A stretch of DNA of 64,000 nucleotides from Sulfitobacter sp. HGT1 (GTDB taxonomy: Bacteria > Pseudomonadota > Alphaproteobacteria > Rhodobacterales > Rhodobacteraceae). Both the position numbers and the translations under genes were made by a program. Below are positions 1-64,000 of this stretch, one piece after another. The notes under the pieces were generated by a model, which was given only the letters and a program-made list of their open reading frames with translations, made no database searches and had not been told where the DNA came from. Every line of letters starts with the position of its first letter. Within the stretch, counting starts at the first letter, position 1. The stretch spans positions 186,001 through 250,000 of the forward strand of contig NZ_BLWI01000008.1 of the NCBI RefSeq assembly GCF_013282155.1, read 5' to 3'.

Positions 1-1099
1 TAACGCCTTCTTGAATGGTTCTCGTAAGGGACTTGAAGTCTTCAAGCGTCGTCGAAAGTTGCCGCCCTCCAATACCATCTTGTTCTGTAATCGACTGCGT
101 CATGACGGATTGGGTTATGACCAGCTCTCCGACTAAATTGATCAACTCGTCAACCAAATCCAGATCAACACGAACAGTCGCTTTCGGCGCAGCACTTATT
201 GCACTTCTAATTGCAGATGGCTCCGCAGAATGAACCTCCCCGGCTGGGTCAGGAGCAGCGTTTGGTTTTTCCATAGTAGGAGTGCTAGCAGGATGCTTTG
301 AAACGCTTTCTATCGGTGCGGAAACGGTTATATCGGCAACTTTGCTCGAAATTTCAATCTTTGCATATGGTTCCGAAAACTCGAATATCTCAAGAATTTC
401 ACTCTCAGATTGATTGGTCGAGAGAACCAGGTGCCACTCTATAGCTGGCTCAGCTTGATCCCATTTGAAATCACGATCAAATTTACACTGGACTTCCAAG
501 ACGCCCAAGGTTGAAAGTTCCCGAAAGATTTGCACCGGTTCATGCCCATTAGCATAGAGATCCAGTGTTGGTTTGAAGTATATCTCGAAAACACTTCCGT
601 TGACATCTTCAACTGGCGGGAATTGCATCTCACCGCTTAATGCGAGCGGAGTAAATGCGGCGATACAGTCATCCTCTTCAGAAACACCCGCTCCAAATTT
701 CATTGACCCCGATAGTGCTGATAGGTCTTTTATCTTTGATTCTAACTCTGCGGCTATAGGCTCCACATTCTCAGCACCAAGCGAAACCAGATCTGTCAAA
801 TAGTCTGCAGACGTGAAGAAAGTATTTATAATTTTTTGGTTTAGAGTTAGTTTACCGCTGCGTAGCTCGTCCAAAATCGACTCATACGCGTGGGCAAATT
901 GCGTGATTGCATCTAATGAAAATGATGCAGCACCCCCTTTTACTGAATGAACCGCACGAAACATTCTATTAATTATTTCTGGATCAAGATTGGAAAAGTC
1001 CTCAGAGCCTTCAAGGGCGGTCAATCCATCAGTCAGATCTTCTAATTGCTCCTCACACTCCTGAAAGAACACCTGGCGAAGCTCAATAAGTGATGCCAT
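1..1099 (-). CDS. cheA: Chemotaxis histidine kinase CheA (3' part outside window)
   Basis: This is the N-terminal ~366 codons of CheA, reading off the left edge of the window. The first ~110 residues form an HPt domain whose phospho-accepting His51 lies in the motif AVHSVKGGAASF. A low-complexity linker follows, and then the start of the dimerisation (P3) domain with LVDELINLVGELVITQ. The kinase and CheW-like domains must lie beyond base 1. CheA autophosphorylates under MCP control and passes phosphate to CheY/CheB. The ATG at 1099 lies three bases beyond the cheY stop, so the two are co-transcribed. Codon use is AT-rich compared with the rest of the window. Recognition is from the HPt and P3 motifs. 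Confidence 0.93.
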   Translation of the reverse strand, partial: MASLIELRQVFFQECEEQLEDLTDGLTALEGSEDFSNLDPEIINRMFRAVHSVKGGAASFSLDAITQFAHAYESILDELRSGKLTLNQKIINTFFTSADYLTDLVSLGAENVEPIAAELESKIKDLSALSGSMKFGAGVSEEDDCIAAFTPLALSGEMQFPPVEDVNGSVFEIYFKPTLDLYANGHEPVQIFRELSTLGVLEVQCKFDRDFKWDQAEPAIEWHLVLSTNQSESEILEIFEFSEPYAKIEISSKVADITVSAPIESVSKHPASTPTMEKPNAAPDPAGEVHSAEPSAIRSAISAAPKATVRVDLDLVDELINLVGELVITQSVMTQSITEQDGIGGRQLSTTLEDFKSLTRTIQEGV

Positions 1100-1102
1100 T
1101 CC

Positions 1103-1471
1103 TCAGACCCTCGCAACGCGTCGTATTGCTGAAATAAGTGTCGTGTCATTGAATGGTTTTACAATCCAGCCTGTTGCGCCAATATTTCGGGCGCGATCCT
1201 TAAGTTCCGGGCTGCTTTCTGTACTTAGCACCAAAATGGGGACAGATGTTCCGCACACTCCGTTCCGGACGGCTTCAATCAATCCAAAGCCATCCATAAC
1301 CGGCATGTTAATATCTGTAATTATTACATCAGGCTTGTTTTCAATTACCTTATCTACACCGTCAGCGCCATCTTCTGCAGTTGTCACTAGAAATCCGGCC
1401 TCTTCCAATGTCAGGCGCAAGAGATCACGCATTGTGCGGGAGTCATCAACTGCTAAAATACTCAAGCTCAT
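1103..1471 (-). CDS. cheY: Single-domain response regulator CheY
   Basis: A 122-residue receiver domain with nothing attached, the usual CheY length. The acidic pair is at Asp9-Asp10, the phospho-acceptor is Asp53 in VIITDINMPVMDG, the switch Thr/Ser is in LVLSTE, and the conserved Lys sits in the motif VKPFN. It should receive phosphate from CheA and act on the flagellar motor or as a phosphate sink. Its start overlaps the stop of the upstream STAS gene by four bases (ATGA), indicating translational coupling. The sequence cannot show whether it is the motor-binding CheY or an accessory one. Confidence 0.92.
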   Translation of the reverse strand: MSLSILAVDDSRTMRDLLRLTLEEAGFLVTTAEDGADGVDKVIENKPDVIITDINMPVMDGFGLIEAVRNGVCGTSVPILVLSTESSPELKDRARNIGATGWIVKPFNDTTLISAIRRVARV

Positions 1472-1758
1472 GTTTTTTTTCCCTTTTCAAGAAGCTCCTG
1501 GGTCATCCCGAGCATTCTAAGATCATCTTCGAGACTTGAGGACACCTCGATCTGAAATTCGCATCCGGAATCCTCGCAAAACAACTTAAACCTTAGGAGA
1601 ATTTCCGCAGGAAAAGCCCCAATAGAAACAACCCTCCGAGCATCAATAGTGATATCAGAGCCCGCGCTTTCAGATAGTAGTTTTGCGAATTCTACAGCCA
1701 TTCCTGATTGTATTTTATCTGGAAGATCTATGGTTCTTTTATTCACATTATTCACCAA
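1468..1758 (-). CDS. STAS-domain protein of the chemotaxis operon
   Basis: A 96-residue protein matching a single STAS (anti-sigma-antagonist-like) fold. The motif DARRVVSIGAFPAEILL resembles the strand-helix segment that carries the phosphorylatable Ser/Thr in SpoIIAA-type proteins. Here the serine in VVSIGA is the candidate position. It overlaps cheY by 4 bases and cheD by 11 bases, so it is an integral operon member. STAS proteins are not core chemotaxis components. Its role could be protein-protein regulation of CheA or of another kinase, but this is inference from domain and position only. Confidence 0.75.
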   Translation of the reverse strand: MVNNVNKRTIDLPDKIQSGMAVEFAKLLSESAGSDITIDARRVVSIGAFPAEILLRFKLFCEDSGCEFQIEVSSSLEDDLRMLGMTQELLEKGKKT

Positions 1759-2323
1759 AAAACATAATTTCTTCTTTAGTTTCTAGCGGAGTGGAAGATA
1801 TATTAGCTTCGGCTTCGCAATCATAAATTAGCCGTTGACTAACCTGCCCGGTGGAAGGGTTGAATCGTATTGCTCGGGCATGCTCACCGCCCAAGCTGCA
1901 CGCAATGATCGGAAAACCTTCCATATCTAGAAATTTTGTTGCAAATTCACAATTCTTTATCCCAATATGCCCCATTATTCCGGACATGGTGGCTCCACCA
2001 AAGACTTTCGCTTGCAATTGTGATTTTCTCGCGCCAAGCTTTAATAGACCATTAATTAATACTTCCATTGCATATGCCCCGTATCTTTCCGAATTTGTGT
2101 CGCGATCTGACCCTGTTGCGAGCAGAAAATGGTTCATTCCACCTACTTTTAAAACTGGATCATATAGACAGGTCGCCACACAAGAGCCCAATAATGTCTT
2201 CACAATTACATTAGGGGAATTACTTACGTGAAACTCCCCCTGTGCGACAATAATTTCGTCTGACTTTACATCTCGCATTGGAGAGTCTGGCAAACTTAGC
2301 GACACTGAACGTTTCCTCCCCAT
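1748..2323 (-). CDS. cheD: Chemoreceptor glutamine deamidase CheD
   Basis: A 191-residue CheD. The family deamidates glutamines in MCP signalling domains and can bind CheC or CheY-P. The catalytic Cys48 lies in TLLGSCVATCLYD and the catalytic His65 in VGGMNHFLL; the 17-residue spacing equals that of the characterised Thermotoga enzyme. A 30-residue N-terminal extension precedes the core. It lies between an MCP gene and the STAS-cheY-cheA genes, which matches its expected substrate. No CheC is present in the window. Codon use is AT-rich like the downstream genes. Confidence 0.93.
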   Translation of the reverse strand: MGRKRSVSLSLPDSPMRDVKSDEIIVAQGEFHVSNSPNVIVKTLLGSCVATCLYDPVLKVGGMNHFLLATGSDRDTNSERYGAYAMEVLINGLLKLGARKSQLQAKVFGGATMSGIMGHIGIKNCEFATKFLDMEGFPIIACSLGGEHARAIRFNPSTGQVSQRLIYDCEAEANISSTPLETKEEIMFFGE

Positions 2324-2350
2324 GGCCCAAACGGCGTGATAATTTTGAAT

Positions 2351-4879
2351 TTAAAAGTCTGTCCATGTACCTGACACAGAGTTCACAAGTTGATTTGATA
2401 TTGGCGTATTTGGCCTTTTTTCACTTTCTTTCGGCTTTTCGATCTTCACGACCTTGGCACTTTTAGTGCCATAGGCGACGGATTTTTCAGCCAATTGAAA
2501 GTGGTTTAGGGTCTCGACCAAGGCAACTGCTTCTCTTTTTAGAGCTTCGCTTGCAGCGGTCGTTTCTTCTAATCTTGCTGCATTTTGCTGCGTAGACTGA
2601 TCAAGTTTTGTAACGGAACTATTGATCTCTTCCAGGTTCAGCGATTGTTGCTGGGCGGAAGTCGCTATTTCTGAAACTTGCATCGATATATCATGAACTG
2701 AATTTGCGATCTCTTGAAGAGAACTGCCTGTTTCACCAACGAGATCCACACCAATTTTCACTTGAGCAACTGACTTCGCAATAAGTCCGTTTATTTCAGT
2801 CGCCGCTTCGGAAGATCGCTGTGCAAGGGCTCTCACTTCAGATGCAACAACGGCGAAACCTCTACCTGCTTCACCAGCCCTCGCGGCCTCGACCCCTGCG
2901 TTCAATGCCAATAGGTTTGTTTGAAATGCGATATCATCGATTACCTTGATTATGGATGCTACTTTTTTGGAGGACGTTGAGATTTCATCCATTGCGGTCA
3001 CAGTCTTCAAGACAACTACACCGCTTTTTTCGGCATTGTTTTGCGCCTCTGAAACGATTGCATTGGCTTTTTGAGCACCTTCTGCGGTTCCTCGAACAGC
3101 GGCTGTCAATTCGTCCAGCGCGGCAGCGGCCTGTTCCAAGGTAGCTGCCGTCCCCTCAGATCGACGCGAAAGGACCTCAGTTGTGCCGCTAATATCTTGG
3201 GATTCATTTCGGATTGTTTCAGCGCGATCGGCAATTCCCCTTAACGCCTGGCACATTTGACCGATTGCGCTGTTATAGTCCTGCCTCAGTTCCTCGTAAC
3301 GGTCGGCAAATGGTTCAGACAGGTCGACATGCAGGTGGCCATCGCGCAGACGTTTGAATGCAACACGCAGGGCATTGACGACTTTCGCCCGCTCCTCGTT
3401 CAGCTCCGCACGTTCCCACTGGGCTTTTTCGGCGGCATGTTCGACTTCGGTGATATCGCGACCAAGCAAGATCAGACGGTAGGGCTTCTGGTCGGTCCCA
3501 ATGACCGAAGTAATGCTGCCTTCAACAATAACGTCACACCCATCGGCACCCTGAAAACGCATTTTCCCAACGAAGGAACGGTCTTTTTTGAGTGTCTCAT
3601 TCAGTTCTTCGAGGTCGCTCGAGATCAGGGAGGTCAATGTAGTGACGCCTGTCGGCTCAGTCCTTTTGATCGTAGCACTGAAAATTTCATTGGCGTCGAG
3701 CAGATTGCCATCCGGTGAAAACTCGGCGCGCAGTTGCGTTGTGTTCAGTTCGTTAATGAGTGCCGTATTTTTCCAGACATTCGTTACGTCCTGCCATTCT
3801 AGAACAAATCCGATTTTCTGATTGTCACTACCGTGTATCGCTTTGATTTTCATCGATATACGGACATCGTCCATAGAGATTATGGTCTCAAACGCCTCGC
3901 CATTTGAACCAATGTGATCCATCTTTTCCGCAGGGTTCGAGCCAAAGAAATCTAGCGGCTTTCCGACCAGATTTCTTGCGTCAAAATGTGGGAAACAGTT
4001 TTGAAATTGCTCGTTCCGGATTTTGCACATGTCTTCGAATGCCGGGTTGACCGCAAAGATCACGCCATTTTGGTCCGCGAGCACCAAAGCCGCCGAAGAA
4101 CTATTGAAAGCCTCACGCTTAAAGCTTGCATCGCGGGCACCTGCGGCAGCGGCTTCCAGCTCTGCGCGAAGATGGTCGACCGCCTTTCCCGTTATACCGA
4201 ATTCATCGGACCGCGAGGCACTGGCAACTTCTGTTGTAAACTCGCCAAGCCGTAACGCTTCCACTGTTTTGGTGAGCGCCGACATCGGTTTTAGTATTAT
4301 GCCATGGAATGCTAGGATTGTTGCGCCAACCGCCAGAAACCCGGCAACGGCAGCGGCAATCAATGACTTTATCTGTGTGGCTTCCAGAAAATCGGCAAGG
4401 GGCCCCAACGACCAGCGCATTCCAAATGCGCCGACATTTCGCGCTTTTCCATACATGAGCGGAAATGCGAGTACCTTTTCGTTTGGTAAGTTTATGTGAC
4501 TGTCCGCACCAAGAGCACTGCGTGCGAAGTTGGCCAATGTTTCATCAGGGTTGGGGCCGTGCTTTGCAATGATTGCCCCTTCGGCCCCCACAACGACAAA
4601 GCTGATATAAGAGGTTTCAACCCCTTCTTCGAATTGACCCAATAGCCCATCAATATCCCCATATTTTTCGAATGCGACAGGGGCAGGCAACGCGCTGGCA
4701 AGCAATTTTCCCTGGCCTTCGGCTTGTTTGGCCAAGGATTCACTTGCCAGATGCCCAAGCGAACTGTTCTGCAACATCAGCAGTGGCAGGACCACGACCG
4801 AGATCGATAGAACCACAGCAAAGGCAAACTTTGTTGCGACTGACCTGAAAATGCTCACGCGCTTTGGCATCGACGACAT
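2351..4879 (-). CDS. Methyl-accepting chemotaxis protein with PAS domains
   Basis: An 842-residue chemoreceptor. The start is placed at the ATG preceded by GGAG seven bases upstream; an in-frame start 90 bases earlier would overlap the upstream gene. Transmembrane helix 1 spans about residues 18-36, followed by a short ~130-residue periplasmic sensor and helix 2 at about 171-196. A HAMP segment, two PAS-like segments and a signalling domain follow, with the conserved hairpin tip [19 protein letters not shown]. No CheR/CheB-binding pentapeptide is visible at the C-terminus, which ends GTWTDF. The sensor half is GC-rich while the signalling half is AT-rich, so the gene looks compositionally mosaic. 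Confidence 0.93.
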
Positions 4880-4901
4880 CTGGTTCTCCAAATCTGGGGG
4901 A

Positions 4902-5480
4902 TTAATTAAATGCTGCGGCATCGACGCCGAAAGTAACCGCCCCGACAGGGAACCTGGTGGCCGGGTCAACGAGCGTCAAAGAAATCTGTTGCTGATAAAT
5001 ATTTGCAGATTCATCAAATTCGATTTCACCTTCGTGAACGGCCCCGGGCCCTTTCGGGAAGGTTTCGGAAAACTTTTCCTCATCCCCTTGCCAGTAATCC
5101 GACGTGATGTTGCTGACGGCCGCATTCAGACCAGTGGCATCCATAACAATGATTTCAGTGATGCGACCGCCCGATTCATCAACCATCATGCGCAGGTAAT
5201 CCGACGCCGCGGAATTGGCGATCGCGTTGATCAAACTTGGGTCTTTCGTGCCGATTTCAGAACGCCAGACCTCGTCTTTAGCCAGAATTTCTGACTCCTT
5301 CAGGTTCATGTTGAGGTGGTTGCTGAGCGCGAGCGCACCCCAAATCAAACTTTCATTCGCAAGGATTTCGAGCTTGACTTGAACATATGCGACGGCATTT
5401 TCCTCTGCCGCGTTGGCGGCAAAGGCCGGCATACCCGCACATCCCAAGGCAAGAGCTAACGCGTACGTCACATTATTCAT
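4902..5480 (-). CDS. Periplasmic sensor-like protein encoded upstream of the MCP
   Basis: A 192-residue protein with a signal peptide (hydrophobic core about residues 5-22, cleavage near AFA-ANA). The mature part resembles a PDC/Cache-type sensor module: an N-terminal helix, then an alpha/beta segment with [17 protein letters not shown] and a closing strand with [10 protein letters not shown]. There is no transmembrane anchor apart from the signal sequence. It is the first gene of the chemotaxis operon, 22 bases upstream of the MCP, so it probably binds a ligand in the periplasm and presents it to that receptor. That role is inferred from fold resemblance and position. Confidence 0.6.
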
Positions 5481-5564
5481 TTTGTAAGATCCCTATTGAA
5501 ACTGCCAATCCGATTGCTGGCCAGCCCCTTTAATAGGAAAAGTGTTTGCAAGCTCTTAATCCCA

Positions 5565-5579
5565 GCCGGAAATTCCGGC
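5565..5579. repeat. Short perfect inverted repeat upstream of the P-type ATPase
   Basis: Seven-base arms GCCGGAA and TTCCGGC surround a single A. The element sits in the 264-base gap between two divergently oriented genes, about 165 bases before the ATPase start. It could be an operator for either gene. No matching copy was noticed elsewhere in the window. Confidence 0.4.
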
Positions 5580-5744
5580 GGATTTTAATCGAACCCCCCA
5601 TCTATTACCCGATCCCGCAGCACCTGCCCGAAACTGCCGAGCAATGACCAGTCTATCTGGAGCACCAAAATAGCGGCACAGTGGTGGCAAGAGTTGTGGC
5701 GATTTCGCATTTGGAATAATGCCTGATAGGATGAGAAAAAGGAC

Positions 5745-7637
5745 ATGAAACCGATGCGCCTAAAGTTTGAAGATCGGCGCAAGACCATGCTCTTGGGACT
5801 GGCCACAGCGGGCCTGTTTTCGGGGCTGGCATTCTATCTGGCACAGATGGGAGATGTTGCGGACGCGCTGTGGTTCGCGGGGGTGCTTCCGGTCCTGCTG
5901 GCGCTTGTTATCGACATATTCCGCAGCCTGTCGCGCGGCGAGGTCGGCCTTGATGTTGTCGCGGCGCTGTCGATGACGGCTGCGTTGGTGTTCGGGGAAA
6001 CACTGGCGGCAGCGGTGGTCGCGGTCATGTATGCCGGCGGCACATTTCTGGAAAGCTTTGCCGAAGGCCGCGCCCGCCGCGAGATGCATAACCTGTTGTC
6101 ACGCGTGCCGCGCACCGCCATGCTGCACCGCAACGGTGGCCTCGAGGACGTCCCCCTTGACGAGATCAGGCCCAATGACCTGTTGTTGATACGCCAGGGC
6201 GACATCGTGCCGGTGGATGGAACGCTTGCCTCAGGTACCGCGTTTCTCGACACTTCGGCCCTGACCGGTGAATCCCTGCCGGCAAAACTATCCCGCGGCG
6301 CAGAGATCATGAGCGGGGCGACCAACGCCGGAGAGCCCTTTGATCTGGTCGCGATCCGCAGCGCAGAACACAGCACCTATGCCGGCATCGTCCGTCTGGT
6401 CGAAGAGGCGCAGCGGTCCAAGGCACCGATGGCGCGGCTGGCAGACCGCTGGTCGCTCGGGTTTCTGGCGGTGACCGTGACAATCGCCTTTGCGGCATGG
6501 TGGTTCACAGGTGACCCTATTCGCGCCGTCGCGGTGTTGGTCGTTGCAACGCCCTGCCCGCTCATTCTGGCCGTGCCCGTTGCTTTGGTCGCCGGGCTGT
6601 CGCGCGCAGCGCATTTCGGCATCCTGATCAAAGGCGCAGGCCCGCTCGAGACGATGGCGCGCATCCAAACGCTGATCGTGGACAAAACCGGTACGCTGAC
6701 CGATGGCCGTCCGCAGATCGTATCAATCAACTGCTGCCCGGGGTTCGAGGAAAACGACGTTCTTCGGCTTGCTGCATCGCTTGATCAGGCTTCCAAACAC
6801 CCCGTCGCACAGGCCGTCGTGCTGGCCGCAAGGGAACGCGGCATTGATTTGCCCGTGCCCTCCGACATGATCGAAGCGGCTGGCGAAGGCGTGATTGGCA
6901 CGGTCGAGGGCCGAAGGGTCATCGTTGGCGGTGATGATTTTGTCGCGACCCGGATCGGGCAGCGCGCAGGCAATCATTCGGCACTTGTTGCGGGGTCCGT
7001 TCTTGTGGCCGTGTCGGTTGACGGGCAGTTGGCGGGCCATCTGGTGATGGCCGATCCGCTGAGAAAAGAAACGGCTGCCATGCTCGCAGCGCTGCGCCGT
7101 CAGGGTGTTGCGCGGATTGTGCTGGCCACAGGCGACCGGAACGCAGTGGCGCAGACCATCACCAAGGGGCTTGGCCTTGACCGCATTCAGGCGAATTTGA
7201 CCCCGGATCAAAAGGTGGCGCTGGTGCTGGCCGAGCGTGCAAATGGCATGGTCATGATGGTCGGGGACGGCGTCAATGACGCACCCGCACTTGCGGCGGC
7301 AAACGTAGGCGTGGCGATGGGGGCCCGCGGGGCTGCCGCCTCGGCAGAGGCAGCCGATGTCGTGTTGCTGGTGGACCGCATTGACCGGCTTGGCCCCGGC
7401 ATTCAGATCGCAAAGGCCGCGCGCACGATCGCCCTGCAAAGCGTGGTCGTTGGCATCAGCCTCTCGGTTGCGGGTATGATCGCGGCGTCTTTTGGGTATC
7501 TGTCGCCCGTGCAGGGGGCCTTGCTGCAAGAGGTGATCGACCTGGCCGTAATTTTGAACGCGCTGCGGGCTTTGCGCATCTCACCAAGCGACCTATCGCC
7601 CCAAGACACCGCTTCGGACATCGACGCCATAGCGTAA
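5745..7637 (+). CDS. P1B-type heavy-metal ATPase lacking an N-terminal metal-binding domain
   Basis: A 630-residue metal-pumping P-type ATPase. Visible landmarks are the phosphatase loop TGES, the membrane metal-site motif TPC (T269-P270-C271), the phosphorylated Asp313 in DKTGTLTDG and the hinge GDGVNDAPAL near residues 507-516. The protein begins directly with transmembrane helices: there is no GMTCxxC or His-rich head. Most Cu and Zn/Cd pumps have CPC at the membrane site; TPC is typical of less-studied P1B groups linked to Ni or Fe. Metal specificity is therefore open. AAAGGA lies immediately before the ATG at 5745; an ATG at 5754 is better spaced and may be the true start. Confidence 0.88.
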   Translation: MKPMRLKFEDRRKTMLLGLATAGLFSGLAFYLAQMGDVADALWFAGVLPVLLALVIDIFRSLSRGEVGLDVVAALSMTAALVFGETLAAAVVAVMYAGGTFLESFAEGRARREMHNLLSRVPRTAMLHRNGGLEDVPLDEIRPNDLLLIRQGDIVPVDGTLASGTAFLDTSALTGESLPAKLSRGAEIMSGATNAGEPFDLVAIRSAEHSTYAGIVRLVEEAQRSKAPMARLADRWSLGFLAVTVTIAFAAWWFTGDPIRAVAVLVVATPCPLILAVPVALVAGLSRAAHFGILIKGAGPLETMARIQTLIVDKTGTLTDGRPQIVSINCCPGFEENDVLRLAASLDQASKHPVAQAVVLAARERGIDLPVPSDMIEAAGEGVIGTVEGRRVIVGGDDFVATRIGQRAGNHSALVAGSVLVAVSVDGQLAGHLVMADPLRKETAAMLAALRRQGVARIVLATGDRNAVAQTITKGLGLDRIQANLTPDQKVALVLAERANGMVMMVGDGVNDAPALAAANVGVAMGARGAAASAEAADVVLLVDRIDRLGPGIQIAKAARTIALQSVVVGISLSVAGMIAASFGYLSPVQGALLQEVIDLAVILNALRALRISPSDLSPQDTASDIDAIA

Positions 7638-7662
7638 TAAAGGTGATGCTGATCAACGGATT

Positions 7663-7676
7663 ATGATCCAGATCAA
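7663..7676 (+). promoter_or_regulatory. FNR/FnrL-like box upstream of the permease gene
   Basis: ATGAT-CCAG-ATCAA matches the FNR consensus TTGAT-N4-ATCAA at nine of ten positions. It ends 47 bases before the permease ATG and lies in the gap after the ATPase gene. It suggests oxygen-dependent activation of the permease-thioredoxin pair. The box is short, so chance occurrence cannot be excluded. Confidence 0.5.
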
Positions 7677-7723
7677 TAAGTTTGACGCCCGCATGTGCAA
7701 AGACCCCAGTGAGGGAATTATGC

Positions 7724-8722
7724 ATGAACGTCTTTGGCTGGATAAATGACCAACTGCTTCGGATGCAATGGCTGGCCGATCTGGTCTCGGCGGCCGTGTC
7801 GGCCACCGGGCTTGATCCGGCATCGCGCATCGGCGGGTCGGTCCATTTCTTTGTCTATGACGTCATCAAGATTTTCATCCTGCTTTCGGTCCTGATCTTC
7901 TCGATCTCACTGGTCCAAAGCTATTTCCCACCCGAACGCACGCGCCGCATTCTAGGGGGGCGTTCTGGGATCGGGGCCAATATCCTTGCCGCACTGCTTG
8001 GCACCATCACGCCGTTTTGCTCGTGCTCGTCGATCCCGCTGTTCATCGGCTTTACGGCGGCGGGGCTGCCCTTGGCAATTACGTTTTCATTCCTGATCTC
8101 GTCACCGCTGGTGGATCTGGCCTCGGTGATCCTGCTGGCGTCGATCTTCAACTGGTCCGTCGCACTGGTCTATGTGTTCGTGGGGCTTGTGGTTGCGGTG
8201 GTCGGCGGCACGTTGATCGGACGCGCAGGCATGGAGGATCAGGTGGCCGAATTTGTGCGCACCGCACCCGTGCACGATATGAGCGAAACCATGACCTGGC
8301 CAAAGCGCCTGAACTACGCCCGCGACCAGCTGTCAGAGATCATCCACCGGGTCTGGCTTTATGTGCTGATCGGCGTGGGCATCGGTGCCGCCATCCATAA
8401 CTGGGTGCCTGAATCCGTGATCAGCGGCCTTTTGGGTCAGGATAAATGGTGGTCGGTTCCCGTTGCCACAATCATCGGTGTGCCCATGTACGCCGACATC
8501 TTCGGGACGCTGCCCATCGCAGAAGCCCTGATCGGCAAAGGCGTCGGCCTTGGCACGGTGCTTGCCTTCATGATGGCCGTAACCGCGCTGTCGCTCCCGT
8601 CGATCATCATGCTCAAGCGGGTGGTAAAGCTGCCGCTATTGGCGCTGTTCCTTGTGGTCGTCACGGGCGGCATTCTGGGCATCGGCGTTCTTTTTAACGC
8701 AATAACACATTGGTTCATCTGA
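7724..8722 (+). CDS. Permease of the YraQ/ArsP (PF03773) type
   Basis: A 332-residue polytopic membrane protein with about eight to ten helices. The signature stretch TPFCSCSSIPLFIG and the following GLPLAITFSFLISSPL are characteristic of the permease family that includes YraQ and the organoarsenical exporter ArsP. The paired cysteines in FCSCSS are retained and could bind a soft metal or metalloid. The ATG at 7724 is preceded by GAGG; an in-frame start 42 bases upstream is less likely. It follows a metal ATPase and is followed 13 bases later by a thioredoxin-like gene, a known family pairing. The substrate is unknown. Confidence 0.85.
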   Translation: MNVFGWINDQLLRMQWLADLVSAAVSATGLDPASRIGGSVHFFVYDVIKIFILLSVLIFSISLVQSYFPPERTRRILGGRSGIGANILAALLGTITPFCSCSSIPLFIGFTAAGLPLAITFSFLISSPLVDLASVILLASIFNWSVALVYVFVGLVVAVVGGTLIGRAGMEDQVAEFVRTAPVHDMSETMTWPKRLNYARDQLSEIIHRVWLYVLIGVGIGAAIHNWVPESVISGLLGQDKWWSVPVATIIGVPMYADIFGTLPIAEALIGKGVGLGTVLAFMMAVTALSLPSIIMLKRVVKLPLLALFLVVVTGGILGIGVLFNAITHWFI

Positions 8723-8735
8723 AAGGAACATTGTC

Positions 8736-8981
8736 ATGATCATCAAAATACTCGGCTCGGGCTGCAAAAAGTGTCTGGCACTTGAGGAAAATGTAAAAGC
8801 CGCCGTCGCAAAGGCGGGGCGTGATGCAGAAATCTCCAAGGTGACAGATATGGCCGAGATCGCCAGCTATGGCGTGATGTCCACGCCGGCCCTTGTTGTC
8901 GACGACAAGCTGGTTTCCGCAGGCAAGGTCCTGAGCGCGGATGACATCGGTGTCTGGCTGTGGAGCGGTTCGCTGCCGTAA
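8736..8981 (+). CDS. Thioredoxin-like mini-protein (redox-active disulfide protein 2 type)
   Basis: An 81-residue thioredoxin fold with the redox motif CKKC at residues 10-13 (GSGCKKCLALEEN) and the cis-proline segment MSTPALVVDDK. There is no signal peptide, so it acts in the cytoplasm. Proteins of this small family are commonly encoded next to YraQ/ArsP permeases, as here, where the gap is 13 bases with AAAGGA before the ATG. A likely job is thiol-disulfide exchange with the permease or its substrate. The family is recognised from the motif and length; the partnership is inferred from operon structure. Confidence 0.85.
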   Translation: MIIKILGSGCKKCLALEENVKAAVAKAGRDAEISKVTDMAEIASYGVMSTPALVVDDKLVSAGKVLSADDIGVWLWSGSLP

Positions 8982-9050
8982 AACCCGTAGGCTAAGACAA
9001 GCTCTCTCGGGGCCAAATGCAGCATGCGGTTTTTTCGTAACGCGGCCCCG

Positions 9051-10367
9051 TCAATCCGTGATCATATTGGCAGCGACCAGTTCAAGCAGGCTTTCCACCT
9101 CTTTGTCCCAATCGGTTTCCTTGCGACTGCGGTCAAATTGCAAACGGCATTGCCCGCAACTGGTGACAAAATGCGTGGCACCGGTGGCTTCGACTTCCTT
9201 GCGCTTGATCTCGAAGGCTTGCAGACGCAGCGGTGCGGCACGGGTATTGGCCAGAACGCCGCCCCCTCCGCCGCAGCAAAAGGACGTCTCTTGGGTATTC
9301 TCAAGCTCGCGTAACTCCATCCCCAAGGTTTTCAAAACGACGCGCGGGGCCCAGCCCAGCCCCCCGCGGCGGATTTGCTGGCAAGGGTCGTGGAACGTAG
9401 CGCTTTCGCCCACGGGGCGCAGGCGGATGTCGCCCGCCTGGATGCGTTCCGCCAAAAGCTCGAGCGTGTGCATGATCCGGATATCGTCGATCGGCGCACC
9501 ATACCAACGGGCGGCTTCCCATCGCAACGCACCCCAGGCATGACCACATTCAGGCAGCAGGATCGTCGCGGCCCCGATCTCGCGGGCCTTGTCGATCAGC
9601 CGGCAGGTCAGTTCCCCCTGAAGTTGCGTATCACCGGATAAATACCCGAAATTCGTGGCCTCGAACGCGACCGAAGACAAGGTCCAGTCGATGCCGAGAC
9701 TGTCCAGAATGCGTGCAAGCCCGACGACCGACTGATGATGCTCGTCAAGATCGCCCGGTGCCAGTGTCAGCAGCAAATCGGCTTTGGGTTTGTCCAGCGG
9801 CAAGCGGATCGAGAACTCCGCCTCAATGGCCTGGATCGCTTCGACAAAATCCGCAGGCGCACCAAAGGGGCTGTGTTTGGTTTTCGCATTCCCCGCGATC
9901 TGCGCCAGACGGTCGGGCAGCAGCCCCGCCTGAAACATCCCGTGGCGCGCTTCCTTGACCAGTTCGGCAATGTCGATGCCCATCGGGCAAACCATCGTGC
10001 AGCGCCCGCATAATGTGCAGGAATCAAAGATCAGTTCTTCCCATTCCCGCAACTCGGCAATGCTGACGGTCGGTGCGATGCCAAATGCCCGTTTGATCCA
10101 GCTGAACGGCCCCTGCAGTTGGCCGTAAGCTTTCTCGAAGGGTTTGATCTTGTGGATGGGGGTATATTTCGCTTCCCCCGTTGCCAGATGGAAATGACAG
10201 GCCTCGGCACAAAGCCCACACCGCACGCAGGCGTTCAAATAGCTTGACGCCCGTGGCCCGAATTCCGACAGGAACCCCTCCATCGCGCTTGCCACGCGAA
10301 CGGCATCCGGCACGTCGCCTTGCTGGTCAAAGGACTTCGGCGGCAGTGGCTTGGTATGGGCTGTCAT
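9051..10367 (-). CDS. HdrD/GlpC-like (Fe-S)-binding electron-transfer protein
   Basis: A 438-residue soluble iron-sulfur protein. Two 4Fe-4S motifs occur near the N-terminus: CVRCGLCAEAC and CTLCGRCTMVCP. The C-terminal half has CCG-domain cysteine clusters, including FCCGGGGGV and SCGQCRLQF, as in heterodisulfide reductase subunit D, GlpC and DsrK. Such proteins pass electrons between a membrane cytochrome and a soluble or thiol acceptor. The start is taken at the ATG at 10367, because an earlier in-frame start would run into the upstream gene. It is the last gene of a three-gene operon with two cytochrome b proteins. Its actual substrate is unknown. Confidence 0.82.
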   Translation of the reverse strand: MTAHTKPLPPKSFDQQGDVPDAVRVASAMEGFLSEFGPRASSYLNACVRCGLCAEACHFHLATGEAKYTPIHKIKPFEKAYGQLQGPFSWIKRAFGIAPTVSIAELREWEELIFDSCTLCGRCTMVCPMGIDIAELVKEARHGMFQAGLLPDRLAQIAGNAKTKHSPFGAPADFVEAIQAIEAEFSIRLPLDKPKADLLLTLAPGDLDEHHQSVVGLARILDSLGIDWTLSSVAFEATNFGYLSGDTQLQGELTCRLIDKAREIGAATILLPECGHAWGALRWEAARWYGAPIDDIRIMHTLELLAERIQAGDIRLRPVGESATFHDPCQQIRRGGLGWAPRVVLKTLGMELRELENTQETSFCCGGGGGVLANTRAAPLRLQAFEIKRKEVEATGATHFVTSCGQCRLQFDRSRKETDWDKEVESLLELVAANMITD

Positions 10368-10377
10368 TGCAGGTCTC

Positions 10378-11028
10378 CTACATGCGGGTGCCGCGACGGC
10401 CCGCCAAAGCACCGGTAAAGCCGCGCGACAAAGGCCAGGTGAATGTGTGCATCAGGCTGCTAAACGGGAAATAGATCAGCCAAGCCTCGACAAAGCCCAG
10501 ATGGATGCCCCGCAACGTGACGCTTTGTTCGCCCAACGCCATGCATCCGGTCAGCATCACCAGAAAGGTCAGCCCCGCCGCGATGTGATCGTCGGGCCGT
10601 GAGATCAGCCGCACAACCGGATCGACAAACCGCCGCACCCAAAGCGCCAGCAATCCGGTAAAGGCAAATTGCGCTGCAATGATAAAGCCCCATCTGGGCA
10701 GCGCAGGCCAGTCAAACCCCAGTATATGGTCGCGCAAAAACGCCACATGCGGGGCCGCGAAAAACAGCAGCGCAAACAGGCCGATATGAAAGGCATAGCC
10801 CGCGATGGTTACAAACCAGACCCTGCCCTGCCCCAAAAACGCCCGTCTGGGCAGGAAATGGCCAAAAATCGCCCGAACCGCACCGCCACGAGGTGAACCG
10901 ACAGGCCGCGCCTGGGTTGGCGACCGCCCCGCCGTGAGGATCACAAAGATACGCCACAGACCGAACACCACAAAGATGCACACCGATAGGGTCCATAACG
11001 AACCCTCCAAAAGCTCAATCACGCCCAT
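10378..11028 (-). CDS. NarI/DsrM-like membrane cytochrome b subunit
   Basis: A 216-residue membrane protein with five to six hydrophobic helices, resembling the gamma subunit of respiratory nitrate reductase and DsrM. Several histidines lie inside or next to helices (for example in AFHIGLFALLFF and AAPHVAFLRDH) and could ligate b-type haem for quinol oxidation or reduction. It overlaps the upstream cytochrome b gene by 14 bases and ends 10 bases before the Fe-S protein gene. The NarI-plus-HdrD pairing resembles the DsrMK and HdrED core. No catalytic nitrate reductase subunit is nearby, so it is not a nitrate reductase component by context. Confidence 0.75.
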   Translation of the reverse strand: MGVIELLEGSLWTLSVCIFVVFGLWRIFVILTAGRSPTQARPVGSPRGGAVRAIFGHFLPRRAFLGQGRVWFVTIAGYAFHIGLFALLFFAAPHVAFLRDHILGFDWPALPRWGFIIAAQFAFTGLLALWVRRFVDPVVRLISRPDDHIAAGLTFLVMLTGCMALGEQSVTLRGIHLGFVEAWLIYFPFSSLMHTFTWPLSRGFTGALAGRRGTRM

Positions 11029-12043
11029 CTGCGGCCCCCCCTTTCGTCGCTTTCATGTCGTCCAGCCAAAGATCGTGATGCGTGCGGGCCCAGTTTTCAT
11101 CGACATCGCCACTGATCATACCGTCGATCGCGCCTTCGGTGCCGATGGTACCCAGATAGATGTGCCCGATGCCAAACCCGACAAAGACCAAGGCCGCAAT
11201 TGCATGCAACAGCTCGGCCCGGTGCAACAGGTCGTGTGTGCCCAGAACATCTGGAAAACTCAGAACAAGGCCCGAGACCGATAAGGCGATACCGGCAATC
11301 GTCGCCGTCCAGAACCACGCCTTTTCGCCAGCGTTGTACCGGCCCGAACTGACATGACCGCCAAACATACCGCCACCCCGAACAACCCATTTGAGGTCGC
11401 TGAACGACGGGCTGTTACCCCGCAGAAACGTGATGAACAGCGCGACCAGCGAGACGATGAAAATCGGCCCGAACAGGTTGTGGGCCTGCATAGAGGCGGT
11501 CGCGATGATGCTGAATGCGGTTTTTCCGACAATCGGGATCAAAAAGGCGCGGCCGAACAGCAGCAGCAGCCCGGTAAAACCCAGCAAAAGAAACACCACC
11601 GCCATGACCCAATGCACGACACGCTGCGCCAGCGAAAACCGCGCGACCCTCCGCCCTGACCGGCCACCGTCGATGCGCAGCCGTCCACGAGCCACGAAAA
11701 ACACCATGATCGCCGCCAGGACCGTTGCAATACCAATACTGCCAAACCGGACCAGCGGCCCCGCGGGGCGGCGCAACTGCGACCACCAGACCCCATCGGC
11801 ATTGATCAAGACACCATCCGTGACCTCGCTACTGCCAGGAAGCCCGCCCCCGCCTTGCCGGATCGCACGCCAGATATCACTGTCGCTTTGGTCTCCCAGC
11901 GTATTTTCAGGGCCGGACTGCGATGGAAAAGGCGGCACCGTCCCTTGGGCCGCCCCGTGTTCGACAGCGACGACCAGAAACATCATTGTAACAAGCAGCA
12001 TCAATGACGCTTTTCTAACCAGCCCTGCGAAGGCGACACACAT
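11015..12043 (-). CDS. Formate dehydrogenase gamma-type cytochrome b (FdhI-like)
   Basis: A 342-residue protein with an N-terminal signal-like helix (about residues 10-32), a ~75-residue periplasmic segment, a further helix, and then the four-helix cytochrome b556 core of formate dehydrogenase. Family-typical stretches include QRVVHWVMAVVFLLLG, QAHNLFGPIF and LLHRAELLHAIAALVFVG, each with candidate haem histidines. In classical systems this subunit receives electrons from FdhAB and reduces quinone. Here no FdhA or FdhB is present; the partners are a NarI-like and an HdrD-like protein. It may therefore serve a different electron donor or a distant Fdh. Confidence 0.82.
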   Translation of the reverse strand: MCVAFAGLVRKASLMLLVTMMFLVVAVEHGAAQGTVPPFPSQSGPENTLGDQSDSDIWRAIRQGGGGLPGSSEVTDGVLINADGVWWSQLRRPAGPLVRFGSIGIATVLAAIMVFFVARGRLRIDGGRSGRRVARFSLAQRVVHWVMAVVFLLLGFTGLLLLFGRAFLIPIVGKTAFSIIATASMQAHNLFGPIFIVSLVALFITFLRGNSPSFSDLKWVVRGGGMFGGHVSSGRYNAGEKAWFWTATIAGIALSVSGLVLSFPDVLGTHDLLHRAELLHAIAALVFVGFGIGHIYLGTIGTEGAIDGMISGDVDENWARTHHDLWLDDMKATKGGAADGRD

Positions 12044-12179
12044 CAGGAAAACCCCGACATGACTGCATCAGTCAGGCCAAGCGCACAGCCGTTATTTCCT
12101 GAAGCCGTCAACATTGCGTTCAAACCTCACTGCGTCATCATCACTCTTTGAACACTAGCGATCGGGCCTGTGGGCGGCT

Positions 12180-12193
12180 TTGACGCAGATCAA
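12180..12193. promoter_or_regulatory. FNR/FnrL-like box between divergent genes
   Basis: TTGAC-GCAG-ATCAA fits the alphaproteobacterial FnrL consensus TTGAY-N4-RTCAA. It lies in the 299-base gap between the cytochrome/Fe-S operon (minus, start 12043) and a small membrane protein gene (plus, start 12343), 137 and 150 bases from the two starts. It could regulate either one. No other clear signal was seen in this gap. Confidence 0.5.
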
Positions 12194-12342
12194 CTTCCAA
12201 CGCAGGCCCTACCCCCGCGCTCACCGGCGCAGCGCGGCTTTGGCCGACCAGCCTTTTGTTCACGCTGTTGCACAGGGTCAGGCGGTCAAACTTGTCATTG
12301 CGTGCCGGTGCTGGCAGGGTAAATGCGCAAGACCACGGAGCC

Positions 12343-12588
12343 ATGTCGCCAATGATCAGGAAACTTGCTGTTCTCTTACTTCTAGGCGCATCCGCGCTCT
12401 TTTCCTATCTGTACTACGACAGCTATTTCAGGTGGAAAGATTGCTTTAACGAACTGGGCCGCTGTTTTGACGCTGCAAGCGGCATTGTCCGGTTGGAACA
12501 GTCGGGCGAGGTCTGGCTGCTTTTGGCGGCGCTGTCGTTCGGGGGTGCCCTCTATCATTCATGGCGCTTGGTGCGCAGAACGCCCTAA
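12343..12588 (+). CDS. Small two-helix membrane protein of unknown function
   Basis: An 81-residue protein with one hydrophobic helix near the N-terminus (about 7-25), a soluble loop with two cysteines (WKDCFNELGRCFD) and a second helix (about 55-72), ending in a basic tail RLVRR. The start at 12343 is preceded by CGGAG; the next in-frame ATG at 12352 is better spaced and equally possible. The loop cysteines could form a disulfide or bind a cofactor if periplasmic. No family was recognised. It lies downstream of an FNR-like box and converges with panC. Confidence 0.5.
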   Translation: MSPMIRKLAVLLLLGASALFSYLYYDSYFRWKDCFNELGRCFDAASGIVRLEQSGEVWLLLAALSFGGALYHSWRLVRRTP

Positions 12589-12623
12589 GGCCGGACCCGT
12601 CCGTTGCGAGATATCAGCGCTTG

Positions 12624-13469
12624 CTACCCGACCGCGATGTTGTCGATCAACCGCACACCGGCCAGCCAGACCGCGGCCAACAGCCGTGCGGGGCGGTCCG
12701 GTTTGGTCAGCAGTTCCAAATCGTCAGCGGCGCGCAAATCCATATATTCGACCTCTCCGAAACCGGCCCGTTCCAGCCGCGCAAAAGCCTTTTCCTTCAA
12801 AGCTTCAAGATCGCCCCCCGCCAGCAGCCCCTCGGCGACGTCTTCCATCGCCAGATGCAGTTCGGGGGCGCGTGTCCGTGCGCGGTCAGAAAGCAGCAAA
12901 TTACGCGAAGACATCGCCAGCCCGTCTTCCTCGCGGATGGTCGGGCATCCGATCACCTCGATCGGCAGATCCAGATCCCGCGCAAGCCGTGTCACCACCT
13001 GCAATTGCTGGTAATCCTTTTCACCGAAAAACGCTTTGTCTGCCTGGGTTTGCGTGAACAGCTTGGTAACGACCGTTGCCATGCCATCGAAATGCCCCAC
13101 CCGATGCGCCCCGCACAGCCCCTTGGTCAGCCCCGCCACCGACACTGTCGTGGCAAAGCCGTCGGGGTACATCTGGTCGCCGTCCGGCACATAAAGCACA
13201 TCCACCTTGAACGACTTCAACTTGCGCGCGTCTTCCTCTTCGGTACGCGGATAGTTCGCGTAATCGGTGGGGTTGTCGAATTGCTTGGGGTTGATGAACA
13301 GCGTGACAATCACCCGGTCACATTGCTGGCTGGCCGCCCGAACAAGGCTCAGATGGCCTGCATGCAAAGCGCCCATCGTCGGCACAACGCCCACGGTTTC
13401 ACCGGCAGATTTCCAACCGCCAACAATGCCGCGCAATTCGGCCAGGGTGCGAATGATTGTGGGGCTCAT
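12624..13469 (-). CDS. panC: Pantothenate synthetase
   Basis: A 281-residue enzyme that ligates pantoate and beta-alanine with ATP, the last step of pantothenate synthesis. The ATP-binding HIGH-type motif is seen as [13 protein letters not shown] near residues 30-42, and LFINPKQF and the KMSKS-like segment MSSRN are also present. Length is normal for the family. Its start overlaps the panB stop by four bases, so the two form a translationally coupled pair. It functions in the cytoplasm. Confidence 0.96.
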
Positions 13470-14293
13470 TTCTTTGGGCTTTCATCCGAGAATACATGCT
13501 CCGGTCCGGGAAAGACCCGCGTCTGGACCTCGTCCGCATAGGCTTGCACGGCCAGTTTGGCCCCCTCGCCCAAGGTGGCATAGCGTTTCACAAATTTCGC
13601 CTTGAAGGCCGTGAAAAGCCCCAGCATGTCGTCCACAACCAAAATCTGCCCGTCGCATTTTGCCGATGCACCGATCCCGATGGTCGGAATGGCCACATCG
13701 CGCGTGATCTGGTCCGCCAGCGTTTCAGGCACTTTCTCAAGGACGACGGCAAAGGCACCTGCGGCGGCCACGGCTTTCGCATCGGCCAGCATCTGGGCAC
13801 CCGCATCGCCGCGCCCCTGCACCTTGTAGCCGCCCAACGTGTGAATGGATTGCGGGGTCAGCCCGATATGCGCCATCACCGGAATGCCGCGCCTGGTCAG
13901 AAAGGCGATTGTTTCGGCCATAACCTCGCCGCCTTCCAGCTTGACGGCACCCGCGCCGGTTTCGCGCATCAACCGCGCGGCGCTGGCAAATGCCTGCTGG
14001 GGGGATTGCTCGTAGCTGCCAAAGGGCATGTCGATCACCAGCATGGATTGCTTCAACCCACGCCGGACCGCCTGCCCGTGCAAGATCATCATGTCCATGG
14101 TCACTTCCAATGTGGACGTCAAACCATGCAGGACCATCCCCACTGAATCGCCCACCAGAACAAAGTCGCAAATCCCGTCCATCAGTTCCGCCATCGGCGT
14201 TGTATAGGCGGTCAGGCTGACCAAAGGCGTCCCGCCTTTTCGCGCCAGAATATCCGTCGGCATCGGAGCAGTCTTTTGGGCAGTGGCACTCAT
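13466..14293 (-). CDS. panB: 3-methyl-2-oxobutanoate hydroxymethyltransferase
   Basis: A 275-residue PanB that transfers a hydroxymethyl group from methylene-tetrahydrofolate to ketoisovalerate, giving ketopantoate. Recognisable stretches are [13 protein letters not shown] at the N-terminus, [27 protein letters not shown] and [22 protein letters not shown], including the metal-binding aspartate and catalytic glutamate regions. The ATG at 14293 with GAGGA eight bases upstream is preferred over a GTG 15 bases earlier. It is the first gene of the panB-panC pair. panE and panD are not in the window. Confidence 0.96.
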
Positions 14294-14548
14294 TTTGGCG
14301 GTCCTCACCGGGATTGATTGCAGTCAGGCTCTAATATTGGGTCAATTGTTGTCGAACAACCCTCGACCCTGCAAATTTCGCAATAACGCTGCGAAGGATA
14401 ACCCTGCAGCGCCTTTTTCCGTGCCCTTTTTGACCCCCGGGCTGGTGCCCCTGGCGGGCCTATCTGTCGCCCGTTGCATTTGTGGTTTATGTTTGGCGCA
14501 ACTATAGCCTTGCCGATATTCATACGCCCCGCGAAAGGCATCGCAGAT

Positions 14549-14899
14549 ATGATTTCACACCTGAGGGCACATCTGTGCGCCATCGCCAAAGACGGGTTTC
14601 CTGTTACGTATCAGGCCCTTGCCAGCGCCCTTGGTCTGGTGCCGCCAAATACGATCCACCAGATTACCGTCGCACTTGAAACCTTGATCCTTGAGGATGC
14701 CGCCGCCGACCGACCGCTGATCGCCGCCCTTGTGATCAGCAAGGCCCGTGGCGGATTGCCCGCGCCCGGATTTTTCGACTGCGCACAGCGCGTCGGGCGC
14801 TTTCAGGGCGACCCGTCCGGCCCCGAAGCCCCGGCATTTTATGCAACCGAGTTTCAAAAAGCGGTCGAATTCTGGCGCGCAGCCGAGGCAACCGGTTGA
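14549..14899 (+). CDS. Conserved-looking hypothetical protein next to panB
   Basis: A 116-residue protein with no recognised family. The N-terminal half (HLRAHLCAIAKDGFPVTYQALASALGL) looks like a small helical, possibly helix-turn-helix-like fold. The C-terminal half contains GLPAPGFFDCAQRVGRF and reads as a compact soluble domain. No signal peptide or membrane segment remains when the ATG at 14549 (AAAGG upstream) is used; an ATG 75 bases earlier would add a hydrophobic stretch. It is transcribed away from panB. Codon use looks like that of a genuine gene. Confidence 0.55.
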   Translation: MISHLRAHLCAIAKDGFPVTYQALASALGLVPPNTIHQITVALETLILEDAAADRPLIAALVISKARGGLPAPGFFDCAQRVGRFQGDPSGPEAPAFYATEFQKAVEFWRAAEATG

Positions 14900-14945
14900 T
14901 CCTGCGTGTTTTCTTTAGATGCGGGTGGTTTGAATTGCGTCGCCG

Positions 14946-15635
14946 CTACCCTGCCGTCGGGTCGCCGGGCTGATACCCGATAACCACCGCCCCCAACACC
15001 ATATCCACAACGCGGCTGCGCAACCTTTTTTGGCCGTTTTCTGAATAAAGACTGTTGCCAAACGAAAACGCGAAAGTCTCCATGTTGGAGACGTTGTAAA
15101 AACTTGCCGAGCTGGTCATCCAGTGCAGTTCAAGCGGGTCGGCATCCTTGCGCAAGACACCGCTGGCTTTGCCCCGATCACAGATGTCGGTCAGTTTGTC
15201 GATGATAGCCTTGTTCAGCTTAGGAATGATCTCGGACCGCTTCACATACTCTGCGTTATGGATGTTTTCGATCATCACAAGGCGGATGAACTGCGGGTTG
15301 TTCACATGTGAATCAAAGGTCGCTTCGGTCAGCCGGCGCAGGGCCGCAACAGGGTCAAGCCCTTCAACATCCAATGTTTTCTCGGTGTCGCGCAAGGAGG
15401 AATAGACCCGTTCCAGAACATGCTGGTAAAGACCTTCCTTGTCCCCGAAATAATAGTAGATCATGCGCTTTGAGGTCGCCGTCTTCTGCGCGATTTCGTT
15501 GATATTCGCCCCCGAAAGCCCCCGTGCGGCAAATTCCTCTGTGGCGATTGTGAGGATGTTTTCTTTGACGGCGGCGGGGTCTTTCTTCCAGGTGGTTTTC
15601 CGCTTCGGATCCGCCTTTACCGTTTCTTTATCCAT
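14946..15635 (-). CDS. TetR/AcrR-family regulator of the TctCBA transporter
   Basis: A 229-residue TetR-type repressor. The N-terminal helix-turn-helix spans about residues 22-70, including ANINEIAQKTATSKRMIYYYFGDKEGLY, which is typical of the family. The C-terminal helical ligand domain includes LRRLTEATFDSHV. The true start is the ATG at 15635; the reading frame stays open far upstream only because it runs antisense through tctC. It is divergent from the tctC gene, and the intergenic region holds two copies of a 17-base direct repeat, so control of the transporter by its substrate or a metabolite is likely. Confidence 0.9.
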   Translation of the reverse strand: MDKETVKADPKRKTTWKKDPAAVKENILTIATEEFAARGLSGANINEIAQKTATSKRMIYYYFGDKEGLYQHVLERVYSSLRDTEKTLDVEGLDPVAALRRLTEATFDSHVNNPQFIRLVMIENIHNAEYVKRSEIIPKLNKAIIDKLTDICDRGKASGVLRKDADPLELHWMTSSASFYNVSNMETFAFSFGNSLYSENGQKRLRSRVVDMVLGAVVIGYQPGDPTAG

Positions 15636-15684
15636 TTCAATTGCCCTCGAAATCTTGTGACCCTGAGAGTGGAGTAGCACAGAA

Positions 15685-15731
15685 TTAACTCGGTGGTACA
15701 TTTTATTTGACAAATTAACCGGAAGGTACAT
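15685..15731. promoter_or_regulatory. Two 17-base direct repeats, probable TetR operators, with a promoter
   Basis: Copies at 15685-15701 (TTAACTCGGTGGTACAT) and 15715-15731 (TTAACCGGAAGGTACAT) share 13 of 17 bases and are spaced by exactly 30 bases. A -35-like TTGACA lies at 15707-15712, and the second repeat covers the spacer and -10 region for plus-strand transcription towards tctC. That arrangement suits repression by the adjacent TetR protein. Binding is inferred. Confidence 0.55.
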
Positions 15732-15797
15732 AAGTGAAGCTGTAATCGGCGGTGCGGGGAGCGAATCGTCGAGAAAAAACACCAAGGGAGGATAGAA

Positions 15798-16796
15798 ATG
15801 TCTCGTAAACTGATTGGCGCACTCGTCGCCTTCGGACTGAGCGCGTCCGTTGCGACGGCTCAAGAATACCCAACAAAAGAAATCCAGGGAATCATCCAAT
15901 GGGGTGCAGGCGGGTCGACCGACACCGTGATGCGGTCCGTGACACCACATGCCGAAGCAGCACTTGGTGGGACAGTTGTCATGCAGAACATGACCGGCGC
16001 TGTCGGTGCGATCGCGTTGAACTATGTCGCAGATTCCAAAGCAGACGGCTACACGCTGCTGATGGGGGCTGAAAACCCGATGCTCTACAAGATCATGGGC
16101 CTTGGCGACAAAGATTACAGCGAATTCACCCCGATCAATATTCTGGCACGCGGCACGCCAATTCTGGTGGCCAATAACGACGCGCCTTTTGATGATTACG
16201 CGGGCATGATGGCGTACATCCGCGCACATCCAGGTGAGCTCAAGATGGGTGCCACAGGACCGGGCGGCTTGCCGTCGGTGATCACGGCCATGATGAACAC
16301 GGTCGAAGGTGAAATGGACGTGATTTCCGTACCTTATGATGGTGACGGCCCTGCCCTTACCGCCCTGCAAGGGGGTGCGATTGATGTGATGCCTGCGGTT
16401 TTGGGCGCTTCGATCGAAAGCATCCGTGCCGGCGCAATGAAGCCGATCGCGATTTTCGATGTCGCACAGAATGCAAAGCTGCCTGACGTGCCGCTCGTGA
16501 CGTCGGCCAATGAAGGCTACAGCAAATATCTGCCCTGGGGTCCGTTTTTTGGCGTCTTCACGCCCAAAAGCACACCTGATGATGTTGTTGCAAAGCTCAG
16601 CGCAGCCTATGCCGAAGGTGCCGCACATCCTGATTTCGTAAAGCTGATGGACGACCGTGGCTTTACCATGATGGGCATCAGCGGGGCCGAGGCGAACGAC
16701 TTTCTGTCGAAATGGCAGCAAGGCACCGCATGGCTGCTGCAGGACGCAGGTCTGGCCAAAGCATCCCCAGAAGAGTTCGGCATCGCCCGTCCCTAA
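15798..16796 (+). CDS. tctC: Tripartite tricarboxylate transporter substrate-binding protein (TctC/Bug family)
   Basis: A 332-residue periplasmic receptor with a signal peptide ending near VATAQEYP. The mature protein begins with the family-typical motif YPTKEIQGIIQWGAGGSTD, and has further Bug-family stretches such as MQNMTGAVGAIALNYVADSKADGYTLL. It binds a carboxylate substrate and delivers it to the TctAB membrane part. GGGAGG precedes the ATG. The binding specificity (citrate, another di/tricarboxylate or an aromatic acid) cannot be read from the sequence. It is first in a three-gene operon divergent from a TetR gene. Confidence 0.92.
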   Translation: MSRKLIGALVAFGLSASVATAQEYPTKEIQGIIQWGAGGSTDTVMRSVTPHAEAALGGTVVMQNMTGAVGAIALNYVADSKADGYTLLMGAENPMLYKIMGLGDKDYSEFTPINILARGTPILVANNDAPFDDYAGMMAYIRAHPGELKMGATGPGGLPSVITAMMNTVEGEMDVISVPYDGDGPALTALQGGAIDVMPAVLGASIESIRAGAMKPIAIFDVAQNAKLPDVPLVTSANEGYSKYLPWGPFFGVFTPKSTPDDVVAKLSAAYAEGAAHPDFVKLMDDRGFTMMGISGAEANDFLSKWQQGTAWLLQDAGLAKASPEEFGIARP

Positions 16797-16852
16797 GGCG
16801 TGATCCCGACAAAACCGGATGGCTGGCCTTCGGGCCTGCCACAAACCTGGCA

Positions 16853-16879
16853 CCGCCCGCGCCTTTAAATGCCGGGCGG
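16853..16879 (+). repeat. Intercistronic hairpin between tctC and tctB
   Basis: Seven-base arms CCGCCCG (16853-16859) and CGGGCGG (16873-16879) flank a 13-base loop in the 137-base gap after tctC. There is no T-run, so it is more likely a 3'-stabilising or partial attenuation stem that lets the binding protein be made in excess. This is a common layout for binding-protein-dependent transporters. Confidence 0.45.
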
Positions 16880-16933
16880 CGCTAAGCGTTCGGGTGGGAG
16901 AAGACCGGACAAAATCTCAGGGAGGAGAGGATC

Positions 16934-17509
16934 ATGGATCCAGAATTTAGAGGTGACATAGATCACCACGACGGAACATCCGACGCAACGCCGGGCGGAT
17001 ACCGTGAAAAGCGCCGGCCCGGGGAATTGGCCTTTGCCCTGTTCCTGACGCTGGCCAGCTTGTTCTTGCTGTACAGCGCCTACGGGATTTCCGGGTTCGA
17101 AGCCCTGTCAGCGCCGGGCGCTATTCCAATGGCGACAACGCTGGTGATGGCCGTTTCGGCCGGTATCGTGGCCTTGCGCACGGCCCGCTTGCAGCGCGTC
17201 ACCACCGAGACACTCTCAAAAGATATCCTGCCCGTAACGGTGATCGTGTTTATCGGTTTCCTGATTGTGTTTGGTCTGGCTTTGCAGCCCTTGGGTTTCG
17301 TCCTCACCGCTGCCCTGTTTTTGATCGTCGCGATCAAGGTGCTTGCGAAACGGGGCTGGGGCTACACGCTGGCGGTCTCGCTGGGGTCGCTGGTCGTGAT
17401 CTGGATCGTCTTTCGCGTGGTTTTCACCGTGCTCTTGCCCGCTGGCATTCTGCCCGAGGCTGAATTTATCCAGTTTTTCCGAACCCTTATCTCAAAAGGT
17501 GCCTTCTGA
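16934..17509 (+). CDS. tctB: Tripartite tricarboxylate transporter small membrane subunit TctB
   Basis: A 191-residue membrane protein with a hydrophilic N-terminal tail of about 30 residues followed by four predicted helices (for example LAFALFLTLASLFLLYSAYGI and LPVTVIVFIGFLIVFG). Helix number and gene order fit the TctB subunit, which pairs with TctA. GGGAGGAGAGG lies just upstream of the ATG at 16934. Its stop codon overlaps the tctA start by one base (TGATG), so translation is coupled. Confidence 0.88.
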   Translation: MDPEFRGDIDHHDGTSDATPGGYREKRRPGELAFALFLTLASLFLLYSAYGISGFEALSAPGAIPMATTLVMAVSAGIVALRTARLQRVTTETLSKDILPVTVIVFIGFLIVFGLALQPLGFVLTAALFLIVAIKVLAKRGWGYTLAVSLGSLVVIWIVFRVVFTVLLPAGILPEAEFIQFFRTLISKGAF

Positions 17510-19014
17510 TGGAAACGTTTCTCGCCATTCTCACGGTCTTCACCCAACCTGAACTGCTTGCCCTTGTCGGCATAGGCACTTTTGCGGGCATCTATATTGG
17601 TGCCATCCCCGGCCTTTCGGTCACCATGGCCGTATCCATCCTGATTTCCTTTACCTTTTCATGGGACGTTTACCCCGCGATTTCGCTGATGGTCGGCATT
17701 TACATGGGCGGCGTCTATGGCGGGTCGCGCACTGCGATCTTGCTGAACATCCCCGGCGCACCATCGGCCATTGCAACGGCGATGGACGGCTATCCCATGG
17801 CGCAACGCGGCGAAGCGGGGCAAGCCATTGGCGTGACCACGGTTATGTCGTTCTTTGGCGGCCTAATTGGCATCTTAGTCTTGGCCCTTGCCGCCCCGTT
17901 CGTGTCCGAATTTGCCCTGACGTTCCAGCCGCGCGACTATATGCTGCTGGCGGTTTTGGGCATTCTTCTGGTCGGCTCGCTGTCCAGCGGGTCCATGGTG
18001 AAAGGCATCTTTGCCGGTGCGCTTGGCATCGCCATCGGTGCCGTCGGGCGCGACCCGCTGACCTTCACCGAGCGGTTCACCTTTGATTTCCAGATCATGG
18101 AAGGCGGGATTTCATTCATCGCCGTTATGATCGGCATGTTCGGTGTGTCCGAGGCGCTGATACAGTTGCAAAACGTCGGCATGAAGGCCGTGCGCCAGAA
18201 GATCGACAAGATCGTCCCGTCTTTCAGCACCATCAAGACCTATCTGCCGCTGTCGCTGCAAACCTCGACCATCGGGGTCATTATCGGCGCTTTACCCGGA
18301 ACCGGCGGCGATATCGCCGCGCTGATGGCCTATGACCATGCAAAACGGGTCACCAAGAACCCCAAGATACCTTTCGGCAAGGGCGCGATGGAAGGGCTGG
18401 TGGCCCCCGAAACAGCCAATAACGCAGCTGTCGGTGGCGCATTCATCCCGATGATGACGCTTGGTATTCCCGGCGATGCGGTGACTGCGATCATGATCGG
18501 TGCCCTGTTCATCCACGGTTTGAACCCCGGCCCGATGCTGATGATTGATCAGCCCGATATGTTCTGGTTTATTATCGGCGCATTGTTCACCGCGAACATC
18601 TTTATGCTGATCTTTGGCCTGACAGGTATCAAGATCTTCACCAAGATCGTCGAGATGCCGCGCTCCGTTATTATTCCGCTGATCCTGCTGTTGTCGATTG
18701 TCGGGGCCTATGCGGTTAACAACTCCATCACCGATGTTTACTGGATGCTTGGCTTTGGCGTCTTCGGGTATTTCATGCGCCATTACGGCTACCCTCTTGG
18801 TCCGGTGATTCTTGGCGTGATCCTGTCGCGTCTGCTGGATGACAACTGGCGCCGGGCAATCATCTCTGAGCGCGAGGATCTGGGCCGGTTTTTCCACGGC
18901 GTATTCACCAGCCCGCTGTCTTGTGTGCTGTTTGTCGCGGTGATCCTGATTTTCGTCAGCCAGACACCGCTTTGGACGGCAATCAAGAAACGCGTCTTCG
19001 CAAAGACATCCTGA
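17509..19014 (+). CDS. tctA: Tripartite tricarboxylate transporter large permease TctA
   Basis: A 501-residue, roughly 11-12-helix permease of normal TctA length. Family-typical glycine-rich motifs are present, for example AIPGLSVTMAVSIL near residues 27-40 and the internal repeat version IIGALPGTGGDIAALMAYDHAKR, followed by GAFIPMMTLGIPGDAVTAIM. It forms the proton- or sodium-driven channel of the tripartite carboxylate importer. The start overlaps the tctB stop by one base. It ends the transporter operon; the next gene is 166 bases away. Confidence 0.93.
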   Translation: METFLAILTVFTQPELLALVGIGTFAGIYIGAIPGLSVTMAVSILISFTFSWDVYPAISLMVGIYMGGVYGGSRTAILLNIPGAPSAIATAMDGYPMAQRGEAGQAIGVTTVMSFFGGLIGILVLALAAPFVSEFALTFQPRDYMLLAVLGILLVGSLSSGSMVKGIFAGALGIAIGAVGRDPLTFTERFTFDFQIMEGGISFIAVMIGMFGVSEALIQLQNVGMKAVRQKIDKIVPSFSTIKTYLPLSLQTSTIGVIIGALPGTGGDIAALMAYDHAKRVTKNPKIPFGKGAMEGLVAPETANNAAVGGAFIPMMTLGIPGDAVTAIMIGALFIHGLNPGPMLMIDQPDMFWFIIGALFTANIFMLIFGLTGIKIFTKIVEMPRSVIIPLILLLSIVGAYAVNNSITDVYWMLGFGVFGYFMRHYGYPLGPVILGVILSRLLDDNWRRAIISEREDLGRFFHGVFTSPLSCVLFVAVILIFVSQTPLWTAIKKRVFAKTS

Positions 19015-19180
19015 GCCCCGCGTCCGGACCCTCGTTTCCAGTCTCACACCGCGCAAAGTTATCGGCCTGATGGCCGGTAACACCGGTTCGGCCTGCCTGC
19101 TCTTGGCAATGCGGCGCTTGATCTGCGCGGGCATATCGGCAACCTTGTGATCAACGCAGCGCTGTCGCACACAAGGAGAC

Positions 19181-20260
19181 ATGGACGTGAGAAACATCCT
19201 TTGGTTTTTGGGACTGGTGATCGTCGGTTTGCTGGCCTACCTCGCCTTGTGGCCAGTAGCCGTGCGTCCCGCCGCTTGGGAGGCGCCTGAAAATGCGGGA
19301 TATACCGGCGATTTTGCCGCCAATGACCGCCTGACTGCGCTTGATCTGATCGGGCTGGACGGGCGCACCGGCCCTGAAGACGCCGATATCGGGCCAGATG
19401 GCCTGATCTATGTCGCCACCCATGACGGAGAGATCTTGCGCATCGAAAACGACGGTGCGGTCACATCCTTTGCCCAGACGAACGGCCGCCCCCTCGGGAT
19501 CGAATTTGCCGCGGATGGCACGCTCTATGTGGCCGATGCCTATCGCGGATTGCTGGCCGTTGACCGCGCGGGTCAGGTCAGCTTGCTGACCAACCAAGCC
19601 GAGGATGGCCGCCCGGTCCTGTATGCCGACGACCTTGATATCGCCGCAGACGGGGCCGTCTATTTTTCAGATGCCTCGACCCGGTTCGGTGCCGAAGCAA
19701 ATGGCGGCACGTTGGCGGCGTCGGTCCTCGATCTTGTTGAACACTCTGCCAATGGGCGTATCCTGAAATTCGACCCTGCCACTGGCAAGACGACGGTTTT
19801 CGCAGACGGATTGAATTTCGCCAATGGTGTCGCTGTGGACGAGGCAAGCAAAGCCGTGTTTGTGGTCGAAACAGGTGCCTATCGCGTCTGGCGCTTTCCC
19901 ATAAATGGCGGCCCCGGACAGGTGGTTTTGGACAACCTGCCGGGCTTTCCAGACAACATCAATAACGCGCCGGATGGCACATTCTGGGTGGGCCTTGTCA
20001 GTCCGCGCAATGCCATCATGGACAAGCTGTCGGGCAATCCCCCCCTGCGGCGCGTCATCATGCGCCTGCCCGATGCGATGAAACCCGCGCCGACGCGCTA
20101 TGGCTTTATCCTGCGCATGGATGCCGAGGGCCGCGTGATCGAAACGCTTCAGGATCCGGCAGGAAATTACGCGCTAACGACCGGGGCCGTCACCCTGCCA
20201 GACGGGCGTATTGCAGTGACATCCCTGACCGAACCGCGTTTGGGTGTGCTGGGCAATTGA
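19181..20260 (+). CDS. Membrane-anchored strictosidine synthase/SMP-30-like protein
   Basis: A 359-residue protein with an N-terminal helix (about residues 5-24, LWFLGLVIVGLLAYLALW) and a six-bladed beta-propeller. Repeating blades are seen in GPDGLIYVATHDGEI, DGTLYVADAYRGLLAV, ADGAVYFSDASTRFG and DGTFWVGLVSPRN. Members hydrolyse lactones or esters using a bound divalent metal. It probably works on the outer face of the inner membrane. AAGGAG precedes both the ATG at 19181 and a better-spaced GTG at 19187. It follows tctA by 166 bases and may process the imported carboxylate, but that is inference. Confidence 0.8.
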   Translation: MDVRNILWFLGLVIVGLLAYLALWPVAVRPAAWEAPENAGYTGDFAANDRLTALDLIGLDGRTGPEDADIGPDGLIYVATHDGEILRIENDGAVTSFAQTNGRPLGIEFAADGTLYVADAYRGLLAVDRAGQVSLLTNQAEDGRPVLYADDLDIAADGAVYFSDASTRFGAEANGGTLAASVLDLVEHSANGRILKFDPATGKTTVFADGLNFANGVAVDEASKAVFVVETGAYRVWRFPINGGPGQVVLDNLPGFPDNINNAPDGTFWVGLVSPRNAIMDKLSGNPPLRRVIMRLPDAMKPAPTRYGFILRMDAEGRVIETLQDPAGNYALTTGAVTLPDGRIAVTSLTEPRLGVLGN

Positions 20261-20321
20261 CGCATTTGGCGGGATGCCCTGCCCGTCATTCCACCCTTTA
20301 ACCGTCCAGCTATCGCAGCGT

Positions 20322-20750
20322 TCACACCTCAAGCAGTGCGGCAAGCGCGCTGCGCGGCTGCACCACATCGGCCAGTGTATAGCTGTCAAGCGTGGCAAAG
20401 AACGCCTCTTGCGCCTGGGCAAGCGGGCCGCGCAATCCGCAGGCTGGCAGGATCAGGCAGGATTTATTGGTTCCGAAACATTCAACCACCGGATCATTAC
20501 GCTTCATCGCCCGCACCACAGCACCAATGCTGATCAGATCGGCGCTGCGCCCAAGGGTCAGCCCGCCATTGCGCCCCCGTTCGGAGATCGCGAATCCTTC
20601 GGCAACCAGCTGCGTTGCGACCTTGGACAGGTGATGTTCGGACAAGTCGTACAGCAAGGCGATCTGTGATGTCGGCACCCGCGCAGGTGCCCGGACGGCC
20701 AATGTGATCAATATCCGCAAGGCGAAGTCGGTGAATTTGTCCAGTTGCAT
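20322..20750 (-). CDS. nsrR: Rrf2-family Fe-S regulator, NsrR-like
   Basis: A 142-residue Rrf2 protein starting MQLDKFTDFALRILI. The winged helix contains TSQIALLYDLSEHHLSKVA. Three cysteines in CFGTNKSCLILPAC can hold an Fe-S cluster; spacing is C-x6-C-x5-C. Its place beside a truncated haemoglobin and NirK genes points to NsrR, the NO-sensing repressor, rather than IscR. The start at 20750 is chosen because homologues begin at this methionine; the frame extends 30 bases further. It is divergent from the small membrane protein and haemoglobin pair, which are plausible targets. Confidence 0.8.
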   Translation of the reverse strand: MQLDKFTDFALRILITLAVRAPARVPTSQIALLYDLSEHHLSKVATQLVAEGFAISERGRNGGLTLGRSADLISIGAVVRAMKRNDPVVECFGTNKSCLILPACGLRGPLAQAQEAFFATLDSYTLADVVQPRSALAALLEV

Positions 20751-20831
20751 GGCGCTATATTTAGCATTTGAACTGCGCAATTAAAAGCGGTAGATAATAC
20801 GCATCAGAAATACTGATTAAAGGGACACCCC

Positions 20832-20987
20832 ATGACACTTTCCGAAGCTTTCCTGTGGCCTGGTACCAAAGTCTGCGAAAAACTGGGCGTCGATCCGGAG
20901 GGCGAGGCAGGATTGCTGCGCTGGATGGTCAACACCCTTGTCTATCTGGTGCTCAGCCTGATTTTTGTCTGGATTTTCGTGGTTTGA
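20832..20987 (+). CDS. 51-residue membrane protein coupled to truncated haemoglobin
   Basis: A short ORF starting ATG at 20832 after AAAGGG. It encodes a soluble N-terminal half (MTLSEAFLWPGTKVCEKLG) and one transmembrane helix (about residues 32-50, MVNTLVYLVLSLIFVWIFVV). Its stop TGA overlaps the TTG start of the haemoglobin gene. Composition and codon use look real, and the position between an NsrR-like gene and a haemoglobin gene suggests a role in NO or nitrite metabolism. A single cysteine is present at residue 15. No family was recognised. Confidence 0.65.
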   Translation: MTLSEAFLWPGTKVCEKLGVDPEGEAGLLRWMVNTLVYLVLSLIFVWIFVV

Positions 20988-21391
20988 CCATCCCGCCACG
21001 CATTCCGGTCACTGTGGACCAAATCCAGACAGTCGTGGCGCAATTCTATGCCCGCGTCCGCGCCCATCCCGTGCTTGGGCCGGTTTTTGCCGCCCATGTG
21101 ACCGACTGGCCCCCGCACGAGGCAAAGATCACGCTGTTCTGGCGCAACGCGCTTTTGCTGGAGCGGTGTTACAACGGCAACCCGATGCAGGTTCACGCCG
21201 CTGCGGGCAACGTCAAAAGCGACCACTTTGCGATCTGGCTTGCGCTGTTCGATGCGGTGCTTGAACAAGAACTCCCCCAGCCCCTTGCCCAGGCATGGTC
21301 GACACTGGCCCATCGCATCGGACGCGGGCTCAGCTACGGTCTTCCTTCGTCTTGTGGGAAACAGTCGGTGCCTGATCTAGGCGCGTTTTAG
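20984..21391 (+). CDS. Group III truncated haemoglobin
   Basis: A 135-residue globin. The N-terminal segment IPVTVDQIQTVVAQFYARVRAHPVLGPVF and the stretch HEAKITLFWRNALL fit group III truncated globins, with the proximal histidine expected in the later HFAIWLALFDAVL segment. These proteins bind O2 or NO and are linked to NO detoxification. The likely start is TTG at 20984, whose bases overlap the TGA of the preceding small gene, indicating reinitiation. Context (NsrR-like repressor upstream, NirV-NirK-pseudoazurin downstream on the other strand) supports a nitrosative-stress role. Confidence 0.85.
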   Translation: MTIPPRIPVTVDQIQTVVAQFYARVRAHPVLGPVFAAHVTDWPPHEAKITLFWRNALLLERCYNGNPMQVHAAAGNVKSDHFAIWLALFDAVLEQELPQPLAQAWSTLAHRIGRGLSYGLPSSCGKQSVPDLGAF

Positions 21392-21413
21392 GTCAGGCGT
21401 TGCGCGTTGCCCG

Positions 21414-22151
21414 CTAGCCCACGTCCGACACCAGCCGCATCCCCAAATGTGCAGGGGGTGCGCCAACCGCGCAGCCGCCTCTGGCAGGGTCACGGACAAG
21501 GTATGACATGACGGCTTCGTGTTCTCCTCCCATGACATAGGCGGGGCAGCGTGATGGGTCGGTCTTGCCGCCCTGCCCGCTGGCACCGGCATAGCAGTCT
21601 TGGGTCCATTCCCATACATTGCCATCCATATCCTCAATGCCCGCCGCTGTCGTGCTAAACGCACCGCTGGGACGCAAGGCGCGGCCGGTTGTATCGGCTT
21701 TCGTCAAATAGGCCGAAGCCCAGGTCAGGGACGGGTCGGTAAAGATCGGGTCGGGCTTTCGGGGCATCACGTCTTCGGCAAGCTCGGTCCATTCGGTGGC
21801 GGTGGGCAAGCGCCACACCGTGTCACTGCTGGCATTTATCCAGCGTAAATATTCCATCGCATCAGGATAGCTCAGGCCCGTTGCGGGGTAATCTGCGGCG
21901 GACGTCTTGCGTTTCATATCCAAGGTACAGTGCCCTGCCTCATGGCACGCCTGCCACTGCTCCACGGTGACTTCGCGGGTTTGCACGCGCAAGGTCTGCC
22001 CGCTGCGCAAGACCACTTTTGCGCTGAGACGATCAGGGGCAAATGCGGGATCGGGGCCGCGCATTACCTGCACGGCCCCGATCGCCAAAGCGACCAAGGC
22101 AACACCCCCGAGCAGGATCAACAGGCTCTTTTTGGACAGTGCATTGGTCAT
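21414..22151 (-). CDS. nirV: NirV, formylglycine-generating-enzyme-like protein
   Basis: A 245-residue protein with an N-terminal membrane anchor or signal helix (KKSLLILLGGVALVALAIG) followed by an FGE/sulfatase-modifying-factor fold. Family stretches are VTVEQWQACHEAGHC, DYPATGLSYPDAMEYLRWIN, WRLPTATEWTELAE and DMDGNVWEWTQDCY. NirV is encoded downstream of nirK in many denitrifiers; its role in nitrite reductase maturation is not settled. The ATG at 22151 has AGGGA seven bases upstream; an ATG 15 bases earlier also exists. It is the third gene of the pseudoazurin-nirK-nirV operon. Confidence 0.87.
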   Translation of the reverse strand: MTNALSKKSLLILLGGVALVALAIGAVQVMRGPDPAFAPDRLSAKVVLRSGQTLRVQTREVTVEQWQACHEAGHCTLDMKRKTSAADYPATGLSYPDAMEYLRWINASSDTVWRLPTATEWTELAEDVMPRKPDPIFTDPSLTWASAYLTKADTTGRALRPSGAFSTTAAGIEDMDGNVWEWTQDCYAGASGQGGKTDPSRCPAYVMGGEHEAVMSYLVRDPARGGCAVGAPPAHLGMRLVSDVG

Positions 22152-22171
22152 TTTTTTATCCCTCAAAGGGT

Positions 22172-23389
22172 TCAGGTCGCGAATTCATGCGGTGCTACCA
22201 CCTGCTCCATCAGCGAATTGTCCCACTCGCCCTCGACCACGAAATGCGCGGTTGCGCCCAGCAAAGCGGCCTCGATCAGGTTGTGGTTCACATAGGCGTA
22301 AACGCCGGGCTGCTCAAAGGTGTACATCGCCGCCATCGCAGTACCGCCCCGCACGAACCAGGTCTCAAGACCGGTCAAAGGCGCATCGCTGAACGAAGTT
22401 TCCCAGACATAGTTGCCATGCCCGCCGATCAGGTGCGGACGGCTGTCGCGGTTGGCCTGATTATGGATCATCAACACGGTTTCACCGACGTTGAACTTCA
22501 TCGCATTTTCGCCGGTGATCGCGCCCACAGCCCCGTTAAAGACACAGTGGGTCGGGGTCAGGGTCCGCATCGCTTCGATGCTGTCGGAATAGTCGTCGCC
22601 CGCAGCTTCATAGGTCATATATTCGCCATCCGCGTCTTTGGGCAGATAGTAATCCTGTTCACCGATATAGGCGATCTTGTCATAGGTCAGCAGGTTGCCA
22701 TCACCGTCTTTCAGACCGTCACGCGGCAGCACCATGACCGCGCCGTTCATGCCGTGGGTCACGTGATACGGGATCATCGCGCCACCGGGGGCACAGTGAT
22801 AGGTAAAGCAGCCCGGCTTGGTCGCCTTCCAGCGCAGCACGGTTTCTTCGCCGGGGAACACGTGGGTCAAACCACCGCCGCCCAAGGCACCGGTCGAGGC
22901 GTGAAAGTCGATGTTATGCTCCATCACGCTGTCGGCAGGGTTGCGCAATGTCAGCTCGACCATGTCGCCCTCATGGACGATGATCAGCGGGCCGGGGACC
23001 GAACCGTTGTAGGTCAGCGCCCAGACCGACGCGCCTGTATCCTCGTCCACGACCATCAGACGTTCGGTGGTTTCGAGGGTGACTTCGACGATTTTGGGCC
23101 CACCGGTCGCGACCTGTTCATGGACAGGCGCATAGGGGGGTGCGACCAGCTCTTGCTTGACGCGGGTATAGCCCGACAGGTCCGCAGGTTTTGCAGTGCT
23201 GTCAGCGGTTTGCTGCGCTGCTGCCTTGTACAGTTTTGCCGAAGTCGCGTTGGCGATATCAAGCTTTGGCGCGCGGGTACGCGCCATTGCGCCGGCCCCG
23301 GTCAGCGCCGCAGCACCCGCAAGGACAGAGCCGCGCAAAACGTTGCGACGGTTGGTTTTCATAAGGCCTGGGTTGATAAACTTTTTCAT
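22172..23389 (-). CDS. nirK: Copper-containing nitrite reductase NirK
   Basis: A 405-residue periplasmic enzyme reducing nitrite to NO. A Tat-type leader is visible ([18 protein letters not shown]). The copper ligands are recognisable: EHNIDFHAS provides type 1 and type 2 histidines, and [20 protein letters not shown] holds the His-Cys pair, the second type 1 His and the Met ligand. A second cupredoxin domain follows with [21 protein letters not shown]. The ATG at 23389 has AAAGGA 10 bases upstream; an earlier in-frame ATG is part of that ribosome site. Pseudoazurin, its likely electron donor, is encoded 56 bases upstream in the same operon. Confidence 0.97.
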
Positions 23390-23445
23390 GACATGAGTTC
23401 CTTTCATTAGGATCGCAGGGCCATTCCGGTCCCGCAGTTGGGATT

Positions 23446-23877
23446 TCAGAGACCGCCGAGGGCCTCCTCAAATTTCTGTTTGGCTTTCTTGGGCAAGCGC
23501 CCTTCCAGAAAGCTGTCTGGGGCGGCGGCGTCATCACCAACGGCGATGACCATCACCATGCCCATGGCGTAATGCGGCTTACACTTTACGCCGTAAAAGC
23601 CCGGCTCGGTCAGGGTCACTTCGATCTCTTCGTTGATCTTGCCCACAAAGCTGGCAGCGCCTTCGGGCATCATGTCGTCGATACTTTCGGCATTGTGACC
23701 CTTGTCGGTGGCCAGAAACTTGACCGTGTCGCCAGCAGCGATGCGCAGGGCGGCGGGCTCGAATATCATCCGGCCCCCGTCACCCTTGTTCAGCATCTTG
23801 ACCTCAAAGGTCTCGGCCGAGGCCATACCGCCAAGGGCGACGATGATGGCGGCGGTTGTCAGTGCTTTGCGAAACAT
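23446..23877 (-). CDS. Pseudoazurin, electron donor to NirK
   Basis: A 143-residue type 1 copper protein with a signal peptide ending near [11 protein letters not shown]. Copper ligands are His in [10 protein letters not shown] and the Cys-His-Met set in [11 protein letters not shown]. The N-terminal [22 protein letters not shown] is characteristic of pseudoazurin rather than azurin. It carries electrons from cytochrome bc1 to NirK in the periplasm. AGAGGA precedes the ATG at 23877. A Dnr/NnrR-type box lies 62 bases upstream. The C-terminus has a short basic extension. Confidence 0.95.
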
Positions 23878-23939
23878 TTCATTTCCTCTCAAATGGTTCA
23901 GTGTTGGCACCAGCGTAGCGGCCCCGCAGGGCGCGAACG

Positions 23940-23953
23940 TTGCGCAAGATCAA
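23940..23953 (-). promoter_or_regulatory. Dnr/NnrR-type box of the pseudoazurin-nirK-nirV operon
   Basis: Read on the minus strand the site is TTGAT-CTTG-CGCAA, fitting TTG-N8-CAA of the Crp/Fnr NO regulators. It lies 62 bases upstream of the pseudoazurin ATG. The same right half CGCAA and almost the same distance are found before norC. The adjacent divergent gene encodes the likely regulator. Confidence 0.65.
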
Positions 23954-24044
23954 ACTTCTGATCGGACGGGGGAAATTTCTTGAATGCTGGCAATTCAAGC
24001 CGGTTGCCTTTAAACACAAAGCATCGCGGTATCGGGACATCAAT

Positions 24045-24734
24045 GTGCACAGATTAGACGAAAGCCTGCTATCGCCGCTGCCGCCGTTTTCCATGCTGGA
24101 CCGGCCGCAGATCAGATCCATTCTGGACCGCGCCACCAGCCGCCGCTTTGACGCGGGCGCTGCGGTGTTCGACGAAGGCGCACCGGCGCGCAGTTTCTAT
24201 CTGTTGCTGGACGGGACAATCCGCGTGGTCAAAACCACACCGGACGGCGAACAGGTCACGGCCTTGCACATCCCCGCGGGGCAGTTGTTTGGCATTGCCC
24301 CCGCCTTCAGGCGCGACGCCTACCCCGCCACCGCCATTGCCGCGTCGGAACTGTTGACGCTGTGCTGGCCGGTATCGCTGTGGGAACCGTTTGTGGCGGA
24401 TTATCCGGGATTTGGCACTGAAACCTACAAAACGATCGGTGACCGCGTTGCCGAGATGAACAACCGCATCATCGAAATGTCGACACAGCACGTCGAACAG
24501 CGCGTCGCACGTGCGCTGTTGCGGCTGGTGAACCAGTCGGGCAAGCAAACCGCAGAAGGCATCGAAATCAGCTTTCCCATCACGCGGCAGGATGTGTCAG
24601 AGATGACAGGCACCACCTTGCACACCGTCAGCCGGCTGTTGAGCGCATGGGAAAAAGACGGTCTGGTCAGCAGCAAACGCAAAAAGATCGTCGTATGCGA
24701 CCCGCACCGCCTTGTGGCGTTGGGCGGCGCATAG
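24045..24734 (+). CDS. nnrR: Crp/Fnr-family NO-responsive regulator (Dnr/NnrR type)
   Basis: A protein of about 229 residues with a cyclic-nucleotide-binding-like beta-roll (SFYLLLDGTIRVVKTTPDGEQVTALHIPAGQLFGI), a long dimerisation helix (AEMNNRIIEMSTQHVEQRVARALLRLV) and a C-terminal winged helix (TRQDVSEMTGTTLHTVSRLLSAWEKDG). The N-terminal cysteine cluster of FNR is absent, so it is not an O2-sensing Fe-S type. That and the position between nir and nor genes point to Dnr/NnrR. The start is uncertain: GTG at 24045 gives the normal family length, while the frame is open back to 23940. Confidence 0.85.
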   Translation: MHRLDESLLSPLPPFSMLDRPQIRSILDRATSRRFDAGAAVFDEGAPARSFYLLLDGTIRVVKTTPDGEQVTALHIPAGQLFGIAPAFRRDAYPATAIAASELLTLCWPVSLWEPFVADYPGFGTETYKTIGDRVAEMNNRIIEMSTQHVEQRVARALLRLVNQSGKQTAEGIEISFPITRQDVSEMTGTTLHTVSRLLSAWEKDGLVSSKRKKIVVCDPHRLVALGGA

Positions 24735-24944
24735 CTACAGACCAACCGCAGCGTGCAATTCTGCACGAAAGGCCAGTTCATCCAGATCATAGGCAATGCA
24801 GGCGTCTATGACCGTGTGAAACGAACTGACCATACAGCCGATGCACAGCATCTTGTAGCGCAGGAAAACTCCGATGGTCTGTGGCCAAAGCGACATCAAC
24901 TTGTCCAGCGACAGATCAGGATCGTCTAAGCTTTGCTGTTTCAT
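24735..24944 (-). CDS. DUF1858-type small redox-disulfide domain protein
   Basis: A 69-residue protein matching the DUF1858 (hybrid-cluster-protein-associated redox disulfide) family: LDKLMSLWPQTIGVFLRYKMLCIGCMVSSFHTV with the CIGC pair. Such domains occur beside hybrid cluster protein, NO-related regulators and DUF542/RIC-type repair proteins. It probably binds a metal or Fe-S cluster, or acts by thiol chemistry, in nitrosative stress. It abuts the nnrR stop (24734/24735) in convergent orientation. No signal peptide is present, so it is cytoplasmic. Confidence 0.82.
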   Translation of the reverse strand: MKQQSLDDPDLSLDKLMSLWPQTIGVFLRYKMLCIGCMVSSFHTVIDACIAYDLDELAFRAELHAAVGL

Positions 24945-24999
24945 AGCGCTTGCCCCTCCTCTCCTATTGCCAGCCTAACCTCTTTAATCATTCCAAACG

Positions 25000-25013
25000 T
25001 TGTCCCAGCGCAA
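25000..25013 (+). promoter_or_regulatory. Dnr/NnrR-type box of the nor operon
   Basis: TTGTC-CCAG-CGCAA fits TTG-N8-CAA and ends 59 bases before the norC ATG. The spacing and the CGCAA half-site match the box before pseudoazurin-nirK, implying a shared activator. FNR proper would prefer an ATCAA right half. Confidence 0.65.
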
Positions 25014-25072
25014 ACTTCGGGTGCAACAGGGCTGCTATCGCTTTTCCGACATAACAATTGGAGGGCTAAGGG

Positions 25073-25525
25073 ATGGCCGAAATCCTGACGAAAACCCGCG
25101 CGCGCAATATTTTCTACGCAGGATCACTGTTCTTTGTGGTCATCTTTGTCGTGCTTACTGTGAACTCTCATCGGTATGTGGTGAACACATCAACCGCAGG
25201 CATGCCCCTGACCGAAGAGGTCGTTCTGGGCAAACATGTCTGGGAGCGGCATTCCTGCATCAACTGTCACACGTTGCACGGCGAAGGCGCGTATTTCGCG
25301 CCCGAGGTTGGCAACGTCATGACCCGTTGGGGCGTGCAGGACGACCCCGAAGCGGCGTTCGAGACCTTGCAAAGTTGGATGAATTCCCAACCCAGCGGCG
25401 TCGAAGGCCGCCGCCAGATGCCAAACTTCAACCTCACTGACGAAGAAATCCGCGCCTTGGCGGAGTTTTTGCGGTGGGCCGATCAAACCGACACGCAGGG
25501 CTGGCCGCCCAATGACGCGGGTTGA
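25073..25525 (+). CDS. norC: Nitric oxide reductase cytochrome c subunit
   Basis: A 150-residue membrane-anchored c-type cytochrome. An N-terminal helix (about residues 14-33, IFYAGSLFFVVIFVVLTVN) anchors it. The haem motif CINCH is at about residues 59-63 in WERHSCINCHTLHGEGAYFAPE, and the axial Met is in GRRQMPNF. It donates electrons to NorB. GGAGGG precedes the ATG. It is the first gene of norCBQD and follows a Dnr-type box. Length is normal. Confidence 0.97.
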   Translation: MAEILTKTRARNIFYAGSLFFVVIFVVLTVNSHRYVVNTSTAGMPLTEEVVLGKHVWERHSCINCHTLHGEGAYFAPEVGNVMTRWGVQDDPEAAFETLQSWMNSQPSGVEGRRQMPNFNLTDEEIRALAEFLRWADQTDTQGWPPNDAG

Positions 25526-25539
25526 GGAGGGAAATACTC

Positions 25540-26889
25540 ATGAAATATGAAACACAAAAAGTCGCCTACGCCTATTTCGTATGCGCAATGGCACTGTTTG
25601 CCATTCAGGTCCTTGGCGGGCTGCTTGCAGGGTGGATTTACGTCTCTCCCAACTTCCTGTCGGAACTGCTGCCCTTCAACATCATCCGCATGATCCACAC
25701 CAATGCGCTGATCGTCTGGCTGCTGTTGGGCTTTTTCGGTGCCGCCTATTTTCTGGTCCCCGAAGAATCCGAGCGCGAGATCTATTCGGTCAAGCTGGCC
25801 TATCTGCAACTGGCGATCCTTGTCGTCGGCACGCTGGGGGCCGTTGGCAGCTATCTTGTCGGCATCCACGGGGGTCGCGAATTTCTGGAGCAACCTCTAT
25901 GGGTGAAATTCGGCATTCTCGTTGCCGCGTTGATCTTTTTGTTCAACATCTCGATGACCGTTCTTGCGGGCAAGAAAACCGCGATCACCAACGTGCTGTT
26001 GATGGGGCTGTGGCTGCTGTCGCTGCTGTGGATCTTCGCCTTTATCAACCCTGACAACCTGTCACTGGATAAAATGTACTGGTGGTTCGTGGTTCACCTG
26101 TGGGTCGAAGCCACCTGGGAACTGGTCATGGCCGCAATCCTTGCCTTTTTGCTGCTCAAGCTGACAGGTGTGGACCGCGAAGTTGTGGAAAAATGGCTCT
26201 ATGTCATCGTCGCCACCGCGCTGTTTTCCGGCATCCTTGGTACCGGTCACCACTTCTACTGGATCGGCTTGCCCGGATACTGGCAGTGGATCGGGTCCAT
26301 CTTCTCGACGTTCGAGGTGATCCCGTTCTTCCTGATGATGTCCTTTGCCTTTGTGATGGTCTGGAAAGGTCGCCGCAACCACCCCAACAAGGCCGCCCTT
26401 TTGTGGTCGCTCGGGTCCAGCACGGTCGCCTTCTTTGGCGCGGGTGTCTGGGGGTTCTTGCACACGCTGCACGGGGTGAACTTCTATTCCCACGGCACGC
26501 AGATCACCGCCGCACACGGGCACCTGTCGTTCTATGGCGCTTATGTGGCTCTAAACCTCGCGATCTTTACCTATGCGATGCCGATCCTGCGCCAGCGCCA
26601 GCCCTATAATCAGGTGCTCAACATGGCGAGCTTCTGGCTGATGACCGGCGGGATGGCGTTCATGACCTTTGTGCTGACCTTTGCAGGCACCATTCAAACC
26701 CACATGCAGCGGGTGATCGGTGACTACTTCATGGAGGTACAGGACAGCCTGTCGATCTTCTATATGATGCGCTTTGGGGCGGGTATTGCTGTGGTGCTGG
26801 GTGCGCTGCTGTTCGTCTACTCCCAGCTTGTGATCCGCAACCGCGAGATCATCGAGCCGGGTCCGGCCCAACCGGTCGCAGGGGAATAG
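25540..26889 (+). CDS. norB: Nitric oxide reductase large subunit
   Basis: A 449-residue, 12-helix haem-copper-oxidase-family enzyme that reduces two NO to N2O. Metal ligands lie in MIHTNALIVWLLLG, in the catalytic-site stretch VHLWVEATWELVMAA (with the NOR-specific glutamates), in GTGHHFYWIG and in AAHGHLSFYGAY. The absence of the quinol-oxidase N-terminal extension and the presence of norC show it is the cytochrome-c-dependent type. The ATG at 25540 has GGAGGGAAA upstream and is preferred over an in-frame codon 18 bases earlier that overlaps norC. Confidence 0.97.
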   Translation: MKYETQKVAYAYFVCAMALFAIQVLGGLLAGWIYVSPNFLSELLPFNIIRMIHTNALIVWLLLGFFGAAYFLVPEESEREIYSVKLAYLQLAILVVGTLGAVGSYLVGIHGGREFLEQPLWVKFGILVAALIFLFNISMTVLAGKKTAITNVLLMGLWLLSLLWIFAFINPDNLSLDKMYWWFVVHLWVEATWELVMAAILAFLLLKLTGVDREVVEKWLYVIVATALFSGILGTGHHFYWIGLPGYWQWIGSIFSTFEVIPFFLMMSFAFVMVWKGRRNHPNKAALLWSLGSSTVAFFGAGVWGFLHTLHGVNFYSHGTQITAAHGHLSFYGAYVALNLAIFTYAMPILRQRQPYNQVLNMASFWLMTGGMAFMTFVLTFAGTIQTHMQRVIGDYFMEVQDSLSIFYMMRFGAGIAVVLGALLFVYSQLVIRNREIIEPGPAQPVAGE

Positions 26890-26892
26890 GTC

Positions 26893-27690
26893 ATGAATGA
26901 CATGACCCCCCCTGCACCTGTGCTAAACTACCACCAGACCGGACAGGAATGTACCCTGTTCGAGATGGCCCAAGCCAACCGTTTGCCCCTTCTTTTGAAG
27001 GGGCCGACGGGCTGCGGCAAAACGCGTTTTATCGAACACATGGCCGCCAAAACCGGTCGCAAACTCTATACCGTCGCCTGCCATGACGATCTGTCAGCAG
27101 CCGATCTGATCGGGCGCTATCTGCTTAAAGGCGGCGAGACGGAATGGGTCGATGGCCCCCTCACCCGTGCCGTGCGCGAAGGCGCGATTTGTTACCTTGA
27201 TGAAGTGGTCGAGGCCCGCAAGGATGTGACCGTGGTGCTGCATCCGCTGACCGACAACCGCCGTACCCTGATGATTGACCGCACGGGAGAAGAGCTTCAG
27301 GCACCGCCCGGCTTTATGCTGGTCGCATCCTATAACCCCGGCTATCAGAATGTCCTGAAACGCTTGAAACCCTCGACCCGCCAGCGGTTCCTGTCGATCA
27401 GCTTTGATTTCCCGCAAGCCGATATCGAAACCAAAGTCGTCGCGCAGGAAAGCGGAATCAGCCTTGAGCGTGCCGCAGGGCTTGTCCGGTTGGGCGGCGC
27501 GATCCGGCGGCTGTCCGGCATGGACCTGGAGGAAGGTGTCTCTACCCGCCTGTTGATCTATGCCGCGACGCTGATCAACGCCGGCATGCCCTTTGACCAA
27601 GCGATCGAGGCCGCGATTATCGAACCGCTCAGCGATGATGCGGATATCCAACAGGCGCTGCGCGATCTTGTCGCCGTGACGTTCGGATAA
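26893..27690 (+). CDS. norQ: NorQ, MoxR-type AAA+ ATPase for NO reductase activation
   Basis: A 265-residue AAA+ protein. Walker A GPTGCGKT is at residues 37-44, Walker B lies in AICYLDEVVEA, and sensor regions include MLVASYNPGYQ. With NorD it is needed for assembly of the non-haem iron in NorB in related denitrifiers. It starts three bases after norB and ends five bases before norD. Length is typical. Confidence 0.95.
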   Translation: MNDMTPPAPVLNYHQTGQECTLFEMAQANRLPLLLKGPTGCGKTRFIEHMAAKTGRKLYTVACHDDLSAADLIGRYLLKGGETEWVDGPLTRAVREGAICYLDEVVEARKDVTVVLHPLTDNRRTLMIDRTGEELQAPPGFMLVASYNPGYQNVLKRLKPSTRQRFLSISFDFPQADIETKVVAQESGISLERAAGLVRLGGAIRRLSGMDLEEGVSTRLLIYAATLINAGMPFDQAIEAAIIEPLSDDADIQQALRDLVAVTFG

Positions 27691-27695
27691 CGACA

Positions 27696-29594
27696 ATGGA
27701 CCTGCACCCTCTTGATCTGATGGAGCCCGAGGAAACGGTCGGCAAGCTGTGGCACGACATGGCCGAAGGGATCGGCGCTGATCAGTGCTATCCCGACGCC
27801 GCTGTCGCCCTTGCGCAGGTCCGCCCCAGTCTGGCCGTGCTGTTTCGGGCCTTGGGCGGTGCGGCGGGGGTTGAACTATCTCAGGCCCCTGCGCAACTGG
27901 TCCAGCATCGTCGTACCCTGCGCCGCCGCATTGCCGTGGAACGCGATAAAACCCACAGTGCCAGCTATGACGGCAACGGCCTGCGCCTGCCCCCCGTGAT
28001 GGACTGTTTCCCCGATCCGGCGCTGAACCGCGCGGCCTATTTCTGGCTGACCGCCCTTGCCGCCTGCGCCGATCTGGATGCCATGCCCCTGCCCGACGCT
28101 CACGGCGACCCGCACGATTTTGATGTGGCACAGATTGCCGCCAATGCGCAGGCCGGTGACCGTGCCTATGCGCGGTGTGCGGGGCTTCGGGCCGCGCATG
28201 GCGAAATGGCGGCGTTTATCCTTGCAGCGCGCAGGGCGCAGACCCAGCCCAAGGCTGAGGCCGCGATGGAAACTGCCATCCGCGACCAGCTGCACGGCAC
28301 CTTCACTGTGCCCGCAGCCCCCGACGCCCGTCCGCGCAATTACACCCCCTTTCAACCCGTCCCGATCTGGCTGCGCTTTACCGCCCCCACCACAGGCGAT
28401 GCCGCGACCGAGGCGACCGAGACGGACGCCCCGCCGCCCACCGCCACCCTGACCAAACGCAAGCTGGGTCTGCGCAAGGACCGAGGCGAGGCGAACCGCA
28501 AGGACAGCTTTATCCTGCATCGGTTTGAATCGATCCTGTCATGGGTTGAATCGATGAACCTGAACCGCTCCGTCGATGATGACGACGACGAGAACGCGCA
28601 AAAAGCGGCGGATGATCAGGACGAAATCACCCTGTCCAAGGTGGATAAACGCGCCGCCACCCGCCTGCGCCTGCATCTGGACCTGTCGCCAGCCGATGCC
28701 GATCACGAGGCGCTGGCAGGGGAATTCACCTATCCCGAATGGAACCACCAAGCCCGCAGCTATATGCAAGACCACTGCCGCGTGCTCGAGGCGCCACCTA
28801 TGGACACAGGTGAACCCTTTGCGCCTGACCCGCAGCGCATCCGCGAGGTACGGCGTCAGTTTGCGGCGTTGCATCCGCGGCGTATCTTGCGCCCGCGCCA
28901 GATTGACGGGCCGGAACTGGATCTTGATGCGCTGATCGCCAGCCGCGCCGAAATTGCCGCCACAGGTCAGGGTAGCGACCGCATCTGGCAGGCCTCGCGG
29001 CAGGTTGAACGTGATCTGGCCGTTGCCTTTCTGATCGACACCTCGCGATCCACCGAAGCCGCAGTGGGCGATACATCCGTAATCGGGGTGGCACGCGAAA
29101 CGCTGGCGGCACTGGCGGGCGGCATTGATGCAGCAGGCGACCGGTTTGGCATCTGGGGGTTTTCATCGCTGAAACGCGACCGCGTGTTCGTGACCCGCTG
29201 CAAGGGTTTTGACACGCCGATGTCACCCGAGGTGATCCGCAACATCGGCGCGTTGCGGCCCAGCCATTACACCCGCCTTGGCACGGCCATCCGCCATGTC
29301 AGCGCGCATCTGGCCAAGGAAACTGCCGCGCGCAAACTGCTGATCGTGCTGACCGACGGCAAGCCTAACGATCTGGACCATTACGAAGGCCAGCACGGCA
29401 TCGAAGACAGCCACATGGCCGTGCGCGAAGCGCGCCGCGCGGGGCAAAGCCTGCACGGGGTCATCATCGACGAAGACGGGCAGGACTGGTTCGCGCGCAT
29501 CTTCGGGCGCGGCGGGTTTTCATTGCTGCCCAACCCTGCACGGCTGACCCGTGCCCTGCCCGATATTTACCGACATCTTACCCAGGAGACATGA
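27696..29594 (+). CDS. norD: NorD, von Willebrand factor A-domain partner of NorQ
   Basis: A 632-residue protein whose C-terminal ~190 residues form a VWA domain with the MIDAS motif DTSRS near residue 448 and the later LTDGKPND. The N-terminal part is helical and Ala-rich; an acidic stretch (VDDDDDENAQ) sits in the middle before ITLSKVDKRAATRLRL. NorD docks the NorQ ATPase on the NorCB complex. It follows norQ with a five-base gap. The end overlaps nothing; a small gene starts two bases later. Confidence 0.95.
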   Translation: MDLHPLDLMEPEETVGKLWHDMAEGIGADQCYPDAAVALAQVRPSLAVLFRALGGAAGVELSQAPAQLVQHRRTLRRRIAVERDKTHSASYDGNGLRLPPVMDCFPDPALNRAAYFWLTALAACADLDAMPLPDAHGDPHDFDVAQIAANAQAGDRAYARCAGLRAAHGEMAAFILAARRAQTQPKAEAAMETAIRDQLHGTFTVPAAPDARPRNYTPFQPVPIWLRFTAPTTGDAATEATETDAPPPTATLTKRKLGLRKDRGEANRKDSFILHRFESILSWVESMNLNRSVDDDDDENAQKAADDQDEITLSKVDKRAATRLRLHLDLSPADADHEALAGEFTYPEWNHQARSYMQDHCRVLEAPPMDTGEPFAPDPQRIREVRRQFAALHPRRILRPRQIDGPELDLDALIASRAEIAATGQGSDRIWQASRQVERDLAVAFLIDTSRSTEAAVGDTSVIGVARETLAALAGGIDAAGDRFGIWGFSSLKRDRVFVTRCKGFDTPMSPEVIRNIGALRPSHYTRLGTAIRHVSAHLAKETAARKLLIVLTDGKPNDLDHYEGQHGIEDSHMAVREARRAGQSLHGVIIDEDGQDWFARIFGRGGFSLLPNPARLTRALPDIYRHLTQET

Positions 29595-29595
29595 C

Positions 29596-29772
29596 ATGAA
29601 ACATCTCGCCCTTTTTTGCGCAGCGGCCCTGCCCTTGCCCGCCCTCGCCAGCAGCTTTGACCGCCCCGTCCCGCAGGCCCAATCTGCCACGGCCGAATAC
29701 TGGTTTGCTGCCGCATCCGTCGCGCTGATCGTGGCGCTTGTCGTGGTGGCGCGAATGGTGGCGCGGCGGTGA
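29596..29772 (+). CDS. 58-residue single-span membrane protein after norD
   Basis: A short protein with a signal-like N-terminus (MKHLALFCAAALPLPALASS), a linker SFDRPVPQAQSATAEYW and one transmembrane helix (FAAASVALIVALVVVARMV). The AGGAG seven bases before the ATG and the two-base gap after norD show it belongs to the nor operon. Its position equals that of small NO-reductase accessory genes, but it is not the NorF two-helix protein. No family was recognised with certainty. Its last bases overlap the next gene by four. Confidence 0.6.
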   Translation: MKHLALFCAAALPLPALASSFDRPVPQAQSATAEYWFAAASVALIVALVVVARMVARR

Positions 29773-29996
29773 CAGACAACGGCTGGTCCACACGCGCCAT
29801 TGCCTTGGTGCTGTACCCGTTCGGGGCAGGCGCGATGGCGGTCAACGTGTTTTTCGCCTCGCTGATCGGAAGCTGGGTTGGCTTGCCTGTGTTATCGCTT
29901 TTATGGTCCATCGGGATTGGCGCTGTGATCGGCGTGCCGGCAACGATTGCCTTTGCACGCCACATCCGCCGCCTCATGGACAAGGCACAGACGTGA
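29769..29996 (+). CDS. nnrT: NnrT-like small membrane protein
   Basis: A 75-residue protein with two helices (AIALVLYPFGAGAMAVNVFFASLIG and SLLWSIGIGAVIGVPATIAFA) and a basic end. Sequence style and position after norD resemble NnrT, a product reported to be needed for both Nir and Nor expression in Rhodobacter sphaeroides. The start is GTG in a GTGA overlap with the previous stop. No nnrU follows here. The name is a tentative assignment from recollection of the family and from synteny. Confidence 0.55.
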   Translation: MTDNGWSTRAIALVLYPFGAGAMAVNVFFASLIGSWVGLPVLSLLWSIGIGAVIGVPATIAFARHIRRLMDKAQT

Positions 29997-30250
29997 ACAT
30001 CGACCTGAGCAACCCGAACCCCACCATTGATGCCGCTGATCTGGCCAAGCTGTTGGACATCCCCGCACCGCAGGTGATCACCCTGATGCGCGAAGGGGCG
30101 ATCACCAGCCGGTTCGAGACTGGGGTCGACGCAGATGCAGGCACCCACCGTTTGACCTTCTGGTATGGAGACATGCGCGTGCGGTTTACCTGCGATGACA
30201 GCGGCGCGGTTCTCAAGACCTCTCGCAACACGGCCAAGCGCAGCCTTTGA
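29993..30250 (+). CDS. Small soluble protein, DUF6522-like
   Basis: An 85-residue cytoplasmic protein beginning with a GTG inside a GTGA overlap with the previous gene. It includes LAKLLDIPAPQVITLMREGAI, a helix-turn-helix-like segment, then a beta-rich part (THRLTFWYGDMRVRFTCDDSG). This resembles DUF6522 proteins seen in alphaproteobacterial respiratory gene clusters. Function is unknown. It ends the nor operon; the next gene starts 122 bases later. The GTG start is the only one that keeps the tight spacing. Confidence 0.6.
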   Translation: MNIDLSNPNPTIDAADLAKLLDIPAPQVITLMREGAITSRFETGVDADAGTHRLTFWYGDMRVRFTCDDSGAVLKTSRNTAKRSL

Positions 30251-30372
30251 CGCACGGCCCGTCCTAACTGAGCAGACCCGACGTAGCGTTTCAAAATTCA
30301 ACGATGGCAATCGCCGCCTGCTTCGCCCCATAGTTTGCGCGATTATACGCAACCAATAGGGGGGACGGCATT

Positions 30373-31530
30373 ATGGCCGAATTCGATATCATCATTTACG
30401 GTGCCACAGGTTTTACAGGCCGGCTTGTCGCGGAATATATCCAAGCCACATATCCCGACCGCCCTTGGGCCATGGCCGGACGCAGCGCCGCGAAACTTGC
30501 CGCTGTGCGCGACGAAATGGGCCTGCCTGCCGATACCCCCCTGATCGAGGCTGATGCCTCCGACCCTGCCTCGCTTGACGCGATGGTTGCCCGCGCCCGT
30601 GTGATCATCACCACCGTCGGGCCGTATCTGCTGTATGGCGAACCGCTGGTTGCGGCCTGCGCGAAATCCGGCACCGATTACGTTGATCTGTCGGGCGAGC
30701 CGCCCTTCATGTGGGACATGATCGAGAAATACAACGACACCGCCAAGGCAAGCGGCGCACGGATTGTGCATTCCTGCGGCTTTGACAGCATCCCCTTCGA
30801 CATGGGTGTCTATTTCCTGCAACAAGAGGCGATCAAACGCTTCGGCGCGCCGATCAAAGACGTAAAAGGCCGTGTGCGCGGCATGAAGGGCACTTTCTCG
30901 GGCGGGACCGCCGCCTCTGGCAAGGAAACCATGAAACTGGCGATGGGCGATCCCGAGACCATGAAACGGCTCGTATCCTCCTTTGCGCTGACCGAAGGGT
31001 TCGAGGGGCCAAAGCAACCCTATGGCAACAAACCCTATGAGGATGCGGATTTCGGCATGTGGGTCGCCCCTTTTGTGATGGCATCGATCAACACCAAGAA
31101 CGTGCATCGCTCAAACTTGTTGATGGGCCACCCCTACGGCACCGATTTCACCTATGAGGAAATGATGTTCACCGGCAAAGGCGAAAAAGGCGAAGCCATC
31201 GCCAACGGCATCGCCAAGTCCAATCCGATGGGCGACAATGACATCAAACCGGGCGAAGGTCCCTCGAAAGAGGAACGCGACAACGGCAGCTATGACCTGA
31301 TGTTCACCGGCACCTCGGCGGACGGGCAGCGTTTGACCGTGGGCGTCAAAGGCGACCGCGACCCCGGCTACGGATCAACGTCGAAAATGCTGACCGAAGC
31401 GGCGATCTGCCTGATCGAGGAAGCCGCCGACGCCCCCGGCGGTGTCCTGACAGCGGCCCCGGTCTTTGGCGCGGCGATCATCGACCGATTGACAGCAAAT
31501 GCCGGCCTGACATTCGAGGTCGAAGGGTAA
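30373..31530 (+). CDS. Saccharopine dehydrogenase-like NAD(P)-binding oxidoreductase
   Basis: A 385-residue protein with an N-terminal Rossmann fold (FDIIIYGATGFTGRLVAEYI, dinucleotide motif GATGFTG). The central part contains CAKSGTDYVDLSGEPPFMWDMIEKY and SCGFDSIPFDMGVYFLQ, typical of the saccharopine-dehydrogenase-like or trans-acting enoyl-reductase-like family. The substrate is unknown; homologues have been linked to lipid metabolism. GGGG precedes the ATG closely. It stands alone between the nor operon and rsmJ, and is followed by a strong hairpin. Confidence 0.82.
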   Translation: MAEFDIIIYGATGFTGRLVAEYIQATYPDRPWAMAGRSAAKLAAVRDEMGLPADTPLIEADASDPASLDAMVARARVIITTVGPYLLYGEPLVAACAKSGTDYVDLSGEPPFMWDMIEKYNDTAKASGARIVHSCGFDSIPFDMGVYFLQQEAIKRFGAPIKDVKGRVRGMKGTFSGGTAASGKETMKLAMGDPETMKRLVSSFALTEGFEGPKQPYGNKPYEDADFGMWVAPFVMASINTKNVHRSNLLMGHPYGTDFTYEEMMFTGKGEKGEAIANGIAKSNPMGDNDIKPGEGPSKEERDNGSYDLMFTGTSADGQRLTVGVKGDRDPGYGSTSKMLTEAAICLIEEAADAPGGVLTAAPVFGAAIIDRLTANAGLTFEVEG

Positions 31531-31539
31531 AACCCCTGC

Positions 31540-31569
31540 CCCGCAGCGCCCCTATGCGGGCGCTGCGGG
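31540..31569 (+). terminator. Strong GC-rich hairpin after the oxidoreductase gene
   Basis: Perfect 12-base arms CCCGCAGCGCCC (31540-31551) and GGGCGCTGCGGG (31558-31569) enclose a 6-base loop. It starts 10 bases after the stop codon at 31530. Only TT follows the stem, so termination may be inefficient or Rho-assisted. Confidence 0.6.
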
Positions 31570-31672
31570 TTGCATTGCGCTAGCTATTGAAGTCCCGCTC
31601 GGTATAGGAAAACAGATACAGACTGGGTAATAGGGGCATCGGAGCCCTTATGGCGATGAAAGCGAGCGGCGT

Positions 31673-32302
31673 TTGAAAAAAGTTCCCGCAGAATTGCGCG
31701 TAGATTTTGTGAACGGTCCGGTTGCGCACCGGCTGCGGTTTGGTGGCGGACGCGGGCAGGACATTGCAAAAGCAATGGGATTGCGCGGCGGCAAAACGCC
31801 ACTGATTGTCGATGCCACAGCCGGATTGGGGCGGGATTCCTTTCTTTTGGCCTCACTTGGTGCGCAGGTCTTTATGATCGAACGGTCCGAAAAAATGCAT
31901 GATCTGCTGGATCAGGGCATGAAACGCGCCGCCCAGGAAGGTGGCGCACTAGCCGAAATTATCGGCCGCATGACCCTGCTAAAGGGCGATGCCAAGGATC
32001 TGATCCCTGAATTGGCGGGCGAGGCAATATTGATTGATCCGATGCACCCCCCACGGAAAAGCTCAGCGCTGGTAAAGCAGGAATTGCGTCAGGTCCGCGC
32101 GATCGTAGGCAGTGATGACGACGCCGCTGATCTGCTGCGTGTCGCACTGGAACATGCGCTCAACCGTGTGGTGCTGAAGTGGCCCGCCAAAGCGGACCCG
32201 ATTGCAGGGATCAAACCCTGCACCCATCAAATCTGTGGAAAATCAACGCGCTATGATGTTTTCATGACAGCGACGGCATCACCGCAGAACCAACCTGACT
32301 AA
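31673..32302 (+). CDS. rsmJ: 16S rRNA (guanine1516-N2)-methyltransferase RsmJ
   Basis: A 209-residue SAM-dependent methyltransferase. The family signature VDFVNGPVAHRLRFGGGRGQ is followed by the SAM-binding motif I VDATAGLGRDSFLLASLGA and the catalytic-region IDPMHPPRKSSALVKQ. It methylates G1516 of 16S rRNA. The enterobacterial enzyme is about 40 residues longer at the N-terminus. Here the frame has a stop at 31631 and no ATG or GTG, so TTG at 31673 is the only practical start. It is convergent with the mgtC-like gene. Confidence 0.87.
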   Translation: MKKVPAELRVDFVNGPVAHRLRFGGGRGQDIAKAMGLRGGKTPLIVDATAGLGRDSFLLASLGAQVFMIERSEKMHDLLDQGMKRAAQEGGALAEIIGRMTLLKGDAKDLIPELAGEAILIDPMHPPRKSSALVKQELRQVRAIVGSDDDAADLLRVALEHALNRVVLKWPAKADPIAGIKPCTHQICGKSTRYDVFMTATASPQNQPD

Positions 32303-32345
32303 GCGGTCGTCGGGCTTTGGTCCAAGCTCAGGTCGGCCCCCTGCG

Positions 32346-33074
32346 TTATTTAAAGCCGATCTCCCCCGCCTCTGCGACGCACCAGCCCGCCCTAAGCAGG
32401 CCGGGCGACAGTGACAGTTTGGAAATGGTCCGCTCTACCTTTGCAGCAGCGTCTTCCGCGCCCGTGACCTGAACAACGATTTCGACGATTTTAATATCCG
32501 TGCGGCTGACGATCTGGCAAATTTCCAACGCCTCATCGCCCAAACAGCCAATGATCGCGGCCCGCACCTGTTTCTCATCCTCAACCCTGCATTCAAAGGT
32601 CAGATCGAAATGCGATCCCGCCCCTGAGTTCTGATCGGACAGTGTTTTCAGCTTTCGCACAATCGGGCGCAGACCTAGATTCGAGAAAACGATCAACAAA
32701 GTCAAAGCGATGGCATAAAGCACATGCCCCGTCCCCGAGATCAATCCAACCGCCGCAGCGCACCATAAAGTCGCCGCTGTGTTTATCCCTTGGATGTTGA
32801 ACCCGTCGCGGAAAATGATGCCCGCCCCCAGAAAACCGATCCCCGAAACGACCTGCGCAGCCACGCGTGTCGGGTTGATATCCGTTGGGAAAAGTGCTGC
32901 AAAAGTAACGAAACCGGCGGCCCCCAGCGACACAAGCGCATTGGTCCGCAGCCCCGCCATTCTGCCGCGAAACTGCCGTTCGGACCCGATGACAGCCCCC
33001 AACACCAATGCAAAGCCCATGTTCACAGTCGCAAGAAGCAACGGCATATCGAGGTCTGAAAAAATATGGTTCAA
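32346..33074 (-). CDS. MgtC/SapB-family membrane protein
   Basis: A 242-residue protein with five hydrophobic helices in its first 145 residues, bearing the family motifs ALVLGAVIGSERQFRGRMAG, GIGFLGAGIIFRDG and GINTAATLWCAAAVGL. The C-terminal ~85 residues form a soluble ACT-like domain. MgtC proteins are associated with survival under low magnesium or with ATP synthase control; no transport activity is certain. The gene is single, and its start is 109 bases from the end of the RND pump gene on the same strand. Confidence 0.9.
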   Translation of the reverse strand: MNHIFSDLDMPLLLATVNMGFALVLGAVIGSERQFRGRMAGLRTNALVSLGAAGFVTFAALFPTDINPTRVAAQVVSGIGFLGAGIIFRDGFNIQGINTAATLWCAAAVGLISGTGHVLYAIALTLLIVFSNLGLRPIVRKLKTLSDQNSGAGSHFDLTFECRVEDEKQVRAAIIGCLGDEALEICQIVSRTDIKIVEIVVQVTGAEDAAAKVERTISKLSLSPGLLRAGWCVAEAGEIGFK

Positions 33075-33182
33075 CGCTCGGGTCTCCTTGGCTGGTCCCC
33101 AACCATAGCATCTAATCGCGCGTTATCAGCCCTTTCAGCACCGCATTGCGCCCCGTTCACGACATTTGGCGGCCCCCGAGGT

Positions 33183-36100
33183 CTAGGTTTTGAACAACCG
33201 ATAGATCGCGGGGATCACCAGCACCGTCAGTGCCGTCGAAGACAACAACCCGAACAGCAGCGAAATCGCCAAACCCTGAAAGATCGGATCGACAAGGATC
33301 ACGGTCGCTCCGATCATTGCCGCAATTGCGGTCAGCAAGATCGGTTTGAACCGCGTCGCACCTGCTTCGATCAGAATCTCGGTGGTGACCTTTTGTTCGG
33401 GGTCCGCGTGCCGGATAAAATCCACCAAAAGGATCGAATTGCGCACGATGATCCCCGCAAGCGCGATGAAACCGATCATCGAGGTCGCTGAAAACGGTGC
33501 CTGAAACAGCCAATGCCCGCCAATGATGCCAAGAAAGGTCAGTGGCACCGGCGTCAGGATGACCAAAGGCAGGCGGAACGACCCGAACTGTGCCACGACC
33601 AGCACATAGATGCCCAAGAGCGCCACAGCGAAAGCCGCCCCCATGTCGCGGAAGGTCACCCAGGTTACCTCCCATTCACCGTCCCACAGCAAAACCGGCT
33701 TGTCCGTGCTTTCGGGTTGGCCGTTCAGCCGGATTTCGGGTTTTTCCAGATCGGTCCAGTCCATGCCGTCAAGCTGGTCGACCACAGCAAGCATCCCGTA
33801 AAGCGGCGCTTCGAAGGCACCGGCCAGTTCTCCGGTGACCATGATCGCATCATAGCCGTTATGCCGGAAAACCGGAAAGGACGCGGGTTCTTGGGTCAGG
33901 CGGATCACATCGCCCAATTCGACCACACCGCGCCCGCCGGGGATGGCATTGGCCGGCACCGGAGTGGAAAGCGCGCGTTCATCCATCACCTGATCGGCCC
34001 TTGCGCGGGCAACGACAATGGGGATCGGGCGGCGGCCTTCGCCACGGTGCGAATAGCCCACGGTCGTCGAACTGTTCAGCAAGCGCAGCGTATCAAGCGC
34101 GTCGCGTTCCTGAACCTTGAAGAAATCCATGTCGCTGACCGATAGTTCCGCCCGCAAACGACGGGCCTGAACGCCGACACTGTCATCCACATCAACCACA
34201 TAGGGGACCGCCTCGAACGCCGTGCGGACCTTGGCCGCGACAGCGCGACGGGTCGGTGCATCGGGGCCATAGATTTCGGCCAGAAGCGTTGAAATCACGG
34301 GGGGTCCGGGGGGCGGTTCAACCACCTTGAGCACCGTGCCAGCGGGCACTGCAATCGCCTGCAACCTGTCGCGAAGCTCCAGTGCGATGGCGTGGCTTGG
34401 GCGGTCGCGGTGATCCTTTGCCGCGAGGTTCAATTGCACCTCGCCCATCTCGGGGTTCTGACGCAGATAGTAATGGCGCACCAACCCGTTGAAATTAAAG
34501 GGCGCAGCGGTGCCCGAATAGGTCTGGGCCGACACGACTTCGGGTAAATCCATCCCGATGCGCGCCGCGGCCTGCACGATGGCATCCGTGGCCTCGACCG
34601 AAGACCCTTCGGGCAGATCGACGACAATGGCCAGTTCGGATTTATTGTCGAAAGGCAGCAGTTTCACCGTGACATCACGGGTATAAAGCGTCGCCAGCGA
34701 CCCGAAAGACAGCACCACAACGACCAGCAAAAACACGGCACTGCGGCCCTTGCTGCGCAACAGCGGGCGCGCGACTGCGGCGTAAACCCGACCCAATCGC
34801 CCCCCCGGATGCGCCCCGCCTTCGGCATGATGGCCCGCATCCGCCTTGCCAGCGATCTTGAGCATCAACCAAGGCGTGATCACCACAGCCACAAAGAAGG
34901 AAAAGATCATCGCAGCCGAGGCATTCGCCGGAATCGGGCTCATGTAGGGGCCCATCAGCCCGGACACGAACAACATCGGCAGCAGCGCCACAACCACCGT
35001 CAGCGTGGCGACGATTGTGGGGTTGCCCACTTCGGCAACGGCGGCAACCGCCGTCTCGAGCCGGCTTTTCCCGTTGTGTTTCATGGCCCAGTGACGCGCG
35101 ATATTTTCAATCACGACGATGGCGTCATCGACCAAGATACCAATCGAAAAGATCAACGCGAACAGCGAAACCCGGTTCAGCGTATAGCCCATGATCCACG
35201 AGGCAAATAACGTCAGCAGGATCGTGACCGGAATGACAATTGCCACGACCAGCGCCTCGCGCCAGCCGATGGCCAGCAGCACCAGCGCCACGATCGACAC
35301 TGTCGCAAGGCCAAGGTGGTACAGCAGCTCGTTTGCTTTCTCATCCGCCGTTTCGCCGTAGTCGCGCGTGACCTCGACCTCCAGGCTGTCGGGGATGATC
35401 CCGCCTTCCATCGCGTGAACGCGGTGCAATATCTCTTCTGCGACGATCACGGCATTGGCCCCGGCACGTTTTGCCACCGCCAAGGTCACCGCCGGACGGC
35501 GCGACACCGCGCCCCCGTCTTCTCCGGCGCGCCCCAGACTGGCCACGTGAAATTCGTCAAGGTCGGATACGAACGCCACATCGGCAACATCGCGGACATA
35601 GACCGTGCGCCCGTCGCGGGTGGTCAGTTCAAGATTTCCGATCTCTTCGGGTGTCGAAAGGGTTTTGCCGATCACCAGACCGATCTGTTCGCCCTGATTG
35701 CGCAGCTGCCCGGCGGGGGTGGCACTGTTGGCCCCCTCGACCTTGGCCACCAGCTGCTGCAAGGTGACACCATGGATGGCAAGCCGCTCGGGGTCCGGCG
35801 CGATGCGCAGCGCTTCTTGGGTGGCTCCGACCAGATAGGTCAGCCCGACATTGTCGATCTTGGCCAGTTCGACTTCGACTTCGCGGGCCACACGGGTCAG
35901 ATCGCCCGCCGTAATGCCGTCGGCATCCTGAGCCGGTGCAAAAGTCAGCGTAACGATGGCAACATCATTGATACCCCGCCCCACGACCAGCGGTTCGGAG
36001 ATGCCCACCGGGATGCGATCAAGGTTGGCCATGATCTTGTCCCGAACCCGCAGGATCGCGGTATCCGCCGAGACACCAACAAGAAACCGTGCCGTCACCA

Positions 36101-36410
36101 TCACGCGGTCGTCGCGGGTGTCGGAATAGACATGCTCGACCTCGTCCAGTCCCTTGACGATATTCTCAAGCGGTTGAGTAATCAGCTTGACCGCATCTTC
36201 GGCTTTCAACCCGTCGGCCCGAACGTGGATATCGACCAAAGGCACGGAAATCTGCGGTTCTTCCTCGCGGGGGAGACTGACCAGCGCGATCAGACCCATT
36301 GCAAGGGCCGCCATCATGATAAGCGGTGTCAGCGGCGAGGCGATAAACGCCCGCGTCAACTGCCCGACAAGCCCGACCCGGCCGCCGTTTTCAGGGGTGT
36401 TATTATTCAT
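33183..36410 (-). CDS. RND-family efflux permease
   Basis: A 1075-residue AcrB/MdtB-type pump with 12 helices and two large periplasmic loops. Family stretches include MMAALAMGLIALVSLPREEEPQI at the N-terminus and the helix-4 proton-relay region FSIGILVDDAIVVIENI. The C-terminal repeat has GFIALAGIIVRNSILLVDFI. It expels hydrophobic or cationic substrates together with the adaptor encoded upstream. The ATG at 36410 overlaps the adaptor gene by eight bases. No outer-membrane TolC-like gene is nearby. Substrate is unknown. Confidence 0.93.
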   Translation of the reverse strand: MNNNTPENGGRVGLVGQLTRAFIASPLTPLIMMAALAMGLIALVSLPREEEPQISVPLVDIHVRADGLKAEDAVKLITQPLENIVKGLDEVEHVYSDTRDDRVMVTARFLVGVSADTAILRVRDKIMANLDRIPVGISEPLVVGRGINDVAIVTLTFAPAQDADGITAGDLTRVAREVEVELAKIDNVGLTYLVGATQEALRIAPDPERLAIHGVTLQQLVAKVEGANSATPAGQLRNQGEQIGLVIGKTLSTPEEIGNLELTTRDGRTVYVRDVADVAFVSDLDEFHVASLGRAGEDGGAVSRRPAVTLAVAKRAGANAVIVAEEILHRVHAMEGGIIPDSLEVEVTRDYGETADEKANELLYHLGLATVSIVALVLLAIGWREALVVAIVIPVTILLTLFASWIMGYTLNRVSLFALIFSIGILVDDAIVVIENIARHWAMKHNGKSRLETAVAAVAEVGNPTIVATLTVVVALLPMLFVSGLMGPYMSPIPANASAAMIFSFFVAVVITPWLMLKIAGKADAGHHAEGGAHPGGRLGRVYAAVARPLLRSKGRSAVFLLVVVVLSFGSLATLYTRDVTVKLLPFDNKSELAIVVDLPEGSSVEATDAIVQAAARIGMDLPEVVSAQTYSGTAAPFNFNGLVRHYYLRQNPEMGEVQLNLAAKDHRDRPSHAIALELRDRLQAIAVPAGTVLKVVEPPPGPPVISTLLAEIYGPDAPTRRAVAAKVRTAFEAVPYVVDVDDSVGVQARRLRAELSVSDMDFFKVQERDALDTLRLLNSSTTVGYSHRGEGRRPIPIVVARARADQVMDERALSTPVPANAIPGGRGVVELGDVIRLTQEPASFPVFRHNGYDAIMVTGELAGAFEAPLYGMLAVVDQLDGMDWTDLEKPEIRLNGQPESTDKPVLLWDGEWEVTWVTFRDMGAAFAVALLGIYVLVVAQFGSFRLPLVILTPVPLTFLGIIGGHWLFQAPFSATSMIGFIALAGIIVRNSILLVDFIRHADPEQKVTTEILIEAGATRFKPILLTAIAAMIGATVILVDPIFQGLAISLLFGLLSSTALTVLVIPAIYRLFKT

Positions 36411-37401
36411 GAGACACCACAACCCGATCTCCCGCAGCCAGACCGCTCAGGATTTCGCGCCAGATCGCGCCGTCAACTTGCACAGTGCCACCCGGCACCA
36501 CGGTGCGCCGCTGCGCGCCCGCCCCGTCGGTTTCTACCGATACAAAATCCAGCCCGCCATGACGGCTTAGCGCGGCTTCGGGCACAAGGATCGCCATGCG
36601 CGTGCCCACGGCAAGCCGCACCGGCAACCGGCGTCCGACAAAGCGCCCGTCCAGCCCTTCGACCTCCACATCGGCCTGAACACGGCCGCCTTCGATCTGG
36701 GGGTACAGCTTGGCAAGCCGCCCCTTGCGCCCCGCGCCGTCACCCTCCGATGCAGTGCCAAGCTCGATCTCGTCGCCTTCGGACAATGTCGTGGCATGAC
36801 GTTCGGGTACCGACAGACGCAGGAATATCCCCCCACCGCCAACAACTGCAGCCGTATCGCCCGGCGTCACGACAGACCCCAGCGACAGCGGCACCGACAG
36901 GACAACCCCTGCCCCAGGTGCCAGTATTTCGCCCTCGGCGATGCGCTGCTGGATAACCAGCCGCTCCGACCCGAGGCTGCGGACCTGACCCTCAAGAACG
37001 TCAACGGTTGTCTGCAATTGGTCAAGCCGCTGCTTGGTGATAACCCCGCGTTCAATCAGCTGAAGACCGCGTTCAAGATCGGCGCGCGCGGTTGTGATCT
37101 GCGCGTTCAGCGATGCAAGCTGCGCGTCGATGGACCCCAGTTGAAAGGCGAATTTGTCATCCTCGACCATCGCGACCCGCTGCCCGGCGACCACCAGATC
37201 GCCTTCGGTCACATCAAGTGCGGTCACCGTGCCACCGATGCGGGCGCGCGCGGGCACCCGGTCACGGGTTTCTATCTGGCCGTAAACAGCCTTCCATTCC
37301 GCGATGGGACTGGGTTCTAGCACCAATGTTTCGGCACCTGCCGGGCCGAGCAAAAGGAGCGTGGCAATGATCGATCCAAATAGTCGCATATTTCCCGCCA
37401 T
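36403..37401 (-). CDS. RND efflux periplasmic adaptor (membrane fusion protein)
   Basis: A 332-residue adaptor with a signal peptide ending near GPAGAETLVLEPS. A biotinyl-lipoyl-like half (RIGGTVTALDVTEGDLVVAGQRVAMVEDD), a short coiled-coil hairpin (residues ~95-160), and the second lipoyl half with ILAPGAGVVLSVPLSLGSVVTPGD are visible. It links the RND pump to an outer-membrane channel. Two starts are possible: ATG at 37401 and ATG at 37389, the latter behind GGCGGG. It is the first gene of the pair, and a perfect FNR-type box lies 67 bases upstream of the first start. Confidence 0.92.
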   Translation of the reverse strand: MAGNMRLFGSIIATLLLLGPAGAETLVLEPSPIAEWKAVYGQIETRDRVPARARIGGTVTALDVTEGDLVVAGQRVAMVEDDKFAFQLGSIDAQLASLNAQITTARADLERGLQLIERGVITKQRLDQLQTTVDVLEGQVRSLGSERLVIQQRIAEGEILAPGAGVVLSVPLSLGSVVTPGDTAAVVGGGGIFLRLSVPERHATTLSEGDEIELGTASEGDGAGRKGRLAKLYPQIEGGRVQADVEVEGLDGRFVGRRLPVRLAVGTRMAILVPEAALSRHGGLDFVSVETDGAGAQRRTVVPGGTVQVDGAIWREILSGLAAGDRVVVSHE

Positions 37402-37467
37402 TTCCGTTCAATTCGTTTCAAGGGTCAGTCTGACACCCCGCAATACCGGCTTGCGGGGCAGCCTGCC

Positions 37468-37481
37468 TTGATTTCGATCAA
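37468..37481. promoter_or_regulatory. Perfect FNR-consensus palindrome
   Basis: TTGAT-TTCG-ATCAA matches the FNR consensus at all ten positions. It lies between the RND adaptor gene (minus, 67 bases away) and a small lipoprotein gene (plus, 92 bases away). Either or both could respond to oxygen limitation through it. Confidence 0.65.
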
Positions 37482-37572
37482 GCGCGGCGTCGTCGCGGCA
37501 AAGCTGAATTGCGGTATATCAATTTTCCGTCGCCGTAACGGCGTAGCGTGCTTTTAATTACAGGAGATCGCT

Positions 37573-37911
37573 ATGAAAATTCTAAACCTAACCTTGGCCG
37601 GACTGCTTTTGACCGCAGTCGCCGGCTGCGAGACGTACGTATATCCGCGCCACCATCATGATATGATCGTGCTCAGCACAGATGTTGAACCGCATGTTCA
37701 CCTTGTGACACCCCTAAGCGCCACCAGCTATTCGGTACAATATGTGCCCGGCATGGTATCCGAGGCCGCGATCATCGCCAGCTTCGCGCCGCGCTGCACC
37801 GAGCTGGGTCTGATCGCGGTCAGAGGCCCCGGCCCGACACGCCGACAGATGGTCCGCCGTGGTCGCCGCGCACCGCTTACGGTAAATGTGTTCACAGTTG
37901 TGTGCCGTTGA
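37573..37911 (+). CDS. Small putative lipoprotein
   Basis: A 112-residue protein with a signal peptide and lipobox (LLLTAVAGC, Cys19). The mature part starts with ETYVYPRHHHDM, including three consecutive histidines that could bind metal. Later it has SFAPRCTELGLIAV and a strongly basic stretch (RRQMVRRGRRAP). AGGAG precedes the ATG. The function is unknown. It is single, downstream of a perfect FNR box and divergent from an RND pump operon. No family was recognised. Confidence 0.65.
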   Translation: MKILNLTLAGLLLTAVAGCETYVYPRHHHDMIVLSTDVEPHVHLVTPLSATSYSVQYVPGMVSEAAIIASFAPRCTELGLIAVRGPGPTRRQMVRRGRRAPLTVNVFTVVCR

Positions 37912-38051
37912 TCAACTTGCCGATGACCGGCATGACACTGACGGAAAGCACCTTTTGCAGGGTGCTTTCCAACAAAGCGAAGACCCCCGCGTGTGTTTGG
38001 CGAAGCGCACCCTGCCAAAGTTGTGCTGCCAAAGTGGTTAAGCCCAACGGA

Positions 38052-38567
38052 TCAGGTCGCGGTTCTGGGATAGTCGTGTTTATTCAAGAACGCCCAAATC
38101 TCGCGGTTCAGATCCCCCAGATCGTCGATTGCCTTGTAAATGCCGTCTCGCGTGCCTTGGTCCAACTGCTCAACCTGCCCCATCTTGATCGCGTCTTTCC
38201 GATCTGCGATCCGCATCAGGATCGTATGCGTGGCCGCCGATTGTGAATCGAACGCATAGATACAATGGTTGTAGCGGTTGCGGATGTGGCCGATTTTTTG
38301 CATGCGCGTGGTCAAGGCAATAACCTGTTTGCGCTCCTCGCTTTGGACACGGCCCAGCTTTGACAGGCGTTGCACCAGATCAATCCGCGCCCGTGATGTA
38401 TTCAGGGTCATGAAAATAACCGTCGCCGTTTCCAGATCGACCTTTGCCAATCCGGCGATGAAATGGATCAACAGGCTTTCGGTGTTTGTCCAGGCATAGT
38501 TGAGCCGCCCCACCAGCAATAGGAACTTGTCAAAACTTGTCAGGTCCGGCTCTTGCGATCTTGCCAT
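38052..38567 (-). CDS. Hypothetical helical protein in operon with a LuxR-type regulator
   Basis: A 171-residue soluble, mostly helical protein. Notable segments are LNYAWTNTESLLIHFIAGLAK, FMTLNTSRARIDLVQRL and IGHIRNRYNHCIYAFD; the R-x4-H-like arrangement in the last recalls HEPN-type proteins, but the match is weak. It starts eight bases after the LuxR-type regulator gene and is surely co-transcribed. No known function was recognised. It may modulate the regulator or act as a separate ribonuclease-like domain. Confidence 0.55.
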   Translation of the reverse strand: MARSQEPDLTSFDKFLLLVGRLNYAWTNTESLLIHFIAGLAKVDLETATVIFMTLNTSRARIDLVQRLSKLGRVQSEERKQVIALTTRMQKIGHIRNRYNHCIYAFDSQSAATHTILMRIADRKDAIKMGQVEQLDQGTRDGIYKAIDDLGDLNREIWAFLNKHDYPRTAT

Positions 38568-38575
38568 CTGCTTGC

Positions 38576-39295
38576 CTATTCAACCCTGAAATTTCCGGTT
38601 GCGGCAACATAGGCAATCGCGGCCTCTGTTCTGTTTGTGACACCCATTTTGCCGATGATATGGTGGATGTGCAGCTTGACCGTGCTTTCCGACAGTTGCA
38701 GATGATGGGCGATGACCTTGTTTGGCTCGCCTTTTGACAAATAGCCCAAGACATCTTTTTCGCGGGCCGTCAGCGATCTGATCTGGTCCCACATATTGGC
38801 CTTGATTTCGAGTCCGGCAGGGAAGCTTCCCGACAAGAGATAGTCCATGACTTCCCCGCAAATGTGCCGTTCGCCCGAAACCAGCAAACGGAAGATATTT
38901 ATCGCTGAATCAATACGCGTGCGAAGCGGCAGAAAACTCAATTTCGCCATCAACGCCGTATCTCCAATCGCGTCGATAAAATTCTTGATGTCTTTTATAT
39001 CATGAAACGCCAAAGCCAGGTCGAAATTGGGGAACTGTTTTGACAATTCAAAAAGAGTTTCCATCTCTGCCTCCACAGACCGAGGCGAGAAAATTAACGT
39101 CACTCTGCAATAGGGGCTTGTATTCAATCGGTCTTTCACCGCTGCAAAAGTAGGTACAATTGAGACGTCCAAATTATCGAACTCGCTCATAATAAGGCGT
39201 AGGTAGACGTCAGGAAATGATGTCCGACCGCCGACAAACAAAATGGCCTGACGTTCTGTGCTGTTATATCTCACTTGGTTAATAGCTTTAGGCAT
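38576..39295 (-). CDS. LuxR/FixJ-type transcriptional regulator with degenerate receiver
   Basis: A 239-residue regulator. The C-terminal ~65 residues are a clear LuxR helix-turn-helix (LTAREKDVLGYLSKGEPNKVIAHHLQLSESTVKLHIHHI). The N-terminal domain has receiver-like alternation (AILFVGGRTSFPDVYLRLIM, LDVSIVPTF, RVTLIFSP) but no aligned acidic pocket, so it is probably not phosphorylated like a standard response regulator. The start is taken at the ATG at 39295; an in-frame codon lies 48 bases upstream. It is divergent from the type I secretion cargo operon across a 485-base AT-rich gap and may control it. Confidence 0.82.
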   Translation of the reverse strand: MPKAINQVRYNSTERQAILFVGGRTSFPDVYLRLIMSEFDNLDVSIVPTFAAVKDRLNTSPYCRVTLIFSPRSVEAEMETLFELSKQFPNFDLALAFHDIKDIKNFIDAIGDTALMAKLSFLPLRTRIDSAINIFRLLVSGERHICGEVMDYLLSGSFPAGLEIKANMWDQIRSLTAREKDVLGYLSKGEPNKVIAHHLQLSESTVKLHIHHIIGKMGVTNRTEAAIAYVAATGNFRVE

Positions 39296-39780
39296 TGAAT
39301 TTGTTCCAAATATTGGAGCGACCAGACCAAATATCACTACCAAAAAATTTTGGCGGGTAATTGATAAATCTCAATGGGGACTGACTTATCAAGGCAGGGC
39401 CTGGCAGGTTTTCGCCAAGGTTGTGGTGGAAAATTTCACCCCTGGCGGAGCCCCTTCCTGACCAGAACCTAACACATCGGTTAAAAATACTTCCGGGAAA
39501 CCAGAAAAACAGATTTCTACAAGAAAGTCAGAACCTTAATATAAGAATCGGGAAAAATATTCCGCATTTTATGCCTTCGATCTAAATCAAAGGGCCTATC
39601 TTTTTGGCGTAGATACTAACATTCACCCCATCCCATTGATTAGAATCTACAGTCTGAATTGCTAGATATCGCACCACTTCTATTCACGCCAATCTGATCT
39701 GGTCGCAATGATGTGACGTTCAACAAGAATCGGCATTCGAATAGAAATTCCACCTTTTAGATGAGCGGTGGATCTGGCGG
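39296..39780. other. AT-rich 485-base intergenic region between the LuxR gene and the cargo operon
   Basis: No convincing ORF was seen. The stretch is clearly richer in A and T than the flanking genes and must hold both divergent promoters. A site at 39577-39590 (TCGAT-CTAA-ATCAA) has one mismatch to the FNR consensus. No strong hairpin was found. Confidence 0.5.
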
Positions 39781-40743
39781 ATGCCCCCAAAGAAAGCATT
39801 TATCATGTCAAATGGTAGACACGGACACCACCACGGTGGCAACAACTACGTACCAATGGGCAACCAAAGCCAGGAACAAGATCAGGCGCAGGCCGAAGCA
39901 CAGCTTCAGGCGCAATTGCAGGGTCAGGGCCAGCTTCAGGGTCAGGGCCAATCGCAAACCAGCGAAAGCGAGAACCTGAACGGCAACGGTAACCTGAATG
40001 GTAACGGTAACCTGAACGGCAACGGTAACCTGAACGGTAACCTGAACCTGAACGGAAACGAAAACAACGCCTCCAACACCGCCACAAACGAGGCCACCAA
40101 CACGTCGACCACGACTGTGACAGTCGATGTCGGGGTCACCGGTGCCTTCGATATGACGGACTATGTGCCATCGGACGATGACTTTGCAGACATCGACCTG
40201 AGCGGCGGTGCGTCTGTCGACAATATCCTGATGGCCAAGGGCGATGTGAACTTCGACCCCGGTAACGAGATGAACCTCGATGACATCCTGACCGACGCGC
40301 TGACCGGTGCCGGAAATGATGTTGGCCTTGTGAATGCACAGTCGAACAACCTGATCGACAGTGATGTTCTTCACAATGCAACCGTGGGCGGGTCGCTGAC
40401 CAACAACGGCAGCGCGCATGGTGGCACCGCATCCTCAGGTGACGGCATCGGCACTGGCGCTGCTGCTGCAGAACCCGACTTTGGTGGCCACCCTTGGAAA
40501 AATGGTCCTCACGACGATGACGCCGATGGTGCTGTTGCCGGTACATGGGGCAGCGGAAACGGTGATGACGGTTATGTCGCCGGTGAATCCCTGTCTTCGG
40601 CATCTGCAACCGTTGATACCACAGCGTTCAACCAGAGCATTGTGATGGGTGCCAACATCCTCGGCAACACAGTCGATATGTCCGTGGTCGGTGGCAACAT
40701 GAACTCCACCTACATCGGTGACGACAGCTCAGACGGCGCATAA
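39781..40743 (+). CDS. Q-rich, LNGNGN-repeat protein, probable type I secretion cargo
   Basis: A 320-residue acidic protein with no N-terminal signal peptide. Residues 15-22 are His/Gly-rich (GHHHGGNN). Residues 29-60 are Gln-rich (QAEAQLQAQLQGQGQ). Residues 66-93 are a tandem LNGNGN array. A Thr/Asn-rich stretch follows, then an Asp-rich globular part. Segments such as LVNAQSNNLIDSDVLHN and VDMSVVGGNMNSTYIGDD resemble repeats of the next protein. No RTX nonapeptides occur. An alternative start is the ATG at 39805. Together with the ABC exporter and HlyD downstream it looks like an exported surface or matrix protein; amyloid character is inference. Confidence 0.7.
   Translation: MPPKKAFIMSNGRHGHHHGGNNYVPMGNQSQEQDQAQAEAQLQAQLQGQGQLQGQGQSQTSESENLNGNGNLNGNGNLNGNGNLNGNLNLNGNENNASNTATNEATNTSTTTVTVDVGVTGAFDMTDYVPSDDDFADIDLSGGASVDNILMAKGDVNFDPGNEMNLDDILTDALTGAGNDVGLVNAQSNNLIDSDVLHNATVGGSLTNNGSAHGGTASSGDGIGTGAAAAEPDFGGHPWKNGPHDDDADGAVAGTWGSGNGDDGYVAGESLSSASATVDTTAFNQSIVMGANILGNTVDMSVVGGNMNSTYIGDDSSDGA
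39976..40056 (+). repeat. Tandem 18-base repeat encoding LNGNGN
   Basis: Copies of the unit CTGAACGGCAACGGTAAC run from 39976, with small third-position changes and one shortened 12-base copy near the end. They encode residues 66-93 of the cargo protein. Direct repeats of this kind can change copy number by slippage. Confidence 0.85.
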
Positions 40744-40756
40744 ACCGTTTGACCGT

Positions 40757-40798
40757 GACCGGCCCTACCGGTCGCCAATAACAACACCTCGCGCGAGA
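40757..40798 (+). repeat. Intercistronic hairpins between the two cargo genes
   Basis: A hairpin GACCGG/CCGGTC (40757-40762 and 40768-40773, loop 5) is followed by the palindrome CTCGCGCGAG (40789-40798) and by a further copy of CTCGCGCG. They lie in the 125-base gap after the first cargo gene. No T-run follows, so they may stabilise or attenuate the message and set a higher level of the first cargo. Confidence 0.45.
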
Positions 40799-40868
40799 AC
40801 AACTCGCGCGGGGCGCATAAAATTCCGAGGCACCACCGAGCAGATAATAATAATAACTGGTGGTCAAA

Positions 40869-42854
40869 ATGCTTATCGATAGAACATCCGAAATCGTTGC
40901 CCATTTTATTGGTGCATTTGAAACGGCCTTGGACGGTTCGAGGTTTAGAAGCGAAATTGATGGTTTTCGTCATCGCCAAACTCAAGACCCCTCCTTTGAC
41001 GATCAATCCTCACAGACGGTAGCTGCGCGCGCTCCATATGCGCTGGATGGATATGCAGCGGGTCTGTCGCCCTTATGGCTCACACCCGATGCCCCCGCAC
41101 CCCTTGCGGTGTCAGGTCACCATCCCCTTCAATTGCCCTTCCTCAAGGCAAAGGCGGAACTGGTCGTCGACGATGCCCAGGACTTCCCGTTTTTTGAACC
41201 GGCCAAGCAGAGTGCTGGCGGTTTCACGGTGTCATCCCCGATGCCCGGCTCGGTTGCATTCGTCTCTCAGCAAACCAACTATCTGATCGATCACGACTTT
41301 TTCGGCGATATCGACGCAGGAAGCTTCATTGCCCCCGACATACTGGACCAGCAGCTTGAGACCCTGTGGCAAGCGGCCCAGCCGATGATGCCGGGCACAA
41401 GTGGCAACCCGCTTACCCTGATCCTTGAGGGGTCAACGATGGGTGAAACATTCGCTGAGAACTACTTGGAAAGTGCCTCGGCCGCAGAAGCAATGGGCGG
41501 ACAGGTGTCATTTCTGTCGGGTCCGGCCATCGGTGAAATCACCGTCAACGGGGCCGACCAAGACGCCATGCCCGATCTCGACAATCTTCTTCCCACATAT
41601 CTGCAAGCCAAAAACGACGCGGCCCAGGCAGAGGATGCCATGGCCGCCGACAGCTTTCTCACCCCGACGGGTAATGCGGGCACTGCCGCCGCGTTTTTCG
41701 ACGTCGAAGCCGGCCACAGCGTCATTGCAGGCGGCAATATGGAGATCAACGAAACCGTGATCGTTGCCCAACATGTAGATGCGCCTGTCATTGCAGTTAT
41801 GGGCGATATGGTGGCGATTTCGGCGATTGCACAGGTCAACGTCATCCATGACTACAATTCCGGCGCGACGAACATCTCGCCGATGAATACATCCATCAAT
41901 GCCGCAATGTTCGCCTCACAGCACAGTGTAACGTCAGATGCGGCACCAACTGCTGCCTTTCCGGTGAATGTCACAGCGATTGTCACGCGCGTCGATGCGG
42001 ATCTGATTTCGGTCAACTGGATCCATCAATACAACTACATGTCCGACCATGACACGGCCCAGATCACCTTCTCGGGCGAAGACAGCTTTCTCGATTTCGG
42101 CGACAACGTGCTGTTCAATCAGGTCAGCCTTTTGGAATTTGCGCAGGGCTATGACCTGATCATTGTCGGCGGAAACATGTACGATATGTCGCTGATTTTC
42201 CAGACAAATATTCTGTTTGATGACGATGCGGTGCATGTGGCGGGGGCCGGTCCCTACTCTGCCTCCATGGGCGACAATCTTGCCTATAACATGGCCTTGA
42301 TCCAGTCGAACTCCATCGACAGCTACATCGAGATGGACAGCGTTTTCGCCCAAGCAGGGGCCGATCTGGCAGCAGGGGCGCGCGTGTTGTCGGATGACGT
42401 TCAAAACCACGAGGTGTTCGACGGCCATGCCCCTTTGAACATCCTGTATATTTCCGGCGACCTCATCAACGTCTCTGCAATCGAACAGACCAATATCATC
42501 GGCGATGCAGATCAGGTCGCGTTCGAAGTCGAAGCGCTTTTGGCCGGGTCGGATTCAATTCCAACCACCACGACCGGGTCAAACGCCGCAGTCAATATGG
42601 CGACGATCCAGAACTACGGGGCTGATTCAACGATCATGGTGGGCGGCGAGGTCTATGACGACCTACTGCTCTATCAGGCAGAACTGATCGACACAGATGC
42701 CCAGCCCCTTGGCGCGACCCCCCTCGCCTCAGAGGCGGTCGTCTTTCTTGCCGAGGATATGATCGACCCCGATCTCGGCGACACCGGAATGGTTTCGCAA
42801 TCTCCGGATATCACCAGCTCTGACGTCGACATGATGGGCTCCATCGTAACCTGA
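40869..42854 (+). CDS. Large repetitive non-RTX cargo ('type I secretion protein')
   Basis: A 661-residue acidic protein without a signal peptide. It begins MLIDRTSEIVAHFIGAFETAL, an amphipathic helix seen in proteins annotated as roseobacter type I secretion proteins. From about residue 285 on, a ~25-residue motif recurs: GD-hydrophobic-x-S-x-I-x-Q-x-N-hydrophobic (for example GDMVAISAIAQVNVI, GGNMYDMSLIFQTNIL, GDLINVSAIEQTNII). These alternate with N-x-A-x-NMA-x-IQ segments. No GGxGxD calcium repeats are present. The repeats probably form a beta-solenoid. Genes for an ABC exporter and HlyD adaptor follow directly. A GTG at 40860 is an alternative start. Confidence 0.7.
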   Translation: MLIDRTSEIVAHFIGAFETALDGSRFRSEIDGFRHRQTQDPSFDDQSSQTVAARAPYALDGYAAGLSPLWLTPDAPAPLAVSGHHPLQLPFLKAKAELVVDDAQDFPFFEPAKQSAGGFTVSSPMPGSVAFVSQQTNYLIDHDFFGDIDAGSFIAPDILDQQLETLWQAAQPMMPGTSGNPLTLILEGSTMGETFAENYLESASAAEAMGGQVSFLSGPAIGEITVNGADQDAMPDLDNLLPTYLQAKNDAAQAEDAMAADSFLTPTGNAGTAAAFFDVEAGHSVIAGGNMEINETVIVAQHVDAPVIAVMGDMVAISAIAQVNVIHDYNSGATNISPMNTSINAAMFASQHSVTSDAAPTAAFPVNVTAIVTRVDADLISVNWIHQYNYMSDHDTAQITFSGEDSFLDFGDNVLFNQVSLLEFAQGYDLIIVGGNMYDMSLIFQTNILFDDDAVHVAGAGPYSASMGDNLAYNMALIQSNSIDSYIEMDSVFAQAGADLAAGARVLSDDVQNHEVFDGHAPLNILYISGDLINVSAIEQTNIIGDADQVAFEVEALLAGSDSIPTTTTGSNAAVNMATIQNYGADSTIMVGGEVYDDLLLYQAELIDTDAQPLGATPLASEAVVFLAEDMIDPDLGDTGMVSQSPDITSSDVDMMGSIVT

Positions 42855-42880
42855 AGCATTTGAATTACCGGAGAAGCGCC

Positions 42881-44833
42881 TTGAAAGACTCTGACCACAC
42901 CAGTGAACCGTCCCCGCACGAGGCAACGAAGTCGGAACCTTTTAAATTGAAACCCGAAATGGGGGCCGAGGTAATGGACAAGCTGTCTGATGGCCCCCAT
43001 TCCGGCCCCGTCATCGACCAACCCAGCAACGCAGACCGGCAAAAGGAAGCGACCCTTGCAGCGGCGGGCGGTGGTGGCGGCAAAGGCGCGGATACGGTAC
43101 CCTTTCACAAGCGGATCGGGCCTGACGGTTTTGCCGATGCCCTGAAAAAAGGCGTGCGGGCGGTCCGGCGCAATCTCATGTTCGTCATGATCCTGACCCT
43201 TGGGACCAATATCCTGATCCTCGCGATCCCGATCTATCTTTTCCAGATTTCGGACCGGGTTTTGACAAGCAGGTCCGTTGATACGCTGGTTATGCTGACA
43301 ATCGTGATCGTTGGCGCGATTTTGGTGCAAACGATACTGGATTCCCTGCGACGGTTCATCCTGATGCGAAGCGCCGTTGAAGTGGCCGCGCGTCTGGGGG
43401 CCCCGATCCTGAGCGCCGCCGCCCATGCCTCGTTGCAGGGCAACGGCAAGGAATACCAGACCCTGTCCGACCTGCAGCAGGTGCGCGGGTTCCTTGTGTC
43501 AGGGACGCTGATCTCCTTTCTGGATGTCCCCTTTGCCCCGCTGTTTCTATCGGTGATTTTCCTTGTCCACCCGCATCTTGGCATGATCGTGGTCAGCAGT
43601 TCGTTGCTGTTGCTTGTCATCGCAATCGTGAACCAGAAAATGACCGCCAAACCCTTTGCCGAGGCGAACATGGCCCAAAGCCGCGCGAACATGCATCTCG
43701 ATTCAATGGCCCGTAACAGCCAGATTATCAACGCGATGGCCATGGTGCCCGAAGCCGTGCGCATCTGGGGCAAGGACACTGCCGGCTCTCTTACCGCGCA
43801 GGTGCGTGCCCAGGACCGCAACATCATTTTTGCCTCCATCAGCCGGGGCGCGCGGCTGTTGACGCAGATCGGCATGTTGGGTTGGGGGGCCAATCTGGCA
43901 CTGCAAGGCGAGATCACCGGCGGCATGGTGATTGCGGCCTCTATCATCGCGGGGCGCGCGCTGGCCCCCATCGAAGGGTCGATCGAGGGGTGGAATTCGT
44001 TTCTGTTGTCGCGCGCGGCGTATGGGCGGATCAACGATCTGATGCGCCGCTCGCGGGTGCGGTTCGAACGGCTGGTTCTGCCTGATCCACAGGGCCGTCT
44101 TGATGTTGAACGCCTGCTATATGTGCCCGGCGGCACCAAACAGGTCATTCTGAACGGGCTCAGCTTCCACCTTGATCCCGGCGAAACCCTTGCTGTCATT
44201 GGCAACTCTGGCGCGGGCAAAACCACCTTGGGGAAAATGCTGGTCGGCTCCATTCTGCCAACCTCGGGCAGTGTGCGTCTGGACCTGATGGATATCCGCA
44301 ACTGGGACCCGCGCCAACTGGGCGAAAGTATCGGATATGTACCGCAGGATGTGCAGCTGTTCCCCGGAACGATCAAAGACAACATCGCCCGAATGCGCGA
44401 CGACGCCACTGACGCAGACATCCACCGCGCCGCTGTGCTGGCAGACGTCAACGACATGATTGCAGCCCTGCCCCACGGCTATGAAACCATGGTCGCCGCT
44501 GACGGATCACCGCTGTCGGGCGGGCAAAAGCAGCGTGTCGCCCTGGCGCGCGCCTTCTTTGGCAAGACCCGCTTGCTGGTGCTTGACGAACCGAACTCCA
44601 ACCTTGATGCGGCAGGCGATCTGGCCCTAGCGCGGGCCATCCAGCACGCCAAAGACAACAAGATCACCGTTGTTGTCATCACCCAAAAGCCGTCGCTTTT
44701 GAAGGTTGTCGACAAGATCATGATGGTCGCGGACGGGAATGTTGCGCTGTTCGGCTATCGTGATCCGGTGTTGCAAAAACTCGCCGAACGCAGCGCAAGC
44801 GCGAACGCCACCCCACAGGAGATTTCGTCATGA
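42881..44833 (+). CDS. Type I secretion ABC transporter (PrtD/LapB-like)
   Basis: A 650-residue half-transporter with a ~95-residue Gly-rich hydrophilic N-terminal extension. A six-helix ABC membrane domain follows (MFVMILTLGTNILILAIPIYLFQ). The ATPase has Walker A GNSGAGKT, signature LSGGQKQRVALARA and Walker B LLVLDEPNSN. There is no C39 peptidase domain, so cargo is not cleaved. The likely start is TTG at 42881 with GGAG seven bases upstream; another in-frame TTG lies at 42860. It overlaps the HlyD-like gene by four bases. It should export the two upstream cargo proteins. Confidence 0.92.
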   Translation: MKDSDHTSEPSPHEATKSEPFKLKPEMGAEVMDKLSDGPHSGPVIDQPSNADRQKEATLAAAGGGGGKGADTVPFHKRIGPDGFADALKKGVRAVRRNLMFVMILTLGTNILILAIPIYLFQISDRVLTSRSVDTLVMLTIVIVGAILVQTILDSLRRFILMRSAVEVAARLGAPILSAAAHASLQGNGKEYQTLSDLQQVRGFLVSGTLISFLDVPFAPLFLSVIFLVHPHLGMIVVSSSLLLLVIAIVNQKMTAKPFAEANMAQSRANMHLDSMARNSQIINAMAMVPEAVRIWGKDTAGSLTAQVRAQDRNIIFASISRGARLLTQIGMLGWGANLALQGEITGGMVIAASIIAGRALAPIEGSIEGWNSFLLSRAAYGRINDLMRRSRVRFERLVLPDPQGRLDVERLLYVPGGTKQVILNGLSFHLDPGETLAVIGNSGAGKTTLGKMLVGSILPTSGSVRLDLMDIRNWDPRQLGESIGYVPQDVQLFPGTIKDNIARMRDDATDADIHRAAVLADVNDMIAALPHGYETMVAADGSPLSGGQKQRVALARAFFGKTRLLVLDEPNSNLDAAGDLALARAIQHAKDNKITVVVITQKPSLLKVVDKIMMVADGNVALFGYRDPVLQKLAERSASANATPQEISS

Positions 44834-46170
44834 GACATGCCCCAACCGCGATTATTGACGCCACATGGTATGACGATGTGCCCCGGTCGATCAGGGGTCA
44901 CGTGATATTCGGCACTTTCCTGATCATCTCCGCATTTGGGGGTTTCGGATATTGGGCCACCCAAGCGCCGCTTGCCGCGGCGGTTGTGTCGCAAGGCAGC
45001 TTTATCGCCACCGGACGCAACAAGATTGTCCAGCATCTGGAGGGCGGCATCATCGAACAGATCTATGTCGCCGAAGGTGATATGGTCGAAGCGGGGCAAG
45101 TTCTGGTCCGGCTCGACGAGACATCCGCGCTTGGCAAGGAACGGGAACTTTTCCTCAGGCAGGTTCGACTGGAAGTCGCTCAGGCGCGGTTCAATTCCGA
45201 ATACAAACAAGAGAACACGCTCAGGTTTCCGCCGCATCTGGAAAAACTGCGCGCCGATCTGGAAGTCGCCACAATGATGGAGAACCAGTCTTTGGGGTTC
45301 ACCGTGTCGATGCAGGGCCTGAAAAACGACATCGGCCTGCTGGAGCGCAGCATCGAGGCGCTTGGGATCAGGTCAAGCGGCTATCAAAGCCAGCTTGAAG
45401 CAACGCAGATCCAGGTCGCCATTCTGGCAGAGGAACTGGCCGATAAACAGACGTTGCTAGACCGCGGTCTTGTGCGCCGGACCGACGTAAACACCGTTCG
45501 ACGCGCCATTGCCGAAGCCGAAGGTCAGGTTGGTCGCCTCACCGCCGAGATAAACGAGATTTCCGAAGTCCGCGATCGCTATACCGCGCAGATTGAACAG
45601 ACGTTGGGGGAACACCGCGATAAGGCGCTTGATGAATTGCAGGTCGTAGAGGCGGAACTGGACGGCATTCGCGAACAGGTGCGCACGGCGCAAGAAGTGC
45701 TCAACAGGGTCGATATCACGGCCCCTGTTTCAGGCACGATCGTACGGCTGTATTACCATACGGCGGGCGGTGTGGTTGAAAGCGGCAAAGCCATCGTCGA
45801 GATTTTGCCATCGGCCGAACCCCTGATCATCGAAGCCCAAGTCCCGCGTACGAATATCGACAGTGTCAAAATCGGCTTGCACGCAACGATCCGGCTTTCT
45901 GCCCTGAACCAACGCACCACGCCGGTGCTTGAGGGCAAGGTTTTCTATGTCTCTGCGGATACGATTACCGACCAGAATTCAACCGCCCAGCAAGAGGTAT
46001 ACCTGACCCGCATTTCGATCGAACCCGAAGAATTGCTGAGAGTGCCCGGTTTTTCCCCCACCCCCGGGATGCCGGCAGAGATCATGATCCAGACCGACGA
46101 ACGGACCTTCGTGCAATATCTCATGAAACCGATCCTCGACAGCATGTCGCGCGCTTTCCGCGAAAGGTAG
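44830..46170 (+). CDS. HlyD-family type I secretion adaptor
   Basis: A 446-residue membrane fusion protein. One N-terminal helix (HVIFGTFLIISAFGGFGYWAT) anchors it. A first lipoyl half (FIATGRNKIVQHLEGGIIEQIYVAEG), a long coiled coil (about residues 95-290) and the second lipoyl half with RVDITAPVSGTIVRL follow, then a beta-barrel. The HLEGGII motif is typical of PrtE/HlyD adaptors. Its ATG overlaps the ABC gene stop (ATGA). No TolC-like outer-membrane gene is found in the window, so that component must be elsewhere. Confidence 0.93.
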   Translation: MRHAPTAIIDATWYDDVPRSIRGHVIFGTFLIISAFGGFGYWATQAPLAAAVVSQGSFIATGRNKIVQHLEGGIIEQIYVAEGDMVEAGQVLVRLDETSALGKERELFLRQVRLEVAQARFNSEYKQENTLRFPPHLEKLRADLEVATMMENQSLGFTVSMQGLKNDIGLLERSIEALGIRSSGYQSQLEATQIQVAILAEELADKQTLLDRGLVRRTDVNTVRRAIAEAEGQVGRLTAEINEISEVRDRYTAQIEQTLGEHRDKALDELQVVEAELDGIREQVRTAQEVLNRVDITAPVSGTIVRLYYHTAGGVVESGKAIVEILPSAEPLIIEAQVPRTNIDSVKIGLHATIRLSALNQRTTPVLEGKVFYVSADTITDQNSTAQQEVYLTRISIEPEELLRVPGFSPTPGMPAEIMIQTDERTFVQYLMKPILDSMSRAFRER

Positions 46171-46559
46171 CGATCCGTCGCGCGCGACAGGCATAGAGCG
46201 CCAGATCGGGTGGTCGTGTGTCGCGCGCGGTGCGACGTCGATCAAGCTATTGATATGTAGAACTCTTCTATCGGAACGCCCCCTTGGTTCGACCCCATGC
46301 AGGCGCGCGTGCAAGGCGCGCCCCCTCGCGATGGGTCCGAAACAGCACCGGATTGAAGGCCGCCTCGCCGCCAATCACACAAAGCGTTCACCAGCCCCCC
46401 CAACCGCAGTTGCAAGGATCACGCAGCGGGTAGCCCCTAACGCCCCACGGCGGCTTTGATCCTTCCATTGTATGCGGTAGGTACAGTCAAACCGAATGAT
46501 GCGGCGTCAGCTTTGCAAGCTTGCAAAGCTGGTTCGGCGGATGCACTCGAAATAACACA
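46171..46559. other. 389-base gap after the secretion operon
   Basis: No supported gene was seen. An inverted repeat with 11-base arms CGCGCGCGACA (46179-46189) and TGTCGCGCGCG (46219-46229) lies directly after the HlyD-like gene and may end the secretion transcript, although no T-run follows. A perfect 22-base palindrome lies near the right end. Confidence 0.5.
46509..46530. promoter_or_regulatory. Perfect 22-base palindrome before the alpha-hydroxy-acid dehydrogenase gene
   Basis: Each 11-base arm reads AGCTTTGCAAG on its own strand and the two meet with no spacer. The palindrome ends 29 bases before the likely ATG at 46560. The length and symmetry suit a dimeric regulator such as a GntR- or LacI-type protein. 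No such regulator gene is adjacent. Confidence 0.6.
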
Positions 46560-47660
46560 ATGAACTGTAATATGCTTGAACCTGACCAGCTCCCTCGCAC
46601 GTTGAACGACTATTATAACCGTGCCCGTGACAGCATGAGTTCGGAAAACCGCGCATATTTCCTGTCCGGTGCCGGCGGCGAAGAAACGTTGTTGGCGAAT
46701 GAAGAGGCCTTTGTTCGCGCACGCATCACGCCACGGCCGCTGCGCGAAATGGGCGGCGGATCAACGGCGACCTCAGTGTTAGGCCAACGGCTTGCGGCAC
46801 CCCTGCTGATTGCGCCCTTTGCCTATCACCGGTTGCTGCACCCTTCGGGTGAGATCGCAACGGCCCAGGGTGCCGGGGCACAGTCGATCAAGATGATCCT
46901 CAGCGCGCAAAGCAGTGTGGAGTTGACCAATGTGCAAGCGGCTGCGCAAGGCTGCGACTGGTTCCAGCTTTACTGGATGGGCAGCCGGCAGGCCACGCTT
47001 GAGCTGGCGGAAATGGCCTTGGCGGCGGGGTTCGGCACGCTTGTCTTGACCATCGATGCACCAGTGCAAGGCGTTCGGGACCGCGAGATAGAGGCCGGTT
47101 TTCAATTGCCGCCTGACGTGAGCGCGGTGAATTTAGCGCGGTTCGCCCCGCCCCGTTTCACCGCACCAGACGAAGGGCAATCGTTTATTTTCGACCGCAT
47201 CGCGCATCATTTGCCAAATTGGGACGATGTCGCCTGGCTTGTTGAAACGGTGCAGGTGCCGGTTCTATTGAAAGGCATCCTGCACCCCGAGGATGCCGCC
47301 CGCGCGGTCTCCATCGGGGCCGCTGGCGTGATTGTATCGAACCACGGCGGGCGTGTCCTGGACAGGGCCCCTGCGACCCTCGACGTGCTGCCGGCAATCG
47401 TCGAACGGGTCGGGCCGGACTATCCTGTGCTTATGGATGGCGGCATCCGCCGCGGTGTCGATATTTTCGTCGCTCTTGCCTTGGGGGCAAAGGCCGTTTT
47501 GATCGGCCGCCCTGTGGTGTGCGGTCTTGCCGTTGCAGGTGAACTGGGCGTCAGCCATGTGTTGCGCCTGCTGCGCGACGAATTGGAGGTTGCCATGCTG
47601 CTGTGCGGATGCGCCAGCATCGACGACATCACGCCGGATATGGTTCACCTAAAGCTGTAA
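46560..47660 (+). CDS. FMN-dependent alpha-hydroxy-acid dehydrogenase/oxidase
   Basis: A 366-residue TIM-barrel flavoenzyme of the lactate/glycolate/mandelate oxidase family. Recognised parts are the N-terminal LNDYYNRARDSM, the FMN-binding stretch APLLIAPFAYHRLLHP, the substrate-side FQLYW, VLLKGILHPEDAARA with the conserved Lys, the catalytic base His in IVSNHGGR, and LMDGGIRRGVDIFVALALGA. It oxidises a 2-hydroxy acid to a 2-oxo acid; which one is unknown. The start is uncertain (46560 or 46572), with no obvious ribosome site. Its last 16 bases overlap the convergent tonB gene. Confidence 0.88.
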   Translation: MNCNMLEPDQLPRTLNDYYNRARDSMSSENRAYFLSGAGGEETLLANEEAFVRARITPRPLREMGGGSTATSVLGQRLAAPLLIAPFAYHRLLHPSGEIATAQGAGAQSIKMILSAQSSVELTNVQAAAQGCDWFQLYWMGSRQATLELAEMALAAGFGTLVLTIDAPVQGVRDREIEAGFQLPPDVSAVNLARFAPPRFTAPDEGQSFIFDRIAHHLPNWDDVAWLVETVQVPVLLKGILHPEDAARAVSIGAAGVIVSNHGGRVLDRAPATLDVLPAIVERVGPDYPVLMDGGIRRGVDIFVALALGAKAVLIGRPVVCGLAVAGELGVSHVLRLLRDELEVAMLLCGCASIDDITPDMVHLKL

Positions 47661-48490
47661 CGCAGCGGGATCATCAGGGTGAATTGATCACCAACTAGGT
47701 AATTGGGCGGTGTCGGCATCTTTTCCAACTGCTCGACCGTCCTGACCGCTGCGCCATCAAGGATCGGCGACCCCGAAGATTGCGCCACTTCCGTCGACAC
47801 CAGCACCCCATAGCGATCAAGGGTAAAACGGATCTGGACCTCCCCTTCGATGCGGGCACTGCGTGCTTTTGCCGGATAGGTCTTGGCCCCGCTGATCAAC
47901 AACACAATGCTCTTTTGCCAGTCGCGAATTGCCTCGGTCTGCTTGGCGGTCAAGCCTTCGCTCGCCGCTTCGGCACTGTCTGCCTCGGTTTCGGCCTGCA
48001 CCCCTGCGACCGACTGCTCGGAGGCTGCGCGGTCCTCGGCCCCGACCTGACTTTCCGCGTCGATCTGGTCGGGGTCATGCTCGGTGGCGATCTCTTCGGC
48101 AAGATTTTCCGTTTCGGCTTCGGGCTCCGGCGCGGCAACGCCGAATTTCAGGCTTTCATCTTCGACATCATAGGGGATTTGGCTCAGAATAGGCTGTTCG
48201 GCGGCCTGCGCTGCCTCAACCACCTCGGGGCTTTCGGTCACGGTCGGGGCCTGCTGGCTTTCCTCTTGGGCGAGGCTGTCCTCCTCCAAGGCGGACGGGG
48301 CCGCGATGATATCCGACAGATCAAACATGATCGCACCCGTGATGCCTTCGGGCTGGGTTTCATCCAGCTCGGGCTCGGGTGTCTTGCTCAGGATTTGCGC
48401 CGGAAATCCGATGTGCAAAGCGGCGCTGAATGCGATGGCACCCAGCCAGAAGACCGGCTTTGTGCTGCGCGTCGTATAGGTCAGGCTCAT
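47645..48490 (-). CDS. tonB: TonB-family energy transducer
   Basis: A 281-residue protein. One N-terminal helix (KPVFWLGAIAFSAALHIGF) is followed by a long acidic Glu/Ala-rich spacer (residues ~40-190) in place of the usual Pro-Lys spacer. The C-terminal TonB domain includes YPAKARSARIEGEVQIRFTLDRYGVL. It transmits proton-motive force from ExbBD to the outer-membrane receptor. It overlaps exbD by four bases and is last in the iron-uptake operon. The acidic spacer is a visible oddity. Confidence 0.87.
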   Translation of the reverse strand: MSLTYTTRSTKPVFWLGAIAFSAALHIGFPAQILSKTPEPELDETQPEGITGAIMFDLSDIIAAPSALEEDSLAQEESQQAPTVTESPEVVEAAQAAEQPILSQIPYDVEDESLKFGVAAPEPEAETENLAEEIATEHDPDQIDAESQVGAEDRAASEQSVAGVQAETEADSAEAASEGLTAKQTEAIRDWQKSIVLLISGAKTYPAKARSARIEGEVQIRFTLDRYGVLVSTEVAQSSGSPILDGAAVRTVEQLEKMPTPPNYLVGDQFTLMIPLRYSFR

Positions 48491-48954
48491 GGTTGATCTG
48501 CCGCTAGCGCCCCGTCCGCATCGGGGGCTTGGGCGACGTTTTCATCCAGCCCGACCAGACCGACTTTCAGAAAACCATCGGCCCGAAGGACATTCATGAC
48601 CCGGATAAATTCGCCGTAAGGCACTGATTTGTCGGCGCGAATGTAAATGCGCGTGTCACGTTTTTGCAGCGTTGCAATGCCAACGTCGATAAACAGCCTG
48701 TCATGGGTGGTGCTGGTCTCTCCGACCGACAGGGCCAGATCTTCGGTGATGGTGATAAACACCGGATCCGCCGACCGCACCGGGGCATCGGCAACCGCCA
48801 CGGGCAATTCAACCGGAATATCGACCGTGGAAAGCGGCGCTGCGATCATGAAGATAATCAGCAGAACCAGCATGACGTCGATAAAGGGTGTGACGTTGAT
48901 CTCGCTGTTTTCGCTCAGATCACCATCATCGTCAGCGCGAAGCCGGGAAGCCAT
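48487..48954 (-). CDS. exbD: ExbD-type proton channel subunit
   Basis: A 155-residue protein with one transmembrane helix containing the essential Asp: INVTPFIDVMLVLLIIFMIAA. The remaining part is a periplasmic domain typical of ExbD/TolR. Together with ExbB it forms the motor for TonB. It starts five bases after exbB ends and overlaps tonB by four bases, so the three are coupled. The neighbouring receptor favours ExbD over TolR. Confidence 0.92.
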   Translation of the reverse strand: MASRLRADDDGDLSENSEINVTPFIDVMLVLLIIFMIAAPLSTVDIPVELPVAVADAPVRSADPVFITITEDLALSVGETSTTHDRLFIDVGIATLQKRDTRIYIRADKSVPYGEFIRVMNVLRADGFLKVGLVGLDENVAQAPDADGALAADQP

Positions 48955-48959
48955 GTCGA

Positions 48960-49796
48960 TTACTCCGCCGCTGGTACTGAAACTGATGCCAGCCGGGGCT
49001 GACGCGGCTTTGCGCTTTCGTCCTTGGTGGCCAGATCAAGATCGCGCGACAGGGTGCGTTCAACAAGCGCACCGGCATCCGCCAGCATGACCTTGTAGCC
49101 CCCCATGCCACGCGCCAGAATGTTGTAAAAAATCACGGCGGGAATAGCGGCAACAAGCCCGATGGCGGTGGCCAGCAATGCCTCGGCGATACCCGGTGCG
49201 ACGATGGCCAGATTGGTCGTGTTGCTTTCTGAAATGGAGATAAAGCTGTTCATGATCCCCCAGACCGTGCCGAACAATCCGACAAACGGCGCGGTCGACC
49301 CAACGTTCGCCAAAACGCCCGCGCCAAGGCTCATGCGTCGTGCGGCTCCTGCCTCGATCCGCGAAATCTCGGAACCGACCCTTTCCTTGATGCCCGCTTT
49401 CATCGCGGCCCCCTCGCCCGAACAGGCCCGCTCGCGTTGTGCGGCGCGCACCATCTGCCCGACAACCCCCTGTTTGCGCGCAAATTTTTCTTGCGCGGCA
49501 AGCAACGTTCCTGACCGGTCCAAGTCACGGTAGCGGCGGCGCAGCACGCCACGTTCCCACCGCAGGACCATGATTTTGGCCGCAAAGATCACCCAAACCA
49601 AGGCAGAGGCGAAAAGCAGCGACAGCATGACGCCTTTCACCATCCAGTCAGCCGCCATGAACATGCCAAGGGGCGACATCTCGTTGTGGCCCGCGTTCTC
49701 AAGCATCGTTGTGAAGGTTTCAAGATCAAACGCGGCTGCCGGACCAGCGGCGGCGATCCCAATGAAAATAACGGCGGAAATCGGGGAATATTTCAT
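48960..49796 (-). CDS. exbB: ExbB-type proton channel subunit
   Basis: A 278-residue MotA/TolQ/ExbB protein. A signal-like N-terminal helix ([17 protein letters not shown]) is followed by a first channel helix ([20 protein letters not shown]), a cytoplasmic loop and two further helices with the family stretches [20 protein letters not shown] and [17 protein letters not shown]. It powers TonB. It follows the PiuC-like gene by three bases. Length fits ExbB with the longer N-terminus. Confidence 0.93.
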
Positions 49797-49799
49797 GTC

Positions 49800-50483
49800 T
49801 CAGGTCTCTGCCCATGTGCGAATAAGGTTGTGATAAATGCCGGTCAGCCGGACCGTTTCGGTGGCGTTTGATCCGATTGTTGTGCTGAGCGACTGAATGG
49901 ATTGATCCAGATCGAACAAGATCCGGCGATGCGCGTCGGACCTGATCATGCTTTGCAGCCAAAAAAACGACGAAACCCGCGCGCCACGGGTAACGGGTGT
50001 CACCTCATGCAGGCTTGTCGCCGGATACAGGATCATATCCCCGGCGGGCAGTTTCACCGTTTGCGTGCCGTAATGGTCCTCGATCACAAGCTCGCCGCCG
50101 TCATAGTCCTCGGGCGCGCTTAGAAACAGGGTCATCGACAGATCGGTGCGCAGACGTTCCTGGGTCAGCGGGTTGACCCGGATCGCGTTGTCGATGTGCG
50201 ACCCAAAGGTTTCCGCCTGCTCGTATTTGTTGAACATGGGCGGCAAAATGCGGGCCGGCAGTGCGGCAGAAATAAACAGCGGGTCTGCCGTCAGTTTTTG
50301 CAGAATGAACTTGCCCAGGGTCTGGGCGGCATCCGATGCGGCTGGCAACTGCTGGTTCCGCTTCACCTCGATGGATTGCGGGCCGGCGGTGGTTGATCCG
50401 TCTTCCCAATCGGCGGCATCCAGATGCGCGCGCACCTGATTGACCTCATCTTTGCTCAGGACGGAGGGGATCGTGATTAGCAT
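49800..50483 (-). CDS. PiuC/YbiX-type Fe(II)/2-oxoglutarate dioxygenase
   Basis: A 227-residue PKHD-type hydroxylase. The iron ligands are His and Asp in [11 protein letters not shown] and the distal His in [19 protein letters not shown], with the Arg in that segment expected to bind 2-oxoglutarate. PiuC-type genes are regularly found next to TonB-dependent siderophore receptors; the substrate is not established. The ATG at 50483 is preceded by AGAGG; an in-frame start 27 bases upstream is also possible. It lies 59 bases after the receptor gene and three bases before exbB. Confidence 0.88.
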
Positions 50484-50542
50484 GGCAGAACCTCTGGTCG
50501 GTGCGGGCAACCCGAAAGCTGCCCGCAGTGATGGTTTTCGGA

Positions 50543-53023
50543 TTAGAATTTCATTTCGTACGAGACCGAAATTTCACGGCCAGGTGCGACATAGGTGAAG
50601 GGTGTTCCCGAACGGTAGGCAGCGTCATAGACGATCGTGTCTGCGACATTGGTGATGCCCATCTTGAGCGTGGCATTATCGGCAACTTCGTATTCACCCA
50701 AAAGATCGAAGGTCCAGGCATCCGGCAGGGACCGGCCATTTGCAGCCGTGCTGCCCAGATCAATCGCGCCCTGATAGTTGACACGCCCGCCCAGCATCAG
50801 CTTGTCGGTGACCTGATACGTCGCAAGAATGTTGATCTGTTCATGGGCAACATTCGCCACCGACAGACCGACATTGCCACTGTCTGCGCTCTCCAGAATT
50901 TTGCTGTTCATGAAATTCGCACCGCCAAACAGGCTAAGCCGGTCATTCACTTTGCCAGCAACCCCCAGTTCGAGGCCGCGGATACGGTATTTCAACGTAT
51001 CAGAGGTTACAGTCGCCCCGCGCGGTCCGATATCTTCGCGGGCATTGTCCTTGGTCGTTTGATAAAGCGCCGCCGTCAGCAACAGATCAGGCGAGAAGCT
51101 GAACTTGGCCCCCAGTTCGAGCGAGGTGTTTTTTTCCGGTGCCAACCCCGAGCCGTTGGTATCAAGGCCGCCGTAAAAACCACCGCCCGCTTCCAGCTCT
51201 TGTCCGGCCGGATTGGTCGAGGTTGCCGCCGCCCCATAGACATTCAGCCGGTCGCTGAGGGCGTATGTCGTGCCAAGGTTCCAGTTGAACATGACGTCGT
51301 CGCGGGCAAGGGTATAAGCTGTCCCGCCGCTGATGCCCGACCGTTCGATATCATAGATATCCACCCGCACGCCGCTGTTTACCTTCAGCCGGTCCGACAA
51401 GGCGACCGTGTCGAGCGCATAAAGCGAGGTGGTTTTGACCGTGGTCGCTGTGACATCCGTGCCCAGTTGCGGTTGCTCGCCGCTCCAGCAGCCCTCTGCG
51501 ATGGGGTCAGGGTTAATTGCGTCGACGGTGCAGCCGTTCTGACCTGAGGGCGGCAGATAGTCTTCACTGCTCAGGTTTGAATAGCTCCGTTTTTCGATCT
51601 CTTCGCGCGATGCGGCCAGACCAAAGACAAACTTGTGATTTGCCCCGCCTAAATGCCTTTCGCCTGCCAGCTCAAGCACATTGGCGATCACATCGGTTTC
51701 CTGATTCCAGCTTTTGAAGCTCAGCCCGACCTGCCAGTCCTCCGGATTGGCGGAATCGTTGTCGATCAAACGGCTGGGTGCGGTCAGGACATAATCATTC
51801 GTGGATTTCGACAGCCGCAAGGTGTTGGTAAGCGTCAAACCGTTGCCAAAGGAATATTGCGCCTTTGCCGTACCCACCGTTTCTTCGACGGTCTGGAAAT
51901 CGCGCCCCGGAACACCATAGAATGTGGTACGGTCGACCCCGTATTCCGTCACCGGACCCACCACACCCAGATCGGCATTGTTCACAAACGGCACCCCCCA
52001 ATCGGGTGTTTGCTCGATCTTGGTGTAGCTCAGGTTCCCTTCCAGTATCAGCGCCTCGGTCGCCTTGAAACGCACCGCCATTGCAGCACCTTCGCGGTCG
52101 TCGGTCACAACATCACGCCCCGCCACGGCACCGTCTTGCAACAGCCCGTTGAACCGCAGCTGAACGCGGTCATTGATCACCTTGTTGGTGTCGATGGTTT
52201 GGCGCACGGTCGATGCGTCGGTGACGGTCGTGACGATGCGTGTGAAATCAATGTCCTGAGAGCTTTTGGAAATGATATCGAGCGCACCACCTGTGGTCCC
52301 CCGCCCACCGACAGTCCCCGCCGGCCCTTTGGTGACTTCGACCTGTTCGGTGTTGAATGTCTCGGCGACGCCGGTGCCCGGGCTACGAACGCCATCGGTA
52401 TAGACGTCGTTATTGGCCTTGAACCCGCGGATATAAATGTTGTCCCCGAAAGAATTGCCGCCTTCGCCGAACCCAAGCGATATCCCCGGCGTCGAACGGG
52501 CGATCTCTCGGACGCTGGTCGTACCGGTGGTTTCCAGAACGTCCTGGGTGATGGCCGTCACAGTCCGAGGGGTGTCTTTCAGCGGGCCGGGCATCCGGCT
52601 GTTTGCAAGGCTATTGGCTTTGAACGGGGAATTCGGATCTGCATAGCTACTTCCACCCGCCGCCGCTTTTGCCGCGGCAAGGGCTGTGGCTGCTGCCAGT
52701 TCCTGTGCTTCGCGCTCTGCCGCTTCTTGCGGGGCGCATACCGCCGTTCCGGCCAATACTGGCGTGCAGACCGCAGGTGCCGCCACGCGCGGTTTCGCAG
52801 CGCGGCGCGGTGCAGGCTTGGATTTTGCAGGTTTGCGTACCGGGCGCGCTTCTTCGGTGGTTTCCACCTCGACCGTGGGCAGAATGATCAGATCGGTGTC
52901 CTGCGCGGACGCACCTGTCGTCATACAGGCCATTGCCAAGGAAGCCCCAAAGCCCCCGACAATAAGGGCAGAGTTTCTTTGGGGTTTGCCCGAGCAAACG
53001 CTATTTTCAGGAATTCGACGCAT
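50543..53023 (-). CDS. TonB-dependent siderophore receptor (Fiu/FiuA-like)
   Basis: An 826-residue outer-membrane receptor with a signal peptide ending near GASA-QDTD at residue 40. A TonB-box-like LIILPTVEV follows at 45-53. An unusual ~90-residue Lys/Arg/Pro then Ala-rich linker precedes the plug domain, which begins near [16 protein letters not shown]. The 22-strand barrel ends with the aromatic C-terminus SYEMKF. The plug motif [15 protein letters not shown] is typical of catecholate receptors. The ATG at 53023 has GAGGGA upstream. PiuC, ExbB, ExbD and TonB follow on the same strand, so this is a self-contained iron-uptake unit. Confidence 0.9.
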
Positions 53024-53579
53024 TGGTCCCTCGCTATGAATGTTCAACTTTTACGCTGGCTGCTCATAGAGAGGTTCGCTTGCTTTAGGCGGGAACGCTT
53101 AATCCGACTGTTTTAGTAAGTAAAGGCTTTTTCTTTGATTTTTTGATGGTTTACGGGCACTCACCCCGCCCAGACCGCAGAATGCAGATCAAAGGTTGGA
53201 GATTCCAGTGGAAGCTTGGTACCCGATAAAGTTCTCGGCCGATGTCCAGCGTGCCTATCCCCTGCACCTGATGCAAAGCTTCATGCCACCTGTCAGATTG
53301 GCATCGGCCTGATTGCTTTTATCGGCCATGGGATTTGGGATTTAGGATCAGATGCTATACCCCGACGTGTTAAGCAACACGCCATCACGGCCCGATTCAA
53401 TGCCAGCCGTCCCTGCTCTGGCACGATCCAAACTTGCCCAAGCCGCGCAGGCCCCCGTTCTGCCCTTCGCAAAAGCTGCCCTGCGGGGGCTCTCTTGGAT
53501 GCGCCACAGAAAAAGGGGTGCCACAAAGACACCCCAAGGTTCACATGACCATGCTCATTAGTTTACCGCTCGTTTTGTC
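53024..53579. other. Intergenic region between the receptor gene and the nrdJ-associated ORF
   Basis: No supported gene was found in about 550 bases. The part next to the receptor (53100-53150) is AT-rich and should hold its promoter; an imperfect dyad TTTACTTACTAAA on the minus strand is the only iron-box-like hint. A terminator lies at 53510-53535. Confidence 0.45.
53510..53535 (-). terminator. Intrinsic terminator of the nrdJ transcript
   Basis: On the minus strand the stem GGGGTG/CACCCC with a 9-base loop is followed directly by TTTTT. It lies 45 bases beyond the stop of the small ORF after nrdJ, so it would end a transcript covering both. Confidence 0.65.
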
Positions 53580-53702
53580 TTATGCCTGCGGCTTGGTCAG
53601 CGTCAGGGGCGAGCGCACCCGCCCCGGATTCAATTTCAATTCGGCGTGGCGGTCGGGGTTGGTTTTGCCCCTGACAAGCGGCACCAACCGCCCGACCGTC
53701 AC
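53580..53702 (-). CDS. Possible 40-residue basic protein downstream of nrdJ
   Basis: A short ORF starting GTG at 53702, six bases after the nrdJ stop, and ending TAA at 53580. The product is very basic and Pro/Arg-rich (VTVGRLVPLVRGKTNPDRH at the start, LTLTKPQA at the end). It sits between nrdJ and the terminator, which favours a real gene, but the ribosome site is weak (AAGAAA). No family was recognised. It may alternatively be untranslated 3' sequence. Confidence 0.35.
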   Translation of the reverse strand: MTVGRLVPLVRGKTNPDRHAELKLNPGRVRSPLTLTKPQA

Positions 53703-53708
53703 TATTTC

Positions 53709-56700
53709 TTAGCTACAGCCGGATGTCCCGCCGCAGGTGTTGCACTTCATGCAGGTGCCGTTGCGGACCAGCGTGTAATTGCCGCATTCGCCGCAGGCTT
53801 CACCCTCATAGCCCTGCATTTTCGCCTTGGTGCGCGCGTCGATCCCGACAGCACCGCTGGAAACTGCGGTGGTCGATGACATCGACGTGGACACCGATTG
53901 CGCAACCGCGGTGGTTCCGGCGTCCAGCACCGCAAGATCGGCCATGCCGTGCCCGCCTTGCATCAAGACCAGTTCCTGCGGCATCCGGTTGCGCAGATAT
54001 CCGGTGGAGCTGATCTGTTTCAGCACTTCCAACGACCGCGTCGCGGCGCTCTCGGAAATCTCGGACACGTTGCGCACGCCTTCTTCTTCGCCGCGTCCGA
54101 TGGTGTCGAAGGACGCGCCTTCGGGTTTCACATGCGCCAGATCGGTGCGGTCCAGATAGGACACAGCCAGTTCGCGGAAGATATAGTCAAGGATCGACGT
54201 TGCATTCTTGATGCTGTCGTTGCCCTGAACCATGCCTGCGGGTTCGAACTTGGTAAAGGTGAAGGCATCGACGAATTCCTCGAGCGGCACGCCATATTGC
54301 AGACCAACCGACACGGCGATGGCAAAGTTGTTCATCATCGCGCGGAAACCCGCACCTTCCTTGTGCATGTCGATAAAGATTTCGCCCAGCTTGCCGTCGC
54401 CATATTCGCCGGTGCGCAGATAAACCTTGTGGCCGCCGACGATGGCCTTTTGGGTATAGCCCTTGCGACGCTGAGGCATCTTTTCGCGGTGCGATTTGAT
54501 GATCTCTTTGACGATGACCTTTTCGACGATCTTTTCGGCCAGAACCACGGCTTTTTCGTGCATGCTGCCCGATTCCAGCGTTTCTGCTGCTTCGTCATCA
54601 TCCTCGACCAGCGCCGATGCCAAAGGCTGCGACAGTTTCGATCCGTCACGGTACAGGGCGTTGGCTTTGACACCCAGCGACCAGGACAGTTCATAGGCCT
54701 TTTGGCAGTCTTCGATTGTTGCGTCATTCGGCATGTTGATCGTCTTGGAGATCGCACCCGAGATGAACGACTGTGCCGCTGCCATCATGTAGATGTGGCT
54801 GTTAACCGACAGATAACGCTTGCCTCTTTTACCGCAGGGGTTGGCGCAATCGAAGATATTGTAGTGCTCTTCCTTGAGGTGCGGTGCACCTTCCAATGTC
54901 ATGGTGCCGCAAACATGGTCGTTGGCCGCATCCACATCTTTCTTGGAGAACCCAAGGGATTTCAGCAGGTCGAATGTTGGATCATTCAGCATTTCCGCCG
55001 GGATACCAAGGACTTGGGTGCAGAATTCCTCGCCCAAGGTCCACTGGTTGAACACAAAGCGGATATCAAAGGCCTGCGCCAGCGCCGCGTCAACCTTGGC
55101 CAGTTCGTTCGCGCCAAAGCCATGGCCCACAAGTGTGGTGTGGTTGATGCCCGGTGCGTTGCCGATGCTGCCGTGACCGACGGCATAGGCGACGATCTCT
55201 TCGATCTGGGCCGAACCGTAGCCCAGCTTTTCCAAGGCCGCCGGAACCGACTGGTTGATGATCTTGAAATACCCGCCACCGGCAAGCTTCTTGAACTTCA
55301 CCAGCGCAAAGTCGGGTTCGATCCCTGTCGTGTCACAATCCATCACCAGACCGATGGTGCCTGTGGGGGCAATCACCGACACTTGTGCGTTGCGATAGCC
55401 GTGCTTTTCACCAAGGCGCAGCGCTTCGTCCCATGTGGATGTCGCGATGGCCAGCAGGTTTTGCTGCGGGCAGTTTGCGTGATCCAAAGGCACCGGCTTG
55501 ACCGCCAGCGCTTCGTAGCCATCGGCATTACCCATCGACGCGTTGCGGTGGTTGCGGATGACGCGCAGCATGTGGGCCGCGTTTTTCTTGTAGCCCGGGA
55601 AGGCCCCCAATTCGCCCGCCATTTCGGCGGATGTGGCATAGGAAACGCCGGTCATGATCGCGGTCAGGGCACCACACAAGGCGCGGCCTTCGTCGCTGTC
55701 ATAGGAATAGCCCATGTTCATCAGCAAGCCGCCGATGTTCGCATAACCCAGACCCAAGGTGCGGAAGTCATAGGACCGCTGCGCGATTTCCTTGGAGGGG
55801 AACTGCGCCATCATCACCGAGATTTCGAGTGTCACAGTCCACAAACGCGAGGCGTGCATGTAGTCTTCGACCTGGAATTCGCCGTCCTTGAGGAAGGTCA
55901 GAAGGTTCATCGACGCAAGGTTACAGGCCGTGTCGTCAAGGAACATGTATTCGGAACAAGGGTTTGACCCACGGATCGCGCCGTCTTCGGGGCATGTGTG
56001 CCATTCGTTGACGGTGTCGTGGTACTGGATGCCCGGATCGGCACAGGCCCATGCGGCGTGGCCAACCTGTTCCCACAAATCGCGGGCACGGATGGTTTTC
56101 GACACGCGGCCTGTGGTGCGGTCCAGCAATTCCCAATCGGCGTCTTTTTCAACGGCATGCAGGAAGGCGTTGGTCACGCGGATCGAGTTGTTGGAGTTCT
56201 GGCCGGAAACCGACGAATAGGCTTCGGAATCCCAGTCGGTGTCATAGGTCGGGAATTCGATCGAGGTGTGGCCCTGCTTGGCATAATCCAGCACGCGCTT
56301 GACGTATGTCTCGGGGATCGCGCATTTCTTTGCGTCCTTGATCGCGGCTTTCAACTGCTCGTTCTTGGCGGGGTCATAGGCGTCGGCCTGAATGCCGTCC
56401 CATGCTTTGATCGCCGCGAACAGCTTGTTCAGCTCGCGTTCGTGCATCTTCGATCCGGCAACGATGGACGCCACTTTTTGCTCTTCGATGACCTTCCAGT
56501 TGATGAAGTCTTCGATATCGGGGTGATCCGCATCGACGATCACCATTTTCGCAGCACGGCGCGTGGTGCCACCGGATTTGATCGCACCGGCAGCGCGGTC
56601 ACCGATTTTCAGGAAACCCATCAGGCCAGACGATTTGCCACCGCCCGACAGCCCCTCGCCTGCACCGCGCAAGCTTGAGAAGTTGGTGCCTGTGCCGGAC

Positions 56701-57359
56701 CCGTATTTGAACAGGCGTGCCTCGCGGACCCACAGATCCATGATGCCGCCATCGCCGACCAGATCATCCGCGACAGACTGAATGAAACAGGCGTGGGGCT
56801 GCGGGTGCTCGTAGGAGGATGTCGAGCGGGTCAGCTTGCCGGTTTTGTAGTCCACATAATAGTGACCCTGCGCCGGACCATCGATGCCGTAAGCCCAGTG
56901 CAGACCGGTATTGAACCACTGCGGGCTGTTCGGGGCACCGGACTGGGACGCCAGAATGTGGCGCATTTCGTCGTAATAGGCTTGGGCGTCTTCTTCGGTG
57001 GTGAAATAGCCACCCTTCCAACCCCAATAGGCCCATGCGCCTGCCAGACGGTCGAAAACCTGCTTTGAAGACGTCTCGCCGCCCATGGTCGCGTCATCGG
57101 CAGGAACCGAGCGCCACAGGAATTCTGGCACGCCCTTTTCTTTGACCTTTTTGGTCGCAGAAGGCACGCCGGCTTTGCGGAAATATTTCTGGGCGATCAC
57201 ATCAGAGGCGACCTGGCTCCAGCTCGAGGGGACTTCGACGTTATCGAGGTGAAAAACAACCGATCCGTCCGGGTTGCGAATTTCGGAAACCGTGCTCACG
57301 AAATCCAGCTTTGCGTATGCATCTTGCCCGGATGTGGTGAATTTTCTTTCGATCTTCAT
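53709..57359 (-). CDS. nrdJ: Adenosylcobalamin-dependent ribonucleotide reductase (class II)
   Basis: A 1216-residue class II reductase, oxygen-independent, which reduces ribonucleotides using a cobalamin radical. The active-site cysteine region [19 protein letters not shown], the loop [21 protein letters not shown] and a Cys-rich C-terminus ([18 protein letters not shown]) are recognised. The tail cysteines probably shuttle reducing equivalents or bind zinc. Length is normal for alphaproteobacterial NrdJ. The upstream region has two NrdR-like boxes and DnaA boxes. No cobalamin riboswitch was seen. It works alone, without a small subunit. Confidence 0.96.
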
Positions 57360-57547
57360 ATCTGTCGCCCCATGTGCTCAGCTCAATTTCAAATGACAGG
57401 TCCTGACATTGCAGACCGCCCCAACTGCACCGACTTGAGAAAGAGACTGCACCCGCGCGTGACCAAGCTGCCCCGCACCAAGCGTTCAAACGTGCGTTGA
57501 AGCTGCGTTTGCCTGTCCTGCCTCATTGGTCCGCCGCCTAGCGTTTA

Positions 57548-57594
57548 CCACTAGATGTAGTGGCGTGACCGTCGATTTACACAAACTGACGTAT
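57548..57594 (-). promoter_or_regulatory. Pair of NrdR-like boxes upstream of nrdJ
   Basis: Box 1 at 57548-57563 reads CCACTAGATGTAGTGG and box 2 at 57579-57594 reads ACACAAACTGACGTAT on the plus strand. They match the published NrdR consensus (acaCwAtATaTwGtgt) at 12 and 10 of 16 positions. Their starts are exactly 31 bases apart, the usual NrdR spacing. They lie 190-235 bases before the nrdJ start. NrdR would repress nrdJ when dATP is high. Confidence 0.65.
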
Positions 57595-57700
57595 AGAGGC
57601 CTATCGGGTCAACGAAAATATTCTGGAATTTCGCGAAGTTCAGGGTTGACCGAACCGGCATTTCTTGAGGCGACCGGACCCGCGGTGATTCAACCCAACG

Positions 57701-57834
57701 ATATACACAAGCTGCCCGTTTTGCCGCCCCTCGAGCCCGCGTGTGGATAAGTCAATAAACCCCAAGGTTTAGCGGCAACCCCTCATCCATCACTTGAGAT
57801 ATCCACACAGTGCTTCACAGCCCTCTGGGGATAA
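57701..57834. promoter_or_regulatory. Cluster of DnaA-box-like 9-mers
   Basis: One perfect TTATCCACA is found on the minus strand at 57742-57750. Near matches are ATATACACA (57701-57709, plus), ATATCCACA (57799-57807, plus) and TTATCCCCA (57826-57834, minus). Four such sites in 134 bases are unlikely by chance, and an AT-rich stretch follows to about 57880. They may tie nrdJ expression to replication or mark a DnaA-titrating or origin-like site. Confidence 0.55.
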
Positions 57835-57992
57835 TTCGCAAATCAGCATGAAGTAGAAAAAAAATTGCACCACACAAGATGAAGTCCGATTATTGGGTAA
57901 CCCGACAAGATGTAGACAGTGCTGAAACACAAATACAGCGTTCTGATCTGCATAAAGCAGATCAGGAACACTATATGTGGTGGTTCTTAAAG

Positions 57993-58069
57993 TGGTCGGG
58001 GCGAGAAGATTCGAACTTCCGACCCCCTGTACCCAAAACAGGTGCGCTACCAGGCTGCGCCACGCCCCG
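57993..58069 (-). tRNA. tRNA-Pro (anticodon TGG)
   Basis: A complete cloverleaf is readable on the minus strand: acceptor stem CGGGGCG (58063-58069) pairs with CGCCCCG (57997-58003), the D-arm contains AGCCTGGTAGCGC, the anticodon loop carries TGG within CTGTTTTGGGTACAG, and the T-arm has GTTCGAATC. The discriminator is A and the CCA end is encoded at 57993-57995. It decodes proline CCA and related codons. Confidence 0.95.
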
Positions 58070-58134
58070 ACTGAGGCTTACTTAGCCAAAGGTGATCTGA
58101 TTGAAAAGCCCTAACTTCACAGAAATCGACCGAA

Positions 58135-58641
58135 TTAGCAGGGCCATGCCGGGTTGTGCGCACTAAAGGCCGGATGGCGCAGTTCAGAGCCTGTTTTAAT
58201 GCCCATTCGCCGTGCCAGCCCGCCATTTATTTCCAGCACCGACAACAGGTTCTCGCCACCCGAGATTACGGTCTCATCCAAAGGCACCGCATTTTCATGG
58301 ATGTGCTGCACGACACCACGGGAATCAATGAACAACAGATCCAAAGGAATCAGCGTGTTGCGCATCCAGAAGTTCATCGCTTGCGGGCGGTCATAGACAA
58401 ACAACATCCCCACACCCATGGGCATCGATTTTCGAAACATCAAACCCTGGGCACGCTCGGCCGCGTCATCGGCAACCTCGACCGAGAATCGGGCCTGCCC
58501 CCATTCGCCACGTAACGCGACAGACGTGTCAGAACAGCCCGCTGCCGCCGCCTGCCCCGTTGTGCAGGCGTTCAGCGCAAAAAGCGCCGCAAAAAGCGGT
58601 GCTAAATAGCTTTTTCGCAATTTAGAATAACGGTTTCCCAT
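58135..58641 (-). CDS. DUF192-family exported protein
   Basis: A 168-residue protein with an N-terminal signal or lipoprotein-like leader (PLFAALFALNACTTG, possible lipobox Cys26). The DUF192 core is clear: FSVEVADDAAERAQGLMFRKSM, MLFVYDRPQAMNFWMRNTLIPLDLLFID and VLEINGGLARRMGIKTGS. The function of the family is unknown. Its start lies 40 bases inside the end of the upstream cold-shock gene, so the two are coupled. It should act in the periplasm or be anchored to a membrane. Confidence 0.85.
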   Translation of the reverse strand: MGNRYSKLRKSYLAPLFAALFALNACTTGQAAAAGCSDTSVALRGEWGQARFSVEVADDAAERAQGLMFRKSMPMGVGMLFVYDRPQAMNFWMRNTLIPLDLLFIDSRGVVQHIHENAVPLDETVISGGENLLSVLEINGGLARRMGIKTGSELRHPAFSAHNPAWPC

Positions 58642-59144
58642 GCACGTACCTCAGCGGCCATCTTGCCGCGCTCGCCATTGATCACCCGCAACGCCAAAGC
58701 CTCGCCCGGTTGCAGATCGGACAGACCAGACTGGCGCAACACTTCGATATGCAAAAAGATATCATCACTTTTGCCAAACACATTGGCAAAGCCGAACCCT
58801 TTGGATTTATCGAACCACTTTACCCGCGCAGGTTCAATCGGTGCCGCAGCCACAATCGCGGGATCAACCCCGACGATTTCGTCCAAGGCAGCGGATTGGC
58901 TGGTTTCCGGAGGGCGTATTGCGTGAATTTGCGTCGCCTGGACACCGCGGCTTGTTTCATGTGCGCTCAATTCAACCCGCGCACCATCCGCGATCGAGCT
59001 TTGACCGTAATTGCGCAAAACGTTTACATGCAGCAATATATCTGCCCCGCCCTGATCGGAAATGACGAATCCGAACCCCTTGGAAGGATCAAACCATTTT
59101 ACGGTTCCCGAAATAATATCTGGGGTATGCTCTAAATCTGACAC
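58602..59144 (-). CDS. Double cold-shock-domain protein
   Basis: A 180-residue protein with two cold-shock domains. The first spans about residues 10-75 with GTVKWFDPSKGFGFVISD and the RNP2-like ILLHVNVL. The second spans about 108-175 with ARVKWFDKSKGFGFANVF and IFLHIEVL. An acidic/Ala linker joins them. Such two-domain proteins bind single-stranded nucleic acid and are common in alphaproteobacteria. It overlaps the downstream DUF192 gene by 40 bases in another frame. Confidence 0.92.
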   Translation of the reverse strand: MSDLEHTPDIISGTVKWFDPSKGFGFVISDQGGADILLHVNVLRNYGQSSIADGARVELSAHETSRGVQATQIHAIRPPETSQSAALDEIVGVDPAIVAAAPIEPARVKWFDKSKGFGFANVFGKSDDIFLHIEVLRQSGLSDLQPGEALALRVINGERGKMAAEVRAWETVILNCEKAI

Positions 59145-59211
59145 AAATAACCTTTGGTATTCTAAGTGTAGCTCGCCTTCATAATAATCCGGCGCTTTGT
59201 TCCATATGATA

Positions 59212-59826
59212 TTATGGGTTTAACCTTGTTACAGTCCAGTCTGATGAAACATCCGCCCGACGCCACACGAACCGGTCATGCAGCCGAAATTCGCCATCTG
59301 CCCAAAATTCGATCTCTAGCGGTGCCAAACGATAGCCCCCCCAGAACGGCGGGCGGTCAGGGTCTGTGCCCTGCCTCAGGGTGACCTTGGCAACCTCGGC
59401 CATCAACGCGGCGCGGCTGCTCAGCGGGCTGGACTGGTCCGACGCCCATGCACCCAACCGGCTCTTGAGCGAGCGGGACTTGTAATATTCATCCGCTTTC
59501 GGCCCGTTTTCCTTGGTAATCAGTCCCCGCGCCCGCACCTGACGGCGCAGTGATTTCCAATGCATCACAAAGGCGGCCTTGCCCGCGTGATCAAGCTCTT
59601 GCGCCTTGGCGCTGGTGTAATTCGTATAAAAAACAAAAGCATCGTCTTCGATGTCCTTGAGCAGGACCATCCGTGCATTTGGCATGCCTTGGGCGTCTAC
59701 CGTCGACAAAGCAATCGCATTTGGGTCGTTCACCTCGGCCTGCGTGGCCTCGGCCAACCAGCGCTGTGCAATTTCAAACGGATTATCCCCCGCAAACTTG
59801 CCTTTACGCGCGTCACTATCTCCCAC
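59212..59826 (-). CDS. pdxH: Pyridoxamine 5'-phosphate oxidase
   Basis: A 204-residue FMN enzyme making pyridoxal 5'-phosphate. Family stretches are [13 protein letters not shown] at the N-terminus, [38 protein letters not shown], and the C-terminal [27 protein letters not shown]. The GTG at 59826 is chosen because GGGGGAG lies eight bases upstream and the length then fits the family; ATG codons at 59856 and 59877 are alternatives. It is divergent from fabI. Confidence 0.92.
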
Positions 59827-60026
59827 TGAACCTACTCCCCCTGCCCCAAAGCGCATCTTAGCAAGCCCGTATAACATTTGACACGGCCAAACAACGAAAA
59901 GTCGCGCACTCAGAATGAAATGCGCGTATTGGTTGCTCTCGCATGTCTCGGTTTGCCCAGCCTTGCTGAAAAACAATCAATCGCATAAACCAGTGTCAAC
60001 ATAACAAGATAGTCGAAGGAAAAAGA

Positions 60027-60833
60027 ATGGCAAATGACCTGATGGCAGGCAAACGTGGGCTCATCATGGGTCTTGCGAATGACAAGTCGATTGCCTGGGG
60101 CATCGCGCGCGCCCTTGCAGATGCAGGTGCCGAGCTGGCATTTTCCTATCAAGGTGACGCCCTGAAAAAACGCGTTGATCCTTTGGCCGCCCAATTGGGC
60201 AGCGATATGGTGCTGCCCTGCGATGTCGGCTCGGAAGAGTCGATCGACGCGCTGTTCGACGGCATCAAGGAACGCTGGAACAGCATCGACTTTGTCGTCC
60301 ATGCCATCGGCTTTTCCGACAAGAACGAATTGCGCGGCCGCTATGTCGATACCAGCCGCGGCAATTTCGCAATGTCGATGGACATCTCGGTCTACTCCTT
60401 TACCGCCGTGATGCAACGCGCGGAAAAAATGATGACCAAAGGCGGCAGCGCCGTCACCCTCACCTATTATGGCGCTGAAAAAGTCATGCCCCATTATAAT
60501 GTCATGGGCGTGGCCAAGGCCGCCCTCGAAGCATCGGTCAAATATCTGGCCGAAGACCTTGGCAAGGACGGCATCCGCGTCAATGCCATCAGCGCGGGCC
60601 CTATCAAAACACTCGCGGCCTCGGGCATCGGCGATTTCCGCTACATCATGAAATGGAACGAATACAACTCGCCCCTGCGCCGCAATGTCACGATTGATGA
60701 CGTCGGCAAATCCGCCTTGTTCCTGCTCAGCGATCTGGGGTCCGGGACCACGGGCGAAAACCTCCATGTGGATGCAGGATATCATGTGGTCGGCATGAAG
60801 GCCGTCGATGCACCCGATATGGCAAAGGAATAA
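60027..60833 (+). CDS. fabI: Enoyl-[acyl-carrier-protein] reductase (NADH) FabI
   Basis: A 268-residue short-chain dehydrogenase-type enzyme that completes each fatty-acid elongation cycle. The FabI-type nucleotide motif [16 protein letters not shown] and the catalytic Tyr-x6-Lys in [13 protein letters not shown] are present, preceded by [22 protein letters not shown] lies before the ATG. It ends four bases before gpt. It is a known triclosan-target family. Length is normal. Confidence 0.95.
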
Positions 60834-60837
60834 ACGG

Positions 60838-61350
60838 ATGAGCAAAGACCCCTCGCGCCTGCCCCATGAAAAGGGCTTTCACATCAGCTGGGACCAGATC
60901 CACCGCGACAGCCGCGCATTGGCCTGGCGTCTGGACGGGTTGGGCCCCGATGATGGCGCATGGCGCGCCGTCGTGGCGATCACACGCGGCGGCATGGCCC
61001 CCGCGATGATCGCAGCCCGCGAACTCGACATACGCACCGTTGATACGATCTCGATCAAATCCTACGACCATCAGGACCAGTCCGAAGCCGTCGTGCTCAA
61101 GGCACCGGATGCCGAGCTGATGGGCGACGGCACCGGTATCCTGATCATCGACGATCTGGTGGATTCCGGTAAAACCCTTGAAATCGTGCGCAAACTTTAT
61201 CCAAATGCACATCTGGCCACAGTCTATGCAAAACCCAAGGGCCGCCCGCAGGTTGATACTTTCATCACCGAGGTCAGCCAGGACACATGGATATTCTTTC
61301 CATGGGACATGGCCCTGCAATATGTCGAGCCGTACCGCGGCAAGGACTGA
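60838..61350 (+). CDS. gpt: Xanthine phosphoribosyltransferase
   Basis: A 170-residue purine salvage enzyme. The N-terminal [18 protein letters not shown] and the PRPP-binding motif [17 protein letters not shown] match Gpt; the C-terminal WIFFPWDMA is also typical. It makes XMP or GMP from the base and PRPP. The ATG at 60838 is preferred: it sits four bases after the fabI stop, and an earlier in-frame start would lie inside fabI. It is membrane-associated in enterobacteria. Confidence 0.93.
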
Positions 61351-61364
61351 GCCAGAAAGATTCT

Positions 61365-61454
61365 ATGCCTTCGGCGAGGATTTTAGACCATTTGGAATGA
61401 AGACGCGCACTGCGTCCCGCTTCTCTGGCTCCTAAATATCCTCGCCGAAGGCAT
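61365..61454. repeat. Long intergenic inverted repeat
   Basis: Perfect 17-base arms ATGCCTTCGGCGAGGAT (61365-61381) and its complement (61438-61454) enclose 56 bases; the symmetry continues imperfectly inward (TTTAG against CTAAATA). It begins 15 bases after gpt. The pattern resembles interspersed palindromic elements of other Rhodobacteraceae. It can also serve as a bidirectional hairpin. Confidence 0.75.
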
Positions 61455-61474
61455 CCGCCCTTGACCACAGGAAC

Positions 61475-62650
61475 ATGCATCCGATGTTGACGCGCACCGC
61501 TTCCACCTTTGCCCCGCCCGTGATGGAGGCCCGCCGCTGGTTGGCAGGCGTTGAATTCCCGGCAGACCGCCCGTTGATCAATGTCAGCCAGGCCGCCCCT
61601 GTCGATCCGCCCCCGCAAGCGATGCGCGAAGCAATGGCGCAGGTCGCTTTGACAAATGATGACGCACATCTTTACGGTCCTGTGCTGGGGTTGCCCGAGT
61701 TGCGGGCCGAGCTGGCGTTGCAGAGTTCGGCGCATTACGCGGGTCGAATTGACGCCGCGCAGACTGCAATCACCTCCGGATGCAATCAGGCTTTTGCCGC
61801 GGCCATCGCAACCTTGTGCAGCGAGGGGGACGAAGTAATCCTGCCAACCCCTTGGTATTTCAACCATAAAATGTGGCTGGACATGTCAGGGGCGACTGCG
61901 GTTGCTTTGAAGACCGGGCCTGACCTCTTGCCGGACCCCAAACAGGCGGCGGCGCTGATTACGGACCGGACCCGTGCAATTGCGATTGTCACGCCGAACA
62001 ACCCCGGCGGTGTCGAATATCCTGCCGAACTGGTTCAGGCGTTCTTTGATCTGGCGCGCGCCCATGGCATCGCCCTGATCGTGGATGAAACCTACCGCGA
62101 TTTTGACAGCCGGTCAGGCCCGCCTCATGCGCTGTTCCAGGATCCGGACTGGCAAGATACGCTGATACATCTTTATTCCTTTTCCAAGGCATACCGCCTG
62201 ACCGGCCACCGCGTCGGCGCGATGATCGCATCCCCTGCACGGCTGGCCGAGGTTGAAAAATTTCTGGACACCGTCGCCATCTGTCCCGGCCAGATCGGCC
62301 AGCATGCAGCCTTGTGGGGGATGCAAAATCTGTCGCAATGGCTGGCGGGTGAACGCGATGAAATCCTCGCGCGGCGCAAGGCGATCACCGACAACATGCC
62401 CAAGCTGGACGCCAAAGGCTGGACGCTGTTGGGGCTTGGCGGGTATTTCGCCTATCTTGCGCATCCTTTCGAAGAGAGATCGGACCAGCTGGCCCAGCGG
62501 ATGGTGCGCGAGCAGAGTATTCTGTGTCTGCCCGGCACGATGTTCTGCCCTCAGGATGACCCCAGTGGCGCGCGTCAGGTGCGGATCGCCTTTGCGAATC
62601 TGGATGCGGATGGAATTGCCGTGCTGTTTGACAGGATGGCCCGGCTTTAA
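61475..62650 (+). CDS. Class I/II pyridoxal-phosphate aminotransferase
   Basis: A 391-residue aspartate-aminotransferase-fold enzyme. The PLP lysine lies in LYSFSKAYRLTGHRVG. Other family features are DDAHLYGPVLGLPELRAELA, TSGCNQAF, VTPNNPGGVEYPAE and ALIVDETYRDF. The amino-acid specificity cannot be read from the sequence. AGGA lies close to the ATG at 61475; an ATG at 61484 is better spaced. It stands alone, flanked by the inverted repeat and the PpiD-like gene. Confidence 0.9.
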   Translation: MHPMLTRTASTFAPPVMEARRWLAGVEFPADRPLINVSQAAPVDPPPQAMREAMAQVALTNDDAHLYGPVLGLPELRAELALQSSAHYAGRIDAAQTAITSGCNQAFAAAIATLCSEGDEVILPTPWYFNHKMWLDMSGATAVALKTGPDLLPDPKQAAALITDRTRAIAIVTPNNPGGVEYPAELVQAFFDLARAHGIALIVDETYRDFDSRSGPPHALFQDPDWQDTLIHLYSFSKAYRLTGHRVGAMIASPARLAEVEKFLDTVAICPGQIGQHAALWGMQNLSQWLAGERDEILARRKAITDNMPKLDAKGWTLLGLGGYFAYLAHPFEERSDQLAQRMVREQSILCLPGTMFCPQDDPSGARQVRIAFANLDADGIAVLFDRMARL

Positions 62651-62715
62651 CGGACCTCTTGCCCCCCTGCCGCGCACCGCATAGATAGGTTCAAACGCGC
62701 TAAAAGGGTAAGATC

Positions 62716-64000
62716 ATGAAAGCCAAAGGCAATAGCCTCACGAAAACCGCAGTCTGGGTATTGATGGGCCTGCTGATCCTTGGCCTTGGCGGCTTTGGCG
62801 CGGTCAACCTGTCGGGCAATATACGCACGGTTGGCAAGGTCGGGGACAAGGAAATCTCGGTCGATAACTATGCCCGCGAGCTGCAACAGCAGATCCGCAG
62901 TATTGAAAGCCAGACCGGCGAAACGCTGCCCTTTCAGCAAGCTCAGGCCATCGGTCTGGATCGCGCCGTTTTGCAGCGCCTTGTCCGCCTGCGCGCGCTG
63001 GATAACGAAGCCGAGCAGATGGGCCTGTCCATCGGCGACGAGAACCTGCGCCAGCGGATCGTCGAAATCCCTGCGTTTCAGGGTGTGAGCGGCGATTTTG
63101 ACCGCGAGGGGTACCGCTTTGCGCTTCAGCAGGCCGGGCTGAGCGAGAGCGAGTTCGAAGTGTCGTTGCGCGAAGAAGCGGGCCGCACCTTGTTGCAAGA
63201 CGCGATCACCAGCGGCGTTGCCATGCCCGATGCTTTTGCCAAGACGTTGGTCGATTATGTCGGCGCGAAACGCAGCTTTACCTGGGCGGCCCTGAACGAG
63301 GTCGATCTGGCCGCACCCGTTCCTGCCCCGACGGATGCGCAATTGCAGACCTATTATGATGAAAACACCGATCAGTTTATGCTGCCTGCCAGCAAATCGA
63401 TCACCTATATTCTGCTGACCCCCGGCGACGTGCTGGACGAAGTCGAAGTATCCGACGCTGATTTGCAGCAAGCCTATGAAGAGCGTTCCGCCGAATATAT
63501 CCAGCCCGAACGCCGCCTGGTGGAACGTTTGGTTTTTGCCGACGAGACAAGCGCCGATCAGGCCGCAGCAGCGCTTGAAGTCAATGGCACAACCTTTGAA
63601 GCACTGGTTCTGGACCGGGGTCTGGCCCTTGAGGATGTGGATATGGGCGATGTGGCCCAGCAGGATCTGGGGGCCGCTGGTGATGCGGTCTTTGCCGCCG
63701 AAGTCGAGGATGTCGTGGGGCCGCTGCCCACCAATCTGGGCCCTGCATTGTTCCGCATCAACGGTGTTTTGCCGTCGCTGAACACCACCTTCGAAGAAGC
63801 CCGCCCCGCCTTGCAGCAAGATCTTGCAGGCGACCGTGCGATCCGCCAGGTCGAAGTCCGCGCCCGCGATCTGGACGATCAGCTTGCCGGTGGTGCCACG
63901 CTTGAGCAACTGGCCGAAGAAACCAAGATGACCCTTGGCAAGATCGAATGGACCCAAGACAGTGACGAAGACATCGCCGGTTACGCCGGTTTCCGCGAGG
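62716..64000 (+). CDS. PpiD/SurA-type peptidyl-prolyl isomerase (3' end outside window)
   Basis: The first 428 residues of a periplasmic foldase anchored by one N-terminal helix (TAVWVLMGLLILGLGGFGAV). A SurA_N-like chaperone part follows (VGDKEISVDNYARELQQQI, LVRLRALDNEAEQMGL), then parvulin-like segments (FMLPASKSITYILLTP and a second region with LEVNGTTFEALV). The order fits PpiD, which helps outer-membrane proteins fold. AAAAGGG precedes the ATG. The reading frame is open to base 64000. Confidence 0.88.
   Translation, partial: MKAKGNSLTKTAVWVLMGLLILGLGGFGAVNLSGNIRTVGKVGDKEISVDNYARELQQQIRSIESQTGETLPFQQAQAIGLDRAVLQRLVRLRALDNEAEQMGLSIGDENLRQRIVEIPAFQGVSGDFDREGYRFALQQAGLSESEFEVSLREEAGRTLLQDAITSGVAMPDAFAKTLVDYVGAKRSFTWAALNEVDLAAPVPAPTDAQLQTYYDENTDQFMLPASKSITYILLTPGDVLDEVEVSDADLQQAYEERSAEYIQPERRLVERLVFADETSADQAAAALEVNGTTFEALVLDRGLALEDVDMGDVAQQDLGAAGDAVFAAEVEDVVGPLPTNLGPALFRINGVLPSLNTTFEEARPALQQDLAGDRAIRQVEVRARDLDDQLAGGATLEQLAEETKMTLGKIEWTQDSDEDIAGYAGFRE

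Follow-up and report, generated by a model that had tools for sequence, protein, structure and literature searches.

Two paired acidic proteins encoded with a PrtD-type exporter in Sulfitobacter and related bacteria: a candidate two-subunit surface or matrix assembly

A 64,000-nucleotide stretch of the genome of Sulfitobacter sp. HGT1 (hereafter the window) carries a two-component type I secretion module for which we found no description in the open-licence literature, preprints not being covered by this search and descriptions possibly existing elsewhere. Six genes make up the module (Table 1): two encode acidic proteins that we call A and B, two encode a type I exporter pair, and two, transcribed divergently from A, encode a LuxR-type regulator and a conserved 171-aa protein. 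The pairing and order of these genes are conserved, A and B have repeat motifs in common, B is modelled as a beta-rich protein, a hairpin lies between the two genes, the codon usage of A is biased, and both proteins are acidic and apparently without an N-terminal signal. We consider the chances evenly balanced that A and B are exported by the type I system encoded beside them and jointly build a surface or biofilm-matrix assembly, in which A would be abundant and B scarcer.

Table 1. Features of the A/B module, in positions of the window.
Feature	Position	Strand	Description
171-aa conserved protein	38052..38567	-	no known family; adjoins LuxR gene
LuxR-type regulator	38576..39343	-	divergent from A
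Protein A	39805..40743	+	312 aa; acidic, Cys-free, low-complexity, probably exported
Q tract of A	39865..39957	+	15 Q per 31 residues
N tract of A with 18-base LNGNGN array	39970..40068	+	33 residues, of which 17 N, 8 G and 6 L
Head of A	40162..40389	+	DDDFAD ... GAGND ... QSNNLxDxD; match to half of a B repeat unit
C-terminal tail of A	40540..40740	+	AFNQSIVMGANxLGNTVDMxVVGG; best-conserved part; resembles B unit 4
Hairpin between A and B	40787..40813	+	11-bp stem
Protein B	40869..42854	+	661 aa; five to six repeat units; encoded with A as its partner; no Pfam or NCBIfam match over cut-off
Repeat-unit span of B	41217..42704	+	residues 117-148, 280-334, 338-398, 403-457, 464-556, 563-612
Extreme C-terminus of B	42828..42851	+	Asp and hydrophobic residues; candidate export signal
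PrtD-type type I secretion permease/ATPase	42860..44833	+	TIGR01842, 686 bits (cut-off 510)
HlyD-type periplasmic adaptor	44830..46170	+	TIGR01843, 380 bits (cut-off 209)

Protein A is found in 26 of the 295 genomes of the family, and B in the identical 26. Across 81 mutually related loci, whose counts are not independent events and which comprise the window and 80 loci selected by B (the genome scan retained 80 of 104 relatives), B is present in 81, A in 78, the adjoining ABC and HlyD genes in 79 each, the LuxR gene in 75 and its 171-aa neighbour in 74; all missing neighbours, including those of the exporter pair, are missing at contig ends. In two loci (L099 and L139), the regulator pair is located behind HlyD. 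A and B are likewise adjacent or fused in 30 further-listed loci, taken from 25 of the 26 genomes and five plasmid records, at least 11 of which coincide with contigs of the 81-locus set. In this second set, the exporter of L089 is cut off by the end of the contig, and two Rhizobiaceae loci (L064 and L065) have no LuxR match above threshold. A plasmid of Rhodobacter sp. CZR27 (L063 6544-11097) carries A and B fused in one gene of 1,517 aa, and in Loktanella sp. 5RATIMAR09 (L158 7001-9057) the B frame is split into two ORFs of 552 and 122 aa. Three loci in which B is cut or split were excluded from later analyses (78 of 81 retained); the B alignment holds 75 of the 78 proteins and the A alignment 53 of 78 rows.

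At wider taxonomic scales, with the window genome counted each time, a set of 292 genomes from the order gave 49 with the A tail, a set of 398 from the phylum gave 7, none of them outside the class, and B occurred in 2 of 385 genomes of the class. B is also encoded on 29 plasmid records. The tail is missing from all 14 other same-genus genomes listed, and the module is thus accessory.

Beyond the six core genes, no gene cluster recurs in more than 12 of the 81 loci in the flanks covered; the counts are 12 for an outer-membrane-factor gene, 10 for an epimerase and 9 for a glycosyltransferase. The exporter pair of the module is also carried by Paracoccus denitrificans DSM 413 (L130 9022-12328). 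The available part of an earlier study lists a single type I system by TXSScan for P. denitrificans (PMC5588039); scans of this type may miss modules that have no outer-membrane gene next to them, the module being known here from DSM 413.

Over the cut-offs, the six conserved genes of the window belong to the ABC, HlyD or GerE families or to no family. Besides the exporter of the module, one other PrtD-type exporter of the genome passes the curated cut-off (contig C13 97970-99601, L184). GerE is the domain found over cut-off in the LuxR proteins; for the 11 proteins covered, no receiver domain is listed. The 171-aa protein matches no Pfam family over cut-off and has a highest Kyte–Doolittle mean of 1.35; 18 sequences display a motif composed of a basic residue, N, x, Y, N/S and H, with Y and H invariant, which we take to resemble the HEPN Rx4-6H motif, although its first residue varies. 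Elsewhere in the window, genes for TonB (PF03544), MotA/TolQ/ExbB (PF01618) and a TonB-dependent receptor (PF00593) lie close together on the minus strand (47645-53047), probably as an uptake set unrelated to the A/B module.

No Pfam or NCBIfam family explains window A, for which all weak rows fall below cut-off. At E 0.1, Pfam returned two weak families for 20 A members and none for 27 B proteins. RTX families (GGxGxDxUx nonapeptide repeats) were absent from the same 20 A and 27 B proteins at this threshold, in line with the earlier note, which had described A as free of RTX repeats, and an RTX protein was rejected on this ground. An NCBIfam match to EbpS in one of the 20 A members (E 0.00022) and three weaker rows are taken as a composition effect. 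Searches of PDB sequences stayed at chance level, with three epsilon-toxin chains for B alone (best E 0.14), a best E of 0.14 for the B profile and one row at E 0.27 for the A profile. None of 47 rows from a viral fold library reached E 0.001. A fold family of B missing from the searched libraries could still exist. The B protein of Sulfitobacter faviae (L061 9001-11109) is annotated as 'type I secretion protein ATPase'; we rejected this label, as no Pfam family was found at E 0.1 in the 27 B proteins, that of S. faviae included. The name 'calymmin' was also dropped, the papers listed under it concerning zebrafish.

The open reading frame of A extends over 39781-40743 (320 aa) and contains a further ATG at 39781; ATG 39805 is probably the true start, because its Met forms an invariant column in the alignment of 53 A sequences. 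Its 312 residues contain no Cys and three K+R, as against 51 G, 42 N, 31 D and 17 Q. Several features that the earlier note had read from the sequence are borne out, namely the His/Gly-rich N-terminus (GRHGHHHGG), the Gln-rich stretch, the Asn-Gly-Leu tandem array and the apparent lack of a signal peptide, the best 19-residue Kyte–Doolittle mean being -1.2 for starts within the first 22 residues. In a tandem-repeat search (TRF), the two top-scoring of 10 rows in the 64 kb both stem from the 18-base array (39973-40060; 4.9 copies, score 127; score 143 at period 36). The Asp-rich parts called globular in the earlier note are not predicted to fold alone: AlphaFold modelled A with low confidence (pLDDT 51.6, pTM 0.23).

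In the alignment, A proteins follow a common order of N-terminal Q tract, N tract, head, usually a glycine-rich stretch, and a tail of ~65 residues. The head motif reads DDDFAD ... GAGND ... QSNxLxDxD across the relatives, and head and tail are separated by a median of 308 residues, as measured in the 53 of 81 A rows in which all markers are present. Among 11 sequence pairs, which were chosen by us, the tail has the lowest dN of all parts in nine; as most pairs show a low dS for the tail as well, its conservation partly reflects a low overall rate. The head and the 65-residue tail are the best-conserved parts of A, the tail foremost.

The tracts between the N-terminus and the head behave differently. 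At a composition threshold of 35%, the Q tract is present in 68 and the N tract in 66 of 81 A rows; two of the Q-less rows (L095 and L125) start at a contig end, and one of these is also N-less. In a comparison of close relatives (three Paracoccus from two named species and seven Ensifer, none being of the window's own species), all length changes occurred in the Q tract, one dipeptide at a time; the N array, whose 18-base repeat could vary between strains according to the earlier note, showed none. The window protein and those of two Yoonia MAGs represent a short form (320-324 aa) that lacks the long glycine tract of most A relatives, and lengths range from 237 to 1632 aa for A and from about 640 to 1250 aa for B where complete. 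Two Roseibium loci (L165 and L169) each contain two tandem short A genes (237-251 aa), and the four encoded proteins have no Q tract and at most a short N tract. Conversely, two distant members from other families of the class (L192 and L193) keep the Q/N tracts while their head and tail have diverged. On this comparison, the Q/N tract is a spacer that is common yet variable; given its frequency and its retention in the two distant proteins, it may matter. The earlier note had based a possible self-assembly of A on the N/Q-rich design. The tracts do exist, but they are variable, and Q is absent from the four Roseibium proteins; a lone amyloid with the Q/N tract as its core was rejected, as the tract is sometimes absent.

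Protein B, for which an in-frame GTG at 40860 offers an alternative start, is modelled in isolation with higher confidence, 350 of 661 residues reaching a pLDDT of at least 90. Strands dominate residues 283-608 of the model, and residues 148-275 are largely helical; B is thus predicted, as a monomer, to be a folded beta-rich repeat protein. Its internal repeats are evident when unit 2 is compared with unit 4 (E 4e-15; z 49 relative to column shuffles).

Neither A nor B of the window has a strongly hydrophobic N-terminus by Kyte–Doolittle analysis, and both families are very acidic (median pI 3.1 for A and 3.5 for B). Cys is absent from 75 of 81 A proteins and from 48 of 78 B proteins, the other 30 B proteins containing it. 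A C-terminus of Asp and hydrophobic residues serves as an export signal for PrtD-type systems. Such an end, most commonly DVMQTMLA, is found in 72 of 78 B proteins by a pattern derived from the very 78 sequences that it scored; unlike B, A does not have it. The module resembles PrtD/PrtE-type systems and their substrates in its dedicated PrtD-type ABC and HlyD genes, in the apparent lack of an N-terminal signal, in the acidity of both proteins and the mostly Cys-free A, and in the C-terminus of B. It differs from them in that no RTX repeats were found in A or B, in that two linked substrates have repeat motifs in common, and in that the core set contains no outer-membrane gene, one lying nearby in 12 of the 81 loci. 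A had been described as encoded in front of a type I exporter; it does belong to the same gene set, but the gene directly preceding the exporter is B, on which the earlier note is silent.

Profile comparisons with hhalign connect A to the repeats of B. With unit boundaries set by eye on conserved columns, the A head matched segment B1 (probability 94.7, z 15.2 over shuffles) and the A tail matched B4 (probability 85, z 7.8), the control consisting of 45 pairs with 20 column shuffles each. Of the 14 pairings of an A part with a repeat segment of B, no others were strong: beyond B1, the head reached a probability of 46 with B4 and at most 14 with the other five segments, and the tail at most 10 with every segment except B4. 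Compared as whole profiles, A and B gave a probability of only 12.7 (E 0.0023). At the level of profiles, head and tail of A each have one clear match among the B repeat units and only weak ones to the rest.

The arrangement of the operon suggests that the two proteins are made in different amounts. Downstream of the A stop codon, a stem of at least 9 bp was found in 71 of 78 loci, compared with 26 of 390 mononucleotide shuffles; the hairpins start a median of 16 nt past the stop, and their sequence varies between loci. Only 26 of the 71 have at least four T within the ten bases behind the hairpin, the T-rich stretch being missing in the other 45. The folding z-score of the A-B intergenic region lies below -2 in 64 of 78 loci, versus 5 of 72 for the control stretch, the controls being dinucleotide shuffles and the middle of the LuxR-A gap. 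Codon usage was assessed in this one genome, with 31 window genes as background and 18 ribosomal genes as reference. The bias towards ribosomal genes is marked for A (z +4.6; one of 31 background genes is higher), with values of -1.6 for B, +0.7 for the ABC gene and -1.8 for HlyD. From the ribosomal-like codon bias of A and the hairpin behind it, we infer an excess of A over B and the exporter; as signals in the DNA, they suggest that A is abundant and that B and the exporter are scarcer. The LuxR gene has a z of -5.8 (one of 31 background genes is lower), an atypical codon usage that may reflect transfer of the module.

For two acidic substrates without an N-terminal signal, encoded with their own exporter, endowed with common repeat motifs and apparently made as an abundant and a scarce component, the simplest reading is a two-subunit assembly. 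Both proteins would leave the cell through the dedicated type I exporter. A would be the abundant subunit, an acidic and largely disordered chain in which the tracts rich in Q/N, and in most relatives also those rich in glycine, would act as spacers of adjustable length between head and tail. B would be the scarcer subunit, with an N-terminal helix, folded beta-rich repeats and a signal at its C-terminus. Its complete repeats would receive the partial repeats of A, that is, head and tail, and B would probably anchor, cap or seed A through repeat-to-repeat stacking. In curli, CsgB acts towards CsgA roughly as proposed here for B towards A. The hairpin behind A would keep the A mRNA above that of B and the exporter, and the LuxR regulator would turn the operon on or off. 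We retain as inferences that the neighbouring type I system exports A, as the earlier note had proposed, and that A has a structural role at the surface or in the matrix. A type I-exported fibre or coat of a new kind is conceivable, though we regard it as rather unlikely: mostly disordered A chains, with two parts of a beta-repeat unit flanking a length-adjustable spacer rich in Q/N and glycine, would join head-to-tail, each supplying what the repeat of the other lacks, on a template of complete repeats from B.

Alternatively, A and B could act as a non-polymeric adhesin or matrix, in which hydrated chains bind polysaccharides or ions in a BapA-like role without ordered assembly. The very acidic, low-complexity chains of both proteins would suit this function, as would the polysaccharide genes that flank the locus in S. 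faviae and the epimerase and glycosyltransferase clusters in the 81-locus set. There is also a precedent in BapA of Paracoccus denitrificans, a type I-linked protein of 2,211 residues, largely composed of Asp-Ala repeats (891 in number), that has its own bapBCD exporter and is required for biofilm formation, according to the available part of its description (PMC5588039). A and B share with BapA the link to a type I exporter, the acidity, the simple repeats and the occurrence in Rhodobacterales. However, Asp-Ala dipeptide repeats do not occur in the A or B sequences, and no B partner is described in the accessible portion of the BapA report (PMC5588039); A and B differ from BapA in sequence, and identity with it was rejected for this difference in sequence type. 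A non-polymeric matrix alone would leave the constant pairing, the common repeat motifs and the conservation of the A tail unexplained, and we consider it unlikely.

Another alternative is a functional amyloid, in which type I-exported A would form cross-beta fibres with head and tail as the core and B as nucleator. The module has several parallels to curli (CsgA/CsgB) and Fap (FapC/FapB): a possible logic of major and minor subunits, repeat motifs in both of them, and a LuxR-type regulator divergent from the operon, whose counterpart in curli is CsgD. The A/B module differs in its type I exporter and in having no curlin repeat, none being found in Pfam for 20 A and 27 B proteins at E 0.1. In addition, the CsgG/CsgE/CsgF apparatus is absent from the A/B gene set, as judged from the six window genes and the flanks of the 81 loci. 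FapC and CsgA did rank at the top of a fold search with B, but no match was significant (none at E <=0.001, TM ~0.05, probability <=0.01). The 27 B proteins gave one NCBIfam match to the FapA chaperone (E 0.0038) and one to the LapA retention module (E 0.003), both taken as chance, and the model of B is that of a folded monomer. We regard an amyloid as somewhat improbable.

A two-protein contact-dependent toxin resembling Cdz of Caulobacter, which shares one type I exporter for two substrates with the module, and whose substrates aggregate at the surface and are, in the part of the source available, glycine-zipper proteins of 84-86 aa with an immunity gene (PMC5380434), would fit the glycine-rich tracts of most A relatives, but it is highly improbable and was rejected: the substrates have the wrong sizes and sequence type, window A has no glycine tract, and among recurrent neighbours of at least 80 aa we recognised no immunity gene and, the exporter aside, no membrane-protein gene.

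If the two-subunit reading holds, the module would add a surface or matrix assembly of two subunits to those served by type I exporters, in a group of hosts that includes the laboratory species Paracoccus denitrificans. Although the A and B proteins scanned (20 and 27) gave no match to a curated Pfam or NCBIfam model that we take as real, the A tail occurs in 49 of the 292 genomes of the order and B on 29 plasmid records. The conserved tail of A, the A-B fusion and the hairpin offer easy handles by which the proposed assembly could be tested.
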